NCBI GenBank assembly: GCA_016934575.1
Contig: JAFGSN010000136.1
Span: forward strand, 1 to 61,855
DNA: 61,855 bases
Direction of reading: 5' to 3'
Origin: Vicinamibacteria bacterium
GTDB taxonomy: Bacteria; Acidobacteriota; Vicinamibacteria; Fen-336
The notes under the pieces are model-generated. The model ran no database searches, was not told the DNA's origin, and was given only the letters and a program-made list of their open reading frames with translations. The position numbers and the translations under genes are program-made. Shown here piece by piece: positions 1-61,855 of this stretch. The number at the start of each line of letters is the position of its first letter. Position 1 is the first letter of the stretch.

Positions 1-432
1 GCACAGCAAGAGAGGGCACGCCAGCAGCAGAAGGCCATGGAGGACGTGGTCAAGGGCTTGACCGACATCCTGAACACCGTCACCGCCGCCAAGGCGGCGA
101 AAGGCACTTCAAGCACCGAAAAATACGGCGGCCTCGGTGCGGGTAAGGTGATTCCCAAAAGCGGTGGTCAAAAGACGAATGTCTGTCCACCCGGAGAGGT
201 CTGGGTAGACAACGGTGTCTTCGGACAGGGTGACGCGGGCTGCCAGAAAGCGCCTTCGAATACCGGCAGTAGCACAACCGGCGCCAATCCCCCACCACTG
301 TCGTCTTTTAGCTGCAACTGCTGTTGCGTGGACGAACGAGGCTTTCGTTACAGCATGCTTTTCAATTTGAAGTGCAACGATCCGCGCAAGGAAATGAGGC
401 GCTATTGCGATTCTCCATCAAAAGCACGATGA
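1..432 (+). CDS. Cys-rich hypothetical protein, 5' end cut off by window
   Basis: The reading frame is open from the first base, so the true start may lie outside; an internal ATG is at 37. The N-terminal part is Gln/Arg/Lys-rich and helix-like. A Gly/Ser/Thr/Pro-rich middle follows, with a conserved-looking CPPGEVWVDNG segment. The tail is Cys-rich, with FSCNCCC, one more Cys about 20 residues later and a final Cys near the end. I see no family I can name. The Cys spacing suggests disulfides or metal binding, so a secreted protein is possible, but the signal peptide, if any, is outside the window. The next gene, on the same strand, begins about 70 bases downstream. Confidence 0.55.
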   Translation, partial: AQQERARQQQKAMEDVVKGLTDILNTVTAAKAAKGTSSTEKYGGLGAGKVIPKSGGQKTNVCPPGEVWVDNGVFGQGDAGCQKAPSNTGSSTTGANPPPLSSFSCNCCCVDERGFRYSMLFNLKCNDPRKEMRRYCDSPSKAR

Positions 433-502
433 TCGAAACAACGCGGATAGAGAAAAGCATGATCCCTCGCCATAACAGCTCTTTCCGCCGGGAACGCATG
501 CC

Positions 503-919
503 ATGAATCCATGTATACGCGCATGTCTTACTTGGCTTATCCCGTTTGTGGTGAGCGGCGGGATGGCGTGTGGCGCGGCGATCGGCATGACGAGCATGTC
601 GGACGCGGCCAGGCAAGCCGGGCCGAGAGGCGACATGGCCGGCGCGGCCTTGGCACTCATGGTCGTCATCTGCGTCGGGGTGGGATTCCCGACGTCGATG
701 CTCACGCTCGTCGTGGCGAAAGTGCTACGCCGCCCCGCGCCCAACCGCCTGTTGTCGCGCCTTGGCTTGAGTATCGTGGGCGGCTCCGTCATCGGAGCCG
801 TCGGGTCGAACTCCGGTGGCATGACGACGGCGGTGGCGTGGCTGTTGCTCCTCGGTGTACCGGTCGTGCTCTCGTGGCCGTGGCGCGCGAAAAACCGTCG
901 CGACGTGAAAACGGGTTGA
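503..919 (+). CDS. Small integral membrane protein, unknown function
   Basis: A 138-residue protein with about four hydrophobic segments: roughly residues 8-28, 45-70 (AGAALALMVVICVGVGFP), 88-105 (Gly/Ser-rich) and 108-124 (TAVAWLLLLGVPVVLSWPW). It ends in a basic tail. This is a helical membrane protein with no family I recognise. The Shine-Dalgarno site is weak (GGGA about nine bases before the ATG). It converges with the Sel1-repeat gene on the other strand, with only nine bases between the stops, and no hairpin is obvious there. It may be transcribed with the Cys-rich gene upstream. Confidence 0.55.
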   Translation: MNPCIRACLTWLIPFVVSGGMACGAAIGMTSMSDAARQAGPRGDMAGAALALMVVICVGVGFPTSMLTLVVAKVLRRPAPNRLLSRLGLSIVGGSVIGAVGSNSGGMTTAVAWLLLLGVPVVLSWPWRAKNRRDVKTG

Positions 920-928
920 GCTTTCGAG

Positions 929-2239
929 CTACCGCGCGACATCGAAGCTCGTGCCACGAGAGATACAGTCGCCTCCCACGCAGACCTCGCCGCGGACATC
1001 GTAGCGGCCCGGAGCGGCAACGGCGGGGATCGTTTGAGAGAACGAGGCGTCGAAGCTGCCGCTGGCACGGGCAACCTCGCGCTCGACTGGAAAGTTGGGC
1101 AACGCTTGCCTTGCGAACGAAAGCGTCCAGATCTGCCTCACGGGGACGCTTTCACCTGGCCCGGCCTGCACCGCATAGGAGAGGCGTAACTCGACCACCT
1201 CGCCCACCCGGACCGTCGCCGGCTCCGCCGTGACCTGCAGCGACAATACCGTGGGTTGGACAACCGGAGCGGCGGGCGTTACGGTTTGCGGGGGGCGCTC
1301 CAACACGAGCGGCTTGGGAGCGGGCGGCAACACTTGGCCGGAGCTTACAAGTCGATCCAGATTTTTTCGAGCCAAGTCGACCCCTCCTTCCGCCGCTCTG
1401 CGATAGTAGGCCGCCGCCTTTTCGAGATCCTTTTTTACACCGTCGCCATTCTCGTAGATGCTACCGATGTTGTTGACCGCCCACAGATCGCCGCTCTCGG
1501 CGGCCCTTTCATACCAGCGCAACGCCTCGGCGTAATCCTGTCGCACGCCCAAACCATTGCGGTACATGAAACCAATACTCGTCGCGGCCTTGGTGTTGCC
1601 TTGATCGAAGGCCAAGCGAGAGAGGCGCATGGCGTTGGCGTAGTCTTTCTTGACGCCTCGGCCTTGCATGTACCGACGGCCCAGATTTTCTTGGGCGAGG
1701 GCATTGCCGTTTTTCGATGCCTTGCGGTACCAGCGCACCGCCTCGGCGTCGTCGTTTTGATCGTTGTAAACCAAAGCGAGCACGAGCTGAGCGAAGGCAT
1801 CCCCGTTCTTGGCGGCGGGGCGAGCGTATCTTATGGCCTCGCGGTAGTCCCGTTTTACCCCTTCACCATTCATATAGCACAGGCCCAGGGCCACGGAGGC
1901 CAGCACGTGGTCGGGCGCCAAATCCAGCGTTCGGCGATACTGCTGGACAGCCTCCTCGAATCGTCTTAGTTTGGCGAGCGCCCTCCCGAGCTGGAAACGA
2001 AAGCGTGCGACATCGGGAGCGTGATCGACCGCTGCTTGGCACGCGACCACGGCCGCGTCGCCGTCGAGCTTGTCATGCGGAACTCCCGACGTGACCGCCT
2101 GCTTGTCGTCCGGGCTGGCCGCCAGCTCGTCGCACAGGCGGCTCTGCGCCTCCAGGCGCAAAGCTCCGACTGCGAAGCCGAGCGTTAATGCCAAGCAGGC
2201 ACGCGCTTTCAAGCACGTCAGCCAGTGTCTCGATTCCAT
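929..2239 (-). CDS. Secreted Sel1-like repeat/TPR protein with C-terminal Ig-like domain
   Basis: A 436-residue protein with an N-terminal signal peptide (about residues 1-31, ending LRLEAQ). A TPR-like unit (about 75-110) is followed by about five Sel1-like repeats (about 110-285), recognisable from units such as GLCYMNGEGVKRDYREAI and SIYENGDGVKKDLEKAA. A Pro-rich linker leads to a beta-rich C-terminal domain (about 330-436) with one Cys pair (VCVGGDC). Sel1 repeats are protein-interaction scaffolds, here predicted to be periplasmic or extracellular. The start is backed by AAAGGAG six bases upstream. The partner is unknown; the C-terminal domain resembles Ig-like folds only by pattern. Confidence 0.85.
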   Translation of the reverse strand: MESRHWLTCLKARACLALTLGFAVGALRLEAQSRLCDELAASPDDKQAVTSGVPHDKLDGDAAVVACQAAVDHAPDVARFRFQLGRALAKLRRFEEAVQQYRRTLDLAPDHVLASVALGLCYMNGEGVKRDYREAIRYARPAAKNGDAFAQLVLALVYNDQNDDAEAVRWYRKASKNGNALAQENLGRRYMQGRGVKKDYANAMRLSRLAFDQGNTKAATSIGFMYRNGLGVRQDYAEALRWYERAAESGDLWAVNNIGSIYENGDGVKKDLEKAAAYYRRAAEGGVDLARKNLDRLVSSGQVLPPAPKPLVLERPPQTVTPAAPVVQPTVLSLQVTAEPATVRVGEVVELRLSYAVQAGPGESVPVRQIWTLSFARQALPNFPVEREVARASGSFDASFSQTIPAVAAPGRYDVRGEVCVGGDCISRGTSFDVAR

Positions 2240-2707
2240 TGGCCGCTCCTTTCAATCAATCGCCGGGCGCGGCAGCGCCGTCAGGATGTCGGGCTACGAA
2301 GTCCGGCATTTCCGCGACCAGCGGACCGCCCTCCAGCGACTCAAAACCGTAACCCAGCGAAGCAAGCAAGTCCAGGCACTGCAATAATTGAGCGGAGTGT
2401 TACTAATAATCCTCGATCATCTCTGAAGATGCGGCCGTGCCAGCCGGGCCCCGCCATCCTTGCCGCCCGCTGCCGCATAGCCCGCTCGTCCGACGGCGCC
2501 TCGGCCGGCGCGGCGGGAGAGGCGTGCGTCGAGTCCAACTGAGACGCCAGGAGAGACGTCACGAAAACACATACCAGCGCTCTGGTTTCAGCAAAAACGA
2601 CCTGGTCATCCTCGCCAACCGCCCATTTGCCCGTCGTCTTGGCGCGAAACGCGAAATCAAAAATTCCTATAATTCCCGGATTGAGCACGACGCGGTTCGA
2701 CGCGCAT
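2240..2707. other. Intergenic region, no gene supported
   Basis: About 470 bases between the divergent Sel1-repeat gene and the small parvulin-tail reading frame. A minus-strand frame here contains a short signal-peptide-like stretch (ALVCVFVTSLLASQLDSTHA), but it has no well-placed start codon or ribosome site. A perfect TATAAT lies at 2668-2673 on the plus strand, about 35 bases before the ATG at 2708, without a good -35 box at normal spacing. I see no RNA gene or strong terminator. Confidence 0.4.
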
Positions 2708-2884
2708 ATGATGACCAGTTTTCGCACCGGCCCGAAGCCGTCCTTCGAATCGGTGTCTGTGGACATCGAGCAACGGTTGCATCAGAAGGAGCTGGACACC
2801 AAGATCGAAGCCTGGATTCGTACGCTCTGCGAGGGCGCGTGGATTCGTTACAACGAAAGCGTCGTCGAAGAGGCGGACCAGTGA
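2708..2884 (+). pseudogene. Remnant resembling the C-terminal tail of a parvulin-type peptidyl-prolyl isomerase
   Basis: A 58-residue frame. From SFESVSVDIEQRLHQKELD to AWIRTLCEGAWIRYN it matches the pattern of the C-terminal helix and strand of SurA/PpiC-like isomerases (a run like DIEQRLxxxELDxKIEAWIRxLRxxAWIRY). The catalytic rotamase domain that should precede it is absent in any nearby frame. It is therefore either a decayed gene or a small protein that happens to resemble the tail. The codons look like real coding sequence. The next gene starts 18 bases downstream and may share its transcript. Confidence 0.4.
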
Positions 2885-2902
2885 GGACGATTGGAGAAAG
2901 CG

Positions 2903-3481
2903 ATGGACGAATTCAGAGCAATTATTTCGCGACTGACGGACCTTGGCGATCAGCGTACCGCGTGGTTGAATACATTCTACGCAGCACTATCGCGCCTGCT
3001 GAAGGCGGGCGTGTGTTTCTCCGAAGCTGAGCAGCAAGCCATCGCTGAAGCGGGTCCAGACGATGCCGAAGACGACCTCTGCCTTCTGCTCGATGCGATC
3101 TTCGCGGGGCTGAAGGATCTGCCTCGTAGTCTTTATGATGACTTGATCCAGGCGGCCAAGGAGCGCAAGTCGCTTCAGAAGCTCATCGGAGGAGGGTACA
3201 TCGCTCGGGCCGTCGCGCGTCTCGAAAAGACGAAGGACGTGGAGCTGCTGCGCCGTGCCCTGATCGCGGCCGGGCTCTTCGAGTGTCATTTCTCGATCGA
3301 CTTTCGAGACGACCTGATGATGCTCGGTCACATCTATCGCAAGGCCTACGCGGCTGGCATCCACCCCGACCCGATCTTCGAAGAGGTCGGTTCCTGGATC
3401 GGCTCCCACATCAAGGGATTCACCAGCACCGCCCATTTCATTCGCGACGTCAAGCCCGCACTGAGCCGATCGTCGAGCTGA
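2903..3481 (+). CDS. Hypothetical alpha-helical protein
   Basis: A 192-residue, largely helical, soluble-looking protein with no signal peptide or membrane segment. I do not recognise the family. Features include an acidic stretch (EAGPDDAEDDLCLLLDAIF) and several regularly spaced helices, as in small helical-repeat proteins. ATG 2903 is preferred over an in-frame TTG at 2891 because GGAGA sits six bases before it. The gene follows the parvulin-tail remnant by 18 bases. Its stop TGA abuts the stop of cheB on the other strand, so the two genes meet in TGATCA with no spacer. Confidence 0.6.
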   Translation: MDEFRAIISRLTDLGDQRTAWLNTFYAALSRLLKAGVCFSEAEQQAIAEAGPDDAEDDLCLLLDAIFAGLKDLPRSLYDDLIQAAKERKSLQKLIGGGYIARAVARLEKTKDVELLRRALIAAGLFECHFSIDFRDDLMMLGHIYRKAYAAGIHPDPIFEEVGSWIGSHIKGFTSTAHFIRDVKPALSRSSS

Positions 3482-4606
3482 TCAGGAATCGCCGCCGCGA
3501 CGTGCGTGCGCGACCGTCAGATCAAGGATCGCCTTCGCGAACCCTCCCAGGGATACGACGGCTGCCGCAGCGCCACGCATGATCGCCTCGCGCGGCATGC
3601 CGAATACCACGCAAGTCGCCTCGTCTTGCGCGAGCGTCGCCGCTCCGGCGCGTCGCATCTCGAGCAGGCCGGAAGCGCCGTCGTCGCCCATGCCGGTCAA
3701 TAGTCCTCCCACGGCGTCCGGTCCGGCCTCGACGGCGGCCGAGTGAAAGAGGACGTCAACGCTCGGCCGGTGACGCGAAACCAGCGGTCCGGCCTGTAAA
3801 AACGCACGATAGCCGCGCCCCTGGCGCTTGAGCACGACGTGCCGGTTGCCTGGAGCGATCAGGGCGCCGCCTGTAAGCACGTCATCCCCGTCCTCGGCTT
3901 CCTTGACGTGAATTCGGCACGTCTTGTCGAGCTGATCGGCGAACGCGCGCGTGAATCCTTCAGGCATGTGTTGCACCACGACGATCCCGGGAACGTCTTC
4001 AGGCATCGCCTCGAGGATGTGCGTCAAGGCGGCGACGCCGCCCGTTGAGGCGCCGAGCGTCACGACGCCGCGATCTCGGACGTTCAGACGGGATCTCCTC
4101 GCCGCGCGCGGCTCCGATTTCGAGAGCGCGTTGAGGACGGCCGTCGAGATTTGCGGTCTTTGATGGCGCGCCAGCGCGGCGCCACGGATGGCATCGGTCA
4201 GCATCATGGCCGATTCCTCGATAAATCCCTTGACTCCGAAGCGCGGCTTGGCCACGATCTCGACGGCGCCTTCGCGTAGCGCATGAAGGGCGTTCGTGCT
4301 GCCGCTCGCCACATGACTGGAACAGATGACGACCGGAACCGGGTCATGCTCGCGCACCCATCGGAGAAAAGTCAACCCGTCCATGCGCGGCATCTCGAGA
4401 TCGAGAACAATGACGTCCGGACGCTTTTGCGCCATTTTCTTCATGGCGATGATCGGATCCGACGCCACGGTCACCGCGAATCTTCGCGTCCGCTCGAGTA
4501 TCGCGGTGAGCATCCGGCGCACGACGGCCGAATCGTCGACGACCAGAACATGGATAAGATTCTTTCGGAGAGGCTGCGCGCCCGCCGGCCGCCAGGGCTC
4601 GTTCAT
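3482..4606 (-). CDS. cheB: Chemotaxis protein-glutamate methylesterase/glutamine deamidase CheB
   Basis: Removes methyl groups from chemoreceptor glutamates during adaptation and deamidates glutamines. An N-terminal receiver domain (about residues 15-135: LVVDDSAVV, phosphorylatable Asp in VIVLDLEMPRMDG) precedes the methylesterase domain (about 180-374). The catalytic triad is visible: Ser in GASTGG, His in VVVQHMPEGFT and Asp in LLTGMGDDGASG. The start is set by an ATGA overlap with the stop of cheR; longer in-frame starts lie inside cheR. About 374 residues is normal for the family. It is the last gene of the chemotaxis operon. Confidence 0.96.
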   Translation of the reverse strand: MNEPWRPAGAQPLRKNLIHVLVVDDSAVVRRMLTAILERTRRFAVTVASDPIIAMKKMAQKRPDVIVLDLEMPRMDGLTFLRWVREHDPVPVVICSSHVASGSTNALHALREGAVEIVAKPRFGVKGFIEESAMMLTDAIRGAALARHQRPQISTAVLNALSKSEPRAARRSRLNVRDRGVVTLGASTGGVAALTHILEAMPEDVPGIVVVQHMPEGFTRAFADQLDKTCRIHVKEAEDGDDVLTGGALIAPGNRHVVLKRQGRGYRAFLQAGPLVSRHRPSVDVLFHSAAVEAGPDAVGGLLTGMGDDGASGLLEMRRAGAATLAQDEATCVVFGMPREAIMRGAAAAVVSLGGFAKAILDLTVAHARRGGDS

Positions 4607-5541
4607 GCGATACCCGCGGTGTCGAGCATCGACCATCGCGGCGTCGCCGGCGCTCTTCGATCCGCGCGAGCGAAGATCGTCGGCTTGACGCAGTTCAGTC
4701 GTTCGTCTCTGCAGAGCAGGCTTTCGGAATGACCCACGAACAAGTAACCTCCGGCGGCCAGTCGATCCGAGAGCCGTTCTACGGTCGCGGCCCGCGCCGG
4801 AGCGTCGAAGTACATCAGCACGTTTCGACAAAAGATAAGATCGAAGCGTTCGCCGTCACGCAGGACGTCACGGTGCAGGTTGAAGCGCTCGAATCGCACG
4901 ACGGCCCGCGCCTCAAGCCCGACCTTCATCGTGTCGGCCCGAAGTCCGGTTCCACGCAGCATGTACTCTTGCAGGTATTCGAGGGGTATCTCGCTCGCCC
5001 TTTCGATGTGCCAGAGTCCCTGGCGCGCTTTCTCCAGCGCCCGGGTCGATATATCGGTTGCGAGGATCTCGATGCTCCAGTCATGCGAAGCGCCAAGGTG
5101 TTTGAGCAAAACCATGGCTATGGAATACGGCTCTTCTCCCGTGGAGCACGCCGCGCTCCAGACCCTCAAGCGCTTCGAACGAAGCCGCCTCTCGGCCGCC
5201 GCGATCCATTCTGGAATCACGCGCCTCTCGATAAACTCGAAATGGCGGGGCTCGCGGAAGAAGCGCGTTTCATTGGTGGAGATGCAATCAAGCATCGTGC
5301 GCCGCTCCGCCTCATCGCGTTTGGTCAGGCGATAATAATCGCCGAAGCTGCGCAGATTCAACGCGCGCAGGCGTTTACGAAGGCGACCGGCCAGAAGCGC
5401 CTTCTTGCCGTTCGGCAGGCATATGCCGGATTGCCGATAGATTTCGGCCTGTAAGAGCGCAAACTCCGATTTCGTGAGCGCTCGAATCCGCTGTTCCGCG
5501 TGAGGAGCGTCTCGGCGCCTCATGTCTTCGTCGCTGATCAA
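4603..5541 (-). CDS. cheR: Chemotaxis protein methyltransferase CheR
   Basis: Uses S-adenosylmethionine to methylate glutamates on chemoreceptors. Family motifs are in order: ISTNETRFFREPRHFEF, SAM-binding VWSAACSTGEEPYSIAMVL, EILATDISTRALEKA and FDLIFCRNVLMYFD. The start is probably TTG at 5541, overlapping the cheW stop as TTGA, in line with the other 4-base overlaps here; an ATG six codons later is the alternative. The chemoreceptor in this operon has no obvious C-terminal NWETF-type docking pentapeptide, so CheR probably binds the helical bundle directly. Confidence 0.95.
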   Translation of the reverse strand: MISDEDMRRRDAPHAEQRIRALTKSEFALLQAEIYRQSGICLPNGKKALLAGRLRKRLRALNLRSFGDYYRLTKRDEAERRTMLDCISTNETRFFREPRHFEFIERRVIPEWIAAAERRLRSKRLRVWSAACSTGEEPYSIAMVLLKHLGASHDWSIEILATDISTRALEKARQGLWHIERASEIPLEYLQEYMLRGTGLRADTMKVGLEARAVVRFERFNLHRDVLRDGERFDLIFCRNVLMYFDAPARAATVERLSDRLAAGGYLFVGHSESLLCRDERLNCVKPTIFARADRRAPATPRWSMLDTAGIA

Positions 5542-6578
5542 GGCGTCTCCTCACTCGGGGCATTCGAAATCGGCGTGGCGGTCGCGCGCATTGGCAGCAC
5601 ATGCTCCACGTCCAGCAACGTGAGAAAACCGTCGCCGAACCGCACGGTTCCGCGAACGCTTTCCCGAGGGATACGCGTCCCGATTCGTGGAGCAGGCTCG
5701 ATCGCCTCGCGATCCAGCGTCATGACGTCTCGAACTTCGTCGGCGACGAGGCATACGTCGGTACGCTGTCCGCCGACCTCCACCTCGATGACGAGATGAC
5801 AGGTGCGCGACGTTATCGGCGACTGCGGCAAGCCGAAGCGCTTTGCGAGATCCATGATCGGAATCACTCGGCCGCGCACGTTCGTCACGCCGCGTATCCA
5901 GTCCTGGGCGCCCGGCACGGGCGTGACGGATACATGGCGAATCAACTCGCGGATCCGGCCCAGACCGATCGCCAGCGCCATCCCGGCGACCTCGAACACG
6001 AGGCATTCTTCGACGGAGCCCTCCCCGGTTGGGACCCGCCCGTTCATTCGTTCCTCGACTGCGTGTTCTTTGGTCTCAACATGGTCGGGCGCGTCGTCGA
6101 TACGCGCCATGCGTTCGGCCGTCAAACCCTCGAGCGCCTCGATTTCCGTCGCGGAAAGCGTTCGCTCCAGATCAATGATCAGAACGTCTCCGTCTTCCAA
6201 GCGCACAAGGCCTTGAAGGAACTCCGCTCTGATCCCGCCGCCCAGCTCGGGCGGCGCTTCGATCTCTTCCTCGGACGCCTCAATTTCGCGAATCCTTCCG
6301 CCGATGAGGAAGCCCGCGAGGCGCGTTTTTCCGTCGATTCGGGCTTCCACGACCGCCACGACGACGTCGAATGCGTTCTCCTCGACTCCCAGAGCGAATT
6401 TGCTGGCCAGATCGACGACCGGCAGCGGCTTTCCCCTGAATGTCGTCAGTCCGCGCAGGAACGGCGGCGTCGATGGAACACGCACGATGCCGGCGGCGGA
6501 ATGGATCTCCTGCACTCGATCCATTTCGACGGCGTACCTCTCGGCGCCGAGATCAAAACAGAGCAAGCGCGCGATCAT
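5538..6578 (-). CDS. cheW: Tandem CheW protein (two CheW domains in one chain)
   Basis: Adaptor linking chemoreceptors to CheA. Single CheW proteins are about 150-170 residues; this one has about 346 and holds two SH3-like CheW domains. The first (about 1-145) starts LLCFDLGAERYAVEMD with LRGLTTFRGKPLPVVDL. The second (about 180-335) starts CLVFEVAGMALAIGL with IRGVTNVRGRVIPIMDL. A charged linker (near 150-180) joins them. The start is fixed by an ATGA overlap with cheA. The domains differ from each other, which suggests an old duplication rather than a recent one. A double CheW could bridge two CheA or receptor contacts in the array. Confidence 0.93.
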   Translation of the reverse strand: MIARLLCFDLGAERYAVEMDRVQEIHSAAGIVRVPSTPPFLRGLTTFRGKPLPVVDLASKFALGVEENAFDVVVAVVEARIDGKTRLAGFLIGGRIREIEASEEEIEAPPELGGGIRAEFLQGLVRLEDGDVLIIDLERTLSATEIEALEGLTAERMARIDDAPDHVETKEHAVEERMNGRVPTGEGSVEECLVFEVAGMALAIGLGRIRELIRHVSVTPVPGAQDWIRGVTNVRGRVIPIMDLAKRFGLPQSPITSRTCHLVIEVEVGGQRTDVCLVADEVRDVMTLDREAIEPAPRIGTRIPRESVRGTVRFGDGFLTLLDVEHVLPMRATATPISNAPSEETP

Positions 6579-8296
6579 TCGGCCACCTCTTGTGCTTGAC
6601 GCGGCGCCGAGCGCAACACGCTCTCCACGTTCAGGATCAACGCCACGTCCCCGCTGCCGAGGATCGTCGCGCCCGAGTACCGCGATAATTCCGTGAAAAG
6701 AGGGCCCAGCGTCTTGACCACGGTCGGCATTGCGCCGAGTATCCGATCGACGACGAGGCCGGCCTGAACGTCGTTCTGCTCCACGACGATTAAATCCTCG
6801 CGCGCGGGCTCGGGCGCGTCCATGTCCAGGAGCCGCGAGAGCCTCATGAAAGGCAGCGAATGCCCGTCGCGGTCGGTCAGACCGAAGCCGTCCGGTGACA
6901 ATCCACGCCGAGGACGCTCCCGGCACTCGACGACCGTTTCGGTCGGCAACACGTAGGTGCGCCCGCCGGCGACCACATGGAAGCCGTCGATGATCGCAAG
7001 CGTCAGCGGCAGTCGAATTCGAATCGTCGTTCCCTCTCGCGGCCGGCTTTCAACCTCGATGGCGCCCCGTACTGCCTCGACGTTTCGGCGTACGACGTCG
7101 AGTCCGACGCCGCGCCCCGAAAGCTTCGTCACTTCGTCGCTAGTCGTGAATCCCGGGGCGAACACGAGCCGATCGATTTCCTTGTTCGACAGCTCTCGTT
7201 CCTTCGGCAGCATACCGCGCTCGCGCGCGGCGTTTCTGATCGATTCGCGGTCGAAGCCCGATCCGTCGTCAGCGACCTCGATCACGATCTGTCCGGACTC
7301 GCGGCGAGCGCGTAGAGTGAGCGTGCCGCATGGGTCCTTGCCGGATGCGACGCGCGCGTCCGGCGACTCGACTCCGTGATCCATGGCGTTACGGATCAGG
7401 TGAATCAGCGCTTCCCGGATGTGCGCGATCACGGTGGCGTCGACCATGACGTCGTCGCCTTCGATGACCAGTCGCGCGCGCTTGCCATGCTCCGTCATGG
7501 AGTCGCGCACGGTTCGCGCATGCTGTCTGAACGTCGGTCCCAGGGGAACCATTCGCGCGCTGATGATCGTGTCTTGAAGCATGAGGTACAGATTGTCCGC
7601 CTCTCGATGCGTTTCCTTGACAAACGCGCCGGCGGATCCGACGACCTCGCAGGCATGGTCGAGACGCTCGCGGGCGATCGCGATTTCGCCCGCGAGATCC
7701 ATCAATGCGTCAAGCGTGCCGCGATCGACCCTCAACGTCCGAGACGCGTCATGACGGACGTTCGATTTCGAATCCTCGTCAGCCGTGATGAAATTCAAAA
7801 CGTCGCTTTCCGCCTCGTTCTTCGCCGACTTGGTCGTCACGTCTCCCGTAACGTCCTCCGTCATGCTTTTCGCATCGGCGATCGGCGCATGATCACGGCG
7901 GGTCCGCTTCGGCGTGTGTTTAACGAGCGTTTGAAGCAGCTTTCGATGATTCGAGGAGAGATGAAAGCCCTGGGTCTGCGGTTCCGCCAGCATCTCTCGG
8001 AACGCGTCGACGATGCGTAACAGCAGCGTCGTGAGCGCTGGGGTCATGACCTCGCGCCCCTCGCGGAGACGATCGAGCACGTCCTCGACGGCGTGCGAAA
8101 AATCGGCCAGCGCCGTGAAACCCAACGACGCCGCGTTTCCCTTCAGGGTATGAGCGCCGCGGAAGATCGTATTAAGCAGCTCGGCGTCATCGGGACGACC
8201 CTCCAGGGCGATGAGGGACTGTTCCATCCGGCCGATGATTTCATCCGCTTCGGCCTGGAAGATGCTCAACAGCTCGCGGCTGACGACGATGCCCAT
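6575..8296 (-). CDS. cheA: Chemotaxis histidine kinase CheA
   Basis: Autophosphorylating kinase at the core of the chemoreceptor array, passing phosphate to CheY-like and CheB receivers. Domain order: P1 Hpt (about 1-110, phospho-His49 in GAHTLKGNAASLG), a poorly conserved linker (about 125-185), P3 dimerisation (LDALMDLAGEIAIARERL), P4 ATPase (HLIRNAMDHGVE, VADDGSGFD, GRGVGLDVV) and a C-terminal CheW-like P5. At 573 residues it is shorter than the E. coli form because a typical P2 CheY-docking domain is not visible. AAGGAG lies eight bases before the ATG. The gene is 18 bases after the receptor gene. Confidence 0.96.
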   Translation of the reverse strand: MGIVVSRELLSIFQAEADEIIGRMEQSLIALEGRPDDAELLNTIFRGAHTLKGNAASLGFTALADFSHAVEDVLDRLREGREVMTPALTTLLLRIVDAFREMLAEPQTQGFHLSSNHRKLLQTLVKHTPKRTRRDHAPIADAKSMTEDVTGDVTTKSAKNEAESDVLNFITADEDSKSNVRHDASRTLRVDRGTLDALMDLAGEIAIARERLDHACEVVGSAGAFVKETHREADNLYLMLQDTIISARMVPLGPTFRQHARTVRDSMTEHGKRARLVIEGDDVMVDATVIAHIREALIHLIRNAMDHGVESPDARVASGKDPCGTLTLRARRESGQIVIEVADDGSGFDRESIRNAARERGMLPKERELSNKEIDRLVFAPGFTTSDEVTKLSGRGVGLDVVRRNVEAVRGAIEVESRPREGTTIRIRLPLTLAIIDGFHVVAGGRTYVLPTETVVECRERPRRGLSPDGFGLTDRDGHSLPFMRLSRLLDMDAPEPAREDLIVVEQNDVQAGLVVDRILGAMPTVVKTLGPLFTELSRYSGATILGSGDVALILNVESVLRSAPRQAQEVAE

Positions 8297-8314
8297 CGCG
8301 CCGACTCCTTCCCG

Positions 8315-10189
8315 TCAGAATCGAACGAATCCGGGTTCCACGGCGTCGCCCCCCGACGTCGTCAGGCGTCCGGACCGATCATTCGTCGCGATTTCCGACG
8401 CCTTATCGTTTTCCGTCACCAAGCGCGACCCGTCAAGCTGAGCCGCGACGCCCGTCTCGACGGACGATCCGGAATCGAGATGAAAGAAACCGACGAGCCG
8501 TTTCAACGATTGCGCTTGCGCCGACATCTCTTCCGCCGTGCTCGATAGCTCCTCGGCCGCGGCGGCGGCGTGTTGAGTCACATGGTCCACTCTCGCCATC
8601 GCTTGATTGATCTGCGACACGCCCGAGGACTGCTCGTCCGATGCGGCTGCGACCTCCTGCACCATCTCGGCCGTCTTCTGAATGAACGGAACGAGCGCGT
8701 CGATCAGTTTCGCGGAACGATCCGCGACTCCCAGACTCGACGACGCCAGACCTCCGATCTCCCGCGCCGCGCCCTGACTGCGCTCGGCCAACTTGCGCAC
8801 CTCGCCGGCGACCACGGCGAATCCTCGTCCATGCTCGCCAGCGCGCGCGGCCTCGATCGAAGCGTTCAACGCCAGCAGATTCGTCTGATAGGCGATTTCC
8901 TCGATGATCGAAATCTTCGCGGCAATCGTGTTCATCGCCTCCCTGGTCTCGTTGACGGCGCGGCCGTTTTCCGCGGCGTCAGTGGCCCCTCGCACCGCCA
9001 TTTGCTCCATGTCGCGGCTGCTCTTCGCGACCTGGGTGATCGACGCCGTCATCTCCTCGAGGCTCGACGTCGTCTCTTCGATCGAGGAAGCCTGATCGCT
9101 CGTGCCCCGCGCCAGATTCTGCGCGGTTTCAGAAAGCTGCGACGACGCGGAGGACAGGGTCAGAACGCCGGCCCGCACTTCGCTGAGTATCTGCGACAAT
9201 TGACTGAGCATCTTGTGAAAAGACATTCCGAGCACGTCCTTGTCCGAGCGCGGCTCGACTTTCGCATGGAGCTTGCCCGAGGCGATGGCTTCGGCCAAAC
9301 CCGCCGTTTCGCGCAAGTACGCGCTCATCGCCTCGAACGCCCGGCCGAGGCTGTCGTGCTCGGAGCGCGCCTTGACGGCCAGGTTCACGTCCCCCATGGA
9401 GATGGCCGAGGCGACCTTGGCCATCTCCTGGAAATACCGCACCATTCGCTCCATCGCGGTCAAAAGCTGGCCGACCTCGTCCTTTGATTCCACCTTGATC
9501 TCCGTATTGATGTCTCCCTCGGCGAGTCGGTCGGCGACAGCGACCGCGTGGCGCACAGGAATCGTCAGCGAACGAGTGATGGTGACGGAAAGGCCGATCA
9601 AAAGCGCGAGAACCGTCAGACTCACGACGAGAACGATCCATACCGTATCGTTGAGCTTCTCGCGCACCTTTTGAAGCGCCCGCTGCATCTCTTTCTTGCT
9701 CTTGACGGTCGAATCGGCGAGCGATTTCTCGATCGCGGTGTATTGAGCCATCATCGACTCGATCGACTCGGAGACCGCGACGCCCGTCTCCTCGGCCATC
9801 ATGCGCCGCGACGTCGCCCGGGCCAGCCGGTAGTAGCCGCCGAAGGCTTTTTTCAGATCCTCCAGTTCGCCCTCATCGAGCGTCGCCAACTCGCTTCCCG
9901 AACGCAACCGCTCCAGAAACGCTTTTTGCAGTTCATCGGCCTCGGAAAGCATCTCTTCGTCCTTCGAAGCCACCGCGTCCTGTAGACCGCGTTGTATTCG
10001 TTCAAGAAGGCCGGTCAGGTCGCGATTCAGCTCCGAGACCGGGAAATAGCCGGTCTCGATCAAGCTGCTCTCGGACTTGGCGACCGACACGGCGCGAATC
10101 GTCACCACGACGATCGAGAGCAAGGCCACGGCCGCCAGCAACAAGGGCAACGTCATCTTCTGTCCGAATTTCAGCCTCGACAGCATCAC
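8315..10189 (-). CDS. Methyl-accepting chemotaxis protein with several HAMP units
   Basis: A 624-residue membrane receptor. TM1 is at about 12-34 and TM2 at about 182-205, flanking a helical periplasmic domain of about 150 residues (four-helix-bundle type). After TM2 one HAMP domain is clear, and two further HAMP-like segments follow ([19 protein letters not shown] and [19 protein letters not shown]). The signalling hairpin is canonical: [20 protein letters not shown] then [20 protein letters not shown]. The start is GTG 10189 with AGGAG seven bases upstream; an ATG follows immediately. It lies between the binding-protein gene and cheA, so it is probably the receptor for whatever that protein binds. 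No C-terminal CheR-docking pentapeptide is apparent. Confidence 0.95.
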
Positions 10190-10220
10190 GATCAGACTCC
10201 TTTCAGAAGCGGCGAGGCTC

Positions 10221-10661
10221 TCATTCCGAGAGCCCCACCACCTTCACGCCTTTTCCGACGGCCGCTTCACTCGAGACATACCCGATCGCTCCCGGGCGCA
10301 TCCGCACGAACGCCACCACGTCGGCGTCTGAAGACATCTCGGGAGGCGGCGTCGCCCGTCCGGAGAAAATCTGCTTCTGCCAGTAGCTTTGGATCGCGTT
10401 CACGTCCCTGCCGTGGATCCTTTTCGTGAAGACCGCCCGAGTCGAGGAATTCACGGACAGATCGACCGGCTTTACGGCGCTTCCGTCGTCCCAGCGCGTT
10501 TGTTTCTTCAGGAAAAGCTGCGCCAGATTCGCCGCTTCGATGGACGCTATGGGATTGGCGTCATTGACCACGACCTTGAAATCGGCCGCGCTGGTCTCGG
10601 GCGCCGCGCCTATCAGGAACAGTGATCCGAGCATCGTGAGCAAGATCATTCCTCTTTTCAT
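10221..10661 (-). CDS. Small periplasmic PstS-like substrate-binding protein
   Basis: A 146-residue protein with a signal peptide (about 1-25, cleaved after ETSAA). The mature part of about 120 residues resembles one lobe of PstS/PBP-like domains: [50 protein letters not shown] and [13 protein letters not shown]. Short proteins of this type are often annotated as phosphate ABC transporter binding proteins, but no ABC permease or ATPase is nearby. Its place between a porin and a chemoreceptor suggests it delivers a ligand to the receptor rather than to a transporter. GGGGAG precedes the ATG. The ligand is unknown; phosphate or another anion is a guess from family. Confidence 0.82.
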
Positions 10662-10675
10662 GATCTCCCCCTCTC

Positions 10676-11860
10676 TCAGAAGCTGAACTGCGCGCCGAAG
10701 ACGATCATCTTGGTGTCCCGCTCAATCTCACCCGTGACCGGAACCGCGTCCAAGACGTCGGTATTGGTGGGCATTGCGAAACGGTTGCCGCGGACCGAGT
10801 GGAAGTTGAGCTTGACCACGAATCCGGGATTGAACCAGTAGTTGACGCCGACTCCAAGGTCGTTGCTGTCCTGGATTTTCAGGATCCAGGGAGCGATCGT
10901 TGCCCACAGCTCCTTGTCCTTAACATGGCCATCCCATCCGTCGAATCGCAGCGCGAACTGTAGCCCCTTCCACACCATGTAGGCGCCCTCAACGTAGAAG
11001 CCCTCGATTCGATTGATCGGATTGCCGTAGATGGTGCCCCACTCAGCCCTGAGCAGGGCCGGGCCGGACAGATACTCGGCATGCCCCAACAGGGCCTTCT
11101 CGGTGCTGCCCGTGCCAACAGCGCTTTGGCCGACTCCGCGATAGGCGGACGCTCCAAACGACAATCCATCAATCGGGGGTTGGATGATCACACGTCCACC
11201 GACGACTTCTTCAAAAACGAACGATGACTCGGACATGCCCATCTGCAGGTCCGCTGGCTCTGACCCTGCTCCGATGATGCGCAGCTTCCCTGAGATGCGC
11301 CCGCCATAGACGTCGTAGCTCAGTCCCCAGTTGTTCTTCAGCGTGTGACCACCTGTAAAGCTCAGACCGTCAACGGAGTTCCCCGTGTATCTCTCCGGCC
11401 CGTAGATGCTCTGAGGCAGCATGTAGAATGGCCGCAGGGTACCGACGTTGAAGATCTCGCCGTACAGGCCGAAGGGATGCTTGACTCGTCCCATGCGAAG
11501 CCGCAATGCGTCGGTAAACTTCCACTCGGCAAAGGCGAACTCCAGGCTCTGCTCTTCCTTGCTATAGCCTGCTCTCTGCTCAAGTTCGAACTGACCAACA
11601 ATCGTCAGTTTCTCGCTCACCATGGCATTGACGTTTAGGGCCAGAGCGAGGTTGTCGTAGTTGCCCTGTTCGCTGCCGATCAGGTAGCCGTTACCGTCAG
11701 TTTGGGCGTACGCCCAGCCGCCGAAGCCGTGCAACTCCACTTTGCCGCCGGCGTCCTGCGCCCAGCCCGGCATCGCCAGAGCAAGCGCCGCCATGGCGAT
11801 CGACGAAACGCGGAACCACCGGATCCGACTTTGCTTTGATATCGACATCTTTGTCAGCAT
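10676..11860 (-). CDS. Outer-membrane porin
   Basis: About 394 residues. The signal peptide ends ALAMPGWAQDA, and amphipathic beta strands alternating with loops run to the C-terminal Phe (VFGAQFSF), the typical outer-membrane insertion signal. The motif ALRLRMGRVKHPFGLYGEI and the long strand pattern resemble porins related to OprO/OprP or to general beta-barrel porins. Start 11860 is preferred because AGGAGG sits eight bases upstream. An earlier in-frame ATG at 11890 overlaps the stop of the GAF gene as ATGA and would add ten residues before the signal peptide. The binding-protein gene follows after 14 bases, so the two proteins may act on the same solute. Confidence 0.88.
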   Translation of the reverse strand: MLTKMSISKQSRIRWFRVSSIAMAALALAMPGWAQDAGGKVELHGFGGWAYAQTDGNGYLIGSEQGNYDNLALALNVNAMVSEKLTIVGQFELEQRAGYSKEEQSLEFAFAEWKFTDALRLRMGRVKHPFGLYGEIFNVGTLRPFYMLPQSIYGPERYTGNSVDGLSFTGGHTLKNNWGLSYDVYGGRISGKLRIIGAGSEPADLQMGMSESSFVFEEVVGGRVIIQPPIDGLSFGASAYRGVGQSAVGTGSTEKALLGHAEYLSGPALLRAEWGTIYGNPINRIEGFYVEGAYMVWKGLQFALRFDGWDGHVKDKELWATIAPWILKIQDSNDLGVGVNYWFNPGFVVKLNFHSVRGNRFAMPTNTDVLDAVPVTGEIERDTKMIVFGAQFSF

Positions 11861-11886
11861 CAACCCATCCTCCTTGCCGTCTGTTT

Positions 11887-12756
11887 TCATTCGCAGCGCT
11901 CCGTTTCGCAGCGCTGTTCCGACGCCTTCCGCTCCTTCAAATGAAGCTTCGTGCAGTAAAGGGCGGCTCCCGCCTGCGCGGCCAGAAGCTCGAAGATTTC
12001 ATGATCGAGCGGCACGAGAGCCGGTTTGTGCGAGAGAAGCTGAAACACCGCGATCACGCCCACGACCCGCCCGTCCACCTTCAATGGAATGCAGGCCGTG
12101 GGTGTCGCTTCCTTCGCGTCGTCCGACACGTAGATTTCTCCGGAGCACGCCGTCCGGCCGATCGGGCCGGATTTCACGCGCAATCCGGCGAAGCGCGCGG
12201 GATTGATTCCATTCGAATCGATGAGCGACAGCATGTCTTGATCGCCGTCCAGCTCGAAGATGCCGATCTGCTCCGAACCGACGAGATTGATGATGATCTC
12301 TTGAATCGCCGCCAAAACCGCCGCGCGGTCGAGAGTGTCGTGCAACCGGCAGCTCGCCACGTAAAGATTCGCAAGGTTCGAGCTTTGCGCCACGGCCTCT
12401 CCGCATTCCCGCTCCATGCGCTGATTCCGTTCTTCGGCGCTCAGCAACCGCGCCTCCAAATCCGCCCGCTCCTTCCGATACCGATCGAGCTCGTCATGGG
12501 CCTCGCGTAGTTGCTGCTGAACGCACACTTTCTCCGATTCGAGCGATCCAGCCAGGGCCCGCAGAGCGTCGGCGAGCTCCGCGCGTTTTTCGGCCGCCTC
12601 GAGCCGGCGCTCGTTCTCGCCGCGGCTGGTCTCAAAAAACGCGATCCGCGTTCTGAGTCTCTCGTTTTCCAACAGGAGCTCCGTTTCGCATCGCCGTGCG
12701 TTTTCCCGGACGCATTGCATGTCGTCGCCCTGCCTGGTCGTCAAAGCGTTCTCCAT
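11887..12756 (-). CDS. Coiled-coil protein with C-terminal GAF domain
   Basis: A 289-residue cytoplasmic protein. The N-terminal two-fifths (about 15-120) is a long heptad-rich coiled coil (ENERLRTRI, ENERRLEAAEKRAELADAL). A GAF sensor domain follows (about 135-275: LYVASCRLHDTLDRAAVLAA, IGIFELDGDQDM, ACIPLKVDGRVVGVIAVFQL). There is no output domain such as kinase or GGDEF. It lies between the CheY-like receiver and the porin in the chemotaxis operon, one base after the receiver stop, so it is probably an array-associated accessory sensor or scaffold. Proteins of this form recur in bacterial chemotaxis operons; the ligand is unknown. Confidence 0.85.
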   Translation of the reverse strand: MENALTTRQGDDMQCVRENARRCETELLLENERLRTRIAFFETSRGENERRLEAAEKRAELADALRALAGSLESEKVCVQQQLREAHDELDRYRKERADLEARLLSAEERNQRMERECGEAVAQSSNLANLYVASCRLHDTLDRAAVLAAIQEIIINLVGSEQIGIFELDGDQDMLSLIDSNGINPARFAGLRVKSGPIGRTACSGEIYVSDDAKEATPTACIPLKVDGRVVGVIAVFQLLSHKPALVPLDHEIFELLAAQAGAALYCTKLHLKERKASEQRCETERCE

Positions 12757-12757
12757 C

Positions 12758-13123
12758 TCAAGCGAGCAGTTGTCTGACCCTGGCCAACAACACGACCTGG
12801 TTGATCGGCTTCGTCACGTAACCGCTGCAGCCGATCTCGAACGCCTTTTCGACGCTTCCGCTCTCGCTTTTTGTGGTCACCATGATCACTGGAATGTCCT
12901 GCGTCATCCTTGTCTTTCGGATTTCGCGTAACGCGTCGAGTCCGCCCATGTTCGGCATCATCATGTCCATGAGGACCAGGTCCGGAAGCGCGGCCTTCGT
13001 CTTCTCCACGGCCTGCAATCCGTCGTTTGCTTCCAGCAACTCATAGGACCCGCCGCGAAGAATCGTCTTGACCATGAAAATCGAGGTCTTGGAGTCGTCC
13101 ACTATCAGGATCTTTTTCTTCAT
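12758..13123 (-). CDS. CheY-like single-domain response regulator
   Basis: A 121-residue stand-alone receiver. Key residues: acidic pair D9-D10, phosphorylated D53 (in LVLMDMMMPNMGG), Thr 83/84 and K105 (GYVTKPIN). The first gene of the chemotaxis operon, it is the likely phosphate acceptor from CheA that reaches the motor or other effector. ATG 13123 is chosen because GAGG lies six bases before it; an in-frame start four codons earlier is less well placed. No CheZ, CheC, CheX or CheD phosphatase gene is in the operon, so signal ending must rely on self-hydrolysis, CheB competition or a gene elsewhere. Confidence 0.95.
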   Translation of the reverse strand: MKKKILIVDDSKTSIFMVKTILRGGSYELLEANDGLQAVEKTKAALPDLVLMDMMMPNMGGLDALREIRKTRMTQDIPVIMVTTKSESGSVEKAFEIGCSGYVTKPINQVVLLARVRQLLA

Positions 13124-13173
13124 CGATCGCCTCATGCGCCGCTTGTCGTCTAAACGCGTCCCGCACGCAATCG

Positions 13174-13195
13174 ATTATATGCAAACCGCCGGCCA
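13174..13195 (-). promoter_or_regulatory. Sigma-54-like -24/-12 promoter of the chemotaxis operon, overlapping a TATAAT
   Basis: Read on the minus strand, 13195 to 13180 is TGGCCGG-CGGT-TTGCA. The GG and GC dinucleotides are separated by the ten bases required by sigma-54, and 13 of 15 consensus core positions agree or are free. Immediately downstream is a perfect TATAAT (13179-13174) with no good -35 box, so a sigma-70 reading is possible but weaker. Either would start transcription near 13167-13169, giving a leader of about 45 bases before ATG 13123. The region also contains repeated GCCGGC palindromes (13188-13206). A gene for an NtrC-type activator lies just upstream. Confidence 0.5.
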
Positions 13196-13286
13196 CGCCG
13201 GCCGGCGCGTGATGAAAACGCCCAGCAGACTGACGACAAAGAAGTTATGTCGCGACGTTACAAAATCTAATGGATCCGTCATTCTT

Positions 13287-13318
13287 GAAAACGGGACTCC
13301 GCGGTCGCGAAAACGGGA
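13287..13318 (-). promoter_or_regulatory. Tandem direct repeat, candidate upstream activator sites
   Basis: The ten-base unit GAAAACGGGA (plus strand) occurs at 13287-13296 and 13309-13318, a period of 22 bases or two DNA turns. The sites are about 120-150 bases upstream of the predicted start of the chemotaxis operon, the usual distance for enhancer sites of sigma-54 activators. The binding protein is unknown; the NtrC-type regulator encoded about 600 bases away is the natural candidate. Confidence 0.4.
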
Positions 13319-13427
13319 ATGAATGGAGTTGCGTCAATCGAGTGGTTTCTTGCATCGTAAAACCGCCCGTGGCGGTCATTCAATCGTACCGATCGCCGCG
13401 ACTTCGTGTCTTGGGATCCCCGCGGTT

Positions 13428-13844
13428 CTATTCGTTCACACGCAGGAGCGAATTCAGTGTCTGAAGCACGGCGTCGAGGGAAACAGGTTTCGCGAGAATG
13501 GCCGATACGCCGCGAGCGTGCGCCCTATCGAGGATTGCCGGCGTCCCGTATGCGGTCAAGAGGACTGTTTTCGTCGTCGGAGATCGATCACCGACGTAAC
13601 CGATGATGTCAATGCCTTCGACGCCGTCCGATCCGCTCAATCGAAGATCCGTGATGACGACGTCATAATGCCGATCCGCGAGCAGCTCTTCGGCTTCCTC
13701 CCAACTCGTCGCGCAGTCGACCGCGAAGCCCTGCAGTCCGAGATAGCGTCTCAGGGAGAAAAGTATCGTGCGCTCATTATCGATGACCAGGATGCTCCGT
13801 CGAGCGGGCGCGCCATCGCCGTTCCAAGAAGCGTCTTTTTTCAT
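13428..13844 (-). CDS. Response regulator receiver protein
   Basis: A 138-residue single receiver domain: LVIDNERTI, phosphorylatable Asp in DVVITDLRLSGSDG, conserved Thr/Ser region VLLTAYGTP and Lys in AILAKPVS. It has no output domain. A 16-residue hydrophilic N-terminal extension precedes the domain. It follows the NtrC-type regulator by 48 bases in the same direction; a TATAAT (13872-13877, minus strand) in that gap could give it extra transcription. It probably takes phosphate from the upstream histidine kinase as a second receiver, acting as a sink or a protein-interaction output, and sits directly before the chemotaxis promoter region. Confidence 0.9.
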   Translation of the reverse strand: MKKDASWNGDGAPARRSILVIDNERTILFSLRRYLGLQGFAVDCATSWEEAEELLADRHYDVVITDLRLSGSDGVEGIDIIGYVGDRSPTTKTVLLTAYGTPAILDRAHARGVSAILAKPVSLDAVLQTLNSLLRVNE

Positions 13845-13892
13845 GCGAGCGTCGCCATAAACGCCTTCTATATTATATCCCGCGCGCCGGAG

Positions 13893-15281
13893 CTATCCCG
13901 CCGCCTTCCCCCTGTCCTTCCGCGCCTCCGACACCGCCCTAGGCGCCGGAATCTTGTGCCGCCGGATTTTTTGATAGAGCGCGCTGCGCGACAGGCCAAG
14001 AATCGACGATGCCGCCGCCACCTCGCCTTTCTGGCTGGCGAGGACATCGATAATGTGACGTCGCTCGACCTCCTTCAGGCTCATCTCGTCCGGACGCGGC
14101 CCCATGACCTTGTGTCGCGCGTCGATCTCCAAGTCGTCCGCCTCCAGAACGGCGCCGCGCCCGAGAAGCACAGCGCGCTCGATCACGTTGCGCAGCTCAC
14201 GGATGTTGCCGGGCCAGTGATGCGTTTCGAGCGCGCGTTCGGCCGACGGCGACAGGCGAACGTCGAAACGTCCGATCTCGGCGCGGCAACGCGCCAGAAG
14301 AAGATTCGCCAGAGTGATGACGTCTCGTCCCCGTTCACGCAGCGGCGGAAGATGAAGAGGTATCACGTTGATTCTATAAAGAAGGTCGCTGCGAAACGTC
14401 CCTTCCTGCGCTCGGCGCGCGAGATCATGGTGCGTCGCCGCGATCAATCGCACGCTCACTTGCCGGTCCCTGACGTCTCCCAGCCGTCGAAATCGCTGTT
14501 CCTCGACGACTTTCAGCAGCTTGGCCTGAATTTCGGGAGTCACGTCGCCGATCTCATCCAGAAACAGCGTGCCGCGATTGGCGATCTCGAACAGGCCGAC
14601 CTTGGCCGCCACGGCTCCGGTAAAAGCGCCTTTCTCGTGCCCGAACAGCTCCGTCTCGAGCAACTCCCGCGCGAGACCGGCGCAATTCAGATCGACGAAC
14701 GTCTCCGTTGCGCGCGGTCCGTTCTCGTGAATCCAGCTCGCGAGCAGGCCCTTGCCGGCGCCGGTCTCGCCCTGTATCAGCACCGGCACCGAGGATGCCG
14801 CGACGCGACGCGCTCTTTCGGCCAGCGCTCGAATCGCCGCGCTTTCTCCCAGAAACGGATCCAGCGTCTCGCGCGACCGCCGCGCTCTCCCGGCGAGCGT
14901 GAGCTGATGGTTGCGTCTGTTCTCGATTAATCGTTCGACGATCACCTGCAGCGCCGGCAGCTCCACGGGTTTCGTGAGGAACTGCGCGGCGCCGTCCTTG
15001 ACCGCTCGAACCGCCAGATCGATCGAGCCGTGTCCCGTCAGAATGATGACCGGCACCGTCGGATCCGCTTCATGCAGTCTACGCAACACTTCGATTCCGT
15101 CCCGGTCGGGAAGCGCATAATCGAGAATCACGATCTCGGGATAGGCGGCGCGAAACAGCTCCTCGGCCCGCGATGCGTTCCCGGACTCGAGCACCTGATA
15201 GCCCTTCGCCTTGAAAAAGCGTCGAATCGCTTCGCGTTCGATCGCCTCGTCCTCGACCACCAGAAGCGTATGTTCAGGCAC
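13893..15281 (-). CDS. Sigma-54-dependent response regulator, NtrC family
   Basis: A 462-residue activator. The receiver domain (1-120) has phospho-Asp54. The AAA+ domain (about 145-375) has Walker A GETGAGKG (171-178), the sigma-54-contacting GAFTGA loop (218-223) and Walker B LFLDEIGD. A Fis-type helix-turn-helix (ASSILGLSRSALYQKIRR) is at the C-terminus. It starts with GTG, with GGAG eight bases upstream, and overlaps the kinase gene by eight bases, so the two form a two-component pair. A sigma-54-like promoter with upstream tandem repeats follows downstream, so it probably activates the chemotaxis operon. Confidence 0.95.
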   Translation of the reverse strand: MPEHTLLVVEDEAIEREAIRRFFKAKGYQVLESGNASRAEELFRAAYPEIVILDYALPDRDGIEVLRRLHEADPTVPVIILTGHGSIDLAVRAVKDGAAQFLTKPVELPALQVIVERLIENRRNHQLTLAGRARRSRETLDPFLGESAAIRALAERARRVAASSVPVLIQGETGAGKGLLASWIHENGPRATETFVDLNCAGLARELLETELFGHEKGAFTGAVAAKVGLFEIANRGTLFLDEIGDVTPEIQAKLLKVVEEQRFRRLGDVRDRQVSVRLIAATHHDLARRAQEGTFRSDLLYRINVIPLHLPPLRERGRDVITLANLLLARCRAEIGRFDVRLSPSAERALETHHWPGNIRELRNVIERAVLLGRGAVLEADDLEIDARHKVMGPRPDEMSLKEVERRHIIDVLASQKGEVAAASSILGLSRSALYQKIRRHKIPAPRAVSEARKDRGKAAG

Positions 15282-17454
15282 TGGACTTGCTCCCTGTCCT
15301 CGCCGGCGACCGCAGCGGCAGCGTTATCGTCACGACGGCGCCGCCTTCGGCGCGGTTGTCGGCGACGATTCTGCCGCCGTGATCGTCGATGATGCGTTGC
15401 GCGATCGAGAGTCCGAGACCGGTTCCTCCGCTTCGACGGCTGAAGAAAGGCTCGAACAAACGTCGCATGTCTTCCGGCCGGAACCCGGGACCGGCGTCCT
15501 CGATGCCGCAAAGAACCGCGGGATTGCCGTCGACGACTTCGACACGGGCGAAGATGCGGACCTTTCCGTCGCGAGGCGAGTGTTGAACGGCATTCTCGAT
15601 CAAGTTGCCGACGGCTTCCTCGATACGACGCCGATCCATCTGAAGCGCCGGGAGATCTTCGGGAAGGGACACGTCCAGCTCGACTCCGGCTTGACGAGCG
15701 GACGCGTCCATGGACCGCGCCGCGCCCAGGATGACGTCGCGAATCAATCCCTTGGCGCGCGTCGTGGACGCCGGTTTGCCGTACTCGAGCAGATCGTTCA
15801 TCAGCGTCGAGAGACGCCGCGCTTCATGGCGCAACATCTCCGAGTACTCGCGGAACTCGGTGCTCTCTCCGAACTCGGCGTCAAAAGCGTCTAGCGTGGA
15901 CGAGATGCCGAAAAGTGGGTTGCGCACCTGGTGCGCGACGCCGCCGACGAGCTGGCCCATCACGGACATCCGTTCGCTCTGTCGCAACGATTCGCGAAGC
16001 GCGACGATGCGCGAGACGTCCCGGACAAGAATGATTACGCCTCCCGCGCCGCCGTTCGCGTCGCTGAAGGGGCTCGCGGTGACGTCCCAGTATCGCTCGC
16101 CGGCTTCATCGTGTTCCTGCGTCGTCACCGACAAGCCGGTTTCACGGAAAAGCTCAACGGAACGGGAGACGACGTTCCAGGGCGCTCCCTGGTCCGGATT
16201 CGGAAGGCGCGCGCCGACGATCTTCTCGAACGGCTTGTTCCACAAGGCTTGCGCGGCGCGGTTGATCCGCCGCACTCTGCCGTCGTGCGCGACCACGAGC
16301 AGAGGGAAATCGATCGCGTCGAATGTTGCGCGCCATTCCTCGGCCGCCTCTCGTAACGCGTCCCGCAATCCGGCTTGCTCCGCTTCGGCTCGAAAACGCG
16401 CCGTGACGTCGATCGACACCCCGCTCGCTCCGACGACCAGGCCGTTGATGTCGCGATTCGGGTAGAAACGCGTCTCGAACACGAAGCCGCGGCTCCTGAT
16501 GAACGTCGTGAACCTCTCGCCCGCCATCGCCCGGGACAGGTCTTCCGGGAAGCCCTGGTCATCGGGAAAAAGCTCCGTCGCCGGCCTTCCGACGAAATCG
16601 GCCCAGCGCGCGCCGTCCGAGATGTTTTCTCCGAAAGCGTTCGTGAGACGTTGATGTCGATTCACCGACCACAGAACAAGAGGCGCGCTCGCGACCACCC
16701 TCCGCAGCTCGGCCTCGCGCGCCATGATGGCCAGCTCGTACTGCCGCCGGTCCGTGATGTCCGCGCACGTGCAGACGACGCCGCACGGTTTCTCCCCTCC
16801 GGCGCACAAGAGCGGCATCGAAGATATGGACAGCCAGACCAGGGACTCGTCCGGCCGCTGCACGCCGATGACCGCGCCGCGACTTGGCGCGCCAGAGCTG
16901 CGCGTGTTGAATATCGGATTCCGCTCGTCCATCAGCAACGAGCCGTCATCGCGTATGAAGCGGCATCCGTCAGGCGGCAATGCCCGTCCGATCAACGCCT
17001 CGCAAGGCGCGCCGAGGATGTCCGCCGCCGCCTTGTTGCATGCCGTGATCTTGCCGTCCGCCGACAGGACGATCATCCCCTCAGCTTGCGCATCCAGTAT
17101 CGCGGTCAGGCGCCGTACATGCGCATGATCGGCCTCCGCGCATCGTCCGGCGGCCTTGAGAAAGAACGCCAATCCGACGATGCCGGCCAGAGAGAGAATC
17201 GAGAGGAGCAGCGCAATCCATGGCATGGACGCGACGCCGCCGTGGCTCCATTGCTGCAGGTTCATCGCATTCAACACGACGAGGGCCATGACGAGCACGC
17301 CCACGAGCGCGGCGGCTTTGCCTGCGCATCGCCTTATAAGGCGCGGGCGCCCGATCGATAACGCCGGACATACGGATTCCGACGTGATGGAGACACCTGT
17401 TCCGGCGGATTCATTCGTCGGCCGGACGGGCGCTTGATTTCCGGAATGCACCAC
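15274..17454 (-). CDS. Membrane PAS-domain sensor histidine kinase
   Basis: A 726-residue kinase. Two closely spaced membrane helices (about 46-68 and 77-99) leave almost no periplasmic domain, so sensing is probably cytoplasmic or within the membrane. Three PAS domains follow (about 112-230, 240-350 and 365-480). The HisKA domain has H508 (VAHQVRNPLFG). The ATPase domain has NLIENAVQHS, GIEDAGPGF and GGTGLGLSIAQRI. It partners the NtrC-type regulator, whose gene overlaps its stop. The GTG start has no clear Shine-Dalgarno site, so the exact N-terminus is uncertain. Confidence 0.93.
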   Translation of the reverse strand: MVHSGNQAPVRPTNESAGTGVSITSESVCPALSIGRPRLIRRCAGKAAALVGVLVMALVVLNAMNLQQWSHGGVASMPWIALLLSILSLAGIVGLAFFLKAAGRCAEADHAHVRRLTAILDAQAEGMIVLSADGKITACNKAAADILGAPCEALIGRALPPDGCRFIRDDGSLLMDERNPIFNTRSSGAPSRGAVIGVQRPDESLVWLSISSMPLLCAGGEKPCGVVCTCADITDRRQYELAIMAREAELRRVVASAPLVLWSVNRHQRLTNAFGENISDGARWADFVGRPATELFPDDQGFPEDLSRAMAGERFTTFIRSRGFVFETRFYPNRDINGLVVGASGVSIDVTARFRAEAEQAGLRDALREAAEEWRATFDAIDFPLLVVAHDGRVRRINRAAQALWNKPFEKIVGARLPNPDQGAPWNVVSRSVELFRETGLSVTTQEHDEAGERYWDVTASPFSDANGGAGGVIILVRDVSRIVALRESLRQSERMSVMGQLVGGVAHQVRNPLFGISSTLDAFDAEFGESTEFREYSEMLRHEARRLSTLMNDLLEYGKPASTTRAKGLIRDVILGAARSMDASARQAGVELDVSLPEDLPALQMDRRRIEEAVGNLIENAVQHSPRDGKVRIFARVEVVDGNPAVLCGIEDAGPGFRPEDMRRLFEPFFSRRSGGTGLGLSIAQRIIDDHGGRIVADNRAEGGAVVTITLPLRSPARTGSKSSA

Positions 17455-17588
17455 CGAGTAGTTTATGACAGATCATCGGTTCGCAGGTACGTCCCGGGCC
17501 GCTGGCGAGCCGCGCGGCGCGCGAATCATGCATCGCCCTCGACGACACCGCGGTTCCCATCCGACCCTTCACGATCGTCGCATTCGGA

Positions 17589-17617
17589 TTGACAGAGCCC
17601 CGTCAAGGACGTAACCT
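17589..17617 (+). promoter_or_regulatory. Candidate sigma-70 promoter of ilvC
   Basis: A perfect -35 box TTGACA at 17589-17594 is followed, after 17 bases, by TAACCT at 17612-17617 (three of six matches to TATAAT, including the first two bases and the last). Predicted start near 17624, giving a leader of about 54 bases. No attenuator-like leader peptide or T-box is visible in this short leader. Confidence 0.45.
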
Positions 17618-17677
17618 TCTTCACGGCCACGGTTCTCTGGAATCGGCGACCGACCCCTTTAAGATTGGAGCTTGAGC

Positions 17678-18733
17678 ATGGCCAAGATCGATTTCGGCGG
17701 AACCATAGAAGACGTCGTCACGCGCGACGAGTTCCCGCTTGCGAAAGCGCGCGAAGCCCTGAAGAACGAGACCGTCGCCGTGCTGGGTTATGGAGTGCAG
17801 GGCCCGGCGCAAGCGCTGAACATGCGCGATAACGGCATCCGCGTCATCATCGGACAGTTGCCCGAGGACAAGCGCTACTGGGACAAGGCGATCACAGACG
17901 GCTGGAAGCCGGGAGAGACGCTCTTCTCCCTCGAGGAAGCGGCCGCGAAGGGCACGATCGTCCAGTACCTCGTCTCCGACGCGGCGCAAATGGCGACCTG
18001 GCCGAAGATCAAGACGTGTCTCAAGAAAGGCGACGCGCTCTATTTCTCTCACGGATTCTCGATCGTCTACAAGGACCAGACCGGCGTCATCCCTCCCGCC
18101 GGCGTCGACGTGATCATGGTCGCGCCCAAAGGCTCAGGCACGAGCGTACGGCGAAATTTCCTGGACGGCAGCGGCATCAACTCGAGCTTCGCCGTGTTTC
18201 AGGACGCCACGGGCCGCGCGCGTGAGCGCACGATCGCGCTCGGCATCGCCGTCGGCTCCGGATACCTCTTCCCCACGACTTTCGAGCGAGAGGTCCACAG
18301 CGATCTGACCGGCGAGCGCGGCGTGCTCATGGGCGCCCTGGCCGGCATCATGGAAGCTCAGTACAACGAGTTGCGCAAGAACGAACACTCGCCGTCCGAG
18401 GCATTCAACGAGACCGTCGAAGAGCTGACCCAGAGCCTGATCCGTCTCGTCGACGAGAACGGCATGGACTGGATGTACGCCAATTGCAGCGCCACCGCCC
18501 AGCGCGGAGCTCTCGACTGGCGCCACGAGTTCCGCAAGGCCGTTGAGCCGGTGTTCGCTCGTCTCTATCAGTCCGTCGTCAAGGGCGAGGAGACGCGCAT
18601 CGTGCTCAAGTCCAACAGCGCTCCCGACTACAAGAACAAGCTCGACGCCGAGCTCAAAGAAATGCACGATTCGGAAATGTGGCGCGCTGGCGCCGCCGTA
18701 CGTTCGCTTCGCCCGAAGAATTGGAAGAAGTGA
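17678..18733 (+). CDS. ilvC: Ketol-acid reductoisomerase IlvC
   Basis: Second step of valine, leucine and isoleucine synthesis: alkyl migration and NADPH-dependent reduction of acetohydroxyacids to dihydroxyacids. At 351 residues it has the short (class I) layout: Rossmann domain with VAVLGYGVQGPAQALNMRDN, then the knotted helical domain with EREVHSDLTGERGVLMGA (Mg ligands), SPSEAFNETVEELTQSL and MDWMYANCSATAQRGALDW. The sequence resembles the subtype I associate with Bacteroidetes and some eukaryotes rather than the usual proteobacterial form. ATG 17678 has GGAG seven bases upstream. It stands alone; no other ilv or leu gene is in the window. Confidence 0.96.
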   Translation: MAKIDFGGTIEDVVTRDEFPLAKAREALKNETVAVLGYGVQGPAQALNMRDNGIRVIIGQLPEDKRYWDKAITDGWKPGETLFSLEEAAAKGTIVQYLVSDAAQMATWPKIKTCLKKGDALYFSHGFSIVYKDQTGVIPPAGVDVIMVAPKGSGTSVRRNFLDGSGINSSFAVFQDATGRARERTIALGIAVGSGYLFPTTFEREVHSDLTGERGVLMGALAGIMEAQYNELRKNEHSPSEAFNETVEELTQSLIRLVDENGMDWMYANCSATAQRGALDWRHEFRKAVEPVFARLYQSVVKGEETRIVLKSNSAPDYKNKLDAELKEMHDSEMWRAGAAVRSLRPKNWKK

Positions 18734-18827
18734 CAGTCTTATAGCAGGATACGGAACGGCTTTCCGTTCGGGCGCTTGCGGCGCTTGAACTGCTCAGAAA
18801 CGCATTTTTATCGTTCCGGTCTTCGTC

Positions 18828-18833
18828 TACAAT
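18828..18833 (+). promoter_or_regulatory. Candidate -10 box for the downstream membrane-protein gene
   Basis: TACAAT (five of six matches to TATAAT), with a poor -35 (TTTTTA at 18805-18810, spacing 17). Transcription would start about 18840, only 13 bases before the GTG start and just upstream of the GGAGG ribosome site. Confidence 0.3.
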
Positions 18834-18852
18834 TGATGTATGGAGGCTTTCA

Positions 18853-19251
18853 GTGCTTCTCCTCTACATTCTTCTCAATGCCGCCGCCCTCGTTCATTGC
18901 GTCTGCGCCAAAAAGCAGCTTGACGATTTCCTCGACGCCCATCCTTCCATCGGAAGCCAGAAAGACATCTCGGATTTTCGACGGCTCGCCAGATCTCAGA
19001 TGTACATGGCTCTTCTTCAGATCGTTTTTCTCGGGATGTCGTTGCTCATTGGCCTGGCCCTCATCTGGACCGGCGGAATCCGGATGCTGCTCATCGTTCT
19101 TTTGGCCAACGGAGTCGTTTTCTTCGCGGCCAGGTGGATCAAGCCGACTGAGGCGCGTGTGCAAAATCTCCCGTGCCTTACGACTGATCTGTCGCAAACC
19201 AAACAGTTCATCGTCGACTCTTGGAAGAAGAAACCACTGCCCGACTTTTAA
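18853..19251 (+). CDS. Small membrane protein, unknown function
   Basis: A 132-residue protein with an N-terminal hydrophobic segment (LLLYILLNAAALVHCVCA), a hydrophilic stretch, and two adjacent membrane helices (about residues 50-72 and 75-93). A Lys-rich C-terminus ends PLPDF. I recognise no family. GTG 18853 is preceded by GGAGG at a spacing of six. It follows ilvC by about 120 bases, where there is a weak hairpin without a T-run, so it probably has its own promoter. It converges with the efflux operon. Confidence 0.65.
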   Translation: MLLLYILLNAAALVHCVCAKKQLDDFLDAHPSIGSQKDISDFRRLARSQMYMALLQIVFLGMSLLIGLALIWTGGIRMLLIVLLANGVVFFAARWIKPTEARVQNLPCLTTDLSQTKQFIVDSWKKKPLPDF

Positions 19252-19280
19252 TTGACATGTCGCAGATTTTGTACTATGAG
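19252..19280 (+). promoter_or_regulatory. Consensus-like promoter pointing into the 3' end of the RND gene
   Basis: TTGACA at 19252-19257, 17 bases, then TATGAG at 19275-19280 (four of six). It begins at the base after the stop codon of the small membrane protein. No convincing plus-strand gene lies downstream. About 85 bases beyond the predicted start is a short hairpin (CGCC/GGCG, 19364-19376) followed by TCTTTT, so a short antisense transcript is conceivable. Confidence 0.3.
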
Positions 19281-19340
19281 AATGCCGTTTTTCTTGATCT
19301 GTACTATCCGCCGCGTTACTGACAAATTGCCGACTCGTGC

Positions 19341-22300
19341 CTACTTATCGTTCTTCAATGAATCGCCATATCGGCGTCTTTTAATAAACCTCATTCCATG
19401 CCTCATTGCCATTGCCGGAACTTCTTCAAGCGAATGATAGGTCACCGGAACGACGATCAGGGTGAGGATTGTCGCGACGGTCAGTCCGGCGATGACCGCG
19501 ACGCCCATCGGACCCCAGAACTTGGAAGAGTCCGCGCCGAGTTCGATGGTGCCTTGAAGAAATCCGATGTTGATGCCGGCTGTCAACGGTATCAATCCCA
19601 GCACCGTCGTCACCGCGGTGAGGAGCACGGGCCGCATACGAATCGCGCCGGCCTCGATGACCGCCTCGGTCTTGGACATGCCGCGGCGCCTTAGCTGGAC
19701 GACGAAATCGCACAAGACGATGGCGTTATTGACGACGATGCCGGCCAGCGATATGACTCCGATGCCGGTCATGATGATACCGAACGGCGTGACCGTGAGA
19801 ATCAGCCCCCAGAACACGCCGATCAGCGAAAGAACGATGGAGAGCAAGATCGTCACCGGAAGAATGAGACTGTCGAACTGCGTCACGAGCACGAGCGCGA
19901 TCAATAGCAGGGCGACGACGAACGCCCGTTGCAGGAACTGCTGCGCCTCGTCCTCTTCCTGGTTTGAGCCGGCGAACTCCCACCGGTAGCCGCCCGGCCA
20001 TTCCATGGCATCGAGAATGCGTTGGACGTCCGCGCGCACCGAATCCTCAGTGCGCCCTCTGGCGCGAACCACGTCGCCCTCGATGGTCACGACTCGTTTG
20101 AGGTCGATGCGTCGGATGGCCGCCGGCCCGACGCCGGTCCGTATGTCGGCGAGCGTCCGGATCGGGATCGGAACGCCGTCTTCGTCGGGAACGGTGAGGT
20201 TGCCCAGCTCTTCGACCGAGACGCGGCTCTTGGGCGTCAGGCGCACACGGATGTCGTACTCGTCCTCTCCAATGCGATACGTCGAGACTTCGTTCCCCCG
20301 GATCGCCGTCTGGACGGTGGAAGCGATGGCGCGGGTGTTGACGCCGGCCACGGCCGCATTGACGCGGCGCACCTGTATGCGCACTTCGGGCTTGCCCTCG
20401 TCGAAGTCGTCGTCGAGATTGACGAGACCCGGCACCTTGCGGATTCCACGCTGGATCTCGCGACTGAGACGCCCGAGAACGCGGAAATCGTCGCCGATGA
20501 CGCGCACAGTGACGGGCTTTCCGGTCGGCGGCCCCTGCTCAGGCTTGTCGACCTTGATCTCGGCGCCGCTCAGATCGGCGAGCTTGATCCGGGATTCCTC
20601 CAGCGTTCGTCTCGAGCTGCGCGCGCGATGCTTGTGCTCGACTAGGTCCAGCGTGACACGGCTTTGCGTTCCGACCGAGCCGCCGACGCTGATGTCGTTA
20701 ATCGAGACGCCGAGCGATCCGACGTTGGCAATGGCGTTTTCCAGGTCGGGCGTGTCCTTCGTTCGCTCCTCGATCGCCCGCACGATCTCGTCCGAGGTCT
20801 CGATATTGCTGCCGCTGGGCGTTTCGACGTCGACCCAGATCTCAGACGGATCCATCTCCGGAAAGAACTCGACTCCGCTGCCGAGCACGCCGTACAAGAC
20901 CACGCTGGCGACGAGAACCGCGCTCATACCCCAGATGATCCCGGCCCTCCGGTCGGACAGACAGACCAGGCATCGACTCGCGAAGCGAGAGGCGATCGCC
21001 GCCGCAAGCCACCAGACTCCCTGGGCGAGGAAAGCCAGCAAGGAAAGCAGGATGAAAGTCGCCGCGATCTTCTCTAGCGTCGCGGCATGTTTCGCGATCA
21101 CGAACGCGATCATTCCGAAAGTCATGCCTGAAGCCAGGAAAACGCCGAATGCCGTCATGAGCAGCCAGTTCCGCGTAAACCAGCCGGCGCTTCCATGATC
21201 CGCGGCCTGATCGAGAATCCAGGCGAGCAGCTTTCGATACCTCTTGAGGAACCGGCCTTCGTGATGGACCTCGCCGTTCGACCTCGGCGTCGGCGCCTTC
21301 ATGAAATAGGCGCACAGCGTCGGATTGAAGATGAGCGCAACGACGAGCGAGGCCGAGAGGCCGATGATGACGGTGATCGGCAGATACGACATGACTTCGC
21401 CCACGATCCCGGGCCAGAACATAAGCGGCGCGAAGGCCAGCACGGTCGTCAAAGTCGAGGCGATGACAGGCATGGCGACTTCCGCCGTCGCGCGCGAGGC
21501 CGCGCTCGGGCCGTCCATGCCCTCCTCCCGATGGCGATAGATGTTCTCGACGATGACGATGGCGTTGTCGACGAGCATGCCGACGACCAGGATCAGGCTG
21601 AAGAGCACGATCATGTTGAGCGTGTACCCCAGGGCTTGAATCACGGCGAATGTGATGAGCATCGACAGCGGAATGGCGACGCCCACGAAAATCGAGTTGC
21701 GAAGTCCAAGAAAGGCCATGAGCACGGCGACGACGAGCAACAGTCCGGCGATGATGTTGTTCTCCAGCTCCGAGACGATGTTACGGATCTCGATCGACTG
21801 GTCGCCCACGAGCGTCACGTTCACGCCGGCCGGCATCCGCTCCTTCAGCCGCGCAAGCTCCGCCTTGACCGCGTCGGTCACGCCGATGATGTTCACGCCG
21901 GTGCGCTTCTCGACCGTGAGCGAGACGGCCGGTTGACGGTTCAAACGCGAGCGCGAGGTCTCGTCCTCGAAGCCGTAAGCGACCCGGGCCACGTCGCGAA
22001 CGTGAACCGGCACGCCGTTGCGCACTTTGACGACGAAATTCTCGATCTCGCGCGGCTGTTCGATCTCGGCCGGAACGCGCACGAGGTACTTGAGCTGTCC
22101 GACGTCGATCTCGCCGCCGGGCATCGTCAGGTTCTCGCGGGCGACTGCGTCAACGACGTCGTTCAAGCTCAGCTCGTAGTAGCTCAGCCTCCGCGGGTCG
22201 ACGAAGACGTGCACCTCGCGTTCCCGGCCGCCGATGATCTCGACGCGGTTGACGCCGGTGATGGCCTCGATATCGTCCTTCAGATCCTCGGCGATCTCCT

Positions 22301-22760
22301 TTAGCTGAACCAGGCCGACCTCCCCTGATAGCGTGACGACGATGACGGGTATCTGCGTCACGTCGATGTCCTGGACGCGCGGATCGTCGTCGATGTCGGG
22401 CGGCAACTGGCTCTTGGCGCGATCGACCTTCTCACGCACCTTCTGCAGCGCGGTGTCGAGATCCACCTCCGGCGTGAACTCGACGGCAATGCTCGAGAAG
22501 CCCTCGCTCGACGTTGAGCTGATCTCCTTGATGCCGGTGATGCCTCGGATCTCGGTCTCGATCCGGCGCGTGACGAGAGACTCCATGTCCTCGGGGCTCA
22601 CGCCCGAATACGAGGTGAACACTAGGATCAACGGAATCTTGATCTCGGGGAACGATTCGACCGGCAGAGAGCTGTAGGCGCCCACGCCGGCGACGGCGAT
22701 GAGAACTATAAGCACATAGACGGTCAGACGATGCCGGATGGCGTAATCGGTCAACCTCAC
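19341..22760 (-). CDS. RND-family efflux permease with extra membrane hairpin
   Basis: Proton-driven inner-membrane pump of the HAE/AcrB superfamily, exporting substrates through the periplasmic adaptor and TolC-like channel encoded just upstream. Standard landmarks: TM1 (TVYVLIVLIAVAGVGA), porter domain, then a TM4 stretch containing GMLVDNAIVIVENI, and in the second half IGVISLAGIVVNNAIVL. At about 1,139 residues it is roughly 100 longer than usual. Between the TM6 region (SASLVVALIFNPTLCAYFM) and TM7 there is an added part with two hydrophobic helices. GTG 22760 is fixed by a GTGA overlap with the MFP stop. Substrate cannot be told from sequence. Confidence 0.95.
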   Translation of the reverse strand: MRLTDYAIRHRLTVYVLIVLIAVAGVGAYSSLPVESFPEIKIPLILVFTSYSGVSPEDMESLVTRRIETEIRGITGIKEISSTSSEGFSSIAVEFTPEVDLDTALQKVREKVDRAKSQLPPDIDDDPRVQDIDVTQIPVIVVTLSGEVGLVQLKEIAEDLKDDIEAITGVNRVEIIGGREREVHVFVDPRRLSYYELSLNDVVDAVARENLTMPGGEIDVGQLKYLVRVPAEIEQPREIENFVVKVRNGVPVHVRDVARVAYGFEDETSRSRLNRQPAVSLTVEKRTGVNIIGVTDAVKAELARLKERMPAGVNVTLVGDQSIEIRNIVSELENNIIAGLLLVVAVLMAFLGLRNSIFVGVAIPLSMLITFAVIQALGYTLNMIVLFSLILVVGMLVDNAIVIVENIYRHREEGMDGPSAASRATAEVAMPVIASTLTTVLAFAPLMFWPGIVGEVMSYLPITVIIGLSASLVVALIFNPTLCAYFMKAPTPRSNGEVHHEGRFLKRYRKLLAWILDQAADHGSAGWFTRNWLLMTAFGVFLASGMTFGMIAFVIAKHAATLEKIAATFILLSLLAFLAQGVWWLAAAIASRFASRCLVCLSDRRAGIIWGMSAVLVASVVLYGVLGSGVEFFPEMDPSEIWVDVETPSGSNIETSDEIVRAIEERTKDTPDLENAIANVGSLGVSINDISVGGSVGTQSRVTLDLVEHKHRARSSRRTLEESRIKLADLSGAEIKVDKPEQGPPTGKPVTVRVIGDDFRVLGRLSREIQRGIRKVPGLVNLDDDFDEGKPEVRIQVRRVNAAVAGVNTRAIASTVQTAIRGNEVSTYRIGEDEYDIRVRLTPKSRVSVEELGNLTVPDEDGVPIPIRTLADIRTGVGPAAIRRIDLKRVVTIEGDVVRARGRTEDSVRADVQRILDAMEWPGGYRWEFAGSNQEEDEAQQFLQRAFVVALLLIALVLVTQFDSLILPVTILLSIVLSLIGVFWGLILTVTPFGIIMTGIGVISLAGIVVNNAIVLCDFVVQLRRRGMSKTEAVIEAGAIRMRPVLLTAVTTVLGLIPLTAGINIGFLQGTIELGADSSKFWGPMGVAVIAGLTVATILTLIVVPVTYHSLEEVPAMAMRHGMRFIKRRRYGDSLKNDK

Positions 22761-23824
22761 TGGCGGCGCTCCACGACGTTCACCGCCTGGCCGTCGATCA
22801 GACCGCGCTGGCCCTTGACGATCAGCCATTCCCCGGGAGAAAGACCCGCGCGCACGTGAACGCGGTTGCCCTCGTTGGCCCCCAGCGTGAGCTGGCGCAC
22901 TCTGGCCTCATGGCCTTCAAGAACGATCGCCACCGGACCGGAATCACGCTCCTGCATGAGATCGCGGTCGATGACGACGACGTCTTCGAAGCGTTGCCTC
23001 ACGAGCGCGACGCGCGCGATCATGCCCGAACGCAGCTCGCCCTTGGGATTGTCGATCGCGACCTCGATCGGGAACGTGCGCGTCGTGCCGTCGACGGCGC
23101 TTCCTATGAAGGTGACACGACCCGCGAAAGCTCTGTCGGGATAGGCGTCCACGGTGATCGCCGCTTCGCCGCCGACGCGAAACGCGGCGATGTCGTTCTC
23201 GGGGATGCCCGCTTTGGCCTTCAAACGATCCAGTCGGTGAATGACCGTGATCGGAGCGCCCGGCGCCAGCACTTCTCCAGGATCGATTTCGCGCGTCACG
23301 GCGACGCCCGCGATCGGCGCCTTGATGATCGAGCGCTCGAGGCGCAGACGCGCCAGGGCCGCGCGCGCCTTGGCGGCCTCGAACTGCGACGTGGCGGCGA
23401 TCAACTCCTGACGCGGAACATGTTGCCGCTCGAACAACTCGCGCGTCTTGGTGAAGGCGGCCTCGGCCGCGCGCCGAGCGGCCTCGGCCTCGTCAAAGGA
23501 CGCTTGCATCAGATCCGTGCCCACGCGCGCCAGCGCCTGACCGGCGGACACCCGTTGGCCCTGATCGAATCCGACGTGTTGCACGACGCCTCCCAGCTCG
23601 GTCGAAACGTTCACGTCGATCCAGGGATCAAGGCGGCCGGAAAGCTCGACGCGGTCGGTCAGGCTGCGTGACTCGACCTTCTCGACCATGACATTGATGA
23701 GCGGCGCTTTCGTACGACCCGGATCGTTATACGCGCTCCCTCCGGAGCCGCAGGATGAGAGAGTCAAGGCCAGCGGAACGAGCGCGATTGCGATCGACGT
23801 TCCATGCAAAAAACCGAATCTCAT
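22757..23824 (-). CDS. RND efflux periplasmic adaptor (membrane fusion) lipoprotein
   Basis: A 355-residue adaptor bridging pump and outer-membrane channel. The lipoprotein signal ends LTLSSCGSGG, so it is anchored by the lipidated Cys. The order is half-barrel strand (VELSGRLDPWIDVNVSTEL), lipoyl half (GVVQHVGFDQGQRVSAGQAL), an alpha hairpin of about 70 residues, second lipoyl half (IKAPIAGVAVTREIDPGEVL), beta barrel and membrane-proximal domain. ATG 23824 overlaps the TolC-like stop as ATGA, and the gene overlaps the pump gene by GTGA, so the three genes are translationally coupled. Confidence 0.95.
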   Translation of the reverse strand: MRFGFLHGTSIAIALVPLALTLSSCGSGGSAYNDPGRTKAPLINVMVEKVESRSLTDRVELSGRLDPWIDVNVSTELGGVVQHVGFDQGQRVSAGQALARVGTDLMQASFDEAEAARRAAEAAFTKTRELFERQHVPRQELIAATSQFEAAKARAALARLRLERSIIKAPIAGVAVTREIDPGEVLAPGAPITVIHRLDRLKAKAGIPENDIAAFRVGGEAAITVDAYPDRAFAGRVTFIGSAVDGTTRTFPIEVAIDNPKGELRSGMIARVALVRQRFEDVVVIDRDLMQERDSGPVAIVLEGHEARVRQLTLGANEGNRVHVRAGLSPGEWLIVKGQRGLIDGQAVNVVERRQ

Positions 23825-25293
23825 GATTGCTTGTCCTCCGTAATTCCCGCATCGGTCTCCGTCGCCTCGCCGGCGTCGATGCGTGCATCGGCGCGCAGGC
23901 CGATCAAGTACTTCAGCTCCGCGATAGCGGTCAACGCCACATGACAAGCCTCCGCGTGGTTCAGCTCGGCCTGGCGCATGCCGCGTTCGGCTTCGAGAAT
24001 GTCGAGGATCGTGGCCGCGCCCCACTTGAATGATTCTTCGGCCAGACTCTCCGCCTCCCGTGCCTGTTCCACGGCCGCTTGCGCGGCGCGAACGGCCTCG
24101 AGTCCCCTCCGCCAATCTCCCGCCGCGCGCTCCAGCTCTCGCGTCATGTCGGCGCGGAAAGAAGCCTCCTGAAGCTCCGACTGCCGCGCTTGCGACTTAT
24201 ACTGCGCGATCGTTCCCGCGGCTTGCATGCCGTCGAAAAACCGCCACCTCAGCGTGACTCCCAAGCTCCACGAACGTAAATCGAGATCCGTGAGATTCCC
24301 GCGCTCGAACGTGCTCACGCCGAAGGAGGCGTTGCCCGTGATCTCGGGAAGAACGTCGGCCCGCGTGACGCCCTGAGCCTCGCGCAATACCCTGCGGTTG
24401 AGCGTGAACCGTTTGAGCTCCGGGCGCCCGCGATCGGCGAGCTCGATCAGCGTCTCGACGGAGGGAACGGCCGGCAGCGGGTCAGGCAGCGCGAACGCGT
24501 CCGCCGGCTCGATCCCCGCGGTCACAGGACGACCCAGGATTTCATTGAGCCGCGCGGCGGCGACGCGAACGCCGCTCTCGGCGGCCAGGATCCGCGGTTG
24601 GAGATTGGCCAGGGCCACCTGCGCCGTGAGCAGATTGAGACGCGTGGCGTCTTCCAGCTCGAAACGCGCCTTGACGCCGTCGAGCTGGCGCGCGCGCGCC
24701 ACGCGCTCCGATTCGAGCACCCGCAGGCGCTCCCGCGCGAGCAGCAGGTCGTAGTAAGCCAGAGCCGCGTCGCGCGCCACGCGGCGCTCGACGGCGCGCA
24801 CGTCTTCGCGTACTCCGGCCATCTCCTCGCGCGCGGCGCCGAGCGCATGAGAGACGCGGCCGAAGGAGAGGATCGGCTGCTCGAGATCGAATCGATACGC
24901 GTAATTGTTATACTCGATCGCGCCGAAAAGCGAGGGCGGCAAGAAATCGCCGCCGCCTGAGAAATTCGGGCTGTTCTGCAGGCCCGGGTCGTGAATATGG
25001 GACAGTGACAGCGTCAGATCGAGCTTGGGCAAGGCGCGGGACCGCACCGCTCGGATCTGGTGCCTGAGCTCCGTGATCTTCTCGCGCGCTCGGCGAGCGT
25101 CCGGATTGGCCGCAAGCGCCATGTCGATCGCCTGCTGAAGCGACCACCTTGACGGGCTCGATTGAGCCCGAACTCCGTGCGCTGGAACGAGCGCGGATCC
25201 AACAATGAAGACAGCGACAGTGACTCTCAGCTTGAGATCTCCTTCAGAAATGAACGCGGCCTCGCGGCCGGTTGGATGATTGGCGAATGGCAT
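23821..25293 (-). CDS. TolC-family outer-membrane efflux channel
   Basis: Outer-membrane factor of the tripartite pump. The mature protein begins after a signal peptide (VFIVGSALVPAHGVRAQSS). Two TolC halves are visible, with helical stretches such as SLQQAIDMALAANPDARRAR in the first and AEESFKWGAATILDILEAE in the second. The start is unclear. ATG 25293 gives a 21-residue hydrophilic lead before the signal peptide and has no ribosome site. A CTG at 25230 has AAGGAG eight bases upstream, would start MRVTVAVFIVG (a proper signal peptide), and overlaps the stop of the upstream frame as CTGA. The CTG start is my preferred reading, but I give the conventional coordinates. Confidence 0.9.
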   Translation of the reverse strand: MPFANHPTGREAAFISEGDLKLRVTVAVFIVGSALVPAHGVRAQSSPSRWSLQQAIDMALAANPDARRAREKITELRHQIRAVRSRALPKLDLTLSLSHIHDPGLQNSPNFSGGGDFLPPSLFGAIEYNNYAYRFDLEQPILSFGRVSHALGAAREEMAGVREDVRAVERRVARDAALAYYDLLLARERLRVLESERVARARQLDGVKARFELEDATRLNLLTAQVALANLQPRILAAESGVRVAAARLNEILGRPVTAGIEPADAFALPDPLPAVPSVETLIELADRGRPELKRFTLNRRVLREAQGVTRADVLPEITGNASFGVSTFERGNLTDLDLRSWSLGVTLRWRFFDGMQAAGTIAQYKSQARQSELQEASFRADMTRELERAAGDWRRGLEAVRAAQAAVEQAREAESLAEESFKWGAATILDILEAERGMRQAELNHAEACHVALTAIAELKYLIGLRADARIDAGEATETDAGITEDKQS

Positions 25294-25598
25294 CCCGGTT
25301 GCCCTGCAACCTGGACCGCATAGGGTCCGTGCCGGCGCCAAGACGCCCCACGGACATATATCTCCAGTATCGCAGCAGAATACGCGACTGTCCAGTGCGC
25401 CGACAAGTCGACAACGGTTTCGACGCCGGCGCTCGTCGGGCCGTCATGAACTTTCCCATGGCATTCGCGCCCGTTTCCGGTTGTCTGAAGCATGCATCCC
25501 ATATCCATGTCCGCCCACAGACCTGTCCGACTCGATGAGGTCGCGTCATTTCGTCCGGCGGGCCGCGACACAGCCGCCAATGTTAACACCACTAACAT
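25227..25598 (-). CDS. Hypothetical protein upstream of the efflux operon
   Basis: A 123-residue frame starting with a signal-peptide or membrane segment (MLVVLTLAAVSRPAG). A Cys-containing middle follows (MDMGCMLQTTGNGRECHG) and the end is FLKEISS. I recognise no family. Support is indirect: its stop codon overlaps the likely CTG start of the TolC-like gene as CTGA, matching the 4-base couplings elsewhere in this window, and codon use is reasonable. Against it, no Shine-Dalgarno site precedes the ATG, and the upstream end lies close to the divergent gspE-like gene. It may be a leader gene of the efflux operon. Confidence 0.4.
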   Translation of the reverse strand: MLVVLTLAAVSRPAGRNDATSSSRTGLWADMDMGCMLQTTGNGRECHGKVHDGPTSAGVETVVDLSAHWTVAYSAAILEIYVRGASWRRHGPYAVQVAGQPGCHSPIIQPAARPRSFLKEISS

Positions 25599-25694
25599 TA
25601 CGCCGGCGATGCCCAGGCTGTCAATATTCCGGAGGAGGAGGCGCGCGATCTCGAACCGGCCGCCGTCCCTCTTCGTCGTGCTACCATCGCCGGA

Positions 25695-27302
25695 ATGGCG
25701 AGCCCGGATCAATCCGTCTCCGCGCCACATAAAGACGATATGGAGCGCGCCCTGAATCTGGCGGCTCGCTGGCGGCTGCCCTTCGATCCGATCGAGAATC
25801 CGCCGGAGGACGGCGAGCTATGGACGCGCGCGCCCGTCGATCTGATGGTCCGATACGGTTGCGTTCCGATTCGCGCCGACAGCGACCGCATCGTGGTCGC
25901 CTTCGGCGACCTCGACGACATCCTCGCCGTCGATGAGCTGGAGTTCCTCCTCGATCGGCCGATCGACGCGGTGATCGCCCCCGCCGGTCGCGTGGCCGAG
26001 ATCCTGAGAAAGCAACGCGGCGGCGAAATACTCTTGCAACAGGCCAGCGAGTCGCTCCGCCTACAATTCGTGACGGACGGCGAGGACGAGGACACGCTCG
26101 AGGTCAAAACGCTGCCGGCCGAGCATCCCATCATCCGGCTGGTCGATTCCCTGGTTCTCGGCGCCATCGAGCGCCGGGCCTCCGACATCCACATCGAGAC
26201 CAAGGATCGCGAGGTTCTCGCCAAATACCGCGTCGACGGAGTGCTCTACCCCGCCATCGAGCCGCTCGACAAGCGTCATCATGGCATGATCATCAGCCGC
26301 ATTAAAGTGCTGGCCGAACTGGACATCGCCGAGAAGCGCGTGCCTCAGGACGGTCGTTTCCGCCTGCGCGTCAAGGGCCGCACGATCGATTTCCGAGTCT
26401 CGATCATGCCCTCGCTGCACGGCGAGGACGCCGTCATTCGTATTCTCGACAAGGAATCTCTGAATGCGGCCTTCCGTGATCTGCGCCTGGACGTGCTCGG
26501 CTTTTCCGAAACGGAACTGCGCAAGCTGCGCAAGTACATCACCGAGCCTTACGGCATGGTCGTCGTCACCGGACCCACGGGCAGCGGCAAGACGACGACT
26601 CTCTACGCGGCGCTTTCCGAGATCGCCACGCCGGAGGAAAAAATCATCACCGTCGAGGATCCGGTCGAATACCAGATACCCCTGATCACGCAAGTGCCGG
26701 TCAATGAAAAGAAGGGCTTGACGTTCGCGCGCGGCCTGCGCTCCATCCTGAGGCACGATCCCGACAAGATCATGGTCGGCGAGGTGCGCGATCCGGAGAC
26801 GGCGCAGATCGCCGTTCAGTCGGCCCTGACCGGCCATCTGGTCTTCACCACCGTCCATGCCAATAACGTCTTCGATGTGATCGGACGTTTCATTCACATG
26901 GGCGTCGAGCCCTACAACTTCGTCTCGGCCTTGAACTGCCTCATGGCCCAGCGTCTCGTGCGTTTGCTGTGCCGAAGTTGCCGGCGAGCGACGGTCCAGT
27001 CGCCTCAGATGCTCGTTGAATCCGGCCTGAATCCCGAATTTTACGGTGAACAGACGTATTACGAGCCCGTTGGCTGCGAGGAGTGCAACTACTCGGGTTT
27101 CGCCGGCCGCACGGCGGTGGCCGAGTTGCTCGACATGTCCGATCGCATCCGACAGATGATTCTCGAAAGGCGTCCCGCCGCCGAAATCAAGCAGGCGGCG
27201 CGCGAAGAGGGCATGACTTTCTTACGGGAAGCCGCGCTGGAAAAGGTCTTCGCCGGAGCCACGTCGCTGCGTGAGATCAACAAGGTGACCTTCGTGGAGT
27301 AA
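25695..27302 (+). CDS. GspE/PilB-type secretion or pilus assembly ATPase
   Basis: A 535-residue hexameric ATPase that powers type II secretion or type IV pilus extension. The N-terminal domain (about 1-130) is of the N1E/MshEN kind. The ATPase core has Walker A GPTGSGKTTTLYA (from about residue 293), the Asp box EKIITVEDPVEYQI, Walker B KIMVGEVRDPETA and the His box FTTVHANN. A zinc-binding tetracysteine is present (C426-x2-C429 and C461-x2-C464), as in GspE and PilB. No other secretion or pilus gene is nearby, so its machine must be encoded elsewhere. The start ATG lacks a clear Shine-Dalgarno site. Confidence 0.92.
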   Translation: MASPDQSVSAPHKDDMERALNLAARWRLPFDPIENPPEDGELWTRAPVDLMVRYGCVPIRADSDRIVVAFGDLDDILAVDELEFLLDRPIDAVIAPAGRVAEILRKQRGGEILLQQASESLRLQFVTDGEDEDTLEVKTLPAEHPIIRLVDSLVLGAIERRASDIHIETKDREVLAKYRVDGVLYPAIEPLDKRHHGMIISRIKVLAELDIAEKRVPQDGRFRLRVKGRTIDFRVSIMPSLHGEDAVIRILDKESLNAAFRDLRLDVLGFSETELRKLRKYITEPYGMVVVTGPTGSGKTTTLYAALSEIATPEEKIITVEDPVEYQIPLITQVPVNEKKGLTFARGLRSILRHDPDKIMVGEVRDPETAQIAVQSALTGHLVFTTVHANNVFDVIGRFIHMGVEPYNFVSALNCLMAQRLVRLLCRSCRRATVQSPQMLVESGLNPEFYGEQTYYEPVGCEECNYSGFAGRTAVAELLDMSDRIRQMILERRPAAEIKQAAREEGMTFLREAALEKVFAGATSLREINKVTFVE

Positions 27303-27390
27303 GCGCGGCGCCGCTTGAGTTAGAATAGACGTCGCGGAGAGACTATCATCATCCGCGGCGACAGGGTCCCGCCGAGGCAATTGGCATGTC

Positions 27391-28185
27391 ATGAACTGGA
27401 GCATTCGACGCATCCTCGATTTCCTCATTGTCTTTGGACGCGTGGGCGAGTCCATCGCGCGCCATGCCGGCGGCATCGGCTTGCTCGTCTGGCGCTCGGC
27501 CGTCTCCACGTTCGCGGGCCGAGTCGGGTTTCGCGACGTTATCGCTCAAACCTACTCGATCGGCGTCCAGAGTCTGCCGCTGGTCGTCATCACCGCCGTG
27601 CTCACGGGCGTCATCTCTTCCCAACAGGGCGGTTATCAAGTCTCCGGGGCGGTCCCTCTCTATATCGTCGGCAGCGTCGTCACCTCGACGATCATCCTCG
27701 AACTGGGCCCGGCGCTCACGGCCATCGTCCTCATCGGCCGGGTCGGCGCGCGCATCACCGCCGAGTTGGGCACGATGCAGGTGTCGGAGCAGATCGACGC
27801 CCTTCACTCCCTCGGTCGCGATCCAGTGGCCGTGCTGGGGGCGCCGCGCATCATCGCCGGCATTCTGACGATGCCTTTCCTTGTCGGCACGGCGGACGGC
27901 GTCGGATTTCTATCCGGAATGATTTCGGCGCGCGCCACCATGGGCCTCGGCATCGATTCATTTCTCTATGGCGCGCGCATGTTCTGGCACAACTGGGATT
28001 TGTTCTACTCTCTCTTCAAAGCGCTCGCGTTCGGCTTCATCATACCGGTCATCTCGGTGCATATGGGTTTCCTTACTCGCGGAGGCGCCGAGGGCGTGGG
28101 TCGTTCCACAACCGCTTCCGTCGTCTTCATGATCATCGCGATCTGGGTCACGGACGCCATGTTTCCTCCTCTTCTGCTCAACTAG
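27391..28185 (+). CDS. mlaE: MlaE-type ABC transporter permease
   Basis: A 264-residue inner-membrane permease that moves phospholipids between the membranes together with MlaF and MlaD. It has the family layout: an amphipathic N-terminal helix (IRRILDFLIVFGRVGESI) followed by five to six membrane helices, with the conserved VVITAVLTGVISSQQG, LTAIVLIGRVGARITAELGT and VSEQIDALHSLGRDPV. It is the first gene of an mlaE-mlaF-mlaD run, 89 bases after the gspE-like gene. The ribosome site is weak. No mlaC, mlaB or mlaA follows, so the periplasmic and outer-membrane partners are elsewhere or replaced. Confidence 0.95.
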   Translation: MNWSIRRILDFLIVFGRVGESIARHAGGIGLLVWRSAVSTFAGRVGFRDVIAQTYSIGVQSLPLVVITAVLTGVISSQQGGYQVSGAVPLYIVGSVVTSTIILELGPALTAIVLIGRVGARITAELGTMQVSEQIDALHSLGRDPVAVLGAPRIIAGILTMPFLVGTADGVGFLSGMISARATMGLGIDSFLYGARMFWHNWDLFYSLFKALAFGFIIPVISVHMGFLTRGGAEGVGRSTTASVVFMIIAIWVTDAMFPPLLLN

Positions 28186-28211
28186 GGGCGGGCTACGACA
28201 AGCAAGAAGCG

Positions 28212-29039
28212 ATGATCGAGTATCGTGACATCCACAAGAGCTTCGACGTTCCGGTCCTCAAGGGAGTCGATCTTACCGTCGAAGACGGCGAGACGCTGGC
28301 CATCGTCGGACCGTCCGGGACCGGCAAGAGCGTTCTGCTAAAGACCACGATCGGTTTGATCGTGCCCGATCGCGGAGACGTGCTCATCGACGGCGCATCG
28401 GTCTATGCGGGCGGCATGCGAACGCTCGTGCGCGTCCGCCGGCAGGTCGGATACGTCTTCCAGAACGCAGCGCTCTTCGATTCGATGACGGTCTACGAGA
28501 ATCTCATGCAGGGAGTGCCCGACGCGGTCCAGAAAGAGATCGGCCGGGACGAGGTCCTCCGCCGCGTCTGCCGCGCCCTCGAGGACGTCAACCTCGATCC
28601 GCACGTCGTCATCAACAAGCTGCCGGCCGAGCTCTCCGGGGGAATGCGCAAACGCGTCGGTCTGGCGCGGACGATCGTGGGTCGGCCACGGATCATCCTT
28701 TACGACGAACCGGTAACGGGACTGGATCCCGTGAATTCCGCCGCCGTCGAGCGCTTGATGACTCAGATATCGAGCCGAATGGGCGTCACGTCTCTCGTCG
28801 TGACGCATGATATCGAGGGCTCTTTCAGTTACGCGAACCGTATCGCCCTGCTTGACCAGGGACGAGTGGCCTTTGTCGGCTCGCCCGACGAGTTCCGCGG
28901 TTCCAGTCGCCCGATCGTCCGCGCTTTCGCCGACCGCCAATCGGCGGCTGCGGCCTCGATGCGCATGATGGAAGACGAGTCGCACGGCGGTTCATCCGAA
29001 TCATGGCAGAGCGAAATCGCCGCGGCGGCAAGGCGATGA
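28212..29039 (+). CDS. mlaF: MlaF-type ABC transporter ATPase
   Basis: A 275-residue ATPase that powers the Mla permease. Walker A is GPSGTGKSVLL, the signature is LSGGMRKRVGLARTI, Walker B is RIILYDEPVTGLDP and the H-loop is VVTHDIEG. The start ATG at 28212 begins MIEYRDIHKSF, exactly at the family N-terminus; the frame is open further upstream but there it is only the shadow of mlaE. The gene begins 26 bases after mlaE. The roughly 30-residue C-terminal tail, rich in Ser, Ala and Glu, is longer than the minimal domain and may dock a partner in place of MlaB. Confidence 0.95.
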   Translation: MIEYRDIHKSFDVPVLKGVDLTVEDGETLAIVGPSGTGKSVLLKTTIGLIVPDRGDVLIDGASVYAGGMRTLVRVRRQVGYVFQNAALFDSMTVYENLMQGVPDAVQKEIGRDEVLRRVCRALEDVNLDPHVVINKLPAELSGGMRKRVGLARTIVGRPRIILYDEPVTGLDPVNSAAVERLMTQISSRMGVTSLVVTHDIEGSFSYANRIALLDQGRVAFVGSPDEFRGSSRPIVRAFADRQSAAAASMRMMEDESHGGSSESWQSEIAAAARR

Positions 29040-29112
29040 GAGTCGTACGCCGACATGTGTCAGCCATTGATTGTCAAGACGGTTTTAAACCGACATCGCC
29101 TGGAGTGAATTC

Positions 29113-30027
29113 ATGACCGAAAAAGACGACGTCCATCCCAAACCCGCCCTGCGCGGCCGTTATCGCGAGGCGTGGGTCGGCGTTTTTGTGCTGATCGGGT
29201 TCATCTCGGCCATGGCGACGCTTTTCATGTTAACCGATCCGTCGTTGTTCCGCGGACGATACATACTGAAAACGACCGTCACCGACGCGGCCGGCATACG
29301 ACGAGGCGATCCGGTCCAGCTTCGCGGCGTCAACATCGGGCGCGTGATCAGTTTTCGTATCGCCCCCGAAGGAGTCAACATCGATCTCGAAATCGAGGGC
29401 GAATACGACGTTCCATCCGGATCACGCGTTGAAATCAAGATGAACAGCATCATGGGCGGTTTGTCGGCCGATATCATTCCCGGCGACTCGTCCACGATGC
29501 TGCGCGACGGCGACTCCCTGCCCGGCGGGCGCACCGCGGGCATCTTCGACTCCGCCGGCAAGATCGCCGATCAATCCGACCTTATCCTCAAGCAGGCGCG
29601 CGCGGCGTTGTCCGATGAAACGGTCAAGAACATACAATCGGGCAGCGCCGACATGCGGAAACTGCTGACCGAGTTGCACGGAACGGCCCAGGAGCAGCGA
29701 CGTGTGCTCAAGGACCTCACGAGCAGTCTGAAGCGCTCGGCCGCTGGAATCGAAAACGCCGCCACGCGCCCGGAGTTGGAGCGGACCATCGCGCGCCTCG
29801 ACGAGCTGACTTCACGCCTGGACGCCACGACGGGATCGCTGCAACGCTCCTCGGCGTCGCTCGAGAACGTGCTGGCGCGGATCGACAACGGCGAAGGCAC
29901 CCTCGGCCGTCTGTCGAAGGACGAGACGCTCTACAACAACATCAACGATACCGCCGACAACATCAACAAGCTCATCGCGGACATGCGCAAGAATCCGCGA
30001 AAATACCTCAAGCTCAGCTTGTTCTGA
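29113..30027 (+). CDS. mlaD: MlaD-type MCE-domain lipid-binding protein
   Basis: A 304-residue periplasmic protein anchored by one N-terminal helix (VGVFVLIGFISAMATLFML, about 19-38). The MCE domain (about 45-130) has AAGIRRGDPVQLRGVNIGRV and IKMNSIMGGLSADIIPG. A long helical region (about 150-285) follows, with predicted coiled coil. MCE proteins form hexameric rings through which lipids pass; the long helical tail resembles the extended needle-like forms more than short E. coli MlaD. GGAG lies seven bases before the ATG. It is the last gene of the run, 73 bases after mlaF; no terminator hairpin is obvious downstream. Confidence 0.93.
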   Translation: MTEKDDVHPKPALRGRYREAWVGVFVLIGFISAMATLFMLTDPSLFRGRYILKTTVTDAAGIRRGDPVQLRGVNIGRVISFRIAPEGVNIDLEIEGEYDVPSGSRVEIKMNSIMGGLSADIIPGDSSTMLRDGDSLPGGRTAGIFDSAGKIADQSDLILKQARAALSDETVKNIQSGSADMRKLLTELHGTAQEQRRVLKDLTSSLKRSAAGIENAATRPELERTIARLDELTSRLDATTGSLQRSSASLENVLARIDNGEGTLGRLSKDETLYNNINDTADNINKLIADMRKNPRKYLKLSLF

Positions 30028-30223
30028 CTTGCCAGATCGACGTTTCCGCCTCCGCCGTTGTTGAATAGCGCGGCATGCCCCTTTCCAAAGGCCGTTCTTT
30101 TGAATCACCGATGGGAAGGCCCGCATGTATCCGGCGCGCCACGGCGCATGCGCTCGCGTAGCGCTCGTTCCATGTCCGCGTCACGCTGACCGGCGCGATC
30201 CGCGTTCGCTCACCGTTCAGGCG

Positions 30224-31531
30224 CTATGCTTCCTCTATGCGCAGGAACACGGCGCGCCGGATCGAGAACTCACAGGCGTCGATCTCGTCGAGCGCCGCGC
30301 GAAAATCGGCCGCGCGCGCCGCGTGCGTCAGCACGACGATCGGCACGCCGTTCGTCGCGTCGCCTTCGTGCGGCTCCTTCTGAATGACGGAGGCGATCGA
30401 AACGCGATGCTCGCCCAGTATCCGCGCCATGCTTCCCAGAACGCCGTACTCGTCTCTCACGGTGAAACGCACGTAGAAGCGCGTCGATGCCTCGCCCGGC
30501 GGAAGGATCGGCATCGGCGGGCGGTCAATCCAGAAAGCGAGCTGGTCCGTGGCGCGGGCGGCGGAACCGCGCGCGATCTCGACGAGATCCGCGACGATGT
30601 TCGAGGACGTGGGCTCCTTGCCGGCGCCGCGTCCGAAAAGCATCACGCGCCCGACGGCGTGTCCCGTGATTTCAACGGCGTTGAAGACGCCCGAGACGGC
30701 CGCGAGCGGATGTTCTTTGGGCAGAAGCGTCGGATGAACGCGAAGATCGAGCGCGTCCCGGTCTCCGGCGCGCTTGCCGATGGCCACCAGCTTGACGACG
30801 TAACCCAAGTCCTGCGCATAACGAAGATCCAGGACGTCGAGGCCGGAGATTCCCTCGCTCAACACGGAGGAGAGCGCGACCGGCGTGCGAAAGGCGAGCG
30901 CCGCGAGGATCGTCAGCTTGTGGGCGGAATCGTGACCGTCGACGTCGAGCGCGGGATTCGCCTCGGCGTACCCTTGTGCCTGGGCTTCGGCAAGCGCCGC
31001 GGCGTAAGTCGTTCCGCCGAGGCTCATTCGCGTGAGGATGTAATTGCATGTGCCGTTGACGATTCCAACGATCGACGCGATTTTGTTCGCGACCAGACCG
31101 GTCCGCAGGGCCAGAAGAACGGGCACGCCTCCGCAAACCGCGGCCGAGAATCCCAGCGCCGCGCCGGCGCCGCGCGCCGCGCGAACGATCTCTTCGCCAT
31201 GTTCAGCCAGCAGATGCTTGTTGGCGGTCACGACCGAACGGCGACGGCGCAGCGCTTCGAGGATGAGAGCCTTCGCGGTGTCGGCGCCGCCTATCAGCTC
31301 AACGACGACGTCGACGTCGTCGCGCGACACGACTCGCATCGCGTCTTTGGAGACTTCGACGCCTGCGGCCGAGAGAGAAGCGAGGCGCTTCGGCTCGATA
31401 TCGGCCGCGGCGACCAGACGGATGCCGATTCCGCCCGTCCGCTCCTTCAACGCCGCGCCCTCGCCGAGAAGCAGTTCCGCCACGCCCCCGCCGACCGTGC
31501 CGACGCCGAGCAGCCCCACTCGCAGTTCCAC
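30224..31531 (-). CDS. hom: Homoserine dehydrogenase
   Basis: Converts aspartate semialdehyde to homoserine on the threonine, methionine and isoleucine route. The 435-residue monofunctional form has an NAD(P)-binding fold (LRVGLLGVGTVGGGVAELL), the catalytic domain (GIVNGTCNYILTRM, ANPALDVDGHDSAHKLTIL) and a C-terminal ACT domain (FYVRFTVRDEYGVLGSMAR) that usually gives threonine feedback. Start GTG 31531 is chosen over an earlier GTG at 31552 because AGGAGG sits five bases upstream and the protein then begins right at the fold. It is the last gene in a minus-strand run with lipid-like genes, probably by chance; no thrB or thrC is nearby. Confidence 0.96.
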   Translation of the reverse strand: MELRVGLLGVGTVGGGVAELLLGEGAALKERTGGIGIRLVAAADIEPKRLASLSAAGVEVSKDAMRVVSRDDVDVVVELIGGADTAKALILEALRRRRSVVTANKHLLAEHGEEIVRAARGAGAALGFSAAVCGGVPVLLALRTGLVANKIASIVGIVNGTCNYILTRMSLGGTTYAAALAEAQAQGYAEANPALDVDGHDSAHKLTILAALAFRTPVALSSVLSEGISGLDVLDLRYAQDLGYVVKLVAIGKRAGDRDALDLRVHPTLLPKEHPLAAVSGVFNAVEITGHAVGRVMLFGRGAGKEPTSSNIVADLVEIARGSAARATDQLAFWIDRPPMPILPPGEASTRFYVRFTVRDEYGVLGSMARILGEHRVSIASVIQKEPHEGDATNGVPIVVLTHAARAADFRAALDEIDACEFSIRRAVFLRIEEA

Positions 31532-31621
31532 AATGCCCTCCTTGGGATTCACCGGCGCGCGCCGGAAGAGACGACATCTTACGTCAGCAAGGATTGAAGC
31601 GGAAGCCGCACCCAGCTCGCA

Positions 31622-32362
31622 TCAGGCCTTCCCGAGACGCGCGGCGATCCAGACGGTTCTATACGCTGATGTCGCGAACGTCCCGACGGCTATGAGGACG
31701 AGCGCCCAGAACACGATCGTCCCCTCGACGAGACCCATCGCCTGCGTCAATGGACCGTCCACGAAGCAAGCGCCGACCATGAGAGACATGCGCTCCGCTC
31801 GTTGCATGAGCCCTCCTTTACAGAGCACTCCGAGGGACTCGCCGCGCGCCCGTGCGTAACTGACGATGAGCGAACCGGCCATCGCGGCGGCGGCCCAGAA
31901 AGGACCGGCGGCCATGTGGTGCAAATAGAAAAGAAAACCGAGAAACGCGAAGACCTCGACGTAACGATCAAGGGTGCTGTCGATAAACGCGCCGAACCTC
32001 GAGGTGATGTTACGGGCGCGCGCGATACGACCGTCAAGAACGTCGCACACGCCTCCCAGAAGAATGGCGATCCCGCCCCAACCGAGACGACCGAACGCGA
32101 TCAAAACGCCCGAGATCACGCCGAACGCCAGGCCTGCGAGATTGAGGGTCAAGGGGGCCACGCGTCCGCGGACAAGCGGTTTTTCAAGCGGCGCGATCAC
32201 CCAGAAGAACCAGTGCAGAAGAAAGTTGCCCAGGCCGAGCGCAAGCTGCGATCCTTTTCTCGTGGCGTCCGCGTCCATGCGGCGTCCCGACGCGAGATAC
32301 ACGAGCATCGACAGCAACGCGCACCCCAGAGCGATCGCGAGCTTGAGAAGCGAGTCGTTCAT
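31622..32362 (-). CDS. CDP-alcohol phosphatidyltransferase family membrane enzyme
   Basis: A 246-residue integral membrane enzyme. The full active-site motif of the family is present: D-x2-D-G-x2-A-R-x8-G-x3-D-x3-D, seen as CDVLDGRIARARNITSRFG then AFIDSTLD. Six or so membrane helices surround it, plus an extra N-terminal one (LLKLAIALGCALLSMLVYLA). Family members join a polar alcohol such as serine, glycerol phosphate or inositol phosphate to CDP-diacylglycerol or a related lipid. The partner alcohol cannot be told. It lies 74 bases after the decarboxylase-like gene and shares direction with a serine-palmitoyltransferase-like gene, suggesting an unusual membrane lipid. Confidence 0.92.
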   Translation of the reverse strand: MNDSLLKLAIALGCALLSMLVYLASGRRMDADATRKGSQLALGLGNFLLHWFFWVIAPLEKPLVRGRVAPLTLNLAGLAFGVISGVLIAFGRLGWGGIAILLGGVCDVLDGRIARARNITSRFGAFIDSTLDRYVEVFAFLGFLFYLHHMAAGPFWAAAAMAGSLIVSYARARGESLGVLCKGGLMQRAERMSLMVGACFVDGPLTQAMGLVEGTIVFWALVLIAVGTFATSAYRTVWIAARLGKA

Positions 32363-32436
32363 GCCGGCGCTATCCGAGATCGCATGACAGGACCGTTCGG
32401 CCGCTCGGGGAGGCAGGTTCTCCCGACCGCGTCGAA

Positions 32437-33120
32437 TCAAGCATCTGAAAGACGAATGAGCGGATCGAAGATCTGCGCGCCGTTCCGGATCCAGACTTCT
32501 CGGATCGGCGCGCCGTCGATCTCCGTGGCGTCAAGATCCCGGTTGAAGGGATGATCGTGCAGCCGCAACATGCCCGTTCCCTCCTCATGCTCACTCTGCT
32601 TGCCCTCCACTGTGAAGCACGCCATGTACAGGCCGCTCGTATCCGCCATGAGACACTGATAGAAACCCGATTCGGGCTCCCAACGATAGTCGCTGACCGT
32701 CAGATCGAGAATCGGGCCGCCCGCGTCGGCCGCATGCGCGGAGATAGAGTGCTCACGCTCCTCGAAAACGACCGTCACGTCCTCGTTCCACTGCGGCAGG
32801 CGCCAGCGCGAGGCGGCCTCTTCGCGCGCCAGATGATGGCTCGCCGCGGCAGCGAAAGCATAGAGCGCCGATCGTGGATAATCGCCGACGCCGTCCCGGA
32901 TGCAAGGCGCGACCACAACGGACATGAGAATCTGCTGGTATTCGAATCCGCCCTCAAGGCGAAAATCGAACGCCGACACGGAAAGAACGGTCGCGCCGTG
33001 ATGCATCTCGATCGGCTCGACGTGCTCAGGCAGTATCCGCCGAGCGTTCTCGATCGGCAGCTCGAAAAATCCGATGACGGCGCGCGCGAATGGATAGGGA
33101 TAATGCGTCAACGCCGACAT
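32437..33120 (-). CDS. Acetoacetate-decarboxylase-like beta-cone protein
   Basis: A 227-residue soluble protein whose pattern (FARAVIGFFELPIENARRIL then a long set of beta strands) matches the acetoacetate decarboxylase-like superfamily. I cannot place the Schiff-base lysine of true acetoacetate decarboxylases with confidence, so decarboxylase activity is not assured. The gene overlaps the end of the serine-palmitoyltransferase-like gene by 13 bases, so the two are co-translated and probably work on linked substrates, for example a beta-keto product of the synthase. AGAGGG precedes the ATG. Confidence 0.7.
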   Translation of the reverse strand: MSALTHYPYPFARAVIGFFELPIENARRILPEHVEPIEMHHGATVLSVSAFDFRLEGGFEYQQILMSVVVAPCIRDGVGDYPRSALYAFAAAASHHLAREEAASRWRLPQWNEDVTVVFEEREHSISAHAADAGGPILDLTVSDYRWEPESGFYQCLMADTSGLYMACFTVEGKQSEHEEGTGMLRLHDHPFNRDLDATEIDGAPIREVWIRNGAQIFDPLIRLSDA

Positions 33121-34391
33121 ACGCCCTCTTGGCGCAAGACGTCCGCTATGGTGTCGACGGCCTCGGCCAAATCTTGCTCGGACAGAGAGGCGGAGACGAA
33201 GATGCGCAGGCGCGACTTGTGCCGGGTCACGGCCGGATGGACCACTGGCTGAAGGAACAGCCCTCGCTCCTGGAGCTTCTCGCCGATCGGAAAAACACGC
33301 ACGTCGTCGTTGATCATCACCGGGATGACCTGCGAGCAGGAATGCCCGATGTCAACGCCCTCCTCGGTGAAGCGCCGCCTCAGATACGCGACGTTGCTCC
33401 ACAGTTTGGCGCGCAACTGCGGCTCTTGTTCGACGATACGTATGCCGGCGAGCAGTCCCGCGGCGAGAACCGGCGCCAGGCTGCAAGAGAAAAAGCGCGC
33501 GCGGCCGAAACCGCTGACATAGTCGATCAGCTCCTGCGAGCCGCACACGTATCCCCCCTGGCCGCCGAGCGTCTTCGAAAACGTGCCGAGGTGGAAATCG
33601 ACCTCCTTTTCGAGGCCGAAGTGCTCGACGACGCCGCGGCCGTTGGGTCCGAAGAGAAACATGGAGTGCGCCTCGTCGATCAAGATGCGCGCGCCGTGTC
33701 GTTTGCACACTTCCACGATCTCCGGCAGGGCGCACATGTCGCCGTCCATCGAGTAAACGCCCTCGACGATGACGAGCTTCTTGCCGGAGAGATTGGCCAG
33801 CTTGCGCTCGAGGTCGAGCGGATTATTGTGGCGGAAAAAGAGCGTCTTGGCCTTGGAGAGAATGGCGCCGTCGACGATCGATGCATGCGCGAACTGATCG
33901 AGAACGATGTTGTCGCCCGAACGCATGATCGCCGAGATGAAACCGACGTTGGCGCTGTACCCGGTCGGAAAGAGAATCGCCGCCGGCGTTTTCTTGTAGT
34001 CCGCGAGAGCCTCGGCCAGCTCGATATGCAGGTCGAACGTGCCGCTCAGAATCGGCGATCCGGAGGCGCCCAAACCGTACTTCTCGATCGCTTCGATCGC
34101 GGCCCGCTTGACCTCGGGCCGATAAGAGACGCCGAGATAATTGTAGGAGGAGAGATTGAGCAACTCCCTGATCTGTCCCGTCTTTCCGTCGCGCACCTTG
34201 ACCCGCGGCGTCGGCGCCGAAGCCAGAGCCTGCCCATGGAGATAGTAACCGGCGGGCCGAGCCTCCTTCAGCCATTCGCCGAACGGATGCAGAACGGCCG
34301 CAAGATCCTCGGCGGAATAGTGATAGAAACGGGTATAATCGAAATCCGTGAAAACGCTCTTGGATTTCTCTTCAGGTTGCGCGGATTTCAT
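33108..34391 (-). CDS. Alpha-oxoamine synthase, serine-palmitoyltransferase-like
   Basis: A 427-residue pyridoxal-phosphate enzyme of the family that condenses an amino acid with an acyl-CoA or acyl-ACP and loses CO2 (SPT, BioF, Kbl, CqsA). Lys273 in GTFSKTLGGQGGYV binds the cofactor; LIDEAHSMFLFG holds the Asp-His pair. GLGASGSPILSGTFDLH and FLQPVVHPAVTRHKSRLRI resemble SPT more than BioF or Kbl. The roughly 60-residue N-terminal extension is longer than in BioF. ATG 34391 follows GAGAGGA; an upstream TTG is weaker. Downstream neighbours are a decarboxylase-like protein and a CDP-alcohol phosphatidyltransferase, so a sphingolipid-like or other amino lipid is the likely product. Confidence 0.88.
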   Translation of the reverse strand: MKSAQPEEKSKSVFTDFDYTRFYHYSAEDLAAVLHPFGEWLKEARPAGYYLHGQALASAPTPRVKVRDGKTGQIRELLNLSSYNYLGVSYRPEVKRAAIEAIEKYGLGASGSPILSGTFDLHIELAEALADYKKTPAAILFPTGYSANVGFISAIMRSGDNIVLDQFAHASIVDGAILSKAKTLFFRHNNPLDLERKLANLSGKKLVIVEGVYSMDGDMCALPEIVEVCKRHGARILIDEAHSMFLFGPNGRGVVEHFGLEKEVDFHLGTFSKTLGGQGGYVCGSQELIDYVSGFGRARFFSCSLAPVLAAGLLAGIRIVEQEPQLRAKLWSNVAYLRRRFTEEGVDIGHSCSQVIPVMINDDVRVFPIGEKLQERGLFLQPVVHPAVTRHKSRLRIFVSASLSEQDLAEAVDTIADVLRQEGVCRR

Positions 34392-34511
34392 GGCATTCCT
34401 CTCCGTCAAGCTTTTCGCCTGACTTTTGCCCTTTCAACCGTGCAGCATCATAACAGTTGAAGTTGCCTGCCGCCACTCAAGGAACGCTCGATATGACCCG
34501 AGACATGAGAA

Positions 34512-35165
34512 TCATCGTGCACGGATTCTCGCCCGGGACAATGCTTCAAGCGCCTCTTCGTCGCTCACGGCATGGAAATCCTCATAGAACTGTCCCACGG
34601 CCACGAAATGAGGCGGAGTCGCCAAGGCCTCCAGACGCAGCCCTTCGGCCGCGAACGCGCCGACGGTCTCGGGCGGAGCCACTGGAACCGCGATCAGCGC
34701 TTCGCCGGGAGCCGCGCGCTTCATTACCAGGGCGGCCGCGCGAGCGGTCTGCCCGGTGGCGACGCCGTCGTCGACGATGACGATCGTGCGTCCGGCAAGC
34801 TGTTGTTCAGGCCACGCGCGCCGGTAGAGGTCGCTGCGACGCGCGATCTCCGTTCGTTGCCGCCGGATCTCCTCGTCAAGATAGTCTCCCGGCACTCTCA
34901 GCCTCTCGATGAGATCGTCGTCGAGGAGAATGATCCGCTCGCCTCCCGCCATGGCCACGGCGCCTATAGCCAGCTCGGGATGCGCCGGCGCGCGGATCTT
35001 GCGCGGCACGATGACGTCGAGCGACGCCTCCATGGCTTCCGCCGCCGCGACGGCGACGATCACTCCGCCTCGTGGAATGCCCAGCACGACGACATCGGCG
35101 GGAGGCAGACGTTCTTTCAGCCACTTTCCAAGGGCTTTTCCGGCTTCATGTCGATCGACGAACAT
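34512..35165 (-). CDS. Phosphoribosyltransferase-family protein
   Basis: About 217 residues with a type I phosphoribosyltransferase fold: the flexible region VVVLGIPRGGVIVA near the start and the PRPP-binding loop IVIVDDGVATGQTAR at about 132-146. Short proteins of this type (COG1926-like) act on unknown substrates and often occur singly next to stress or erythromycin-esterase-like genes. ATG 35165 (MFVDRHEAGKAL) is the usual family start; an earlier frame start adds 12 residues. Nearest neighbours are unrelated on both sides. The base accepted cannot be told. Confidence 0.88.
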   Translation of the reverse strand: MFVDRHEAGKALGKWLKERLPPADVVVLGIPRGGVIVAVAAAEAMEASLDVIVPRKIRAPAHPELAIGAVAMAGGERIILLDDDLIERLRVPGDYLDEEIRRQRTEIARRSDLYRRAWPEQQLAGRTIVIVDDGVATGQTARAAALVMKRAAPGEALIAVPVAPPETVGAFAAEGLRLEALATPPHFVAVGQFYEDFHAVSDEEALEALSRARIRAR

Positions 35166-35375
35166 CCCGAAACCTCGCTCGCGAGCACGCAGAGGAATCA
35201 TCGATCGCTTTCGGCCGCTCCGGCCGCGAGTCGCCCGTCGACGTCAGCTCACGCGCTTTGTGCTCGCATGAAATCATGAATTTTCATTCTTGCGATTGTA
35301 CTCGGGAAAAGCGGAACGGAGGGAACCGCGACACGTCAGAACTCGTGAAACGACAATTCGCCCGCACATTACGCG

Positions 35376-38231
35376 CTAGCTGAACAATCGCAGTTGCATC
35401 TTTTTATAAGTCAGCTTGGGCGAAGTGCGGAGCACGGCGTCCTCCGGCACGGAGTCGAGAAAGGGCGACGGTCCGCCCGGCAGGCGACGACCCCAGAGCA
35501 TACGCCGGCCGGCGTGGCTGAGCACGGCCAGTTGCCGCGCCCGAGTGACGGCCACGTAAAGCAACCGGCGCTCCTCCTCGGGATCGGCGTCGAATCCCTC
35601 CATTGCGAGCGGCATGAGTCCGCGCTCGACCCCGGTGACGAACACGACCTCGAACTCGCGACCCTTGGCGGCGTGCATCGTCATGACGGCCACCTTCTCG
35701 GATCTGGGATCATGGCGCTCGTCTTCGCCCACGGAATGGCAGGGAATGCCGCTCCTTCCGAGAGCCTCGATCATCTCACGTCTTTGCGCCCTGGTGCGGC
35801 TCAGAATCGCCACGTCCCCGAAACCGGCGTCCAGCATCTCGGCGTCGCTTCCCCGTCCCGTGTCCACGGCAAAAGAGCTCGTGCCGCCGATCAAACGTTC
35901 CAACCGGACGACTATCTGTTCGGCCTCGCTATCCGGCGTGGGGCAGGCGACGATTTCGACGCGCCGTCCCGCCTGCGCGGTCGTGAATGACGAGGAGGAA
36001 TTGAGCATGGCCCGCGCGACCTGAAACGTCGGCTGCGTGAGCCGATAGGTCGTGCGCAAGCGCACGACCTGGGCGGCGAGAAACGCCTCGGTGAATCTCT
36101 GGAAGTGACCGGGGCGCGCGCCGCGGAAGCCATAGATCGACTGGTTCGGATCGCCGATGACGAAAAGCCCTGCGCCGTCCGGTTGTAGGATTCGGATCAG
36201 CGCCGCTTGCACGTCATTCACGTCCTGGTACTCGTCCACGCACACGGACTCGAAACGTCGAGCAAGACGCGACGCCAGGTCAGCGTCCGCAAGAAGAAGC
36301 CGGCACGGCCGGAGCACGAGGTCGTCGACGTCGGCAAGTCCGCGTTCCGCCAGGAGCGTCTCGTATCGCCGATACGTCTCGCCGAGAGCCGGGTCCGCGC
36401 CCAGCGCCGCGAGCGGATCCATCGACTGCTTTGCCAGGCTGATATAACGGAGCCTCCGCCCCGCCTCGTTCTTGACGCCGCCGCCTTCCAGGGTCTCGCG
36501 GACCAGGTCGAGGCGCGCTGCGTCGTCCACGATCTCTCCGGCGGATCGCCCCATGTTGTGTAAGAGCCAGCGCCCCAGTCCGTGAAACGTACATATCAAA
36601 GGGGCTTCGTCGCCGCTCTCCGGAAGCGCCTTCCGGATCCGCTCGCGCATCTCCTCCACGGCCTGTTTCGTGAACGTGACGGCCAACACGCGATCAGGCC
36701 GGACGGCGCCGCGTCTGATTTGCTCGACGATGCGAGACACCAGAGTCCGTGTCTTGCCCGTGCCCGGCCCGGCGATCACGAGGACCGGCCCGCGCGCGCC
36801 GACGGCGCGCGCCTGATCGGCGTCGAGCTCCGCCGAATTCGCGTCGGACGGGGACGCGCCGGCACTTTTGTGTTTCGTGGCCGTCTTTCGCTCCTCGTTT
36901 GTTCCGCGTTCGCTTGGTCGTTGTTTCTCTACAACCGGCGATGCGTCCTCATCGAAGAAGGCCGTCTGCCCCGCCAACCGCTGGCGCTCTTCTGGAGCAA
37001 AGATATGAATCGCGCCGAACTCACCGTCATAACCGGGCGCTATGGTCAACTCCTCGTTCCGGACCCGACGCACGGCTTCGGCCATGAGCGCGCCCCCGAC
37101 ACGGGCGATGTCCGCGAGCGGCGTTTCACGGAGTACGACCAGCTCGGGACCGAGCTCGTTCAGCACGCGGTCGAGCCGGGCTTTCACTTTTTGGCTCCCG
37201 GACCCGACGCCGAGCGCCGCGCCGATCACTTCCCGAAGCGGCACGAATCGACGAAACGGCACGGAACCGGCGGGGCGGCTGCCAGCCGGACGGTCGGCCA
37301 GGTCGAGCACGCGGCTCATCACGCCGACCGTGATGAGCCCTCCGCACTCGGGGCAACGTCCGCTCAGTTCCCGCGTCCTTTCCGGCTCGATCCGCAGACG
37401 GCATTTGCGATGCCCGTCCAAGTGGTACTTGCCCTCTTCCGGAAAGAACTCGATCGTCTCCACAAATCCCGCGCGCGTCCGCAGCGCATCGAGCAGCGCC
37501 TCGTAGGACGGCGCGATATCGAGCACGTTGGCTTCTCTGCCGAGGTTGCCCGCGGAGTGCGCATCCGAGTTCGAAATCAGAGTCAATCGATCGAGCCCCG
37601 ACACTCGCCAGTTCATGCCCGGATCGGACGAGAGCCCGGTCTCGACCGCGAACACCTCGCCGGCCAGGTCGCCGAAGCACTCTTCGAGCGATTCGAAGCC
37701 CGACTTGGAGCCGAGCAGCGAGAACCACGGAGTCCAGATGTGCGCCGGGATCAGGAAAGCCGACGGATCGGTTTCCAGAGTGATCTGCAACAAATCGCGC
37801 GCGTCGAGTCCCAGGATGGGCCGTCCGTCCGACGAAAGATTGCCGATTGCCGCCAGGCGATCGGAGAATCTCCGGGCGGCGTCAAGCGTCGGAACGAAGA
37901 CGATGTTGTGATTCTTGCGAACCCGACCGTCTTTCTTGTAGATGTTGGAAATCTCGACCTGCAGCACGAAGCGCACCGAACCGGCGCAAGCCGAGGACAA
38001 ACCTTGTTCGGCCGCGCGCGCCAGATCGGGCTTGAGCTGAAAAAAACCAGAATCGTCCGGATCGAGCTGTTCCGCGATCTCGGCCATCCACCCCGGATGC
38101 GTGAAGTCGCCCGTGCCCACGAGACCGATCCCTTTTTCGAGCGCCGCGCGGTGAAGCGCCGGGAAATCCAAACCGCGGCTCGTGGCGCGGGAGAAGCGCG
38201 AGTGGATGTGCAGGTCGGCGATGACGGACAT
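35376..38231 (-). CDS. EndoQ-like PHP nuclease fused to UvrD/Rep-type DNA helicase
   Basis: A 951-residue two-part enzyme. Residues 1-420 look like endonuclease Q, which cuts DNA 5' of deaminated bases and abasic sites: PHP metal motif DLHIHSRFSRATS (D6, H8, H10), H164, SNSDAH (D223, H225) and a zinc finger with C277, C293 and C296 (GRCPECGGLITVGVMSR). A charged linker (about 425-465) leads to a superfamily 1 helicase: Walker A AGPGTGKT (487-494), VDEYQDVN, GDPNQSIYGFRGA, MTMHAAKGREFEVVFV and LLYVAVTRAR. It would recognise a deaminated base, nick, and unwind. The ATG directly abuts the stop of the upstream hypothetical gene (TAGATG). Confidence 0.93.
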   Translation of the reverse strand: MSVIADLHIHSRFSRATSRGLDFPALHRAALEKGIGLVGTGDFTHPGWMAEIAEQLDPDDSGFFQLKPDLARAAEQGLSSACAGSVRFVLQVEISNIYKKDGRVRKNHNIVFVPTLDAARRFSDRLAAIGNLSSDGRPILGLDARDLLQITLETDPSAFLIPAHIWTPWFSLLGSKSGFESLEECFGDLAGEVFAVETGLSSDPGMNWRVSGLDRLTLISNSDAHSAGNLGREANVLDIAPSYEALLDALRTRAGFVETIEFFPEEGKYHLDGHRKCRLRIEPERTRELSGRCPECGGLITVGVMSRVLDLADRPAGSRPAGSVPFRRFVPLREVIGAALGVGSGSQKVKARLDRVLNELGPELVVLRETPLADIARVGGALMAEAVRRVRNEELTIAPGYDGEFGAIHIFAPEERQRLAGQTAFFDEDASPVVEKQRPSERGTNEERKTATKHKSAGASPSDANSAELDADQARAVGARGPVLVIAGPGTGKTRTLVSRIVEQIRRGAVRPDRVLAVTFTKQAVEEMRERIRKALPESGDEAPLICTFHGLGRWLLHNMGRSAGEIVDDAARLDLVRETLEGGGVKNEAGRRLRYISLAKQSMDPLAALGADPALGETYRRYETLLAERGLADVDDLVLRPCRLLLADADLASRLARRFESVCVDEYQDVNDVQAALIRILQPDGAGLFVIGDPNQSIYGFRGARPGHFQRFTEAFLAAQVVRLRTTYRLTQPTFQVARAMLNSSSSFTTAQAGRRVEIVACPTPDSEAEQIVVRLERLIGGTSSFAVDTGRGSDAEMLDAGFGDVAILSRTRAQRREMIEALGRSGIPCHSVGEDERHDPRSEKVAVMTMHAAKGREFEVVFVTGVERGLMPLAMEGFDADPEEERRLLYVAVTRARQLAVLSHAGRRMLWGRRLPGGPSPFLDSVPEDAVLRTSPKLTYKKMQLRLFS

Positions 38232-38678
38232 CTAGCGCGTCGTCCTCATGCAAGACAATGCATGATTCGCGGCCAACATGAGCGTGCGCCATTCGACGAT
38301 TCGCGTTCGAGCGACGTCCGTGGTGCTCTCGATGTCGCATCCGAGCGGCATGGCCCTGTCCATCGCCAAGGTGACTCTGTCCAGGGCTTCTTTCTCGCCC
38401 TCCGAGATGATCCCATTCGCTTGAAGCTCGTCGGGCATCCAGTACAAGACGTCGTACCACATCGACCGCAGCTCGGTCACGCGATCGAGGTAGGGCGTGG
38501 GCCGGCCGAGCGAAGACGTTGTTCCGCCTCGCGCCAACGCCTCGAGGAGCAGGCACATCGTCTGTCGCTTGCGCTCGCGTGATTTGCCGGACTTCCTCAC
38601 GATGGCATTCAATGGCTTGATCTGCTTGCTCGGCGCCGGAACGTCACCAGATCCTACACCATCCGTCCCGTGGTTCAA
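38232..38678 (-). CDS. Hypothetical protein coupled to the EndoQ-UvrD gene
   Basis: A 148-residue soluble protein with a disordered basic N-terminus (about 1-40: KSGKSRERKRQTM) and a helical body (about 55-140). I recognise no family. Its TAG stop is immediately followed by the ATG of the EndoQ-UvrD gene, so the two are on one transcript and probably translationally coupled; a role in the same repair process is a fair guess. The TTG start at 38678 has GGAG only two bases upstream, so an internal start (for example Met41) is possible. Confidence 0.6.
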   Translation of the reverse strand: MNHGTDGVGSGDVPAPSKQIKPLNAIVRKSGKSRERKRQTMCLLLEALARGGTTSSLGRPTPYLDRVTELRSMWYDVLYWMPDELQANGIISEGEKEALDRVTLAMDRAMPLGCDIESTTDVARTRIVEWRTLMLAANHALSCMRTTR

Positions 38679-38832
38679 TGCTCCGGCATTTCAAACGAAA
38701 GAACTCGCGATTGGAAACCGCCGCGATGGATTCTATCGATCGCCGTTCCCGTCAGAACCGCGACACAATCCGTGTAAAACTTTTCAAGCTCCCCTCAACA
38801 CGCACGCCTGGAATTTTGCGCTCTTCCCGCCA

Positions 38833-38838
38833 TATACT
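38833..38838 (+). promoter_or_regulatory. Candidate -10 box upstream of the membrane protein-glgP run
   Basis: TATACT (five of six matches) lies about 45 bases before the ATG at 38883, in the divergent gap between the EndoQ-linked hypothetical gene and the membrane-protein gene. No convincing -35 box is at normal spacing. Confidence 0.3.
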
Positions 38839-38882
38839 GTATCTCAGCTTAAGAAGCTTAACGATCTCACAGGCAGGGTGCC

Positions 38883-39278
38883 ATGAAAAGGCGAGGCGAG
38901 AAAATCGGCTGGATCGGCGGGTGGGCGGGCTCGTTCCTATGGCTGGCGTTGTTCTCGATCGTTCAGCTCGCTCGGGGACGCGTCTCTGACGGCGTTATCG
39001 GAGCGGCGCTTTTCGTGCTGGCGCTTCTGTTGATCGTAACGCTGACGCCGTGGCGCTTTCCACAAACGCCGTACTGGAAGCTGCTGCTGTCGCCATACGT
39101 TCTGTTCATGGCGTCAGTCGCATTCGTGCTCTGGTCCGTGGAAGAAGCGGCGAAGACAAGCATGACGCCCTTCGCGCTCCTCGTCTTTCTGCCCATGCTC
39201 TCCCCATTCGTGACGATCGGCCGGCGTCGCTGGCGGGACGGCGAACCTCCCGAAAGCTCACAGAAGAACAGGACGTGA
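38883..39278 (+). CDS. Small membrane protein preceding glycogen phosphorylase
   Basis: A 131-residue protein with four predicted membrane helices: about 12-29 (GWAGSFLWLALFSIVQLA), 37-54 (GVIGAALFVLALLLIVTL), 67-86 and 96-111. Its ends are charged and no family is recognisable. Three bases separate its stop from the ATG of the glycogen phosphorylase gene, so they are co-transcribed and the ribosome site of glgP (AGGA) lies inside its 3' end. A functional link to glycogen is not otherwise supported. Confidence 0.65.
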   Translation: MKRRGEKIGWIGGWAGSFLWLALFSIVQLARGRVSDGVIGAALFVLALLLIVTLTPWRFPQTPYWKLLLSPYVLFMASVAFVLWSVEEAAKTSMTPFALLVFLPMLSPFVTIGRRRWRDGEPPESSQKNRT

Positions 39279-39281
39279 ACC

Positions 39282-41711
<2,430 letters not shown>

Positions 41712-41744
41712 CTTCCAAGATCTCCGGCGCCATACATTACGACA

Positions 41745-43802
41745 ATGTCATCATCGGAGAGACGTGCGCTGGCATCGACTCTGGCTTTGGGATTGCTCGC
41801 AAGATTCCCATTCTGGTTGCGCGCGGCGCATGAGGCTCTGGATGGCGACACTTCAATTGTCGGCCTCATGGCCCAGCGACCCGGTCTCGACCTGGCCTTC
41901 TGGGGCCAGCCCTACGGATCAGCGCTGGATAGCTGGCTGGTCGCGCCATTCGTGGCCGTTCTGGGCATGACGCCGGAGGCGGTTCGCCTTCCCTACCTGC
42001 TCGCCAGCCTGGCGCTCATCCCTCTCGCGTATTATCTGGGCCGCGCGCTCGATCACAACGCCGCTCTGCCAGCAGCGTTGCTGATGGCTTGCCCCTCGAC
42101 GTTCTTTCTCGATCTCGCCGTGTTTCCTTTGCCGTTCTACCCGACCATCCTCGTCCTTCACGGGCTCCTGTTTCTCGGAGCGCTCGATCTGACAAGACGC
42201 CATGAGTCGCGTGTCGTTGGACGCGCGGCGTTGTGGGGAGCGCTCGCCGGGCTCGCCCTGTGGACTCATCTCGTCTCCCTCTGCATTCTTCTGGCATGCG
42301 CGATACACGTCGTCGTGCTGAATCGTGCGAGCGGGCAACGGCCGAGACCGGGTTTGCTGGCGGCGATACCGGCCATGGCCGTCGCCAGTGCGCCTTTGTG
42401 GCACGTTTTGCTCACGAAACCGTCGGCTCGCTCTGTGTCAAGCGTGTGGCGTTCCGGCGAAACCGTCACGCACCTCATCCAGCTCCTGCCTCGGTTCCAT
42501 GAGCCTCTTCTGACCGTGCTGGGAGCGCGCGGGCTGCTGGCGCCGGATGACGGCGCGCGCGTCTCTCAAAGACTGGCATCCAGCCTGCTCGTCTTTCTTT
42601 ATCTTCTGCTTCTGGGACTTGCCTTGCGTTTCGGCTGGAGACGCGCGCCCGTGAGAATGCTCGCGATCGCGATCGCGTTCGTCTGCGCGGCCTTCCTCAT
42701 GGCGCTCCGATCCACGCCCGATACCGCCCGTTTTCTCGCTCCAGCATACCTTCCGATTGTGGCGCTCGCCGCCCTGGGAATCGCGCGCGCGCGCCCGGCG
42801 CGTCTGGGTCGTTGTCTCTTGACGGGGATGCTGCTTCTCAACGCGGTCCATGGAGCGAGGCTCTGGCTCGAATGGCGCCGCCATCAAGCCAAGGAGCCGC
42901 TCATGCCCGACTGCCGTCCAGTCGTCGAACGGCTTCACGCACGAGGGATTCGGCGCGCCTGGGCCTCGTACCACATGGCCTACTGCGTCACGTTTACCAG
43001 CGGCCGGAAGATCGTCGCGTCGCAGCCGTGGAACGAACGCTTCCCTGGCCACCCTCTGCCGTATGCAAATGAAGTGAAGTTCGCTCGGAAGGTCGCCTGG
43101 ATTCTCCAGCCTTCGCGGGACTTCGACTTGCCCTCGCCGGATCGATTCGAGGCGCGACTTGCGTCCTCGGGCGCCCGCTGGCAACGAACCGATCTCGGTG
43201 ACGCGACGATCTTCGACGAATTCATCCCGCCTTTTTCTCCGGACGTCGTTCCATATGCGTCAAGCGGCGCGGCGGCCGACAAGGATCCCGTCACATACGC
43301 CATCGCGCCCGGGCAATGCGCCACAGTCTTTCATCTCGAAAAGCCGACCGCGCTGGCTGGAGTGACTCTGCTGGGCGTCGCCGGCGGTCCCGCGCTGCCC
43401 TCGGGCATGAGCGTCGAGGTCTCGCGCGACGGCGAGCGCTTCGAACGCGTGGCACGCCCGCGCTCGGGACGCCGGCGGCATGAGATCGTGTGGCTGAATG
43501 GCCAGCCGCAGTCCAGAGCCGATGGCGCCGCCTTTTCGTTCCCGCTCTCGGGCATAACGGTGTCCGCCATCCGAGTTCGCCCGGCTCCTCCGCAAGGCCC
43601 ATGGGCTCTCGCGGAGCTTCTTCTTCACCGCCGCGCGTCGGAAGCTCCATGGGATGACTGGCTGGCCGAGGATCTGTCGTGGGAGGAACGTCGCCGCGCG
43701 CTCGATAAGTGGCGGCGTCGCGATCGCGCCGATTGGCACTACCGATCGCTCATCGTTTCACGACAGGCGTCTCATGCAGCGAAGATTCTCCAGCGGCCTT
43801 GA
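41745..43802 (+). CDS. Membrane glycosyltransferase (GT39/PMT-like) with C-terminal beta domain
   Basis: A 685-residue protein. The first half has about ten membrane helices and an early lumenal acidic motif (LDGDTSIVGLMAQRPG, Asp-x-Asp-like in loop 1) as in polyprenyl-phosphate-dependent GT-C enzymes. After about residue 380 comes a soluble periplasmic region, with a beta-rich domain (about 500-625: VTYAIAPGQCATVFHLEKPT, MSVEVSRDGERFERVARP) resembling discoidin/F5-8C folds. It probably transfers a sugar from an undecaprenyl-phosphate donor to an envelope acceptor. Substrate and acceptor are unknown. It follows glgP by 33 bases, has no clear ribosome site, and is convergent with the next gene. 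Confidence 0.82.
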   Translation: MSSSERRALASTLALGLLARFPFWLRAAHEALDGDTSIVGLMAQRPGLDLAFWGQPYGSALDSWLVAPFVAVLGMTPEAVRLPYLLASLALIPLAYYLGRALDHNAALPAALLMACPSTFFLDLAVFPLPFYPTILVLHGLLFLGALDLTRRHESRVVGRAALWGALAGLALWTHLVSLCILLACAIHVVVLNRASGQRPRPGLLAAIPAMAVASAPLWHVLLTKPSARSVSSVWRSGETVTHLIQLLPRFHEPLLTVLGARGLLAPDDGARVSQRLASSLLVFLYLLLLGLALRFGWRRAPVRMLAIAIAFVCAAFLMALRSTPDTARFLAPAYLPIVALAALGIARARPARLGRCLLTGMLLLNAVHGARLWLEWRRHQAKEPLMPDCRPVVERLHARGIRRAWASYHMAYCVTFTSGRKIVASQPWNERFPGHPLPYANEVKFARKVAWILQPSRDFDLPSPDRFEARLASSGARWQRTDLGDATIFDEFIPPFSPDVVPYASSGAAADKDPVTYAIAPGQCATVFHLEKPTALAGVTLLGVAGGPALPSGMSVEVSRDGERFERVARPRSGRRRHEIVWLNGQPQSRADGAAFSFPLSGITVSAIRVRPAPPQGPWALAELLLHRRASEAPWDDWLAEDLSWEERRRALDKWRRRDRADWHYRSLIVSRQASHAAKILQRP

Positions 43803-43844
43803 CTGCGCCGGAATGGTTGATTCAAGAGATCGTCGGGTTTTCCA

Positions 43845-45434
43845 TCACGGCACATCGCAAACGTCGCCACAACCGCTCGCGAGGTCGTCGTCAGGGCGCA
43901 GGGTTTCTTGAATCCGATCTGCGTCTTCCGGGGAGGCCGACGTCGCGTATGGGATTGGGACGTGATCAGACCCCGCTTCCACGGAACGTCGCCACGGATT
44001 TCCGGCCGAGAAGATCCGCAGCTCGATCATTCCTCGATGCTCGGTAAAAGGATAATGGCGGAACTGCTGGTCGGCGGTCGACCAGCGCCGGGCATAATCG
44101 TAGCGCGCGCCTATGCGCGCATGCTTCGTGAGACGTCTCCAGAAGGACAGCGAAAGCCTGCCGGACAGATCGCGCCTTTTACAATCCGTGCCGAAAACCA
44201 GCCGGCCGTCCGCGCCTCCCGAGCTGGGATAAACGTCGAATGCCGTCACGGCCGTCACCTCCGCCGTGCAGCTCCTTCCGATATCTAAATCCAAGAGAGC
44301 GCCGGTCAGAGTGACGCCGATCTGGTGATAGGCGGCGCGCCGCGCGCGATACGAGCGCGCGCCGATAGCAAGCAAAACCGGCCGGTTGCGGATCCGAATC
44401 GAGCGGACCGCGGCCGCGTCGATCTCATCGCGCGACCGATCCCGATCGTGAAAGTCACGCCGTCCGAACCCAACGTTCAGATCAAAACGCGCGATTGAGG
44501 CATCGAGCTCCACGCGGTCCGCCATGCTGAAGCGGGAGCCTCCATCGAGATTGAGCCATAGCTCTTCATGGCGATAAGCCAGGCGCGACGTCACTCCACC
44601 CGGACACAGCTCGACACCGGCGCGCAAGCCGAGATCGACATAGGAAAGCTCGCGCGCGCCATCCGCGGCTATGCCATGGCCTCGGACGCTCGTCTCGATG
44701 AAGGGAGCGATCCCGGCGCTTTCCGGAGCGCGCAATCGAACGTCAAGACGCGACCGCGCCAGCACGCTCGATGCTCCGGAGCCCGGCCTGTCGGTCGGCG
44801 ATGCCGCGTGAGCGTCGCTCGTGCCGCCCCCGGAAAGCTCGGCCACAAACCGGAAAGGCGGACTCCAACCGGCGCGCGTCGAAATATTGAGCTCGCGCGA
44901 CAGTTCGCGATCCTCCGGCAGAAGCGCGGCTCGTTCGCCGACTTGCGCCAGGAGTCTCCGCGCCGTGTGGTGGTCGTTTTCCTGACGAGCGAGCAACGCG
45001 CCGAACAGCAACCAGCGTCGGCGCTCAGTCTCGTTCGCGGGACAGGCGGTCGACTCGCCCAGCGTCGTTCGCGCCCGATCGAAAGCGCCCTGCTTTATCA
45101 GAACCCAGGCCAGCCAGGCGCGCATCGCGCAATCATCGGGATTCCTGCGCAAGCGCTCGCGCAGCGTTGAAGCGGCGGCGACCAGGTCTTCCTCGGCGAC
45201 ATGCGCGCGGGCGAGCATGCAAGCCGCCGCCGGCTCGTCGGGGCAACGCGTGAACAGCGCCTTTGCGCGTTTCACGGCGTCATCGAGGAATCCTTGTTCA
45301 AGGGCGCTTTCGATTTTCGATCGCTCCGTCCGAAAGACCGCGGCGCAATCAGGAGCGTCCTCCGCGCCGGAGAATGCGGCGACGACGACAAACGCCCAGA
45401 CAAAGACATGCAAGCATCGGCCGTGAAACCGCAT
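43845..45434 (-). CDS. TPR protein with C-terminal outer-membrane beta barrel
   Basis: A 529-residue exported protein. The signal peptide (about 1-24: CLHVFVWAFVVVAAFSGAED) is followed by TPR-like helical repeats (about 30-200, e.g. RTERSKIESALEQGFLDDAV and LAWVLIKQGAFDRARTTL). The remainder (about 215-500) is beta-strand rich with aromatic alternation (AYRHEELWLNL, VGFGRRDFHDRD, ARIGARYDYARRW), as in predicted barrels of the DUF560/YaiO kind. ATG 45434 has GAGG seven bases upstream. It follows the thioredoxin-like lipoprotein by 13 bases. A role in secretion or surface assembly is likely; the cargo is unknown. Confidence 0.75.
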   Translation of the reverse strand: MRFHGRCLHVFVWAFVVVAAFSGAEDAPDCAAVFRTERSKIESALEQGFLDDAVKRAKALFTRCPDEPAAACMLARAHVAEEDLVAAASTLRERLRRNPDDCAMRAWLAWVLIKQGAFDRARTTLGESTACPANETERRRWLLFGALLARQENDHHTARRLLAQVGERAALLPEDRELSRELNISTRAGWSPPFRFVAELSGGGTSDAHAASPTDRPGSGASSVLARSRLDVRLRAPESAGIAPFIETSVRGHGIAADGARELSYVDLGLRAGVELCPGGVTSRLAYRHEELWLNLDGGSRFSMADRVELDASIARFDLNVGFGRRDFHDRDRSRDEIDAAAVRSIRIRNRPVLLAIGARSYRARRAAYHQIGVTLTGALLDLDIGRSCTAEVTAVTAFDVYPSSGGADGRLVFGTDCKRRDLSGRLSLSFWRRLTKHARIGARYDYARRWSTADQQFRHYPFTEHRGMIELRIFSAGNPWRRSVEAGSDHVPIPYATSASPEDADRIQETLRPDDDLASGCGDVCDVP

Positions 45435-45447
45435 TCGCGAACCTCGC

Positions 45448-45867
45448 TCAGGAACCTGCGGCAAGCAGGTTTTCGACGGCTGCGGCAAGCTCCGCCTCTT
45501 GCACGGCGCCGACGATTCGTCCCCTTTCGACGCCATTCTTGAAAAAGATGAAAGTCGGGACAAAGTAGATTTCATAAGCATCCAACAGCGTTATCTCCCG
45601 CGCAATATCGACTTTTCCCACGACAGCGCGCCCCGCGTATCGTGTCGCCAGGCTTTCCATGGCAGGCGCCATCGACGCGCATGCGGAACAGGACGGCGAG
45701 TAGAACTCTACAAGACTCGGGCGTGGGCTTTGCAAGATCTGGGCGGCAAAGCTGGCGCTCGTGAGCTCCAGGACGCCGGCGCTGTCGCCGCTAGGCCCGG
45801 TCGGATCGCTTCCACAACACGCGAGAAGCGCCGAAAGAAGAAAAATCAAGGAAAAACGTTTCTTCAT
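45448..45867 (-). CDS. Thioredoxin-like lipoprotein with CSAC active site
   Basis: A 139-residue exported thioredoxin-fold protein. The lipoprotein signal ends LLSALLAC followed by a second Cys, so it is a membrane-anchored periplasmic or outer-membrane lipoprotein. The active site is C60-SA-C63 (EFYSPSCSACASMAP) instead of the standard CGPC, and the cis-Pro segment is VPTFIFFKNG. The variable CxxC residues change redox potential, so reductase or isomerase action cannot be told. ATG 45867 follows GGAGA at spacing four. Its gene precedes the TPR/barrel gene by 13 bases, which suggests it serves disulfide or assembly control of that partner. Confidence 0.9.
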   Translation of the reverse strand: MKKRFSLIFLLSALLACCGSDPTGPSGDSAGVLELTSASFAAQILQSPRPSLVEFYSPSCSACASMAPAMESLATRYAGRAVVGKVDIAREITLLDAYEIYFVPTFIFFKNGVERGRIVGAVQEAELAAAVENLLAAGS

Positions 45868-46153
45868 GTTATCTCCATCAACATGCGTCAAACACTCGGA
45901 TGGCGCCTGCCGGAGCGCCGAACCCATGAGTGCTCCAAAGTCTAATGAAAATCCGAATCATGCGTCAAACGAGGCGATCAAACGCCACACGGACGCGAAA
46001 TCGACCGCATCGTCGGAGCGCCCCCGCGCGAGATGCTCCCAAGCCGATTGCGCGACGCTTTCCGCGTTAAACCTGGAATGAATCGTCCGCTCTTCGCGTC
46101 TGTCACGTCGCTAGCACGCCCTGCTACCGCCCTTCAACGTCCGTGTTCTCCAG

Positions 46154-46159
46154 TAGAAT
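46154..46159 (+). promoter_or_regulatory. Candidate -10 box of the small coiled-coil gene
   Basis: TAGAAT (five of six matches to TATAAT), 17 bases before the ATG at 46177; the transcript would start just before the GGAGG site. The -35 region (TTCAAC, 46133-46138) is poor and 15 bases away. Confidence 0.3.
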
Positions 46160-46176
46160 AGATCTCGGAGGCGATG

Positions 46177-46365
46177 ATGTCTCGAAAAAGCACGGGAATG
46201 TTTCAGCAGCAGGAGCTCAGAGAGAGAGTACGCCGGCTTGAGCGCGAAATCGCGGCTCTCAAGGCGGCTACAGAAAAAGATCGCGCCGTACAGACGACTC
46301 GTCAGGCGACGGGGGAGACTTCCCTTCCCAAAACCGTCGGCGTATCGAAGCCGAAATCGTCGTAA
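46177..46365 (+). CDS. Small coiled-coil protein
   Basis: A 62-residue protein. Residues 8-35 form an amphipathic helix with heptads of Leu and charged residues (LRERVRRLEREIAALKA), and a disordered Thr/Ser/Lys-rich tail follows. It could dimerise or bind a partner. A strong GGAGG lies five bases before ATG 46177; an ATG three bases earlier is too close to the site. It is a lone gene between divergent and convergent neighbours. No family is recognised; coiled-coil composition could also arise by chance, but the ribosome site argues it is translated. Confidence 0.55.
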   Translation: MSRKSTGMFQQQELRERVRRLEREIAALKAATEKDRAVQTTRQATGETSLPKTVGVSKPKSS

Positions 46366-46381
46366 CGAATAGGCCGTCCTG

Positions 46382-47080
46382 CTAGAACCCGAAAACGACG
46401 CCACCGCGGATGAAGAATGCTTCCAGTTTGATGTCGCCCAACGCGACCTCGCCGGGTATGAAATCGCCCAGGATGCCTGAAGCGGATACGGCGACCTCCG
46501 CTTTCTTGATCGGGAACATATAACCCAGCCCGACGTTAACGTGAATCGCCTGATCGAGGCCGACCTCCAGATCCCCCGCGACGACGGCCGAGACCATGTC
46601 GCCGATCTCGAACTCGACCGGCAGCGACACGTCCGCGCCGAGCGCCGAGTACGTCCAGTCGATGCTCGATTTGTTATAGACGTATCGCAGGCCGCCCTCG
46701 GCGACGAAACGGATGGGACTGTTTCCGACCTTCAAGAGCGCCGATCCGCCGACGGGAAGCGAGGTCAGCTTGCCCGCAGTCGACAGTCCCTCGATTCCCG
46801 GGATCTCGACAATCCGAAACTCGGTCGGCGTCCAGAAAAGAGCCCCGGCGGCCGCCGCGACGCCGAAATGCGCTCCCGGCCAGAACCGAAGCTGGATCTC
46901 GCCGCCGGCGATGTGGTCGAAGAACTCCTTGTCGAAGAGGTCTTTCGTCAGATCGTCGAGCTCGTCCTGATTGCTCGTTCCATACATTCCCATGATCTTT
47001 AAGTCTGCCGTCACGCCCGTATCCGTCAGCAAACCGGAGCACAAAAGCACGAGAGCAAGCACCAACCATCGTGATCGCAT
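46382..47080 (-). CDS. Predicted outer-membrane beta-barrel protein
   Basis: A 232-residue exported protein. The signal peptide is about 1-25 (MRSRWLVLALVLLCSGLLTD). The mature part is made of amphipathic strands (GEIQLRFWPGAHFGVAAAAG, IRFVAEGGLRYVYNKSS, AIHVNVGLGYMFPIKKAEV) and ends in Phe (FFIRGGVVFGF), as for barrels inserted by BamA. ATG 47080 has AGGAGA seven bases upstream, overlapping the TAG stop of the 62-residue gene. It closes the run that starts with the compatible-solute genes; being downstream of a mechanosensitive-channel-like gene, it may share osmotic regulation. Confidence 0.75.
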   Translation of the reverse strand: MRSRWLVLALVLLCSGLLTDTGVTADLKIMGMYGTSNQDELDDLTKDLFDKEFFDHIAGGEIQLRFWPGAHFGVAAAAGALFWTPTEFRIVEIPGIEGLSTAGKLTSLPVGGSALLKVGNSPIRFVAEGGLRYVYNKSSIDWTYSALGADVSLPVEFEIGDMVSAVVAGDLEVGLDQAIHVNVGLGYMFPIKKAEVAVSASGILGDFIPGEVALGDIKLEAFFIRGGVVFGF

Positions 47081-47091
47081 AGCCGTTTCTC

Positions 47092-47280
47092 CTATGGTCG
47101 ACAAATCTGTCCAAGCCGAATGGCGTCGATCTGGCCGACGCCGACGTCCTCGATCTTGCCGCCGGAAGCAATTCGCAGCGTGAGCGGTATGCGTGCCACC
47201 TTAAAGGTCATGATAATCGAAACGCGGCCATCAACGCACGCCGGCTCAGAGATGATGAAGGCCGTCTCCTTCGTCGTCAT
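47092..47280 (-). CDS. Small hypothetical protein between MscS-like and barrel genes
   Basis: A 62-residue frame, MTTKETAFIIS to IRLGQICRP, with alternating hydrophobic residues suggesting a small beta-rich fold (RVSIIMTFKVARIPLTLRIA). It overlaps the end of the MscS-like gene by 35 bases and ends 12 bases before the barrel gene, whose ribosome site contains its stop. Position and direction fit an operon member. No Shine-Dalgarno site precedes its ATG, and no family is recognised, so it may be an unused frame. Confidence 0.4.
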   Translation of the reverse strand: MTTKETAFIISEPACVDGRVSIIMTFKVARIPLTLRIASGGKIEDVGVGQIDAIRLGQICRP

Positions 47281-47956
47281 CCGAGGAGGGGTGCATCAGA
47301 CGCTCCAGAAGCTCGCGCGCGAGATCCCGCCCCGCCAGTCCGAACGCCAGCGCCAGCGCCAGCACGACGCCGCCGAACAGGATCGTGAACGATGTCAGGA
47401 TGACTTGCCGCCCCAGGCCAAGGTGTTCGAGCGCCATGGCGATGAAAAGCACCAGGAGCCCCGACTGCGCCACGGTCGCCAGAAGGCGCGCCGGCGCCAG
47501 GCCGGCGTTCACGGCCGCGATGAGCACGCTGCGACGCACGAAACCGGACACAAGCGTGCCGAGAACCAGAATGCCCAGGGCGATGAGGAGCTGCGGAAGA
47601 TAAGCGAACGCCTTCGAGAGGAGGTCCATCGCGATTCTGAGATCGAGCGCGCCTATCCCCAGCAGAAGAAATACTCCGAACACCGCCCAGGCGACGCTCA
47701 CGGCCACGACTCCCGAGGGCGTCCGGGTGATTCCCGCTTTGCCGAGGACCAGGCTCAGTCCGATGCGCTGAGCGAACCTGTCGAATCCCACACGCGGAAG
47801 CAGCAGCTTGAGCAGAAAACGAACGGTCATCGCGGCGAGCAGACCCACGGCGAGTATGACCATCATCGCCAGCAGGTTGGGTCCGAAGTCCGCCAGGCGT
47901 TCGCCGAACCCGCTCAGGGTTTTGCGAATGACTTCGGCCAGGATCTCTTGCCACAT
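47246..47956 (-). CDS. MscS-family-like TM-helix membrane protein
   Basis: A 236-residue integral membrane protein with the conserved TM-helix repeat of small-conductance mechanosensitive channel relatives: LLAMMVILAVGLLAAMTVRF then LLPRVGFDRFAQRIGLS in the first unit, and YLPQLLIALGILVLGTLVSG then VRRSVLIAAVNAG in the second. Four to five membrane helices are predicted. The C-terminal beta domain of full MscS channels is missing; the chain ends in an acidic tail (SSDDDEGDGLHHL). GAGGAGG lies six bases before the ATG. It lies 23 bases after the solute glycosyltransferase gene, fitting a role in turgor or osmotic stress. Confidence 0.82.
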   Translation of the reverse strand: MWQEILAEVIRKTLSGFGERLADFGPNLLAMMVILAVGLLAAMTVRFLLKLLLPRVGFDRFAQRIGLSLVLGKAGITRTPSGVVAVSVAWAVFGVFLLLGIGALDLRIAMDLLSKAFAYLPQLLIALGILVLGTLVSGFVRRSVLIAAVNAGLAPARLLATVAQSGLLVLFIAMALEHLGLGRQVILTSFTILFGGVVLALALAFGLAGRDLARELLERLMHPSSDDDEGDGLHHL

Positions 47957-47979
47957 TGGGCACCTCCTCGCGAGCGCGA

Positions 47980-49242
47980 CTACTTGAAGCGCTCGAGCAG
48001 AATCTTCCTCTGCGTGAAAAACTCGTTCGCCAGCTTGGCGATCGCGGCTTCGACCTGATCGGAGTCATAGTGCGCCGCTTCAAGCACAAATGAGGCCGTT
48101 CGGCCGAGATAGATCGGCACCAGGGAACGCAGAAGCTGTTCTTGCGTCAGGACGCGGTCATGGTACACGGAGGCGAACTCGTACACGACCCGAACCCACA
48201 GGGAATCGGGAAAGTGGAACGGCGCCGCCTCGATCGAAGCCAGAGCGCCGACGCCCGCAAGCGTTTCATCGCTCAGGACGCGGACCCAGACCTCGTGCAG
48301 ATCCCGCGACGCCTGGCGAAAGATACGGATCATCCGCTCCACGTTGACGGCGACCGGTTCGAGACCGACGCCGTGCGGAAAACCGAAGAGCGGAACGGGC
48401 GCGACGGTCTCGACCTTCTGCCAGCGACTCCGATAGGTCTGCATCAAATCGAAAACCGCGGAAACGACCTGAACGAACATCTGCGCCAGATCGGACCCCG
48501 GATCCTTGGCGTCGTGGATCTTGGCGCCGAGAAACGCCTGACAGACCTTGAAGTCGTCGGCCAGAGCCGTGGTCGTCATCCAGATGTCGATGCCGAAACG
48601 CGCGACGTTTGACTCCCAGACCGGCTGAGCGAGGTAATGCTTGGCCAGCGCTCCGGAAAAACCGAAATCGCCGCCGATCGGCTGGCGAACGTCCTTGCCG
48701 TAAAGTGCGCGCGTCACGGGATAGACGATCGAGTTGGTGATCGTGCCGTCGTACTTGTGCCGCAGATAAAGCGGAGCCACGAAATCGAAGCCCTGATGAA
48801 GCACCGGACCGAGAAGCAGCTCGATCCAGCCGGGCGTGATGCTGCGCAGATCCGCGTCGACGACGACGCAGGCCTTGGCCGACAGACGATCGGCGATCGC
48901 GAAGATCGTCCGGAAAGCGCTGCCCTTTCCCGGAACGCCATGGTAGGGCGTGACGATCTTCTGAACGGCGTTCAGCGGATGAGAGACGAGAATGGCGCCC
49001 GGACTGGTGAAGTCCGACGCGGCCACGACGTCGGGCGATCCGTCCTTCGATCCGCCGTCGGAGTTGACGATGACGGCGCGCTGCAGCGGGAAATGTTTGG
49101 CGAGACCGGCCGCGGCGGCCCGGACGACATGACCAATCGTGCGCGCGTTGTTATAACTGGGAATGCCGACCAACAGATCGACCTCGCCCAGCTCGCGCAG
49201 GCGCGCTTCGACCTCCGACGACAGCACGACATCGCGACTCAC
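47980..49242 (-). CDS. Family 2 glycosyltransferase of a glucosylglycerate-type solute pathway
   Basis: A 420-residue GT-A enzyme. The nucleotide-sugar fold starts VDLLVGIPSYNNARTIGHVV, the metal motif is VVVDADLRSITPGW (DAD), and the acceptor region includes QPIGGDFGFSGALAKHYL. Its gene overlaps that of the HAD phosphatase by GTGA, so it acts in the same pathway. In Petrotoga and Persephonella, a second transferase adds mannose or glucose to glucosylglycerate to make mannosylglucosylglycerate or glucosylglucosylglycerate; this enzyme is a good candidate for such a step. The sugar added is not readable from the sequence. It could instead act on an envelope glycan. Confidence 0.8.
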   Translation of the reverse strand: MSRDVVLSSEVEARLRELGEVDLLVGIPSYNNARTIGHVVRAAAAGLAKHFPLQRAVIVNSDGGSKDGSPDVVAASDFTSPGAILVSHPLNAVQKIVTPYHGVPGKGSAFRTIFAIADRLSAKACVVVDADLRSITPGWIELLLGPVLHQGFDFVAPLYLRHKYDGTITNSIVYPVTRALYGKDVRQPIGGDFGFSGALAKHYLAQPVWESNVARFGIDIWMTTTALADDFKVCQAFLGAKIHDAKDPGSDLAQMFVQVVSAVFDLMQTYRSRWQKVETVAPVPLFGFPHGVGLEPVAVNVERMIRIFRQASRDLHEVWVRVLSDETLAGVGALASIEAAPFHFPDSLWVRVVYEFASVYHDRVLTQEQLLRSLVPIYLGRTASFVLEAAHYDSDQVEAAIAKLANEFFTQRKILLERFK

Positions 49243-50096
49243 TCTCTGTCGCCTCCTTTCGTTGCTTCTCCGGCGCGCGGCAAGCGTTCGCCGTCGAGAA
49301 CGGCGACCATCGCACGATTCCAGCCCGCCGGCCCGGGCAACGGCGCGATCTCGGCGTACGGCAGAGCCTCGCGCAACTCGGGATCCGGCGCGCCCGAAGG
49401 ACGCGGCACGACAATCGGCCGATCGGCCGCCTGCAACATCGACAGATCGTTGGCGGAATCGCCCAGCGCGACCACCGTGAAGAACCGGCCCGCCGCGCGA
49501 TAGATCGCGAGCAGCTCGACGAGCGCCCGCCCCTTGTCCGTCGGTCCAGTGAGATGATGAAACCGCCCGCCGCGCGTCACGCGCAGACCGCGCCGCTCGG
49601 CGGCGCGGCGCAAGGCCTCGACATCGGCGTCCGCGGGCGCCAGGAAAGGCTCGTCGTACTCGCGACGCTGGGCCTTCATCGCCTGCGACGCCGACAATCC
49701 GGTCAGATCCTGGATCTCCTGGAGCGACATCACGGTCATGCCCTTGAGCATCAGGCCGCACTCGCCGCCGATCTCGTTCAGCGCCGACGCGAGTCGCGCA
49801 TGCTCCGCTCCGAGGACGACGCTGACGGCGTTTCCGTTTCGTCGCGCATCGGCGCGCGATACGGCGACATGCCCTTCAGGCATCACGATCGCGCCGCCGT
49901 TCTCCACCACGAACGGCGCGCGGGTGTCCAGCTCCCCGACGATCGGCTCGATCTCGGCTCTGGTCTTGGAGCTGGAAAGCACGAGAATCGCGCCCTCCTG
50001 CTTGAGACGCGCGAGCGCGCCGCGGGCCTCGTCGTATCGGTAGCCGGTCGCGTCCAGAAGACAGGCGTCGAGATCCGTTGCGACAAGCAGGCTCAC
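49239..50096 (-). CDS. HAD-family glucosyl/mannosyl-3-phosphoglycerate phosphatase
   Basis: Removes phosphate from glucosyl- (or mannosyl-) 3-phosphoglycerate to give the neutral solute. The HAD motifs are motif I ATDLDACLLD (two Asp), motif II VLSSSKTRAEIEP, motif III GPTDKGRALVE and motif IV VALGDSANDLSML. A C2b-type cap (about 90-190) is present. At 285 residues it fits the MPGP/YedP family. The GTG start overlaps the stop of the GpgS-like synthase as GTGA, which strongly ties the two steps together. The sugar specificity is not decided by the sequence; the neighbour suggests glucose. Confidence 0.9.
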   Translation of the reverse strand: MSLLVATDLDACLLDATGYRYDEARGALARLKQEGAILVLSSSKTRAEIEPIVGELDTRAPFVVENGGAIVMPEGHVAVSRADARRNGNAVSVVLGAEHARLASALNEIGGECGLMLKGMTVMSLQEIQDLTGLSASQAMKAQRREYDEPFLAPADADVEALRRAAERRGLRVTRGGRFHHLTGPTDKGRALVELLAIYRAAGRFFTVVALGDSANDLSMLQAADRPIVVPRPSGAPDPELREALPYAEIAPLPGPAGWNRAMVAVLDGERLPRAGEATKGGDRE

Positions 50097-51301
50097 CTTT
50101 CACCAAGCGAGACGGCGTCGAGAAGACGCGCGGCCGCATCGGGAAAACCCGACCAGACACGAGCCCAGTTGGGAACGAGAGGCGCCCCCAGGGGATCGGC
50201 CAAGAACTCCTCGACCGAGGCGCGCAGCGCCTTCGTAAAGGTGTGGACGATCTGCTCCTCCTCATGACGATCATACTGCAGACCGTTGAGCACCGAGACG
50301 CAATAGCTGTCGGCGACGGCGTCCTCGGCCTCGCGCTGATAAGCCGCGAGCACGCTCCACAGTACGCCCTCGGACAGCACGACGCCGGCCGCCGCCAGCG
50401 TGCGCAGGAGATGCTTGACGACGTCGCGCGACATGCGGTGCAAGCCTTGTCGCGGATCGCCGGACGAAAGACTCCGATGCTTGTGCTCATATGATTCGCA
50501 CAGCTCCACCTGGCAAATACGGTAGGCGGCCCTGTGGCGAAGCGCCTCGAATAGGCTGACGATCTCAAGCCCCCAGTCGGACGGCAGACGCATGCGCATG
50601 GCCAGATCGGTCTGCACGGCGACCTCTCCGGAAAGGACGTAGCGGAAAGAAGACAGATAACGCAAGTATGGATGCTCTCCGATAAGACGCGTCAGGGCGG
50701 CCAGAAGCGGCGTGAGCATGAGGCGCGTGAGACGGCCGTGCAACTGATCGGTGACCCGCGCGTAATAACCCTTGACGAAGTCGAAATCCACGGTCGGATC
50801 CACGGCCGGAAGCACAAGACGCGCCAGCATCTCTCGCTTGTAGCTCACGACGTCTCCATCGTGAAAAGCGATGTACTCGGCGCGTCCCTCGGCGATGATA
50901 TAACCCATCGCGAGCCAGCAGGCGCGCCCCTTGCCGGGCTCGCCGATGTTGAGGCCCGCGCGTTCGAAATCGTTCAGCAGCCTCTCGATCGACGGCGACT
51001 CGTTCCACAGAACGATCACTCGACCTGTGTAACGCGCGAAAAACTGCTGCGTGCGCGAGAAGTCTTCGGCGCTGGCGCGGTTGAGCGAGACAAGAAGCGT
51101 GTCGATATAACGCACTCGAGTCAACTCGTCGAGTATGCCCGAAAGCGCCGGCCGATCCATTTCGTCCGGAAGGATCGGGATCACAAGCGCGATCGGAAAG
51201 CGAGGCGTGAAGCGCTCGATAATGCGCTCAAGCTCCTCCACGGGACGAGCGAGCAATCGTGGCAGCGCCGTGACGGGTCCGCTTTGGTGAAAATCACTCA
51301 T
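50093..51301 (-). CDS. gpgS: Glucosyl-3-phosphoglycerate synthase-like glycosyltransferase (GT81)
   Basis: A 402-residue glycosyltransferase that would join a sugar from a nucleotide donor to 3-phosphoglycerate. The GT-A metal motif is IAFHDGDVVSYKREMLARL, followed by the GpgS-like stretch FDFVKGYYARVTDQLHGRLT and LTPLLAALTRLIG. The signature YLRYLSSFRYVLSGEVA and the downstream GLEIVSLFEALRH complete the active region. ATG 51301 (MSDFHQSG) is the likely start; the frame is open a little further upstream and no strong ribosome site is seen. It is the first gene of the solute operon, with the phosphatase following by GTGA overlap. The donor sugar, glucose or mannose, is inferred. Confidence 0.83.
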   Translation of the reverse strand: MSDFHQSGPVTALPRLLARPVEELERIIERFTPRFPIALVIPILPDEMDRPALSGILDELTRVRYIDTLLVSLNRASAEDFSRTQQFFARYTGRVIVLWNESPSIERLLNDFERAGLNIGEPGKGRACWLAMGYIIAEGRAEYIAFHDGDVVSYKREMLARLVLPAVDPTVDFDFVKGYYARVTDQLHGRLTRLMLTPLLAALTRLIGEHPYLRYLSSFRYVLSGEVAVQTDLAMRMRLPSDWGLEIVSLFEALRHRAAYRICQVELCESYEHKHRSLSSGDPRQGLHRMSRDVVKHLLRTLAAAGVVLSEGVLWSVLAAYQREAEDAVADSYCVSVLNGLQYDRHEEEQIVHTFTKALRASVEEFLADPLGAPLVPNWARVWSGFPDAAARLLDAVSLGER

Positions 51302-51439
51302 GACTCTGATTGACGAGACCAAGGATAGCACATGACACAAGCGTCCGATCCCATCCATCCATGCGAGCCCCCCCTACTTCAATGCGTTGATGCGCCGCAT
51401 TGAAGAGGCCCTTGATCCGCGGATGGCCATCTTGCCTTC

Positions 51440-51532
51440 TTAGGTCAGGTCGTACGCGGCGTTGAAACGAGACGCCAGCGCTTTCGAGCTGCCCACAAAG
51501 CTGTTGGAGAGCCCGATGTCGCCGGCGGTCAC
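51440..51532 (-). pseudogene. 30-residue coding remnant after the FabH-like gene
   Basis: From GTG 51532 a short frame reads TAGDIGLSNSFVGSSKALA to AAYDLT and stop. Its codons are strongly biased like real genes here (mostly G or C in third position), but it is too short to be a normal protein and has no ribosome site. It looks like the last part of a larger gene that has been deleted, just five bases after the stop of the FabH-like synthase. I cannot name the parent family. Confidence 0.3.
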
Positions 51533-51536
51533 GATA

Positions 51537-52616
51537 TCATTCGAATTTATAGACCATGGCGTTGACGTTCATTCCCGCACCGACCGATGCGAAAACGATG
51601 ATTTCGCCGCTCGTCAAACTGTGGCCGTCGAGCCGTCCCTTGAGAATGAGATCTAGCAATGTCGGCAGGGTCGCCACCGAGCTGTTGCCCAGCCACGAAA
51701 TCGTCATCGGCATGACGTTCTCCGGCATGGTTTTCTCGCCGCACAGTCGGAAGACGCGCTGAACGATGGCTTCGTCCATCTTTTGGTTGGCCTGGTGAAT
51801 CAGGATCTTGCTCACCTGTTTCACCGATATCTCCGCCTTGGCGAGACATTGCTTGACGAGAAGCGGGACGGTCTTGAGCGCGTACTCATAAAGCTTGTGC
51901 CCGTGCATCTTGAGCATGAGATCCTGATCGGGCGCGGGGCCGTATGACCGGTCCATCCACAAGAGAAAGGCGTTCGTGCGCGTGTCTGACCGAGCCGCAT
52001 GCGCGAGAATGCCGACGGGCGCATCGCTCTCGATCGCCTCCAGCACGGTCGCGCCCGCGCCGTCCGAATAGATCATACTGTCCCGGTCGTGGGGATCCGA
52101 AACCCGCGAGAGCGTCTCGGCCCCGATCACAAGCGTTCTTTTCGCGTCGCCGGATCTGATGTAGTAGTCGGACTGGATCAGCCCCTGCAGCCAACCGGGG
52201 CATCCGAAGGGAAGATCGTAGGCGACGACGGCTGGATTGTCGATCTCGAGCAGATGTTTCACGCGGGCGGCCAGCGATGGGAGAAGATCGGTGCGTCTGT
52301 TCTGCGCCGATACGTCGCCGAAGTTATGAGCAACGATGATGTAATCGAGGCTCTCCTTGTCGACCCGCGACGATTCAAGCGCATCCTGGGCCGCGCGGAA
52401 GGCGATGTCCGACGCCACAAGATCGTCCGTGACGTGCCTGCGCTCGTTGATGCCGGTGATCGACTCGAACTTCTTGATGATGTCCTCGTTGGATTGAGGG
52501 ATACGCGTTCCGTCTTCCGCGTAGAACTCATGTCGGAGGAAATCGTCGTTGCGAATTCTCTCAGTCGGAATATAGCAGCCGGTGCCGGCGATTTTCGAAC
52601 GAAAAGAGGTTCTCAT
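51537..52616 (-). CDS. FabH-like 3-oxoacyl-ACP synthase III family protein
   Basis: A 359-residue thiolase-fold condensing enzyme. The catalytic triad of the KAS III family is present: C139 in AYDLPFGCPGWLQGL, H274 in KILIHQANQKMDEA and N311 in ISWLGNSSVATLP. The sequence resembles a subgroup I know from Bacteroidetes, not the housekeeping FabH, with the typical FYAEDGTRIPQSNEDIIKKF segment. The chain-starting acyl substrate is unknown. The ATG follows AGGAAAAGGGAG. It is downstream, by 234 bases, of an FMN TIM-barrel gene, and the two may belong to one lipid or secondary-metabolite pathway. Confidence 0.9.
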   Translation of the reverse strand: MRTSFRSKIAGTGCYIPTERIRNDDFLRHEFYAEDGTRIPQSNEDIIKKFESITGINERRHVTDDLVASDIAFRAAQDALESSRVDKESLDYIIVAHNFGDVSAQNRRTDLLPSLAARVKHLLEIDNPAVVAYDLPFGCPGWLQGLIQSDYYIRSGDAKRTLVIGAETLSRVSDPHDRDSMIYSDGAGATVLEAIESDAPVGILAHAARSDTRTNAFLLWMDRSYGPAPDQDLMLKMHGHKLYEYALKTVPLLVKQCLAKAEISVKQVSKILIHQANQKMDEAIVQRVFRLCGEKTMPENVMPMTISWLGNSSVATLPTLLDLILKGRLDGHSLTSGEIIVFASVGAGMNVNAMVYKFE

Positions 52617-52850
52617 GGCGCTCCCTTTTCCTGTCGTCCATTGACCATCTCAAGGCGGTCAGTCGAAGAGCGGATTGTCCGATCGGCGCGGATGCGCATC
52701 GTCAAGCCAGGCATAAGTTATCACATCTTCTCGATTGTCGAAGCCGACTCGACGGAAAGCAACGCGTAGCGATTTCCGCCGGGCGGGAACCGAGATGCCG
52801 CTCCACTGATTAAATACGGAGAGAATGCCGCCAAATGCGGCGTTTTCCGC
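52617..52850. other. Gap between the TIM-barrel and FabH-like genes
   Basis: A 234-base stretch between two minus-strand genes. I see a good ribosome site for the FabH-like gene (AGGAAAAGGGAG) but no gene, strong terminator or clear promoter. Confidence 0.35.
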
Positions 52851-54686
52851 TCACCCGATCGCGACGCGTTGCGGCGGCAGACAGCGCTCTTCAAGCGTCA
52901 GCCAGATTCGTTCCAAACGTATCCGCTGCTCTTTGATTGCCTCAATCAGCGAGGCGAGATTCTCGCCCGGAAAAGCGGTCTCCTTGCAGTAGCGATCGTA
53001 ATAAGCCAGCCCCCGTCGCAAATTTTCATAGTACTTCCGAAGATATGCCTCCGCCTTCTCGTCGCCGCAGGAATGATTACTGGCGATCTTTTCGAAGTGG
53101 TCGACATACATCGTGAGATCCTTGACGAACATGTGCGGCCGATGCTCCGGCACGAGAGAGGCGCAGCGACCGTAAATATGGTCCACGAGCTCTCTTAACG
53201 AGCACTCTCGATTGAACCAGGCCATGTTCGGACCGGGGCATATGGCCACCGGCAAATCGTCATGTGTCTCTCCCAATGCGATCAGCGCGCCATTGCCGAG
53301 CTGATCGCAGAGGCAGGTCTTGACGTAAATCGCCTGCACGGCCGGATCCTTGCAGTCCGCCGATGGCGTCCGCTTGTAGCCCAGCATCGCCAGCTTGGAC
53401 GCGATGTACTCGCGAGAGACGGTGCAAACGGGATTTGCCGTGCACTCCGTGTTCGTGGCCAGGTAACGCTTGGGACAAGACGAACCGGGCCGACCCTGCC
53501 TGATTCTCTCCAGCGTCCAACGCTCCGCGGACGAGTCGCGCAGATTGTTGAAGGGCACTCCCAGCGGCGAAGCGTCGCTCAGGTAAAGAGCGTCTTCTCC
53601 AGCTCGCATGAGCTTGTGCCGTGTGGCGTCATCCAGAGCGGTTGCTTCCGGAACGAGGAGAAATGGGCTGGCCCAGCCGACGCCGTCCAGATCGTACGCC
53701 TCCGTCAGGCGCCGCATCTCGCCGTGCGTGCCCACGCCGCCTTGAGCCGTGACGAGTATGCGTCGCCCGCGCCCGGAGACGTGATATTCACGGCCTTTCT
53801 TCTGATAGTGCTGGATGATGAGGGGCTCGAATAGCGCCGCCATCTCTTCGCGGCGATCCTTGAACTCCTGCAGTATAGGGCCCATCAGGTGTCCGTTCGA
53901 AGCGAATGCATGCCCGCCGCAGTTGAGGCCCGATTCGACGCGGAACTCGCGTGTTTCAATGCCTTTTTTCGCCAGAAACTTCCCCTGTATGAGGCTCGAT
54001 CGAAAATCCGAGACTTTGAGGATGACGCCCTTGCTCAAACGGCCTTCGCTGTCTCGGTAGAACTCAGGGAAGCTCTCCATATAACCAAAGAGCGTCGGAT
54101 TGATGCCCGCGGAGAGCACGATGCAATTGCCTCCTTGCGATCGCGCGAATCCGCGTAGCGCTGATTTCGCGTCGGAAAACTCGGCAGGCAACGGATTGCC
54201 CTTGGAATCGCACGGGAGCCGATCCACCTTGGTCATGATGTTGCAGTCGATGGATCCCGGCCGCATGGCTTCCGTCAACTCGCGCTCCAGGTCGTCCTTG
54301 ACCGATCCGTCTGGCAAGTCGACGTACGACTTGTATGTCTTCTTGAGCGACGACTCGTCGGGCAGCATCTCGAAATATCGGCTCTTCTCGTTGGCTTCCC
54401 GGAGAGGCAGCGCTCTGATCTCCCGCATCTGCCGTTTCACGATGATCTGCACCAGATCAAGGTAGGCTGTGATGCGCGCCGCGCGCGGATCATCATGCGC
54501 TGCGGTGATCGGATCGTAAGGGATATCGTAGATTCGGCTGTAGTGTCGTCGTACACGCTCGATGAGCATGTCGTCCACCAGGGAGATCACGGAGGAGATT
54601 CCGAAGCGCGCCACTCGGATAGGCGTGTCGACCGTGAAGCCCGTGCCCATGACCGGAATGTGAAAGCTATGAAGGGATGGCTGCAT
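52851..54686 (-). CDS. FMN-dependent TIM-barrel protein (nitronate-monooxygenase/PfaD-like), large
   Basis: A 611-residue protein. The core pattern fits the 2-nitropropane-dioxygenase/nitronate monooxygenase fold: FGISSVISLVDDMLIERVRR near the N-terminus, ESGLNCGGHAFASNGHLMGP mid-chain, and the phosphate-binding end ILVTAQGGVGTHGEMRRL with VGWASPFLLVPEATALDD, parallel to the GG and G-x-F-L elements of that family. A C-terminal domain (about 390-611) with many Cys (CPKRYLATNTECTANPVC, KTCLCDQLG) is extra and could bind metal. Related enzymes include the enoyl reductase PfaD of PUFA synthesis. No ribosome site precedes the ATG. Activity is not established. Confidence 0.6.
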   Translation of the reverse strand: MQPSLHSFHIPVMGTGFTVDTPIRVARFGISSVISLVDDMLIERVRRHYSRIYDIPYDPITAAHDDPRAARITAYLDLVQIIVKRQMREIRALPLREANEKSRYFEMLPDESSLKKTYKSYVDLPDGSVKDDLERELTEAMRPGSIDCNIMTKVDRLPCDSKGNPLPAEFSDAKSALRGFARSQGGNCIVLSAGINPTLFGYMESFPEFYRDSEGRLSKGVILKVSDFRSSLIQGKFLAKKGIETREFRVESGLNCGGHAFASNGHLMGPILQEFKDRREEMAALFEPLIIQHYQKKGREYHVSGRGRRILVTAQGGVGTHGEMRRLTEAYDLDGVGWASPFLLVPEATALDDATRHKLMRAGEDALYLSDASPLGVPFNNLRDSSAERWTLERIRQGRPGSSCPKRYLATNTECTANPVCTVSREYIASKLAMLGYKRTPSADCKDPAVQAIYVKTCLCDQLGNGALIALGETHDDLPVAICPGPNMAWFNRECSLRELVDHIYGRCASLVPEHRPHMFVKDLTMYVDHFEKIASNHSCGDEKAEAYLRKYYENLRRGLAYYDRYCKETAFPGENLASLIEAIKEQRIRLERIWLTLEERCLPPQRVAIG

Positions 54687-55024
54687 TCGTATCGGTAAGG
54701 AATTCCCTTGAGTGCGTGCCGTTCTTTCTCTTGGACGAATCCCTCACACGATGGCGTCTCTGTCTCGCGCTGGGTGGACTCTCAAATATCATAATATCAC
54801 GATTCCTTCTCAGGGCACACTCATGGCAAGATGACCGAGAAGTAACCATGGCATCGTGATCGTCGCCGTGACCGTGACCCGTTCCCGTCCTTTCCGCGGT
54901 TGTCGGTCGGACGTCGGGCGCATGCTGCCAGTTCGATATATCCTCTAAGAAAACGCGCCCCCCGACCGTTGTTATCGGTGACGGCACGCCACGACGGCGA
55001 CGGGACGAGGACTCACGAACGTCA
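54687..55024. other. Intergenic region with no supported gene
   Basis: About 340 bases between the TIM-barrel gene and the VWA fragment. It is AT-richer near 54780-54800 (ATCATAATATCACG), which could hold a -10 box for the minus-strand TIM-barrel gene. I see no start for the VWA gene, whose first part is missing, and no RNA gene. Confidence 0.35.
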
Positions 55025-55669
55025 TGGCTGCCGCTCGTCCAGGCCTCGATGCGCCTGCTCGTCAACGAGCTGCGTTCCCAGGATCGCGTCGCCGTCGTCG
55101 TTTACGCTGGCGCCGAAGGCCTGGCGCTGCCTTCGACGAGCGCCGGCGAGAAGGAACAAATCCTCAAAGTCATCGAGAGCCTTGGCGCGGGCGACGCGAC
55201 TCACGGCAGCGCGGGTCTCAAGCTTGCCTACGATATTGCCGAACAAGGCTTCATCAAGGACGACGTCAATCGCGTTATCCTCGCCACTGACGGGGACTTC
55301 AACGTGGGCGTCGCCAGTCGGGGCGACCTGATCCGCCTCATCGAGGACAAGGCAAAGACCGGAGTCTCCCTGACGGCGCTCGGCTTTGGCATGGGTAACA
55401 TCAAGGACTCGACGCTAGAAAAGCTGGCCGACCACGGCAACGGCAACTACGCGTACATAGACAGCCTGTGGGAGGCGCGCAAGGCGCTCGTCGAGCAGAT
55501 CGACGCCACGCTCGTGACGATCGCCAAGGACGTCAAGCTCCAGATCGAGCCGGGGCGCGGCATTCTCGATATGCCGCGCCCCTTTTGCTGGCGACCGCGA
55601 CGAAAGTCGACGTTGATCCGTCAAATACGCCAGTTTGACCAGGAACCACCGGCAAGAAATGCGGTCTAA
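55025..55669 (+). pseudogene. Truncated YfbK-like von Willebrand factor A protein
   Basis: The frame starts inside a VWA domain. WLPLVQASMRLLVNELRSQD matches the helix that follows the metal-binding DxSxS motif, which is itself missing, as are the signal peptide and N-terminal domain. The rest of the domain is intact (VILATDGDFNVGVASRGDL, LTALGFGMGNIKDSTLEKLA, NGNYAYIDSLWEAR). After DVKLQIE similarity stops, exactly where a terminator hairpin begins, and the frame runs on for about 40 unrelated residues. The gene is therefore cut at both ends and, without the MIDAS motif, cannot bind metal normally. A short ATG-started product from 55049 is possible but likely inactive. Confidence 0.75.
55552..55586 (+). 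terminator. Strong rho-independent terminator inside the VWA remnant
   Basis: A perfect 12-base-pair stem: GGGGCGCGGCAT (55552-55563) and ATGCCGCGCCCC (55571-55582), with a seven-base loop TCTCGAT and then TTTT. It begins at the point where the VWA reading frame loses similarity, so it probably was the terminator of a longer gene and was brought next to the truncated part by a deletion. It insulates the alpha-2-macroglobulin gene downstream. Confidence 0.8.
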
Positions 55670-55741
55670 TATGACGAGATGCCGTAATATGGATCGATAT
55701 CAAGGTTCGAATGGTCTTCCATGCATCAGCAGGAGGGGCTC

Positions 55742-58700
55742 GTGAAGCGCAAGTTGGTCGTGTCAGCAGTCGCTGTCGTCTCCGTGGTGGGATTGGCGTT
55801 TGCCGTTGCTCCGCGCGGATCGCGTGGTAAGCCCGGCGTGCGCGGAGCCAGGGATAAATCGATACAAGGCAAAGAAGAGCAGACAGGGCTTGCTTTCCGC
55901 CTGAGCGAGGGCGCCGAGGAGCAACCGCCCTACGCCCGCCCTCCGGTAGTGAAAGGCGAGCCGCTTTCCGCCGCCGAAACCGAGGCGCTGCTCGCGCGCT
56001 TGCCGGCCCTGAAAACGGACGAGAAGGATCGGGCGGAATTCGCTCTCCGCGAGTCCTCGCTTCCGGCGCCGCGCACGGGCGCGACTGTTCAATCGCCCTT
56101 CCCTCCCCCCGACAGCGCCGAGGCTCCGGACAAGACGCCAGCGGGGCCGCTCGATGTGCTGCGTCGTCTTCCCGAAGGCGACGTTCCTCTTGCGCCGCAC
56201 CTGTCCGTAACGTTTTCGCAGCCCATGGTCGCCGTGACGTCGCATGCCGAGTTGGCCCGTGAGGAAGTTCCAGTGCGCCTGACGCCGCAGCCTGAGGGCG
56301 AATGGCGCTGGGTGGGCTCCAAAACACTCGTGTTTCAGCCCAGCCCGCGCCTGGCGATGGCGACCGACTACACGGTCGAGATTCCGGCCGGGACGCGTTC
56401 AGCGACGGGCGGCGCGCTCGCCAAGGCCGTGCGCTGGACGTTCTCAACTCCGCCTCCGACGCTCGATGCCAAATACCCCTGGAACCAACCGGCGCGTCAT
56501 CAGCCGGTGCTCTTCGCGTCCTTTGATCAAAGGATCGATCCCAAGGCGGTCGCGGCGACGATTCAGCTCATTGCGAACGGAAAAAAGTTTGGCGCACGCC
56601 TCGCCACTGACGAGGAGATCCAGGGCGACGCCGACGTTCAACGTCTGACGTCCGGCGCCGAGCAGGGCCGATGGCTTGCTTTCAAACCCGAGAGGCCGTT
56701 GCCGCCGGATTCGAACGTGCGCGTCATCATCGGTCCCGGCACGTCCTCGGACGAGGGGCCGCGGCGAACGGCCAAGGCGCAAGAGTGGGGCTTTCGAACC
56801 TACGGGCCGCTCAAAGTCGTCAATCACCGCTGCGGCTGGCGCAAGAAGGACTGCCGGCCGCTTGTACCATGGCAGATCGAGTTCTCTAATCCGCTCGATG
56901 CGCGGGGCTTCCAGAAAAGCATGATCAGCGTGACGCCCGATCTTCCGGACTTCGTCGCCGAGGTTTTCGGCAACACACTGAACGTCCGTGGACGATCGAA
57001 GGGGCGCACGACGTACACCGTAACGCTCGATGCGACGATCACGGACGTTTTCGAACAGACACTCGGTCGCGATGAGACCGTCAGCTTCGTCGTCGGGCCG
57101 GCCGAACCCGCGCTCATCGGGCCAGGACGAGACTTCATTGTTCTCGATCCAGCCGCGCCGCCGCGCTTCTCGGTCTTCACGATCAACCAACCCTGGGTCC
57201 GGGCGCGTGCGTACGCGGTGACGCCCGAGGACTGGGGCAAGTGCCGTGAGTTCATGCAGGCATTTCACCGGAACATCGAATCGGCCAAGCCGCCCGGTCG
57301 TCTCGTTATCGACGAGCGCGTGCGCGTGCGCGGCGCCGACGACGAGCTGACCGAAACGCCGATCGATCTCACGAGTGCGTTCGAACAGGGATCGGGGAAC
57401 GTTCTTCTGGTCGTCGCGCCCGCCGTACAGCCCAAGGAGGAGTGGCGCCGCCTCAGGATCGCGGCATGGATCCAGGCCACGACGATCGGTCTCGACGTCT
57501 TTGCCGATCAAGACGACCTCATCGTCTGGGCGACGTCGCTTCAGGACGGACGGCCGCTTGAAGGCGTCGAGATCGATCTGCTTCCGTCAGGTTCAGGGTC
57601 ACGGACGAAGAGCGACGGCATGCTTGCGGTTCCCATTCCCGACAAGACCGTCGAAGCCGTCGTGGCTCGTCGCGGGGAAGAGCGGGCGTTCCTGCCACAA
57701 CACGCCTCTCTCTGGGGCGGCGGCGGCTGGCGCCGACAAAGCATGATCGACACACTGCGCTGGTACGTCTTCGACGACCGAAAAATGTACCGTCCCGGCG
57801 AAGAGGTGAGGATCAAGGGCTGGCTCCGCATCATCGGAATGAGCCCGAAGGGCGACGTCGAAGCGCTGACTGGGATCGCGGGCAAGGTCGCGTATCAGCT
57901 TCACGACTCGCGCGGGAACGAAGTCCTGAAAGGCGACGCGGACGTCACAGGTTTCGGAGCGTTCACGCTTTCCTTCAAGCTTCCGCAGACGATGAACCTC
58001 GGTCATGCGCGCGTTGTCTTAAACGCCGCCGTGCCCGTGGCCGGCGGCCTGCGACACACGCACACGTTCGAGGTCCAGGAGTTCAGAAGGCCCGAATACG
58101 AGGTGAAGGCGAACGCCAGCGAAGGGCCGCACATGATCGGCGGCCACGCGATCGCGACCGTGAGCGCCGACTATTACGCGGGCGGGGCTCTGCCAAACGC
58201 CGAGGTGACGTGGCGCGTTGAGGCCCGGCCTGGGTCGTATACGCCGCCCAACCGGAGCGATTTCACTTTCGGCGCCTGGACGCCATGGTGGGAGTCGCAT
58301 GAGGAATCCGGCGACGTGCGCGTCGAAAACTTCAGCGCGCGCACCGACTCCTCCGGCAAACACCATCTCCGCATCGATTTCGACGGGGTTCGGCCGCCGC
58401 GTCCCAGCCACGTGAAAGCCGAGGCCACGGTCATGGACGTCAATCGCCAGGCATGGACCGCGAACGCCGCGATGCTCGTCCATCCATCCGGACTCTGCAT
58501 CGGCCTGCGCAGTGAGCGGCTCTTCGTCGAGCGCGGCCAGCCGCTCAGGATCGAGGCGATCGTCACCGATCTCGACGGAGTCGCGGCGCCTGGGCGCGAG
58601 ATCGCGCTCACCGCCGAGCGCCTGCGCGGCGTCTGGAGCCTGGAAGGCTGGAAAGAGGAGATCGCCGACACTCAAGAACAGACCCTGACGTCGGGCAAGG

Positions 58701-61700
58701 ATCCGGTCCGTTGCGAGTTCAGTGCAAAGGAGGGCGGCGTCTATCGCGTCACGGCCACGGTGCGGGACGACGAGGGCCGTCCGAACGAAAGCCGGCTCCG
58801 CCTGTGGGTCGCGGGCGAGAGGCAGACGCCGCGTCGCGACGTCGAGCGCGAGAAGGTGACTTTGGTGCCGGACAAGAAGGAGTACAAGTCGGGCGAGACG
58901 GCCGAAGTGCTCGTCATCGCGCCTTTCTCGCCGGCCGAGGCGCTCATGACGCTCGCTCGTTCGGGCATCCTGCGCACGGAACGCTTCACGATCAAGGAAG
59001 GAACACACACGCTGAAGATTCGCGTCGAGGAGAGCTTCACCCCAAACGTCTGGTTGCAGGTCGATCTTGTCGGCGCTGCGCCGCGCACGGACGATGCGGG
59101 CGAGATCGACTCCAGGCTTGCGAAGCGGCCGGCCTTTGCCGGCGGATCGATCCGCATCGACGTCCCGCCGTATGAAAGGAAGCTGGCGCTCGATGTTCAA
59201 CCGCGCGATAAAGCGCTCGATCCGGGCGGCGAGACCACGATCGATGTGAGCGTGCGCGACGCCGCCGGCAATCCCATGGCCGGAGGTGAAGCAGTGATCG
59301 TCGTTGTCGACGAGTCCGTGCTCGCGCTCACGGGTTATCGATTGCCGGACCCGATCGACGTGTTCTATGCGCGCAGGTCGCAAGACGTTCATGCGCGTTA
59401 CTTGCGGGAGCATGTGCGCCTTGCGCAACCGGACTTGACTGCCGCAACCACGGTGAATGGAATGCTTTCGGAGTCGGAGTCAGAGTCGTCGGATTTCGCT
59501 ATGAGCTTCGGGCGGCCCGGCATGGCGGCCGCCGCGCCGGCTCCGGCGGTCATGTCACGGCAAATGCTCAAGGGCAAAATAGACAAAATAGAAGAGAAGC
59601 GAATGAACGGACCCAAAGCGGCGCCTGAATCAATTCGCATGCGCACCGACATGCGCGCTCTGGCGCTCTTCGCCGCAAGCGTCGTCACGAACGCCAATGG
59701 AAAGGCGTCCGTTCCCCTCAAGCTCCCTGACAGCCTGACACGTTATCGCATCATGGTCGTGGCCACGGACGGCGTCAAGCGCTTCGGCCAGGGCGAAGCC
59801 ACGATCACGGCGCGGCTGCCGCTCATGACGCGTCCCTCGCCGCCGCGCTTCCTGAACTTCGGCGATACGGCCGAGGTGCCGATCGTTCTCCAGAATCAAA
59901 CCAATGAGCGGATGGACGCGCGCGTGGCGATGCGCGCGGCGAACGCGACGCTCACCGGAGCGAAGGGCTATCGCGTGATTGTTCCGGCAAACGATCGCGT
60001 CGAAGTGCGCTTCCCCGTGACGACCGTGAGCGCCGGGAAGGCCCGGTTCCAGGTCGCGGCGTCCGTTGGTCGCTTCGCCGACGCGGCCTCGTTCGAGCTG
60101 CCCGTGTGGACGCCGGCCACGACCGAGGCGTTTGCGACTTACGGCCAGATCGACAAGGGCGCGATTGTGCAGCCCGTCAAAGCGCCGAGCGGCGTGGCGC
60201 GCCAGTTCGGCGGGCTCGAAATCACGACCTCATCGACCGCGCTGCAGGCCCTCACCGACACCGTGATTTACCTGACGAGCTATCCGTTCGAGTGCACGGA
60301 GCAGATGGCCTCGCGCATTCTGGGCATCGCCGTGTTACGTGACGTTCTCACGGCATTCAAGGCCGAAGGTTTGCCTTCGCCCGAAGCGCTCATCGATTCG
60401 GTCAAGCGCGACGTCACTCTGCTGTCACAGCTCCAAAACGACGACGGCGGCTTCGCCTTCTGGCGTCGCGGCGACTGCTCGTGGCCGTACATCAGCATCC
60501 ATGTCGCCAACGCCTTTGCGCGCGCAAAGGAGAAAGGCTTCGACGTTCCGCAGAAGGCCATGGATCGTTCGCGCGATCATCTGCGTGAGATCGAGCGGCA
60601 CATCCCTTCATGGTATAGCACCGAAGCCCGGCGCATGCTCATTGCGTATGCGCTGAACGTGCGTCAGAGGATGGGCGATCGCGACGTCGATCGCGCGCGC
60701 CGGCTGTTCCACGAGGCCGGAATCGACGGATTGACCTTCGAGGCGCTGGGTTTCGTCCTGCCCGTGCTTTCGGGAGATTCGCGATCGACCGCCGAGGTCG
60801 CGGCGATCCGCAAGCATCTCGCCAATCGCGTCACTGAGACGGCCGGCGCGGCGCATTTCGTCGTGGCGTACGGAGACAGCGCCTATCTGCTGCTGCACTC
60901 CGACCGTCGCGCGGACGCGATCCTGCTCGAGGCCCTGATCGCGGACCAGCCGCAAAACGATCTCATCCCGAAGATCGTCGAGGGTTTACTCGCGCACCGC
61001 AAGGCCGGACGCTGGCTCAACACCCAGGAGAACGTCTTCGTCTTGCTGGCGCTGGATCGATACTTCAACACGTACGAAAAGGTCACGCCCGACTTCGTCG
61101 CGCGCATGTGGCTTGGAAAACAGTACGCGGGCGAGCACGCTTTTCACGGGCGCACAACCGATCGCAAGCACGTCGCCATTCCGATGTCGCTTCTGGCCGA
61201 GAATCCGGGAACCCAGGACTTGATTCTAGCGAAAGACGGACCTGGGCGCCTCTACTATCGTATCGGCATGCGCTATGCGCCGGAGAGTCTCTCGCTCGAT
61301 CCAATGGACCGCGGTTTCGTCGTCGAGCGACGCTATCAGGCGGTCGACGACAAGACCGACGTGACCCGCGACGAAGACGGCACGTGGCGCGTCAAGGCCG
61401 GCGCGCGCGTGCGCGTCCAGCTCACGATGGTCTCGCCGGCGCGACGCTATCACGTCGCGCTCGTGGATCCGCTCCCTGCCGGGCTCGAGGCGCTCAACCC
61501 CGAGCTGAAGACGACGGGCACGATTCCTCAGGGAGAGAACGAAACCGTCGCCGTGATGGGCGCGCCCGGCCTGGGCGGTCCGGGTCTGCGCGGCTCGTGG
61601 TGGTGGTGGCGCCGTACGTGGTGGGAGCACCAGAACATGCGCGACGAGCGCGCCGAGGCTTTCGCCTCGCTCCTGTGGGAAGGCGTGTGGAACTACAGCT

Positions 61701-61816
61701 ACGTGGCGCGCGCCACGACGCCGGGCCGCTTCGTCGTACCGCCGCCCAAGGCCGAGGAGATGTACCACCCGGAGACCTTCGGCCGCGGAGGAACGGACCG
61801 CGTCGTCGTGGAGTGA
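55742..61816 (+). CDS. Bacterial alpha-2-macroglobulin (YfaS-like large form)
   Basis: A 2,024-residue envelope protease trap. An N-terminal hydrophobic segment (VVSAVAVVSVVGLAFAVAP) is a signal peptide or anchor; no lipobox Cys is present, unlike lipoprotein-type YfaS. A series of macroglobulin domains (about 100-1150) is followed by a Ser/Ala/Met-rich bait-like segment (SESESESSDFAMSFGRP, about 1245-1305). The thioester site C1518-TEQ is intact in YPFECTEQMASRILG, then an alpha-helical thioester domain and a C-terminal receptor-like domain. GTG 55742 follows AGGAGG by five bases. No penicillin-binding protein 1C gene is beside it in the window, though that pairing is common. Confidence 0.95.
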   Translation: MKRKLVVSAVAVVSVVGLAFAVAPRGSRGKPGVRGARDKSIQGKEEQTGLAFRLSEGAEEQPPYARPPVVKGEPLSAAETEALLARLPALKTDEKDRAEFALRESSLPAPRTGATVQSPFPPPDSAEAPDKTPAGPLDVLRRLPEGDVPLAPHLSVTFSQPMVAVTSHAELAREEVPVRLTPQPEGEWRWVGSKTLVFQPSPRLAMATDYTVEIPAGTRSATGGALAKAVRWTFSTPPPTLDAKYPWNQPARHQPVLFASFDQRIDPKAVAATIQLIANGKKFGARLATDEEIQGDADVQRLTSGAEQGRWLAFKPERPLPPDSNVRVIIGPGTSSDEGPRRTAKAQEWGFRTYGPLKVVNHRCGWRKKDCRPLVPWQIEFSNPLDARGFQKSMISVTPDLPDFVAEVFGNTLNVRGRSKGRTTYTVTLDATITDVFEQTLGRDETVSFVVGPAEPALIGPGRDFIVLDPAAPPRFSVFTINQPWVRARAYAVTPEDWGKCREFMQAFHRNIESAKPPGRLVIDERVRVRGADDELTETPIDLTSAFEQGSGNVLLVVAPAVQPKEEWRRLRIAAWIQATTIGLDVFADQDDLIVWATSLQDGRPLEGVEIDLLPSGSGSRTKSDGMLAVPIPDKTVEAVVARRGEERAFLPQHASLWGGGGWRRQSMIDTLRWYVFDDRKMYRPGEEVRIKGWLRIIGMSPKGDVEALTGIAGKVAYQLHDSRGNEVLKGDADVTGFGAFTLSFKLPQTMNLGHARVVLNAAVPVAGGLRHTHTFEVQEFRRPEYEVKANASEGPHMIGGHAIATVSADYYAGGALPNAEVTWRVEARPGSYTPPNRSDFTFGAWTPWWESHEESGDVRVENFSARTDSSGKHHLRIDFDGVRPPRPSHVKAEATVMDVNRQAWTANAAMLVHPSGLCIGLRSERLFVERGQPLRIEAIVTDLDGVAAPGREIALTAERLRGVWSLEGWKEEIADTQEQTLTSGKDPVRCEFSAKEGGVYRVTATVRDDEGRPNESRLRLWVAGERQTPRRDVEREKVTLVPDKKEYKSGETAEVLVIAPFSPAEALMTLARSGILRTERFTIKEGTHTLKIRVEESFTPNVWLQVDLVGAAPRTDDAGEIDSRLAKRPAFAGGSIRIDVPPYERKLALDVQPRDKALDPGGETTIDVSVRDAAGNPMAGGEAVIVVVDESVLALTGYRLPDPIDVFYARRSQDVHARYLREHVRLAQPDLTAATTVNGMLSESESESSDFAMSFGRPGMAAAAPAPAVMSRQMLKGKIDKIEEKRMNGPKAAPESIRMRTDMRALALFAASVVTNANGKASVPLKLPDSLTRYRIMVVATDGVKRFGQGEATITARLPLMTRPSPPRFLNFGDTAEVPIVLQNQTNERMDARVAMRAANATLTGAKGYRVIVPANDRVEVRFPVTTVSAGKARFQVAASVGRFADAASFELPVWTPATTEAFATYGQIDKGAIVQPVKAPSGVARQFGGLEITTSSTALQALTDTVIYLTSYPFECTEQMASRILGIAVLRDVLTAFKAEGLPSPEALIDSVKRDVTLLSQLQNDDGGFAFWRRGDCSWPYISIHVANAFARAKEKGFDVPQKAMDRSRDHLREIERHIPSWYSTEARRMLIAYALNVRQRMGDRDVDRARRLFHEAGIDGLTFEALGFVLPVLSGDSRSTAEVAAIRKHLANRVTETAGAAHFVVAYGDSAYLLLHSDRRADAILLEALIADQPQNDLIPKIVEGLLAHRKAGRWLNTQENVFVLLALDRYFNTYEKVTPDFVARMWLGKQYAGEHAFHGRTTDRKHVAIPMSLLAENPGTQDLILAKDGPGRLYYRIGMRYAPESLSLDPMDRGFVVERRYQAVDDKTDVTRDEDGTWRVKAGARVRVQLTMVSPARRYHVALVDPLPAGLEALNPELKTTGTIPQGENETVAVMGAPGLGGPGLRGSWWWWRRTWWEHQNMRDERAEAFASLLWEGVWNYSYVARATTPGRFVVPPPKAEEMYHPETFGRGGTDRVVVE

Positions 61817-61855
61817 CGTAGGTCTTGATCTCTTGGATGACACGCAGCTTGTGGA

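Follow-up and report, generated by a model that had tools for sequence, protein, structure and literature searches.

Four co-directional genes of a Vicinamibacteria bacterium probably form one operon for the synthesis of a sugar-glycerate osmoprotectant, in which glucosylglycerate would receive a second sugar. This assignment was made from sequence comparisons and structural models. The genes were found in a stretch of 61,855 nucleotides (contig JAFGSN010000136.1; hereafter the window) and code for a GpgS-like synthase, a HAD phosphatase, a second glycosyltransferase (GTB) and a membrane protein (TM). GTB and TM constitute a tight pair, undescribed until now, that occurs in numerous bacterial phyla, with environmental bacteria as its main carriers. 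The part of the system worth following is this pair together with its catalytically dead form. The coordinates of all features are collected in Table 1.

Table 1. Features of the operon and its surroundings in the window
Feature	Position	Strand	Description
GpgS-like glycosyltransferase (GTA)	51301-50093	(-)	402 aa; predicted glucosyl-3-phosphoglycerate synthase
HAD-IIB phosphatase	50096-49239	(-)	285 aa; predicted glucosyl-3-phosphoglycerate phosphatase, MPGP/GpgP family
Second glycosyltransferase, GTB	49242-47980	(-)	420 aa; GT-A, retaining type by fold; predicted to transfer a second hexose onto the product of GpgS
C-terminal all-helical domain of GTB, residues 301-418	47989-48342	(-)	DSSP on the model; candidate contact surface for TM
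Membrane protein, TM	47956-47246	(-)	236 aa; MscS-type conserved TM helices; without the MscS beta domain
GTGA overlap, GpgS stop/HAD start	50096-50093	(-)	
GTGA overlap, HAD stop/GTB start	49242-49239	(-)	
Barrel ORF	47080-46382		Next ORF, 165 nt past the TM stop

The two GTGA overlaps that join the first three genes, and the 23 nt between the end of GTB and the ATG of TM, were exactly as described in the first-pass annotation. An AGGAGG sequence precedes both the GTG start of GTB and the ATG start of TM, and the start codon of the GpgS-like gene is backed by M1 and D3, which are invariant across 16 homologues. All four genes have length-matched homologues, and the order GpgS-HAD-GTB-TM is found again in another genus of the same family (L022), where the counterparts share 71% (GpgS), 50% (HAD), 72% (GTB) and 61% (TM) identity. 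The four genes are therefore considered real. The genome that carries the window is 98% complete. When the region was scanned for promoters and terminators, the signals were no more numerous than in shuffled sequence, and therefore the ends of the operon were not set by those scans. The barrel ORF had been counted as a member of the unit, although it lies outside the range that had been assigned to that unit. A tblastn search of 140 locus pieces returned no match to it, and this absence of conserved linkage led us to discard it as a member of the operon.

The GpgS-like enzyme is homologous to the curated family NF040724 (GpgS_Meth) and, as judged from its score, lies outside that equivalog: the alignment reached 308.8 bits over 379 residues (E 5e-92), short of the cut-off of 700. 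The score against the Pfam model MGS_GT was 27.9, with a cut-off of 27. Alignments of homologues and of PDB profiles showed that the GKG, DxD, GR[VL]T, GE, WGLE and HKH motifs are kept in 16 GpgS-like homologues, and that the enzyme has a glutamate at the position of Glu232 of GpgS. The protein thus carries the catalytic and 3-phosphoglycerate motifs of GpgS (GKG, DxD, GRxT, the GE loop, E and H), and it is predicted to work like GpgS on 3-phosphoglycerate and an NDP-glucose. The phosphatase belongs to the MPGP family, with 217.7 bits against TIGR01486 (cut-off 164.75) over residues 4-263. It falls under the cut-offs of both MPGP equivalogs, TIGR02461 (184.9 versus 244.35) and NF001216 (199.1 versus 353). 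Its nearest solved structures carry the name mannosyl-3-phosphoglycerate phosphatase (3ztw, E 1e-30), and its DxD motif, DLD, is located near the N-terminus of the translation.

GTB was modeled with a pLDDT of 87.6. The best fold match identified by Foldseek was mannosylglycerate synthase (MGS), which was matched over its full length (TMt 0.71-0.75, 411-419 columns; E 8e-16 to 2e-15 for the top four matches), and the next best was GpgS, with a TMt of about 0.6. The model consists of a GT-A fold followed by an MGS-like C-terminal helical domain, as in GT78/GT81-like enzymes. A PDB search with the GTB sequence alone returned no match, and a GTB sequence profile reached both GpgS and MGS; Pfam showed a distant similarity of the GT2 type. 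The catalytic Lys, DxD, Thr, Asp/Glu and His of GpgS and MGS have been described, and the conserved Thr of the acceptor motif binds the glycerate carboxylate (PMC2581804). Residues K106, D129, D131, T169, D219 and H243 of GTB align with them. The acceptor motif reads GTIT in GTB, GR[VL]T in GpgS enzymes and AMIT in MGS; GTB therefore shares the Thr that contacts the glycerate carboxylate and not the Arg of GpgS, which we infer contacts the phosphate.

The occurrence of GTB was strongly associated with that of GpgS. Across 297 Acidobacteriota genomes, GpgS was present in 44 of the 47 with a strong GTB (E <= 1e-85, a cut picked after the hits were seen) and in 8 of the other 250, 3 of which have a more distant GTB. 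The Fisher p value of 1.3e-40 is only indicative, because the genomes are related and it overstates their independence. Of a set of 80 genome loci, 79 contained TM, 43 had GpgS at a distance of up to about 6 kb and 35 had HAD, with the genes arranged in several orders. Where no GpgS lay beside GTB (37 genomes), it was detected elsewhere in the genome in 32; the other 5 had no detected GpgS and may be incomplete. The rule is not absolute, as intact but more distant GTBs occur in a few genomes without a detected GpgS (e.g., G140 and L161).

Association with TM depended on the type of GTB. TM followed GTB at a distance of no more than 600 nt in 87 of 92 loci of type I (at least 50% identity to the GTB of the window) versus 1 of 23 loci of type II (40-50% identity); these counts come from 120 partly redundant loci in which at least two genomes were counted twice. 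The median gap over all linked loci was 12 nt. TM had been annotated as an MscS-like membrane protein, and this description held in part. Its sole Pfam model is PF05552, a model of conserved TM helices (53.1 bits in two stretches, cut-off 22), and the scan did not find the MscS beta domain, PF00924. TM was consequently rejected as a member of the MscS channels, for which the beta domain and the pore helix TM3 served as the defining features, while true MscS channels were found in 7 of the 80 loci. TM scored 65.9 bits against NF033912, below 100. The search of the PDB with its model gave no significant match, the MscS stretch covering 91 columns with a probability of 0.90 and an E of 3.5. An acidic tail ending in HL was conserved in an alignment of 39 TM sequences.

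The pairing with TM persists after loss of the GTB active site. A family of the Acidobacteriota, f17, is represented by 17 genomes; all 17 have a GTB-like protein adjoining TM, and the trehalose synthase TreS is on the same piece in 13. The f17 ORFs are intact, but nearly all of them carry other residues at the positions equivalent to K106, D129, T169, D219 and H243. Three genomes from the same class as the window (L039, L159 and L160) also showed partial erosion of the active site beside TreS. GpgS was detected in none of these 20 genomes, all of which have an eroded GTB. By comparison, 92 type I GTBs (one of which has H at position 129) and 25 of type II retain the six catalytic residues. 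The comparison of strong and eroded GTBs for GpgS presence gave a Fisher p value of 3e-14, to be read with the relatedness of the genomes in mind, as the 17 members of f17 may represent one event. The changes were unevenly distributed along the protein. Identity of f17 to the type I consensus was 11% in the N-terminal part and 26% in the middle of the catalytic core, and 56% in the C-terminal helical domain, whereas the corresponding values for the type II proteins, which have no TM, were 50, 69 and 46%. Conservation of the core therefore tracks GpgS, and conservation of the C-terminal domain tracks TM. The natural reading is that catalysis by GTB needs the product of GpgS, and the C-terminal domain would serve TM. 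That the dead f17 protein retains both this domain and TM suggests a membrane-coupled complex of the two proteins.

The neighborhoods were also inspected for genes of related metabolism. Long shadow ORFs in the GC-rich DNA made a clustering of all ORFs noisy, and directed tblastn tallies, which count matches to one example per family, were used instead. Glycerate kinases were present in 22 of the 80 loci (20 of the MOFRL type and 2 of the GlxK type). Trehalose genes (TreY, TreZ, TreT, OtsAB, TreS) were found in 26, and GlgC (ADP-glucose pyrophosphorylase) or GalU, the latter identified by its sequence alone, in 11. A glycerate kinase of the MOFRL type is also encoded in the genome of the window, and in one tested example, from a Gallionellales genome, a MOFRL kinase is fused to HAD. 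Among the recurrent neighbor clusters inspected, no mannose-nucleotide gene was recognized, and none of the recurrent neighbors inspected were envelope-polymer genes. The neighbors fit an osmolyte metabolism based on glycerate and trehalose; they suggest a glucosyl donor and favor glucose over mannose as the second sugar.

On balance, we favor an account in which the operon makes an anionic sugar-glycerate compatible solute through GpgS, GpgP, the transfer of a second hexose by GTB, and TM as a membrane partner. As its family and motifs suggest, the GpgS-like enzyme would convert NDP-glucose and 3-phosphoglycerate to glucosyl-3-phosphoglycerate, from which HAD, according to its family, would remove the phosphate to yield glucosylglycerate. 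Since GTB tends to be found together with GpgS, and has an active site that is kept there and eroded where GpgS is missing, it most likely adds a second sugar to the GpgS product, a role that also agrees with its fold. The acceptor would most likely be the dephosphorylated glucosylglycerate. The sugar is probably glucose, in which case the product would be a di-glucosyl glycerate; mannose, giving mannosylglucosylglycerate (MGG), is the alternative. In the last and weakest step, TM may bind the C-terminal helical domain of GTB and make its activity or location dependent on the membrane, plausibly on membrane tension; TM could also function in solute release. The glucosylglycerate-type synthesis with transfer of a second sugar proposed in the first-pass annotation thus gained backing from the GpgS motifs, the phosphatase score above the MPGP cut-off, the co-occurrence of GTB and GpgS, and the osmolyte genes nearby, and the core interpretation as a compatible-solute operon is probably right. 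Against this account stand the score of the GpgS-like enzyme below the NF040724 cut-off, the 5 of 37 genomes with a split cassette and no GpgS, and the lack of a significant match of TM to a solved structure.

Other roles for GTB have to be weighed. A route of the Ggs type to glucosylglycerate has been described for Persephonella marina, and GTB could be such a synthase, acting on free D-glycerate and providing a further route to this solute alongside the first. Its closest fold is that of MGS, a D-glycerate user; its I-T motif and R161 align with Ile138-Thr139 and with an Arg of MGS; and glycerate kinases are frequent neighbors, one being present in the window's own genome. As the I-T carboxylate motif is known for acceptors that are either glycerate itself or 3-phosphoglycerate, an enzyme that uses glycerate fits it equally well. 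We nevertheless regard this role as quite unlikely, because an enzyme independent of GpgS should not show GpgS-linked loss of its active site, and GTB is almost confined to genomes with GpgS and is eroded in 20 without it. The choice of sugar bears on another possibility, that GTB makes MGG from GDP-mannose like MggS or MggA, as occurs in Petrotoga and Rhodopirellula. The best fold match is a mannosyltransferase, D219 aligns with Asp192 of MGS, and MGG occurs in a mesophile (PMC3694870), but the recurrent neighbors supply glucose nucleotides (GlgC, GalU), and the recurrent clusters inspected included no recognized mannose-nucleotide gene, which makes a mannosyl transfer unlikely. The very tight pairing with a membrane protein and the distant GT2-type similarity would also suit a GTB whose acceptor sits in the membrane or at the cell surface, with TM as an anchor and co-regulation as its only tie to the osmolyte genes. 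We find this very improbable in view of an active site whose conservation tracks GpgS, a fold typical of enzymes that use glycerate or phosphoglycerate, and the absence of recurrent envelope-polymer genes among the neighbors inspected.

A bolder proposal, which we hold only tentatively and consider doubtful, is that GTB and TM are a membrane-embedded osmosensing complex. The vestibule-less, MscS-type core of TM would grip the C-terminal helices of GTB, and membrane tension would switch synthesis. The f17 glycosyltransferase would then be a dead signaling subunit next to a trehalose synthase, the same sensor serving a different osmolyte.

Glucosylglycerate-type solutes are experimentally documented in few organisms, and the cassette would extend such a pathway, here equipped with a second transferase, to many uncultured bacteria from the environment in several phyla. 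At least 578 relatives of GTB were detected in species-representative genomes. The best 80 of these belong to Acidobacteriota, Nitrospirota, deltaproteobacterial groups, Gallionellales, Sulfuricella, Zixibacteria, KSB1, Aminicenantes and others; they are mostly environmental MAGs, and their record titles, from which the mostly non-thermophilic status of the carriers was read, show no sign of thermophily. A search of a plasmid collection for a named relative of GTB yielded one distant match, in Halorussus. The expectation that such gene sets are rare and mainly found in thermophiles did not survive these numbers, nor the report of MGG in the mesophile Rhodopirellula baltica (PMC3694870).

The operon can be compared with several characterized systems. 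The GpgS/GpgP pathway to glucosylglycerate is known from Methanococcoides, Persephonella and cyanobacteria, and the operon resembles it in combining a GpgS-like synthase and an MPGP-family phosphatase in overlapping genes. Unlike that pathway, it also includes a further glycosyltransferase and a membrane protein, and its GpgS-like enzyme stays below the GpgS_Meth cut-off. In the MGG pathway, represented by MggA, MggB and MggS of Petrotoga mobilis and by Rhodopirellula baltica, the sequence of a GpgS, a second sugar transfer and a phosphatase is much like that predicted here, whereas the relatives of the operon have neighbors that point to glucose nucleotides; to our knowledge, a paired membrane protein has not been described for it. 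GTB shares with MGS of Rhodothermus marinus (GT78; 2bo4, 2y4k) the full-length fold, the positions of the catalytic K, DxD, T, D and H, and the PGKG and DAD..S..P.W motifs. However, the two proteins are only 16-18% identical, their genomic contexts differ, and MGS acts in a single step on D-glycerate. As for TM, a regulatory role has a precedent in Pseudomonas CmpX: this MscS homologue reportedly regulates the sensor kinase PA1611 (PMC10965496). TM shares the relationship to MscS, but unlike CmpX and the MscS-family proteins it has no PF00924 domain, and its linked gene is a glycosyltransferase, not sigX. Kept after the loss of the active site, the GTB-TM pair is a specific candidate for a coupling between the state of the membrane and osmolyte synthesis.

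In family f17 (L040, L143-L158) and in three locus pieces from the window's own class (L039, L159 and L160, where erosion is partial), a catalytically eroded GTB-like protein forms a gene group with trehalose synthase (TreS) and TM. The glycosyltransferase active site has been lost from these proteins, while their ORFs remain intact and the C-terminal domain is retained. In nearly all TM homologues (window 47246-47956 and the A3 alignment) the C-terminus carries a conserved acidic tail, which ends in His followed by Leu, Ile or another hydrophobic residue.

Several Acidobacteriota genomes (G083, G264, G102 and G093) have two GTB matches apiece, both of them strong in G083 and G102; in G083, one is type I and the other type II. 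Such double matches may correspond to two successive sugar transfers. Loci L046, L077 and L090 include an additional protein, and the L046 copy, which had no match in Pfam or NCBIfam, looks by its sequence like a third glycosyltransferase. A fusion of the HAD phosphatase to a MOFRL glycerate kinase was established by examining domain content in L058; in L065, L068, L076, L091, L096 and L102, similarly long HAD ORFs probably encode it too, as judged from ORF length and matches.

Further features of the GTB loci and of the window
Feature	Location	Strand	Remarks
~386-aa protein	L046:4807-5967		HAD-GTB interval
~386-aa protein	L077:4822-5985		HAD-GTB interval
~386-aa protein	L090:4806-5969		HAD-GTB interval
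HAD-MOFRL fusion	L058:3762-5975		immediately upstream of GTB
FabH-like 3-oxoacyl-ACP synthase	window 52616-51537		adjoins 611-aa protein
611-aa protein	window 52851-54686	-	adjoins FabH-like gene
Presumed VWA-like ORF	window 55049-55669		precedes 2031-aa protein
2031-aa protein	window 55721-61816	+	CTEQ thioester-type motif

Elsewhere in the window, the 611-aa protein had no match in Pfam or NCBIfam, and the 2031-aa protein is presumably alpha-2-macroglobulin-like.
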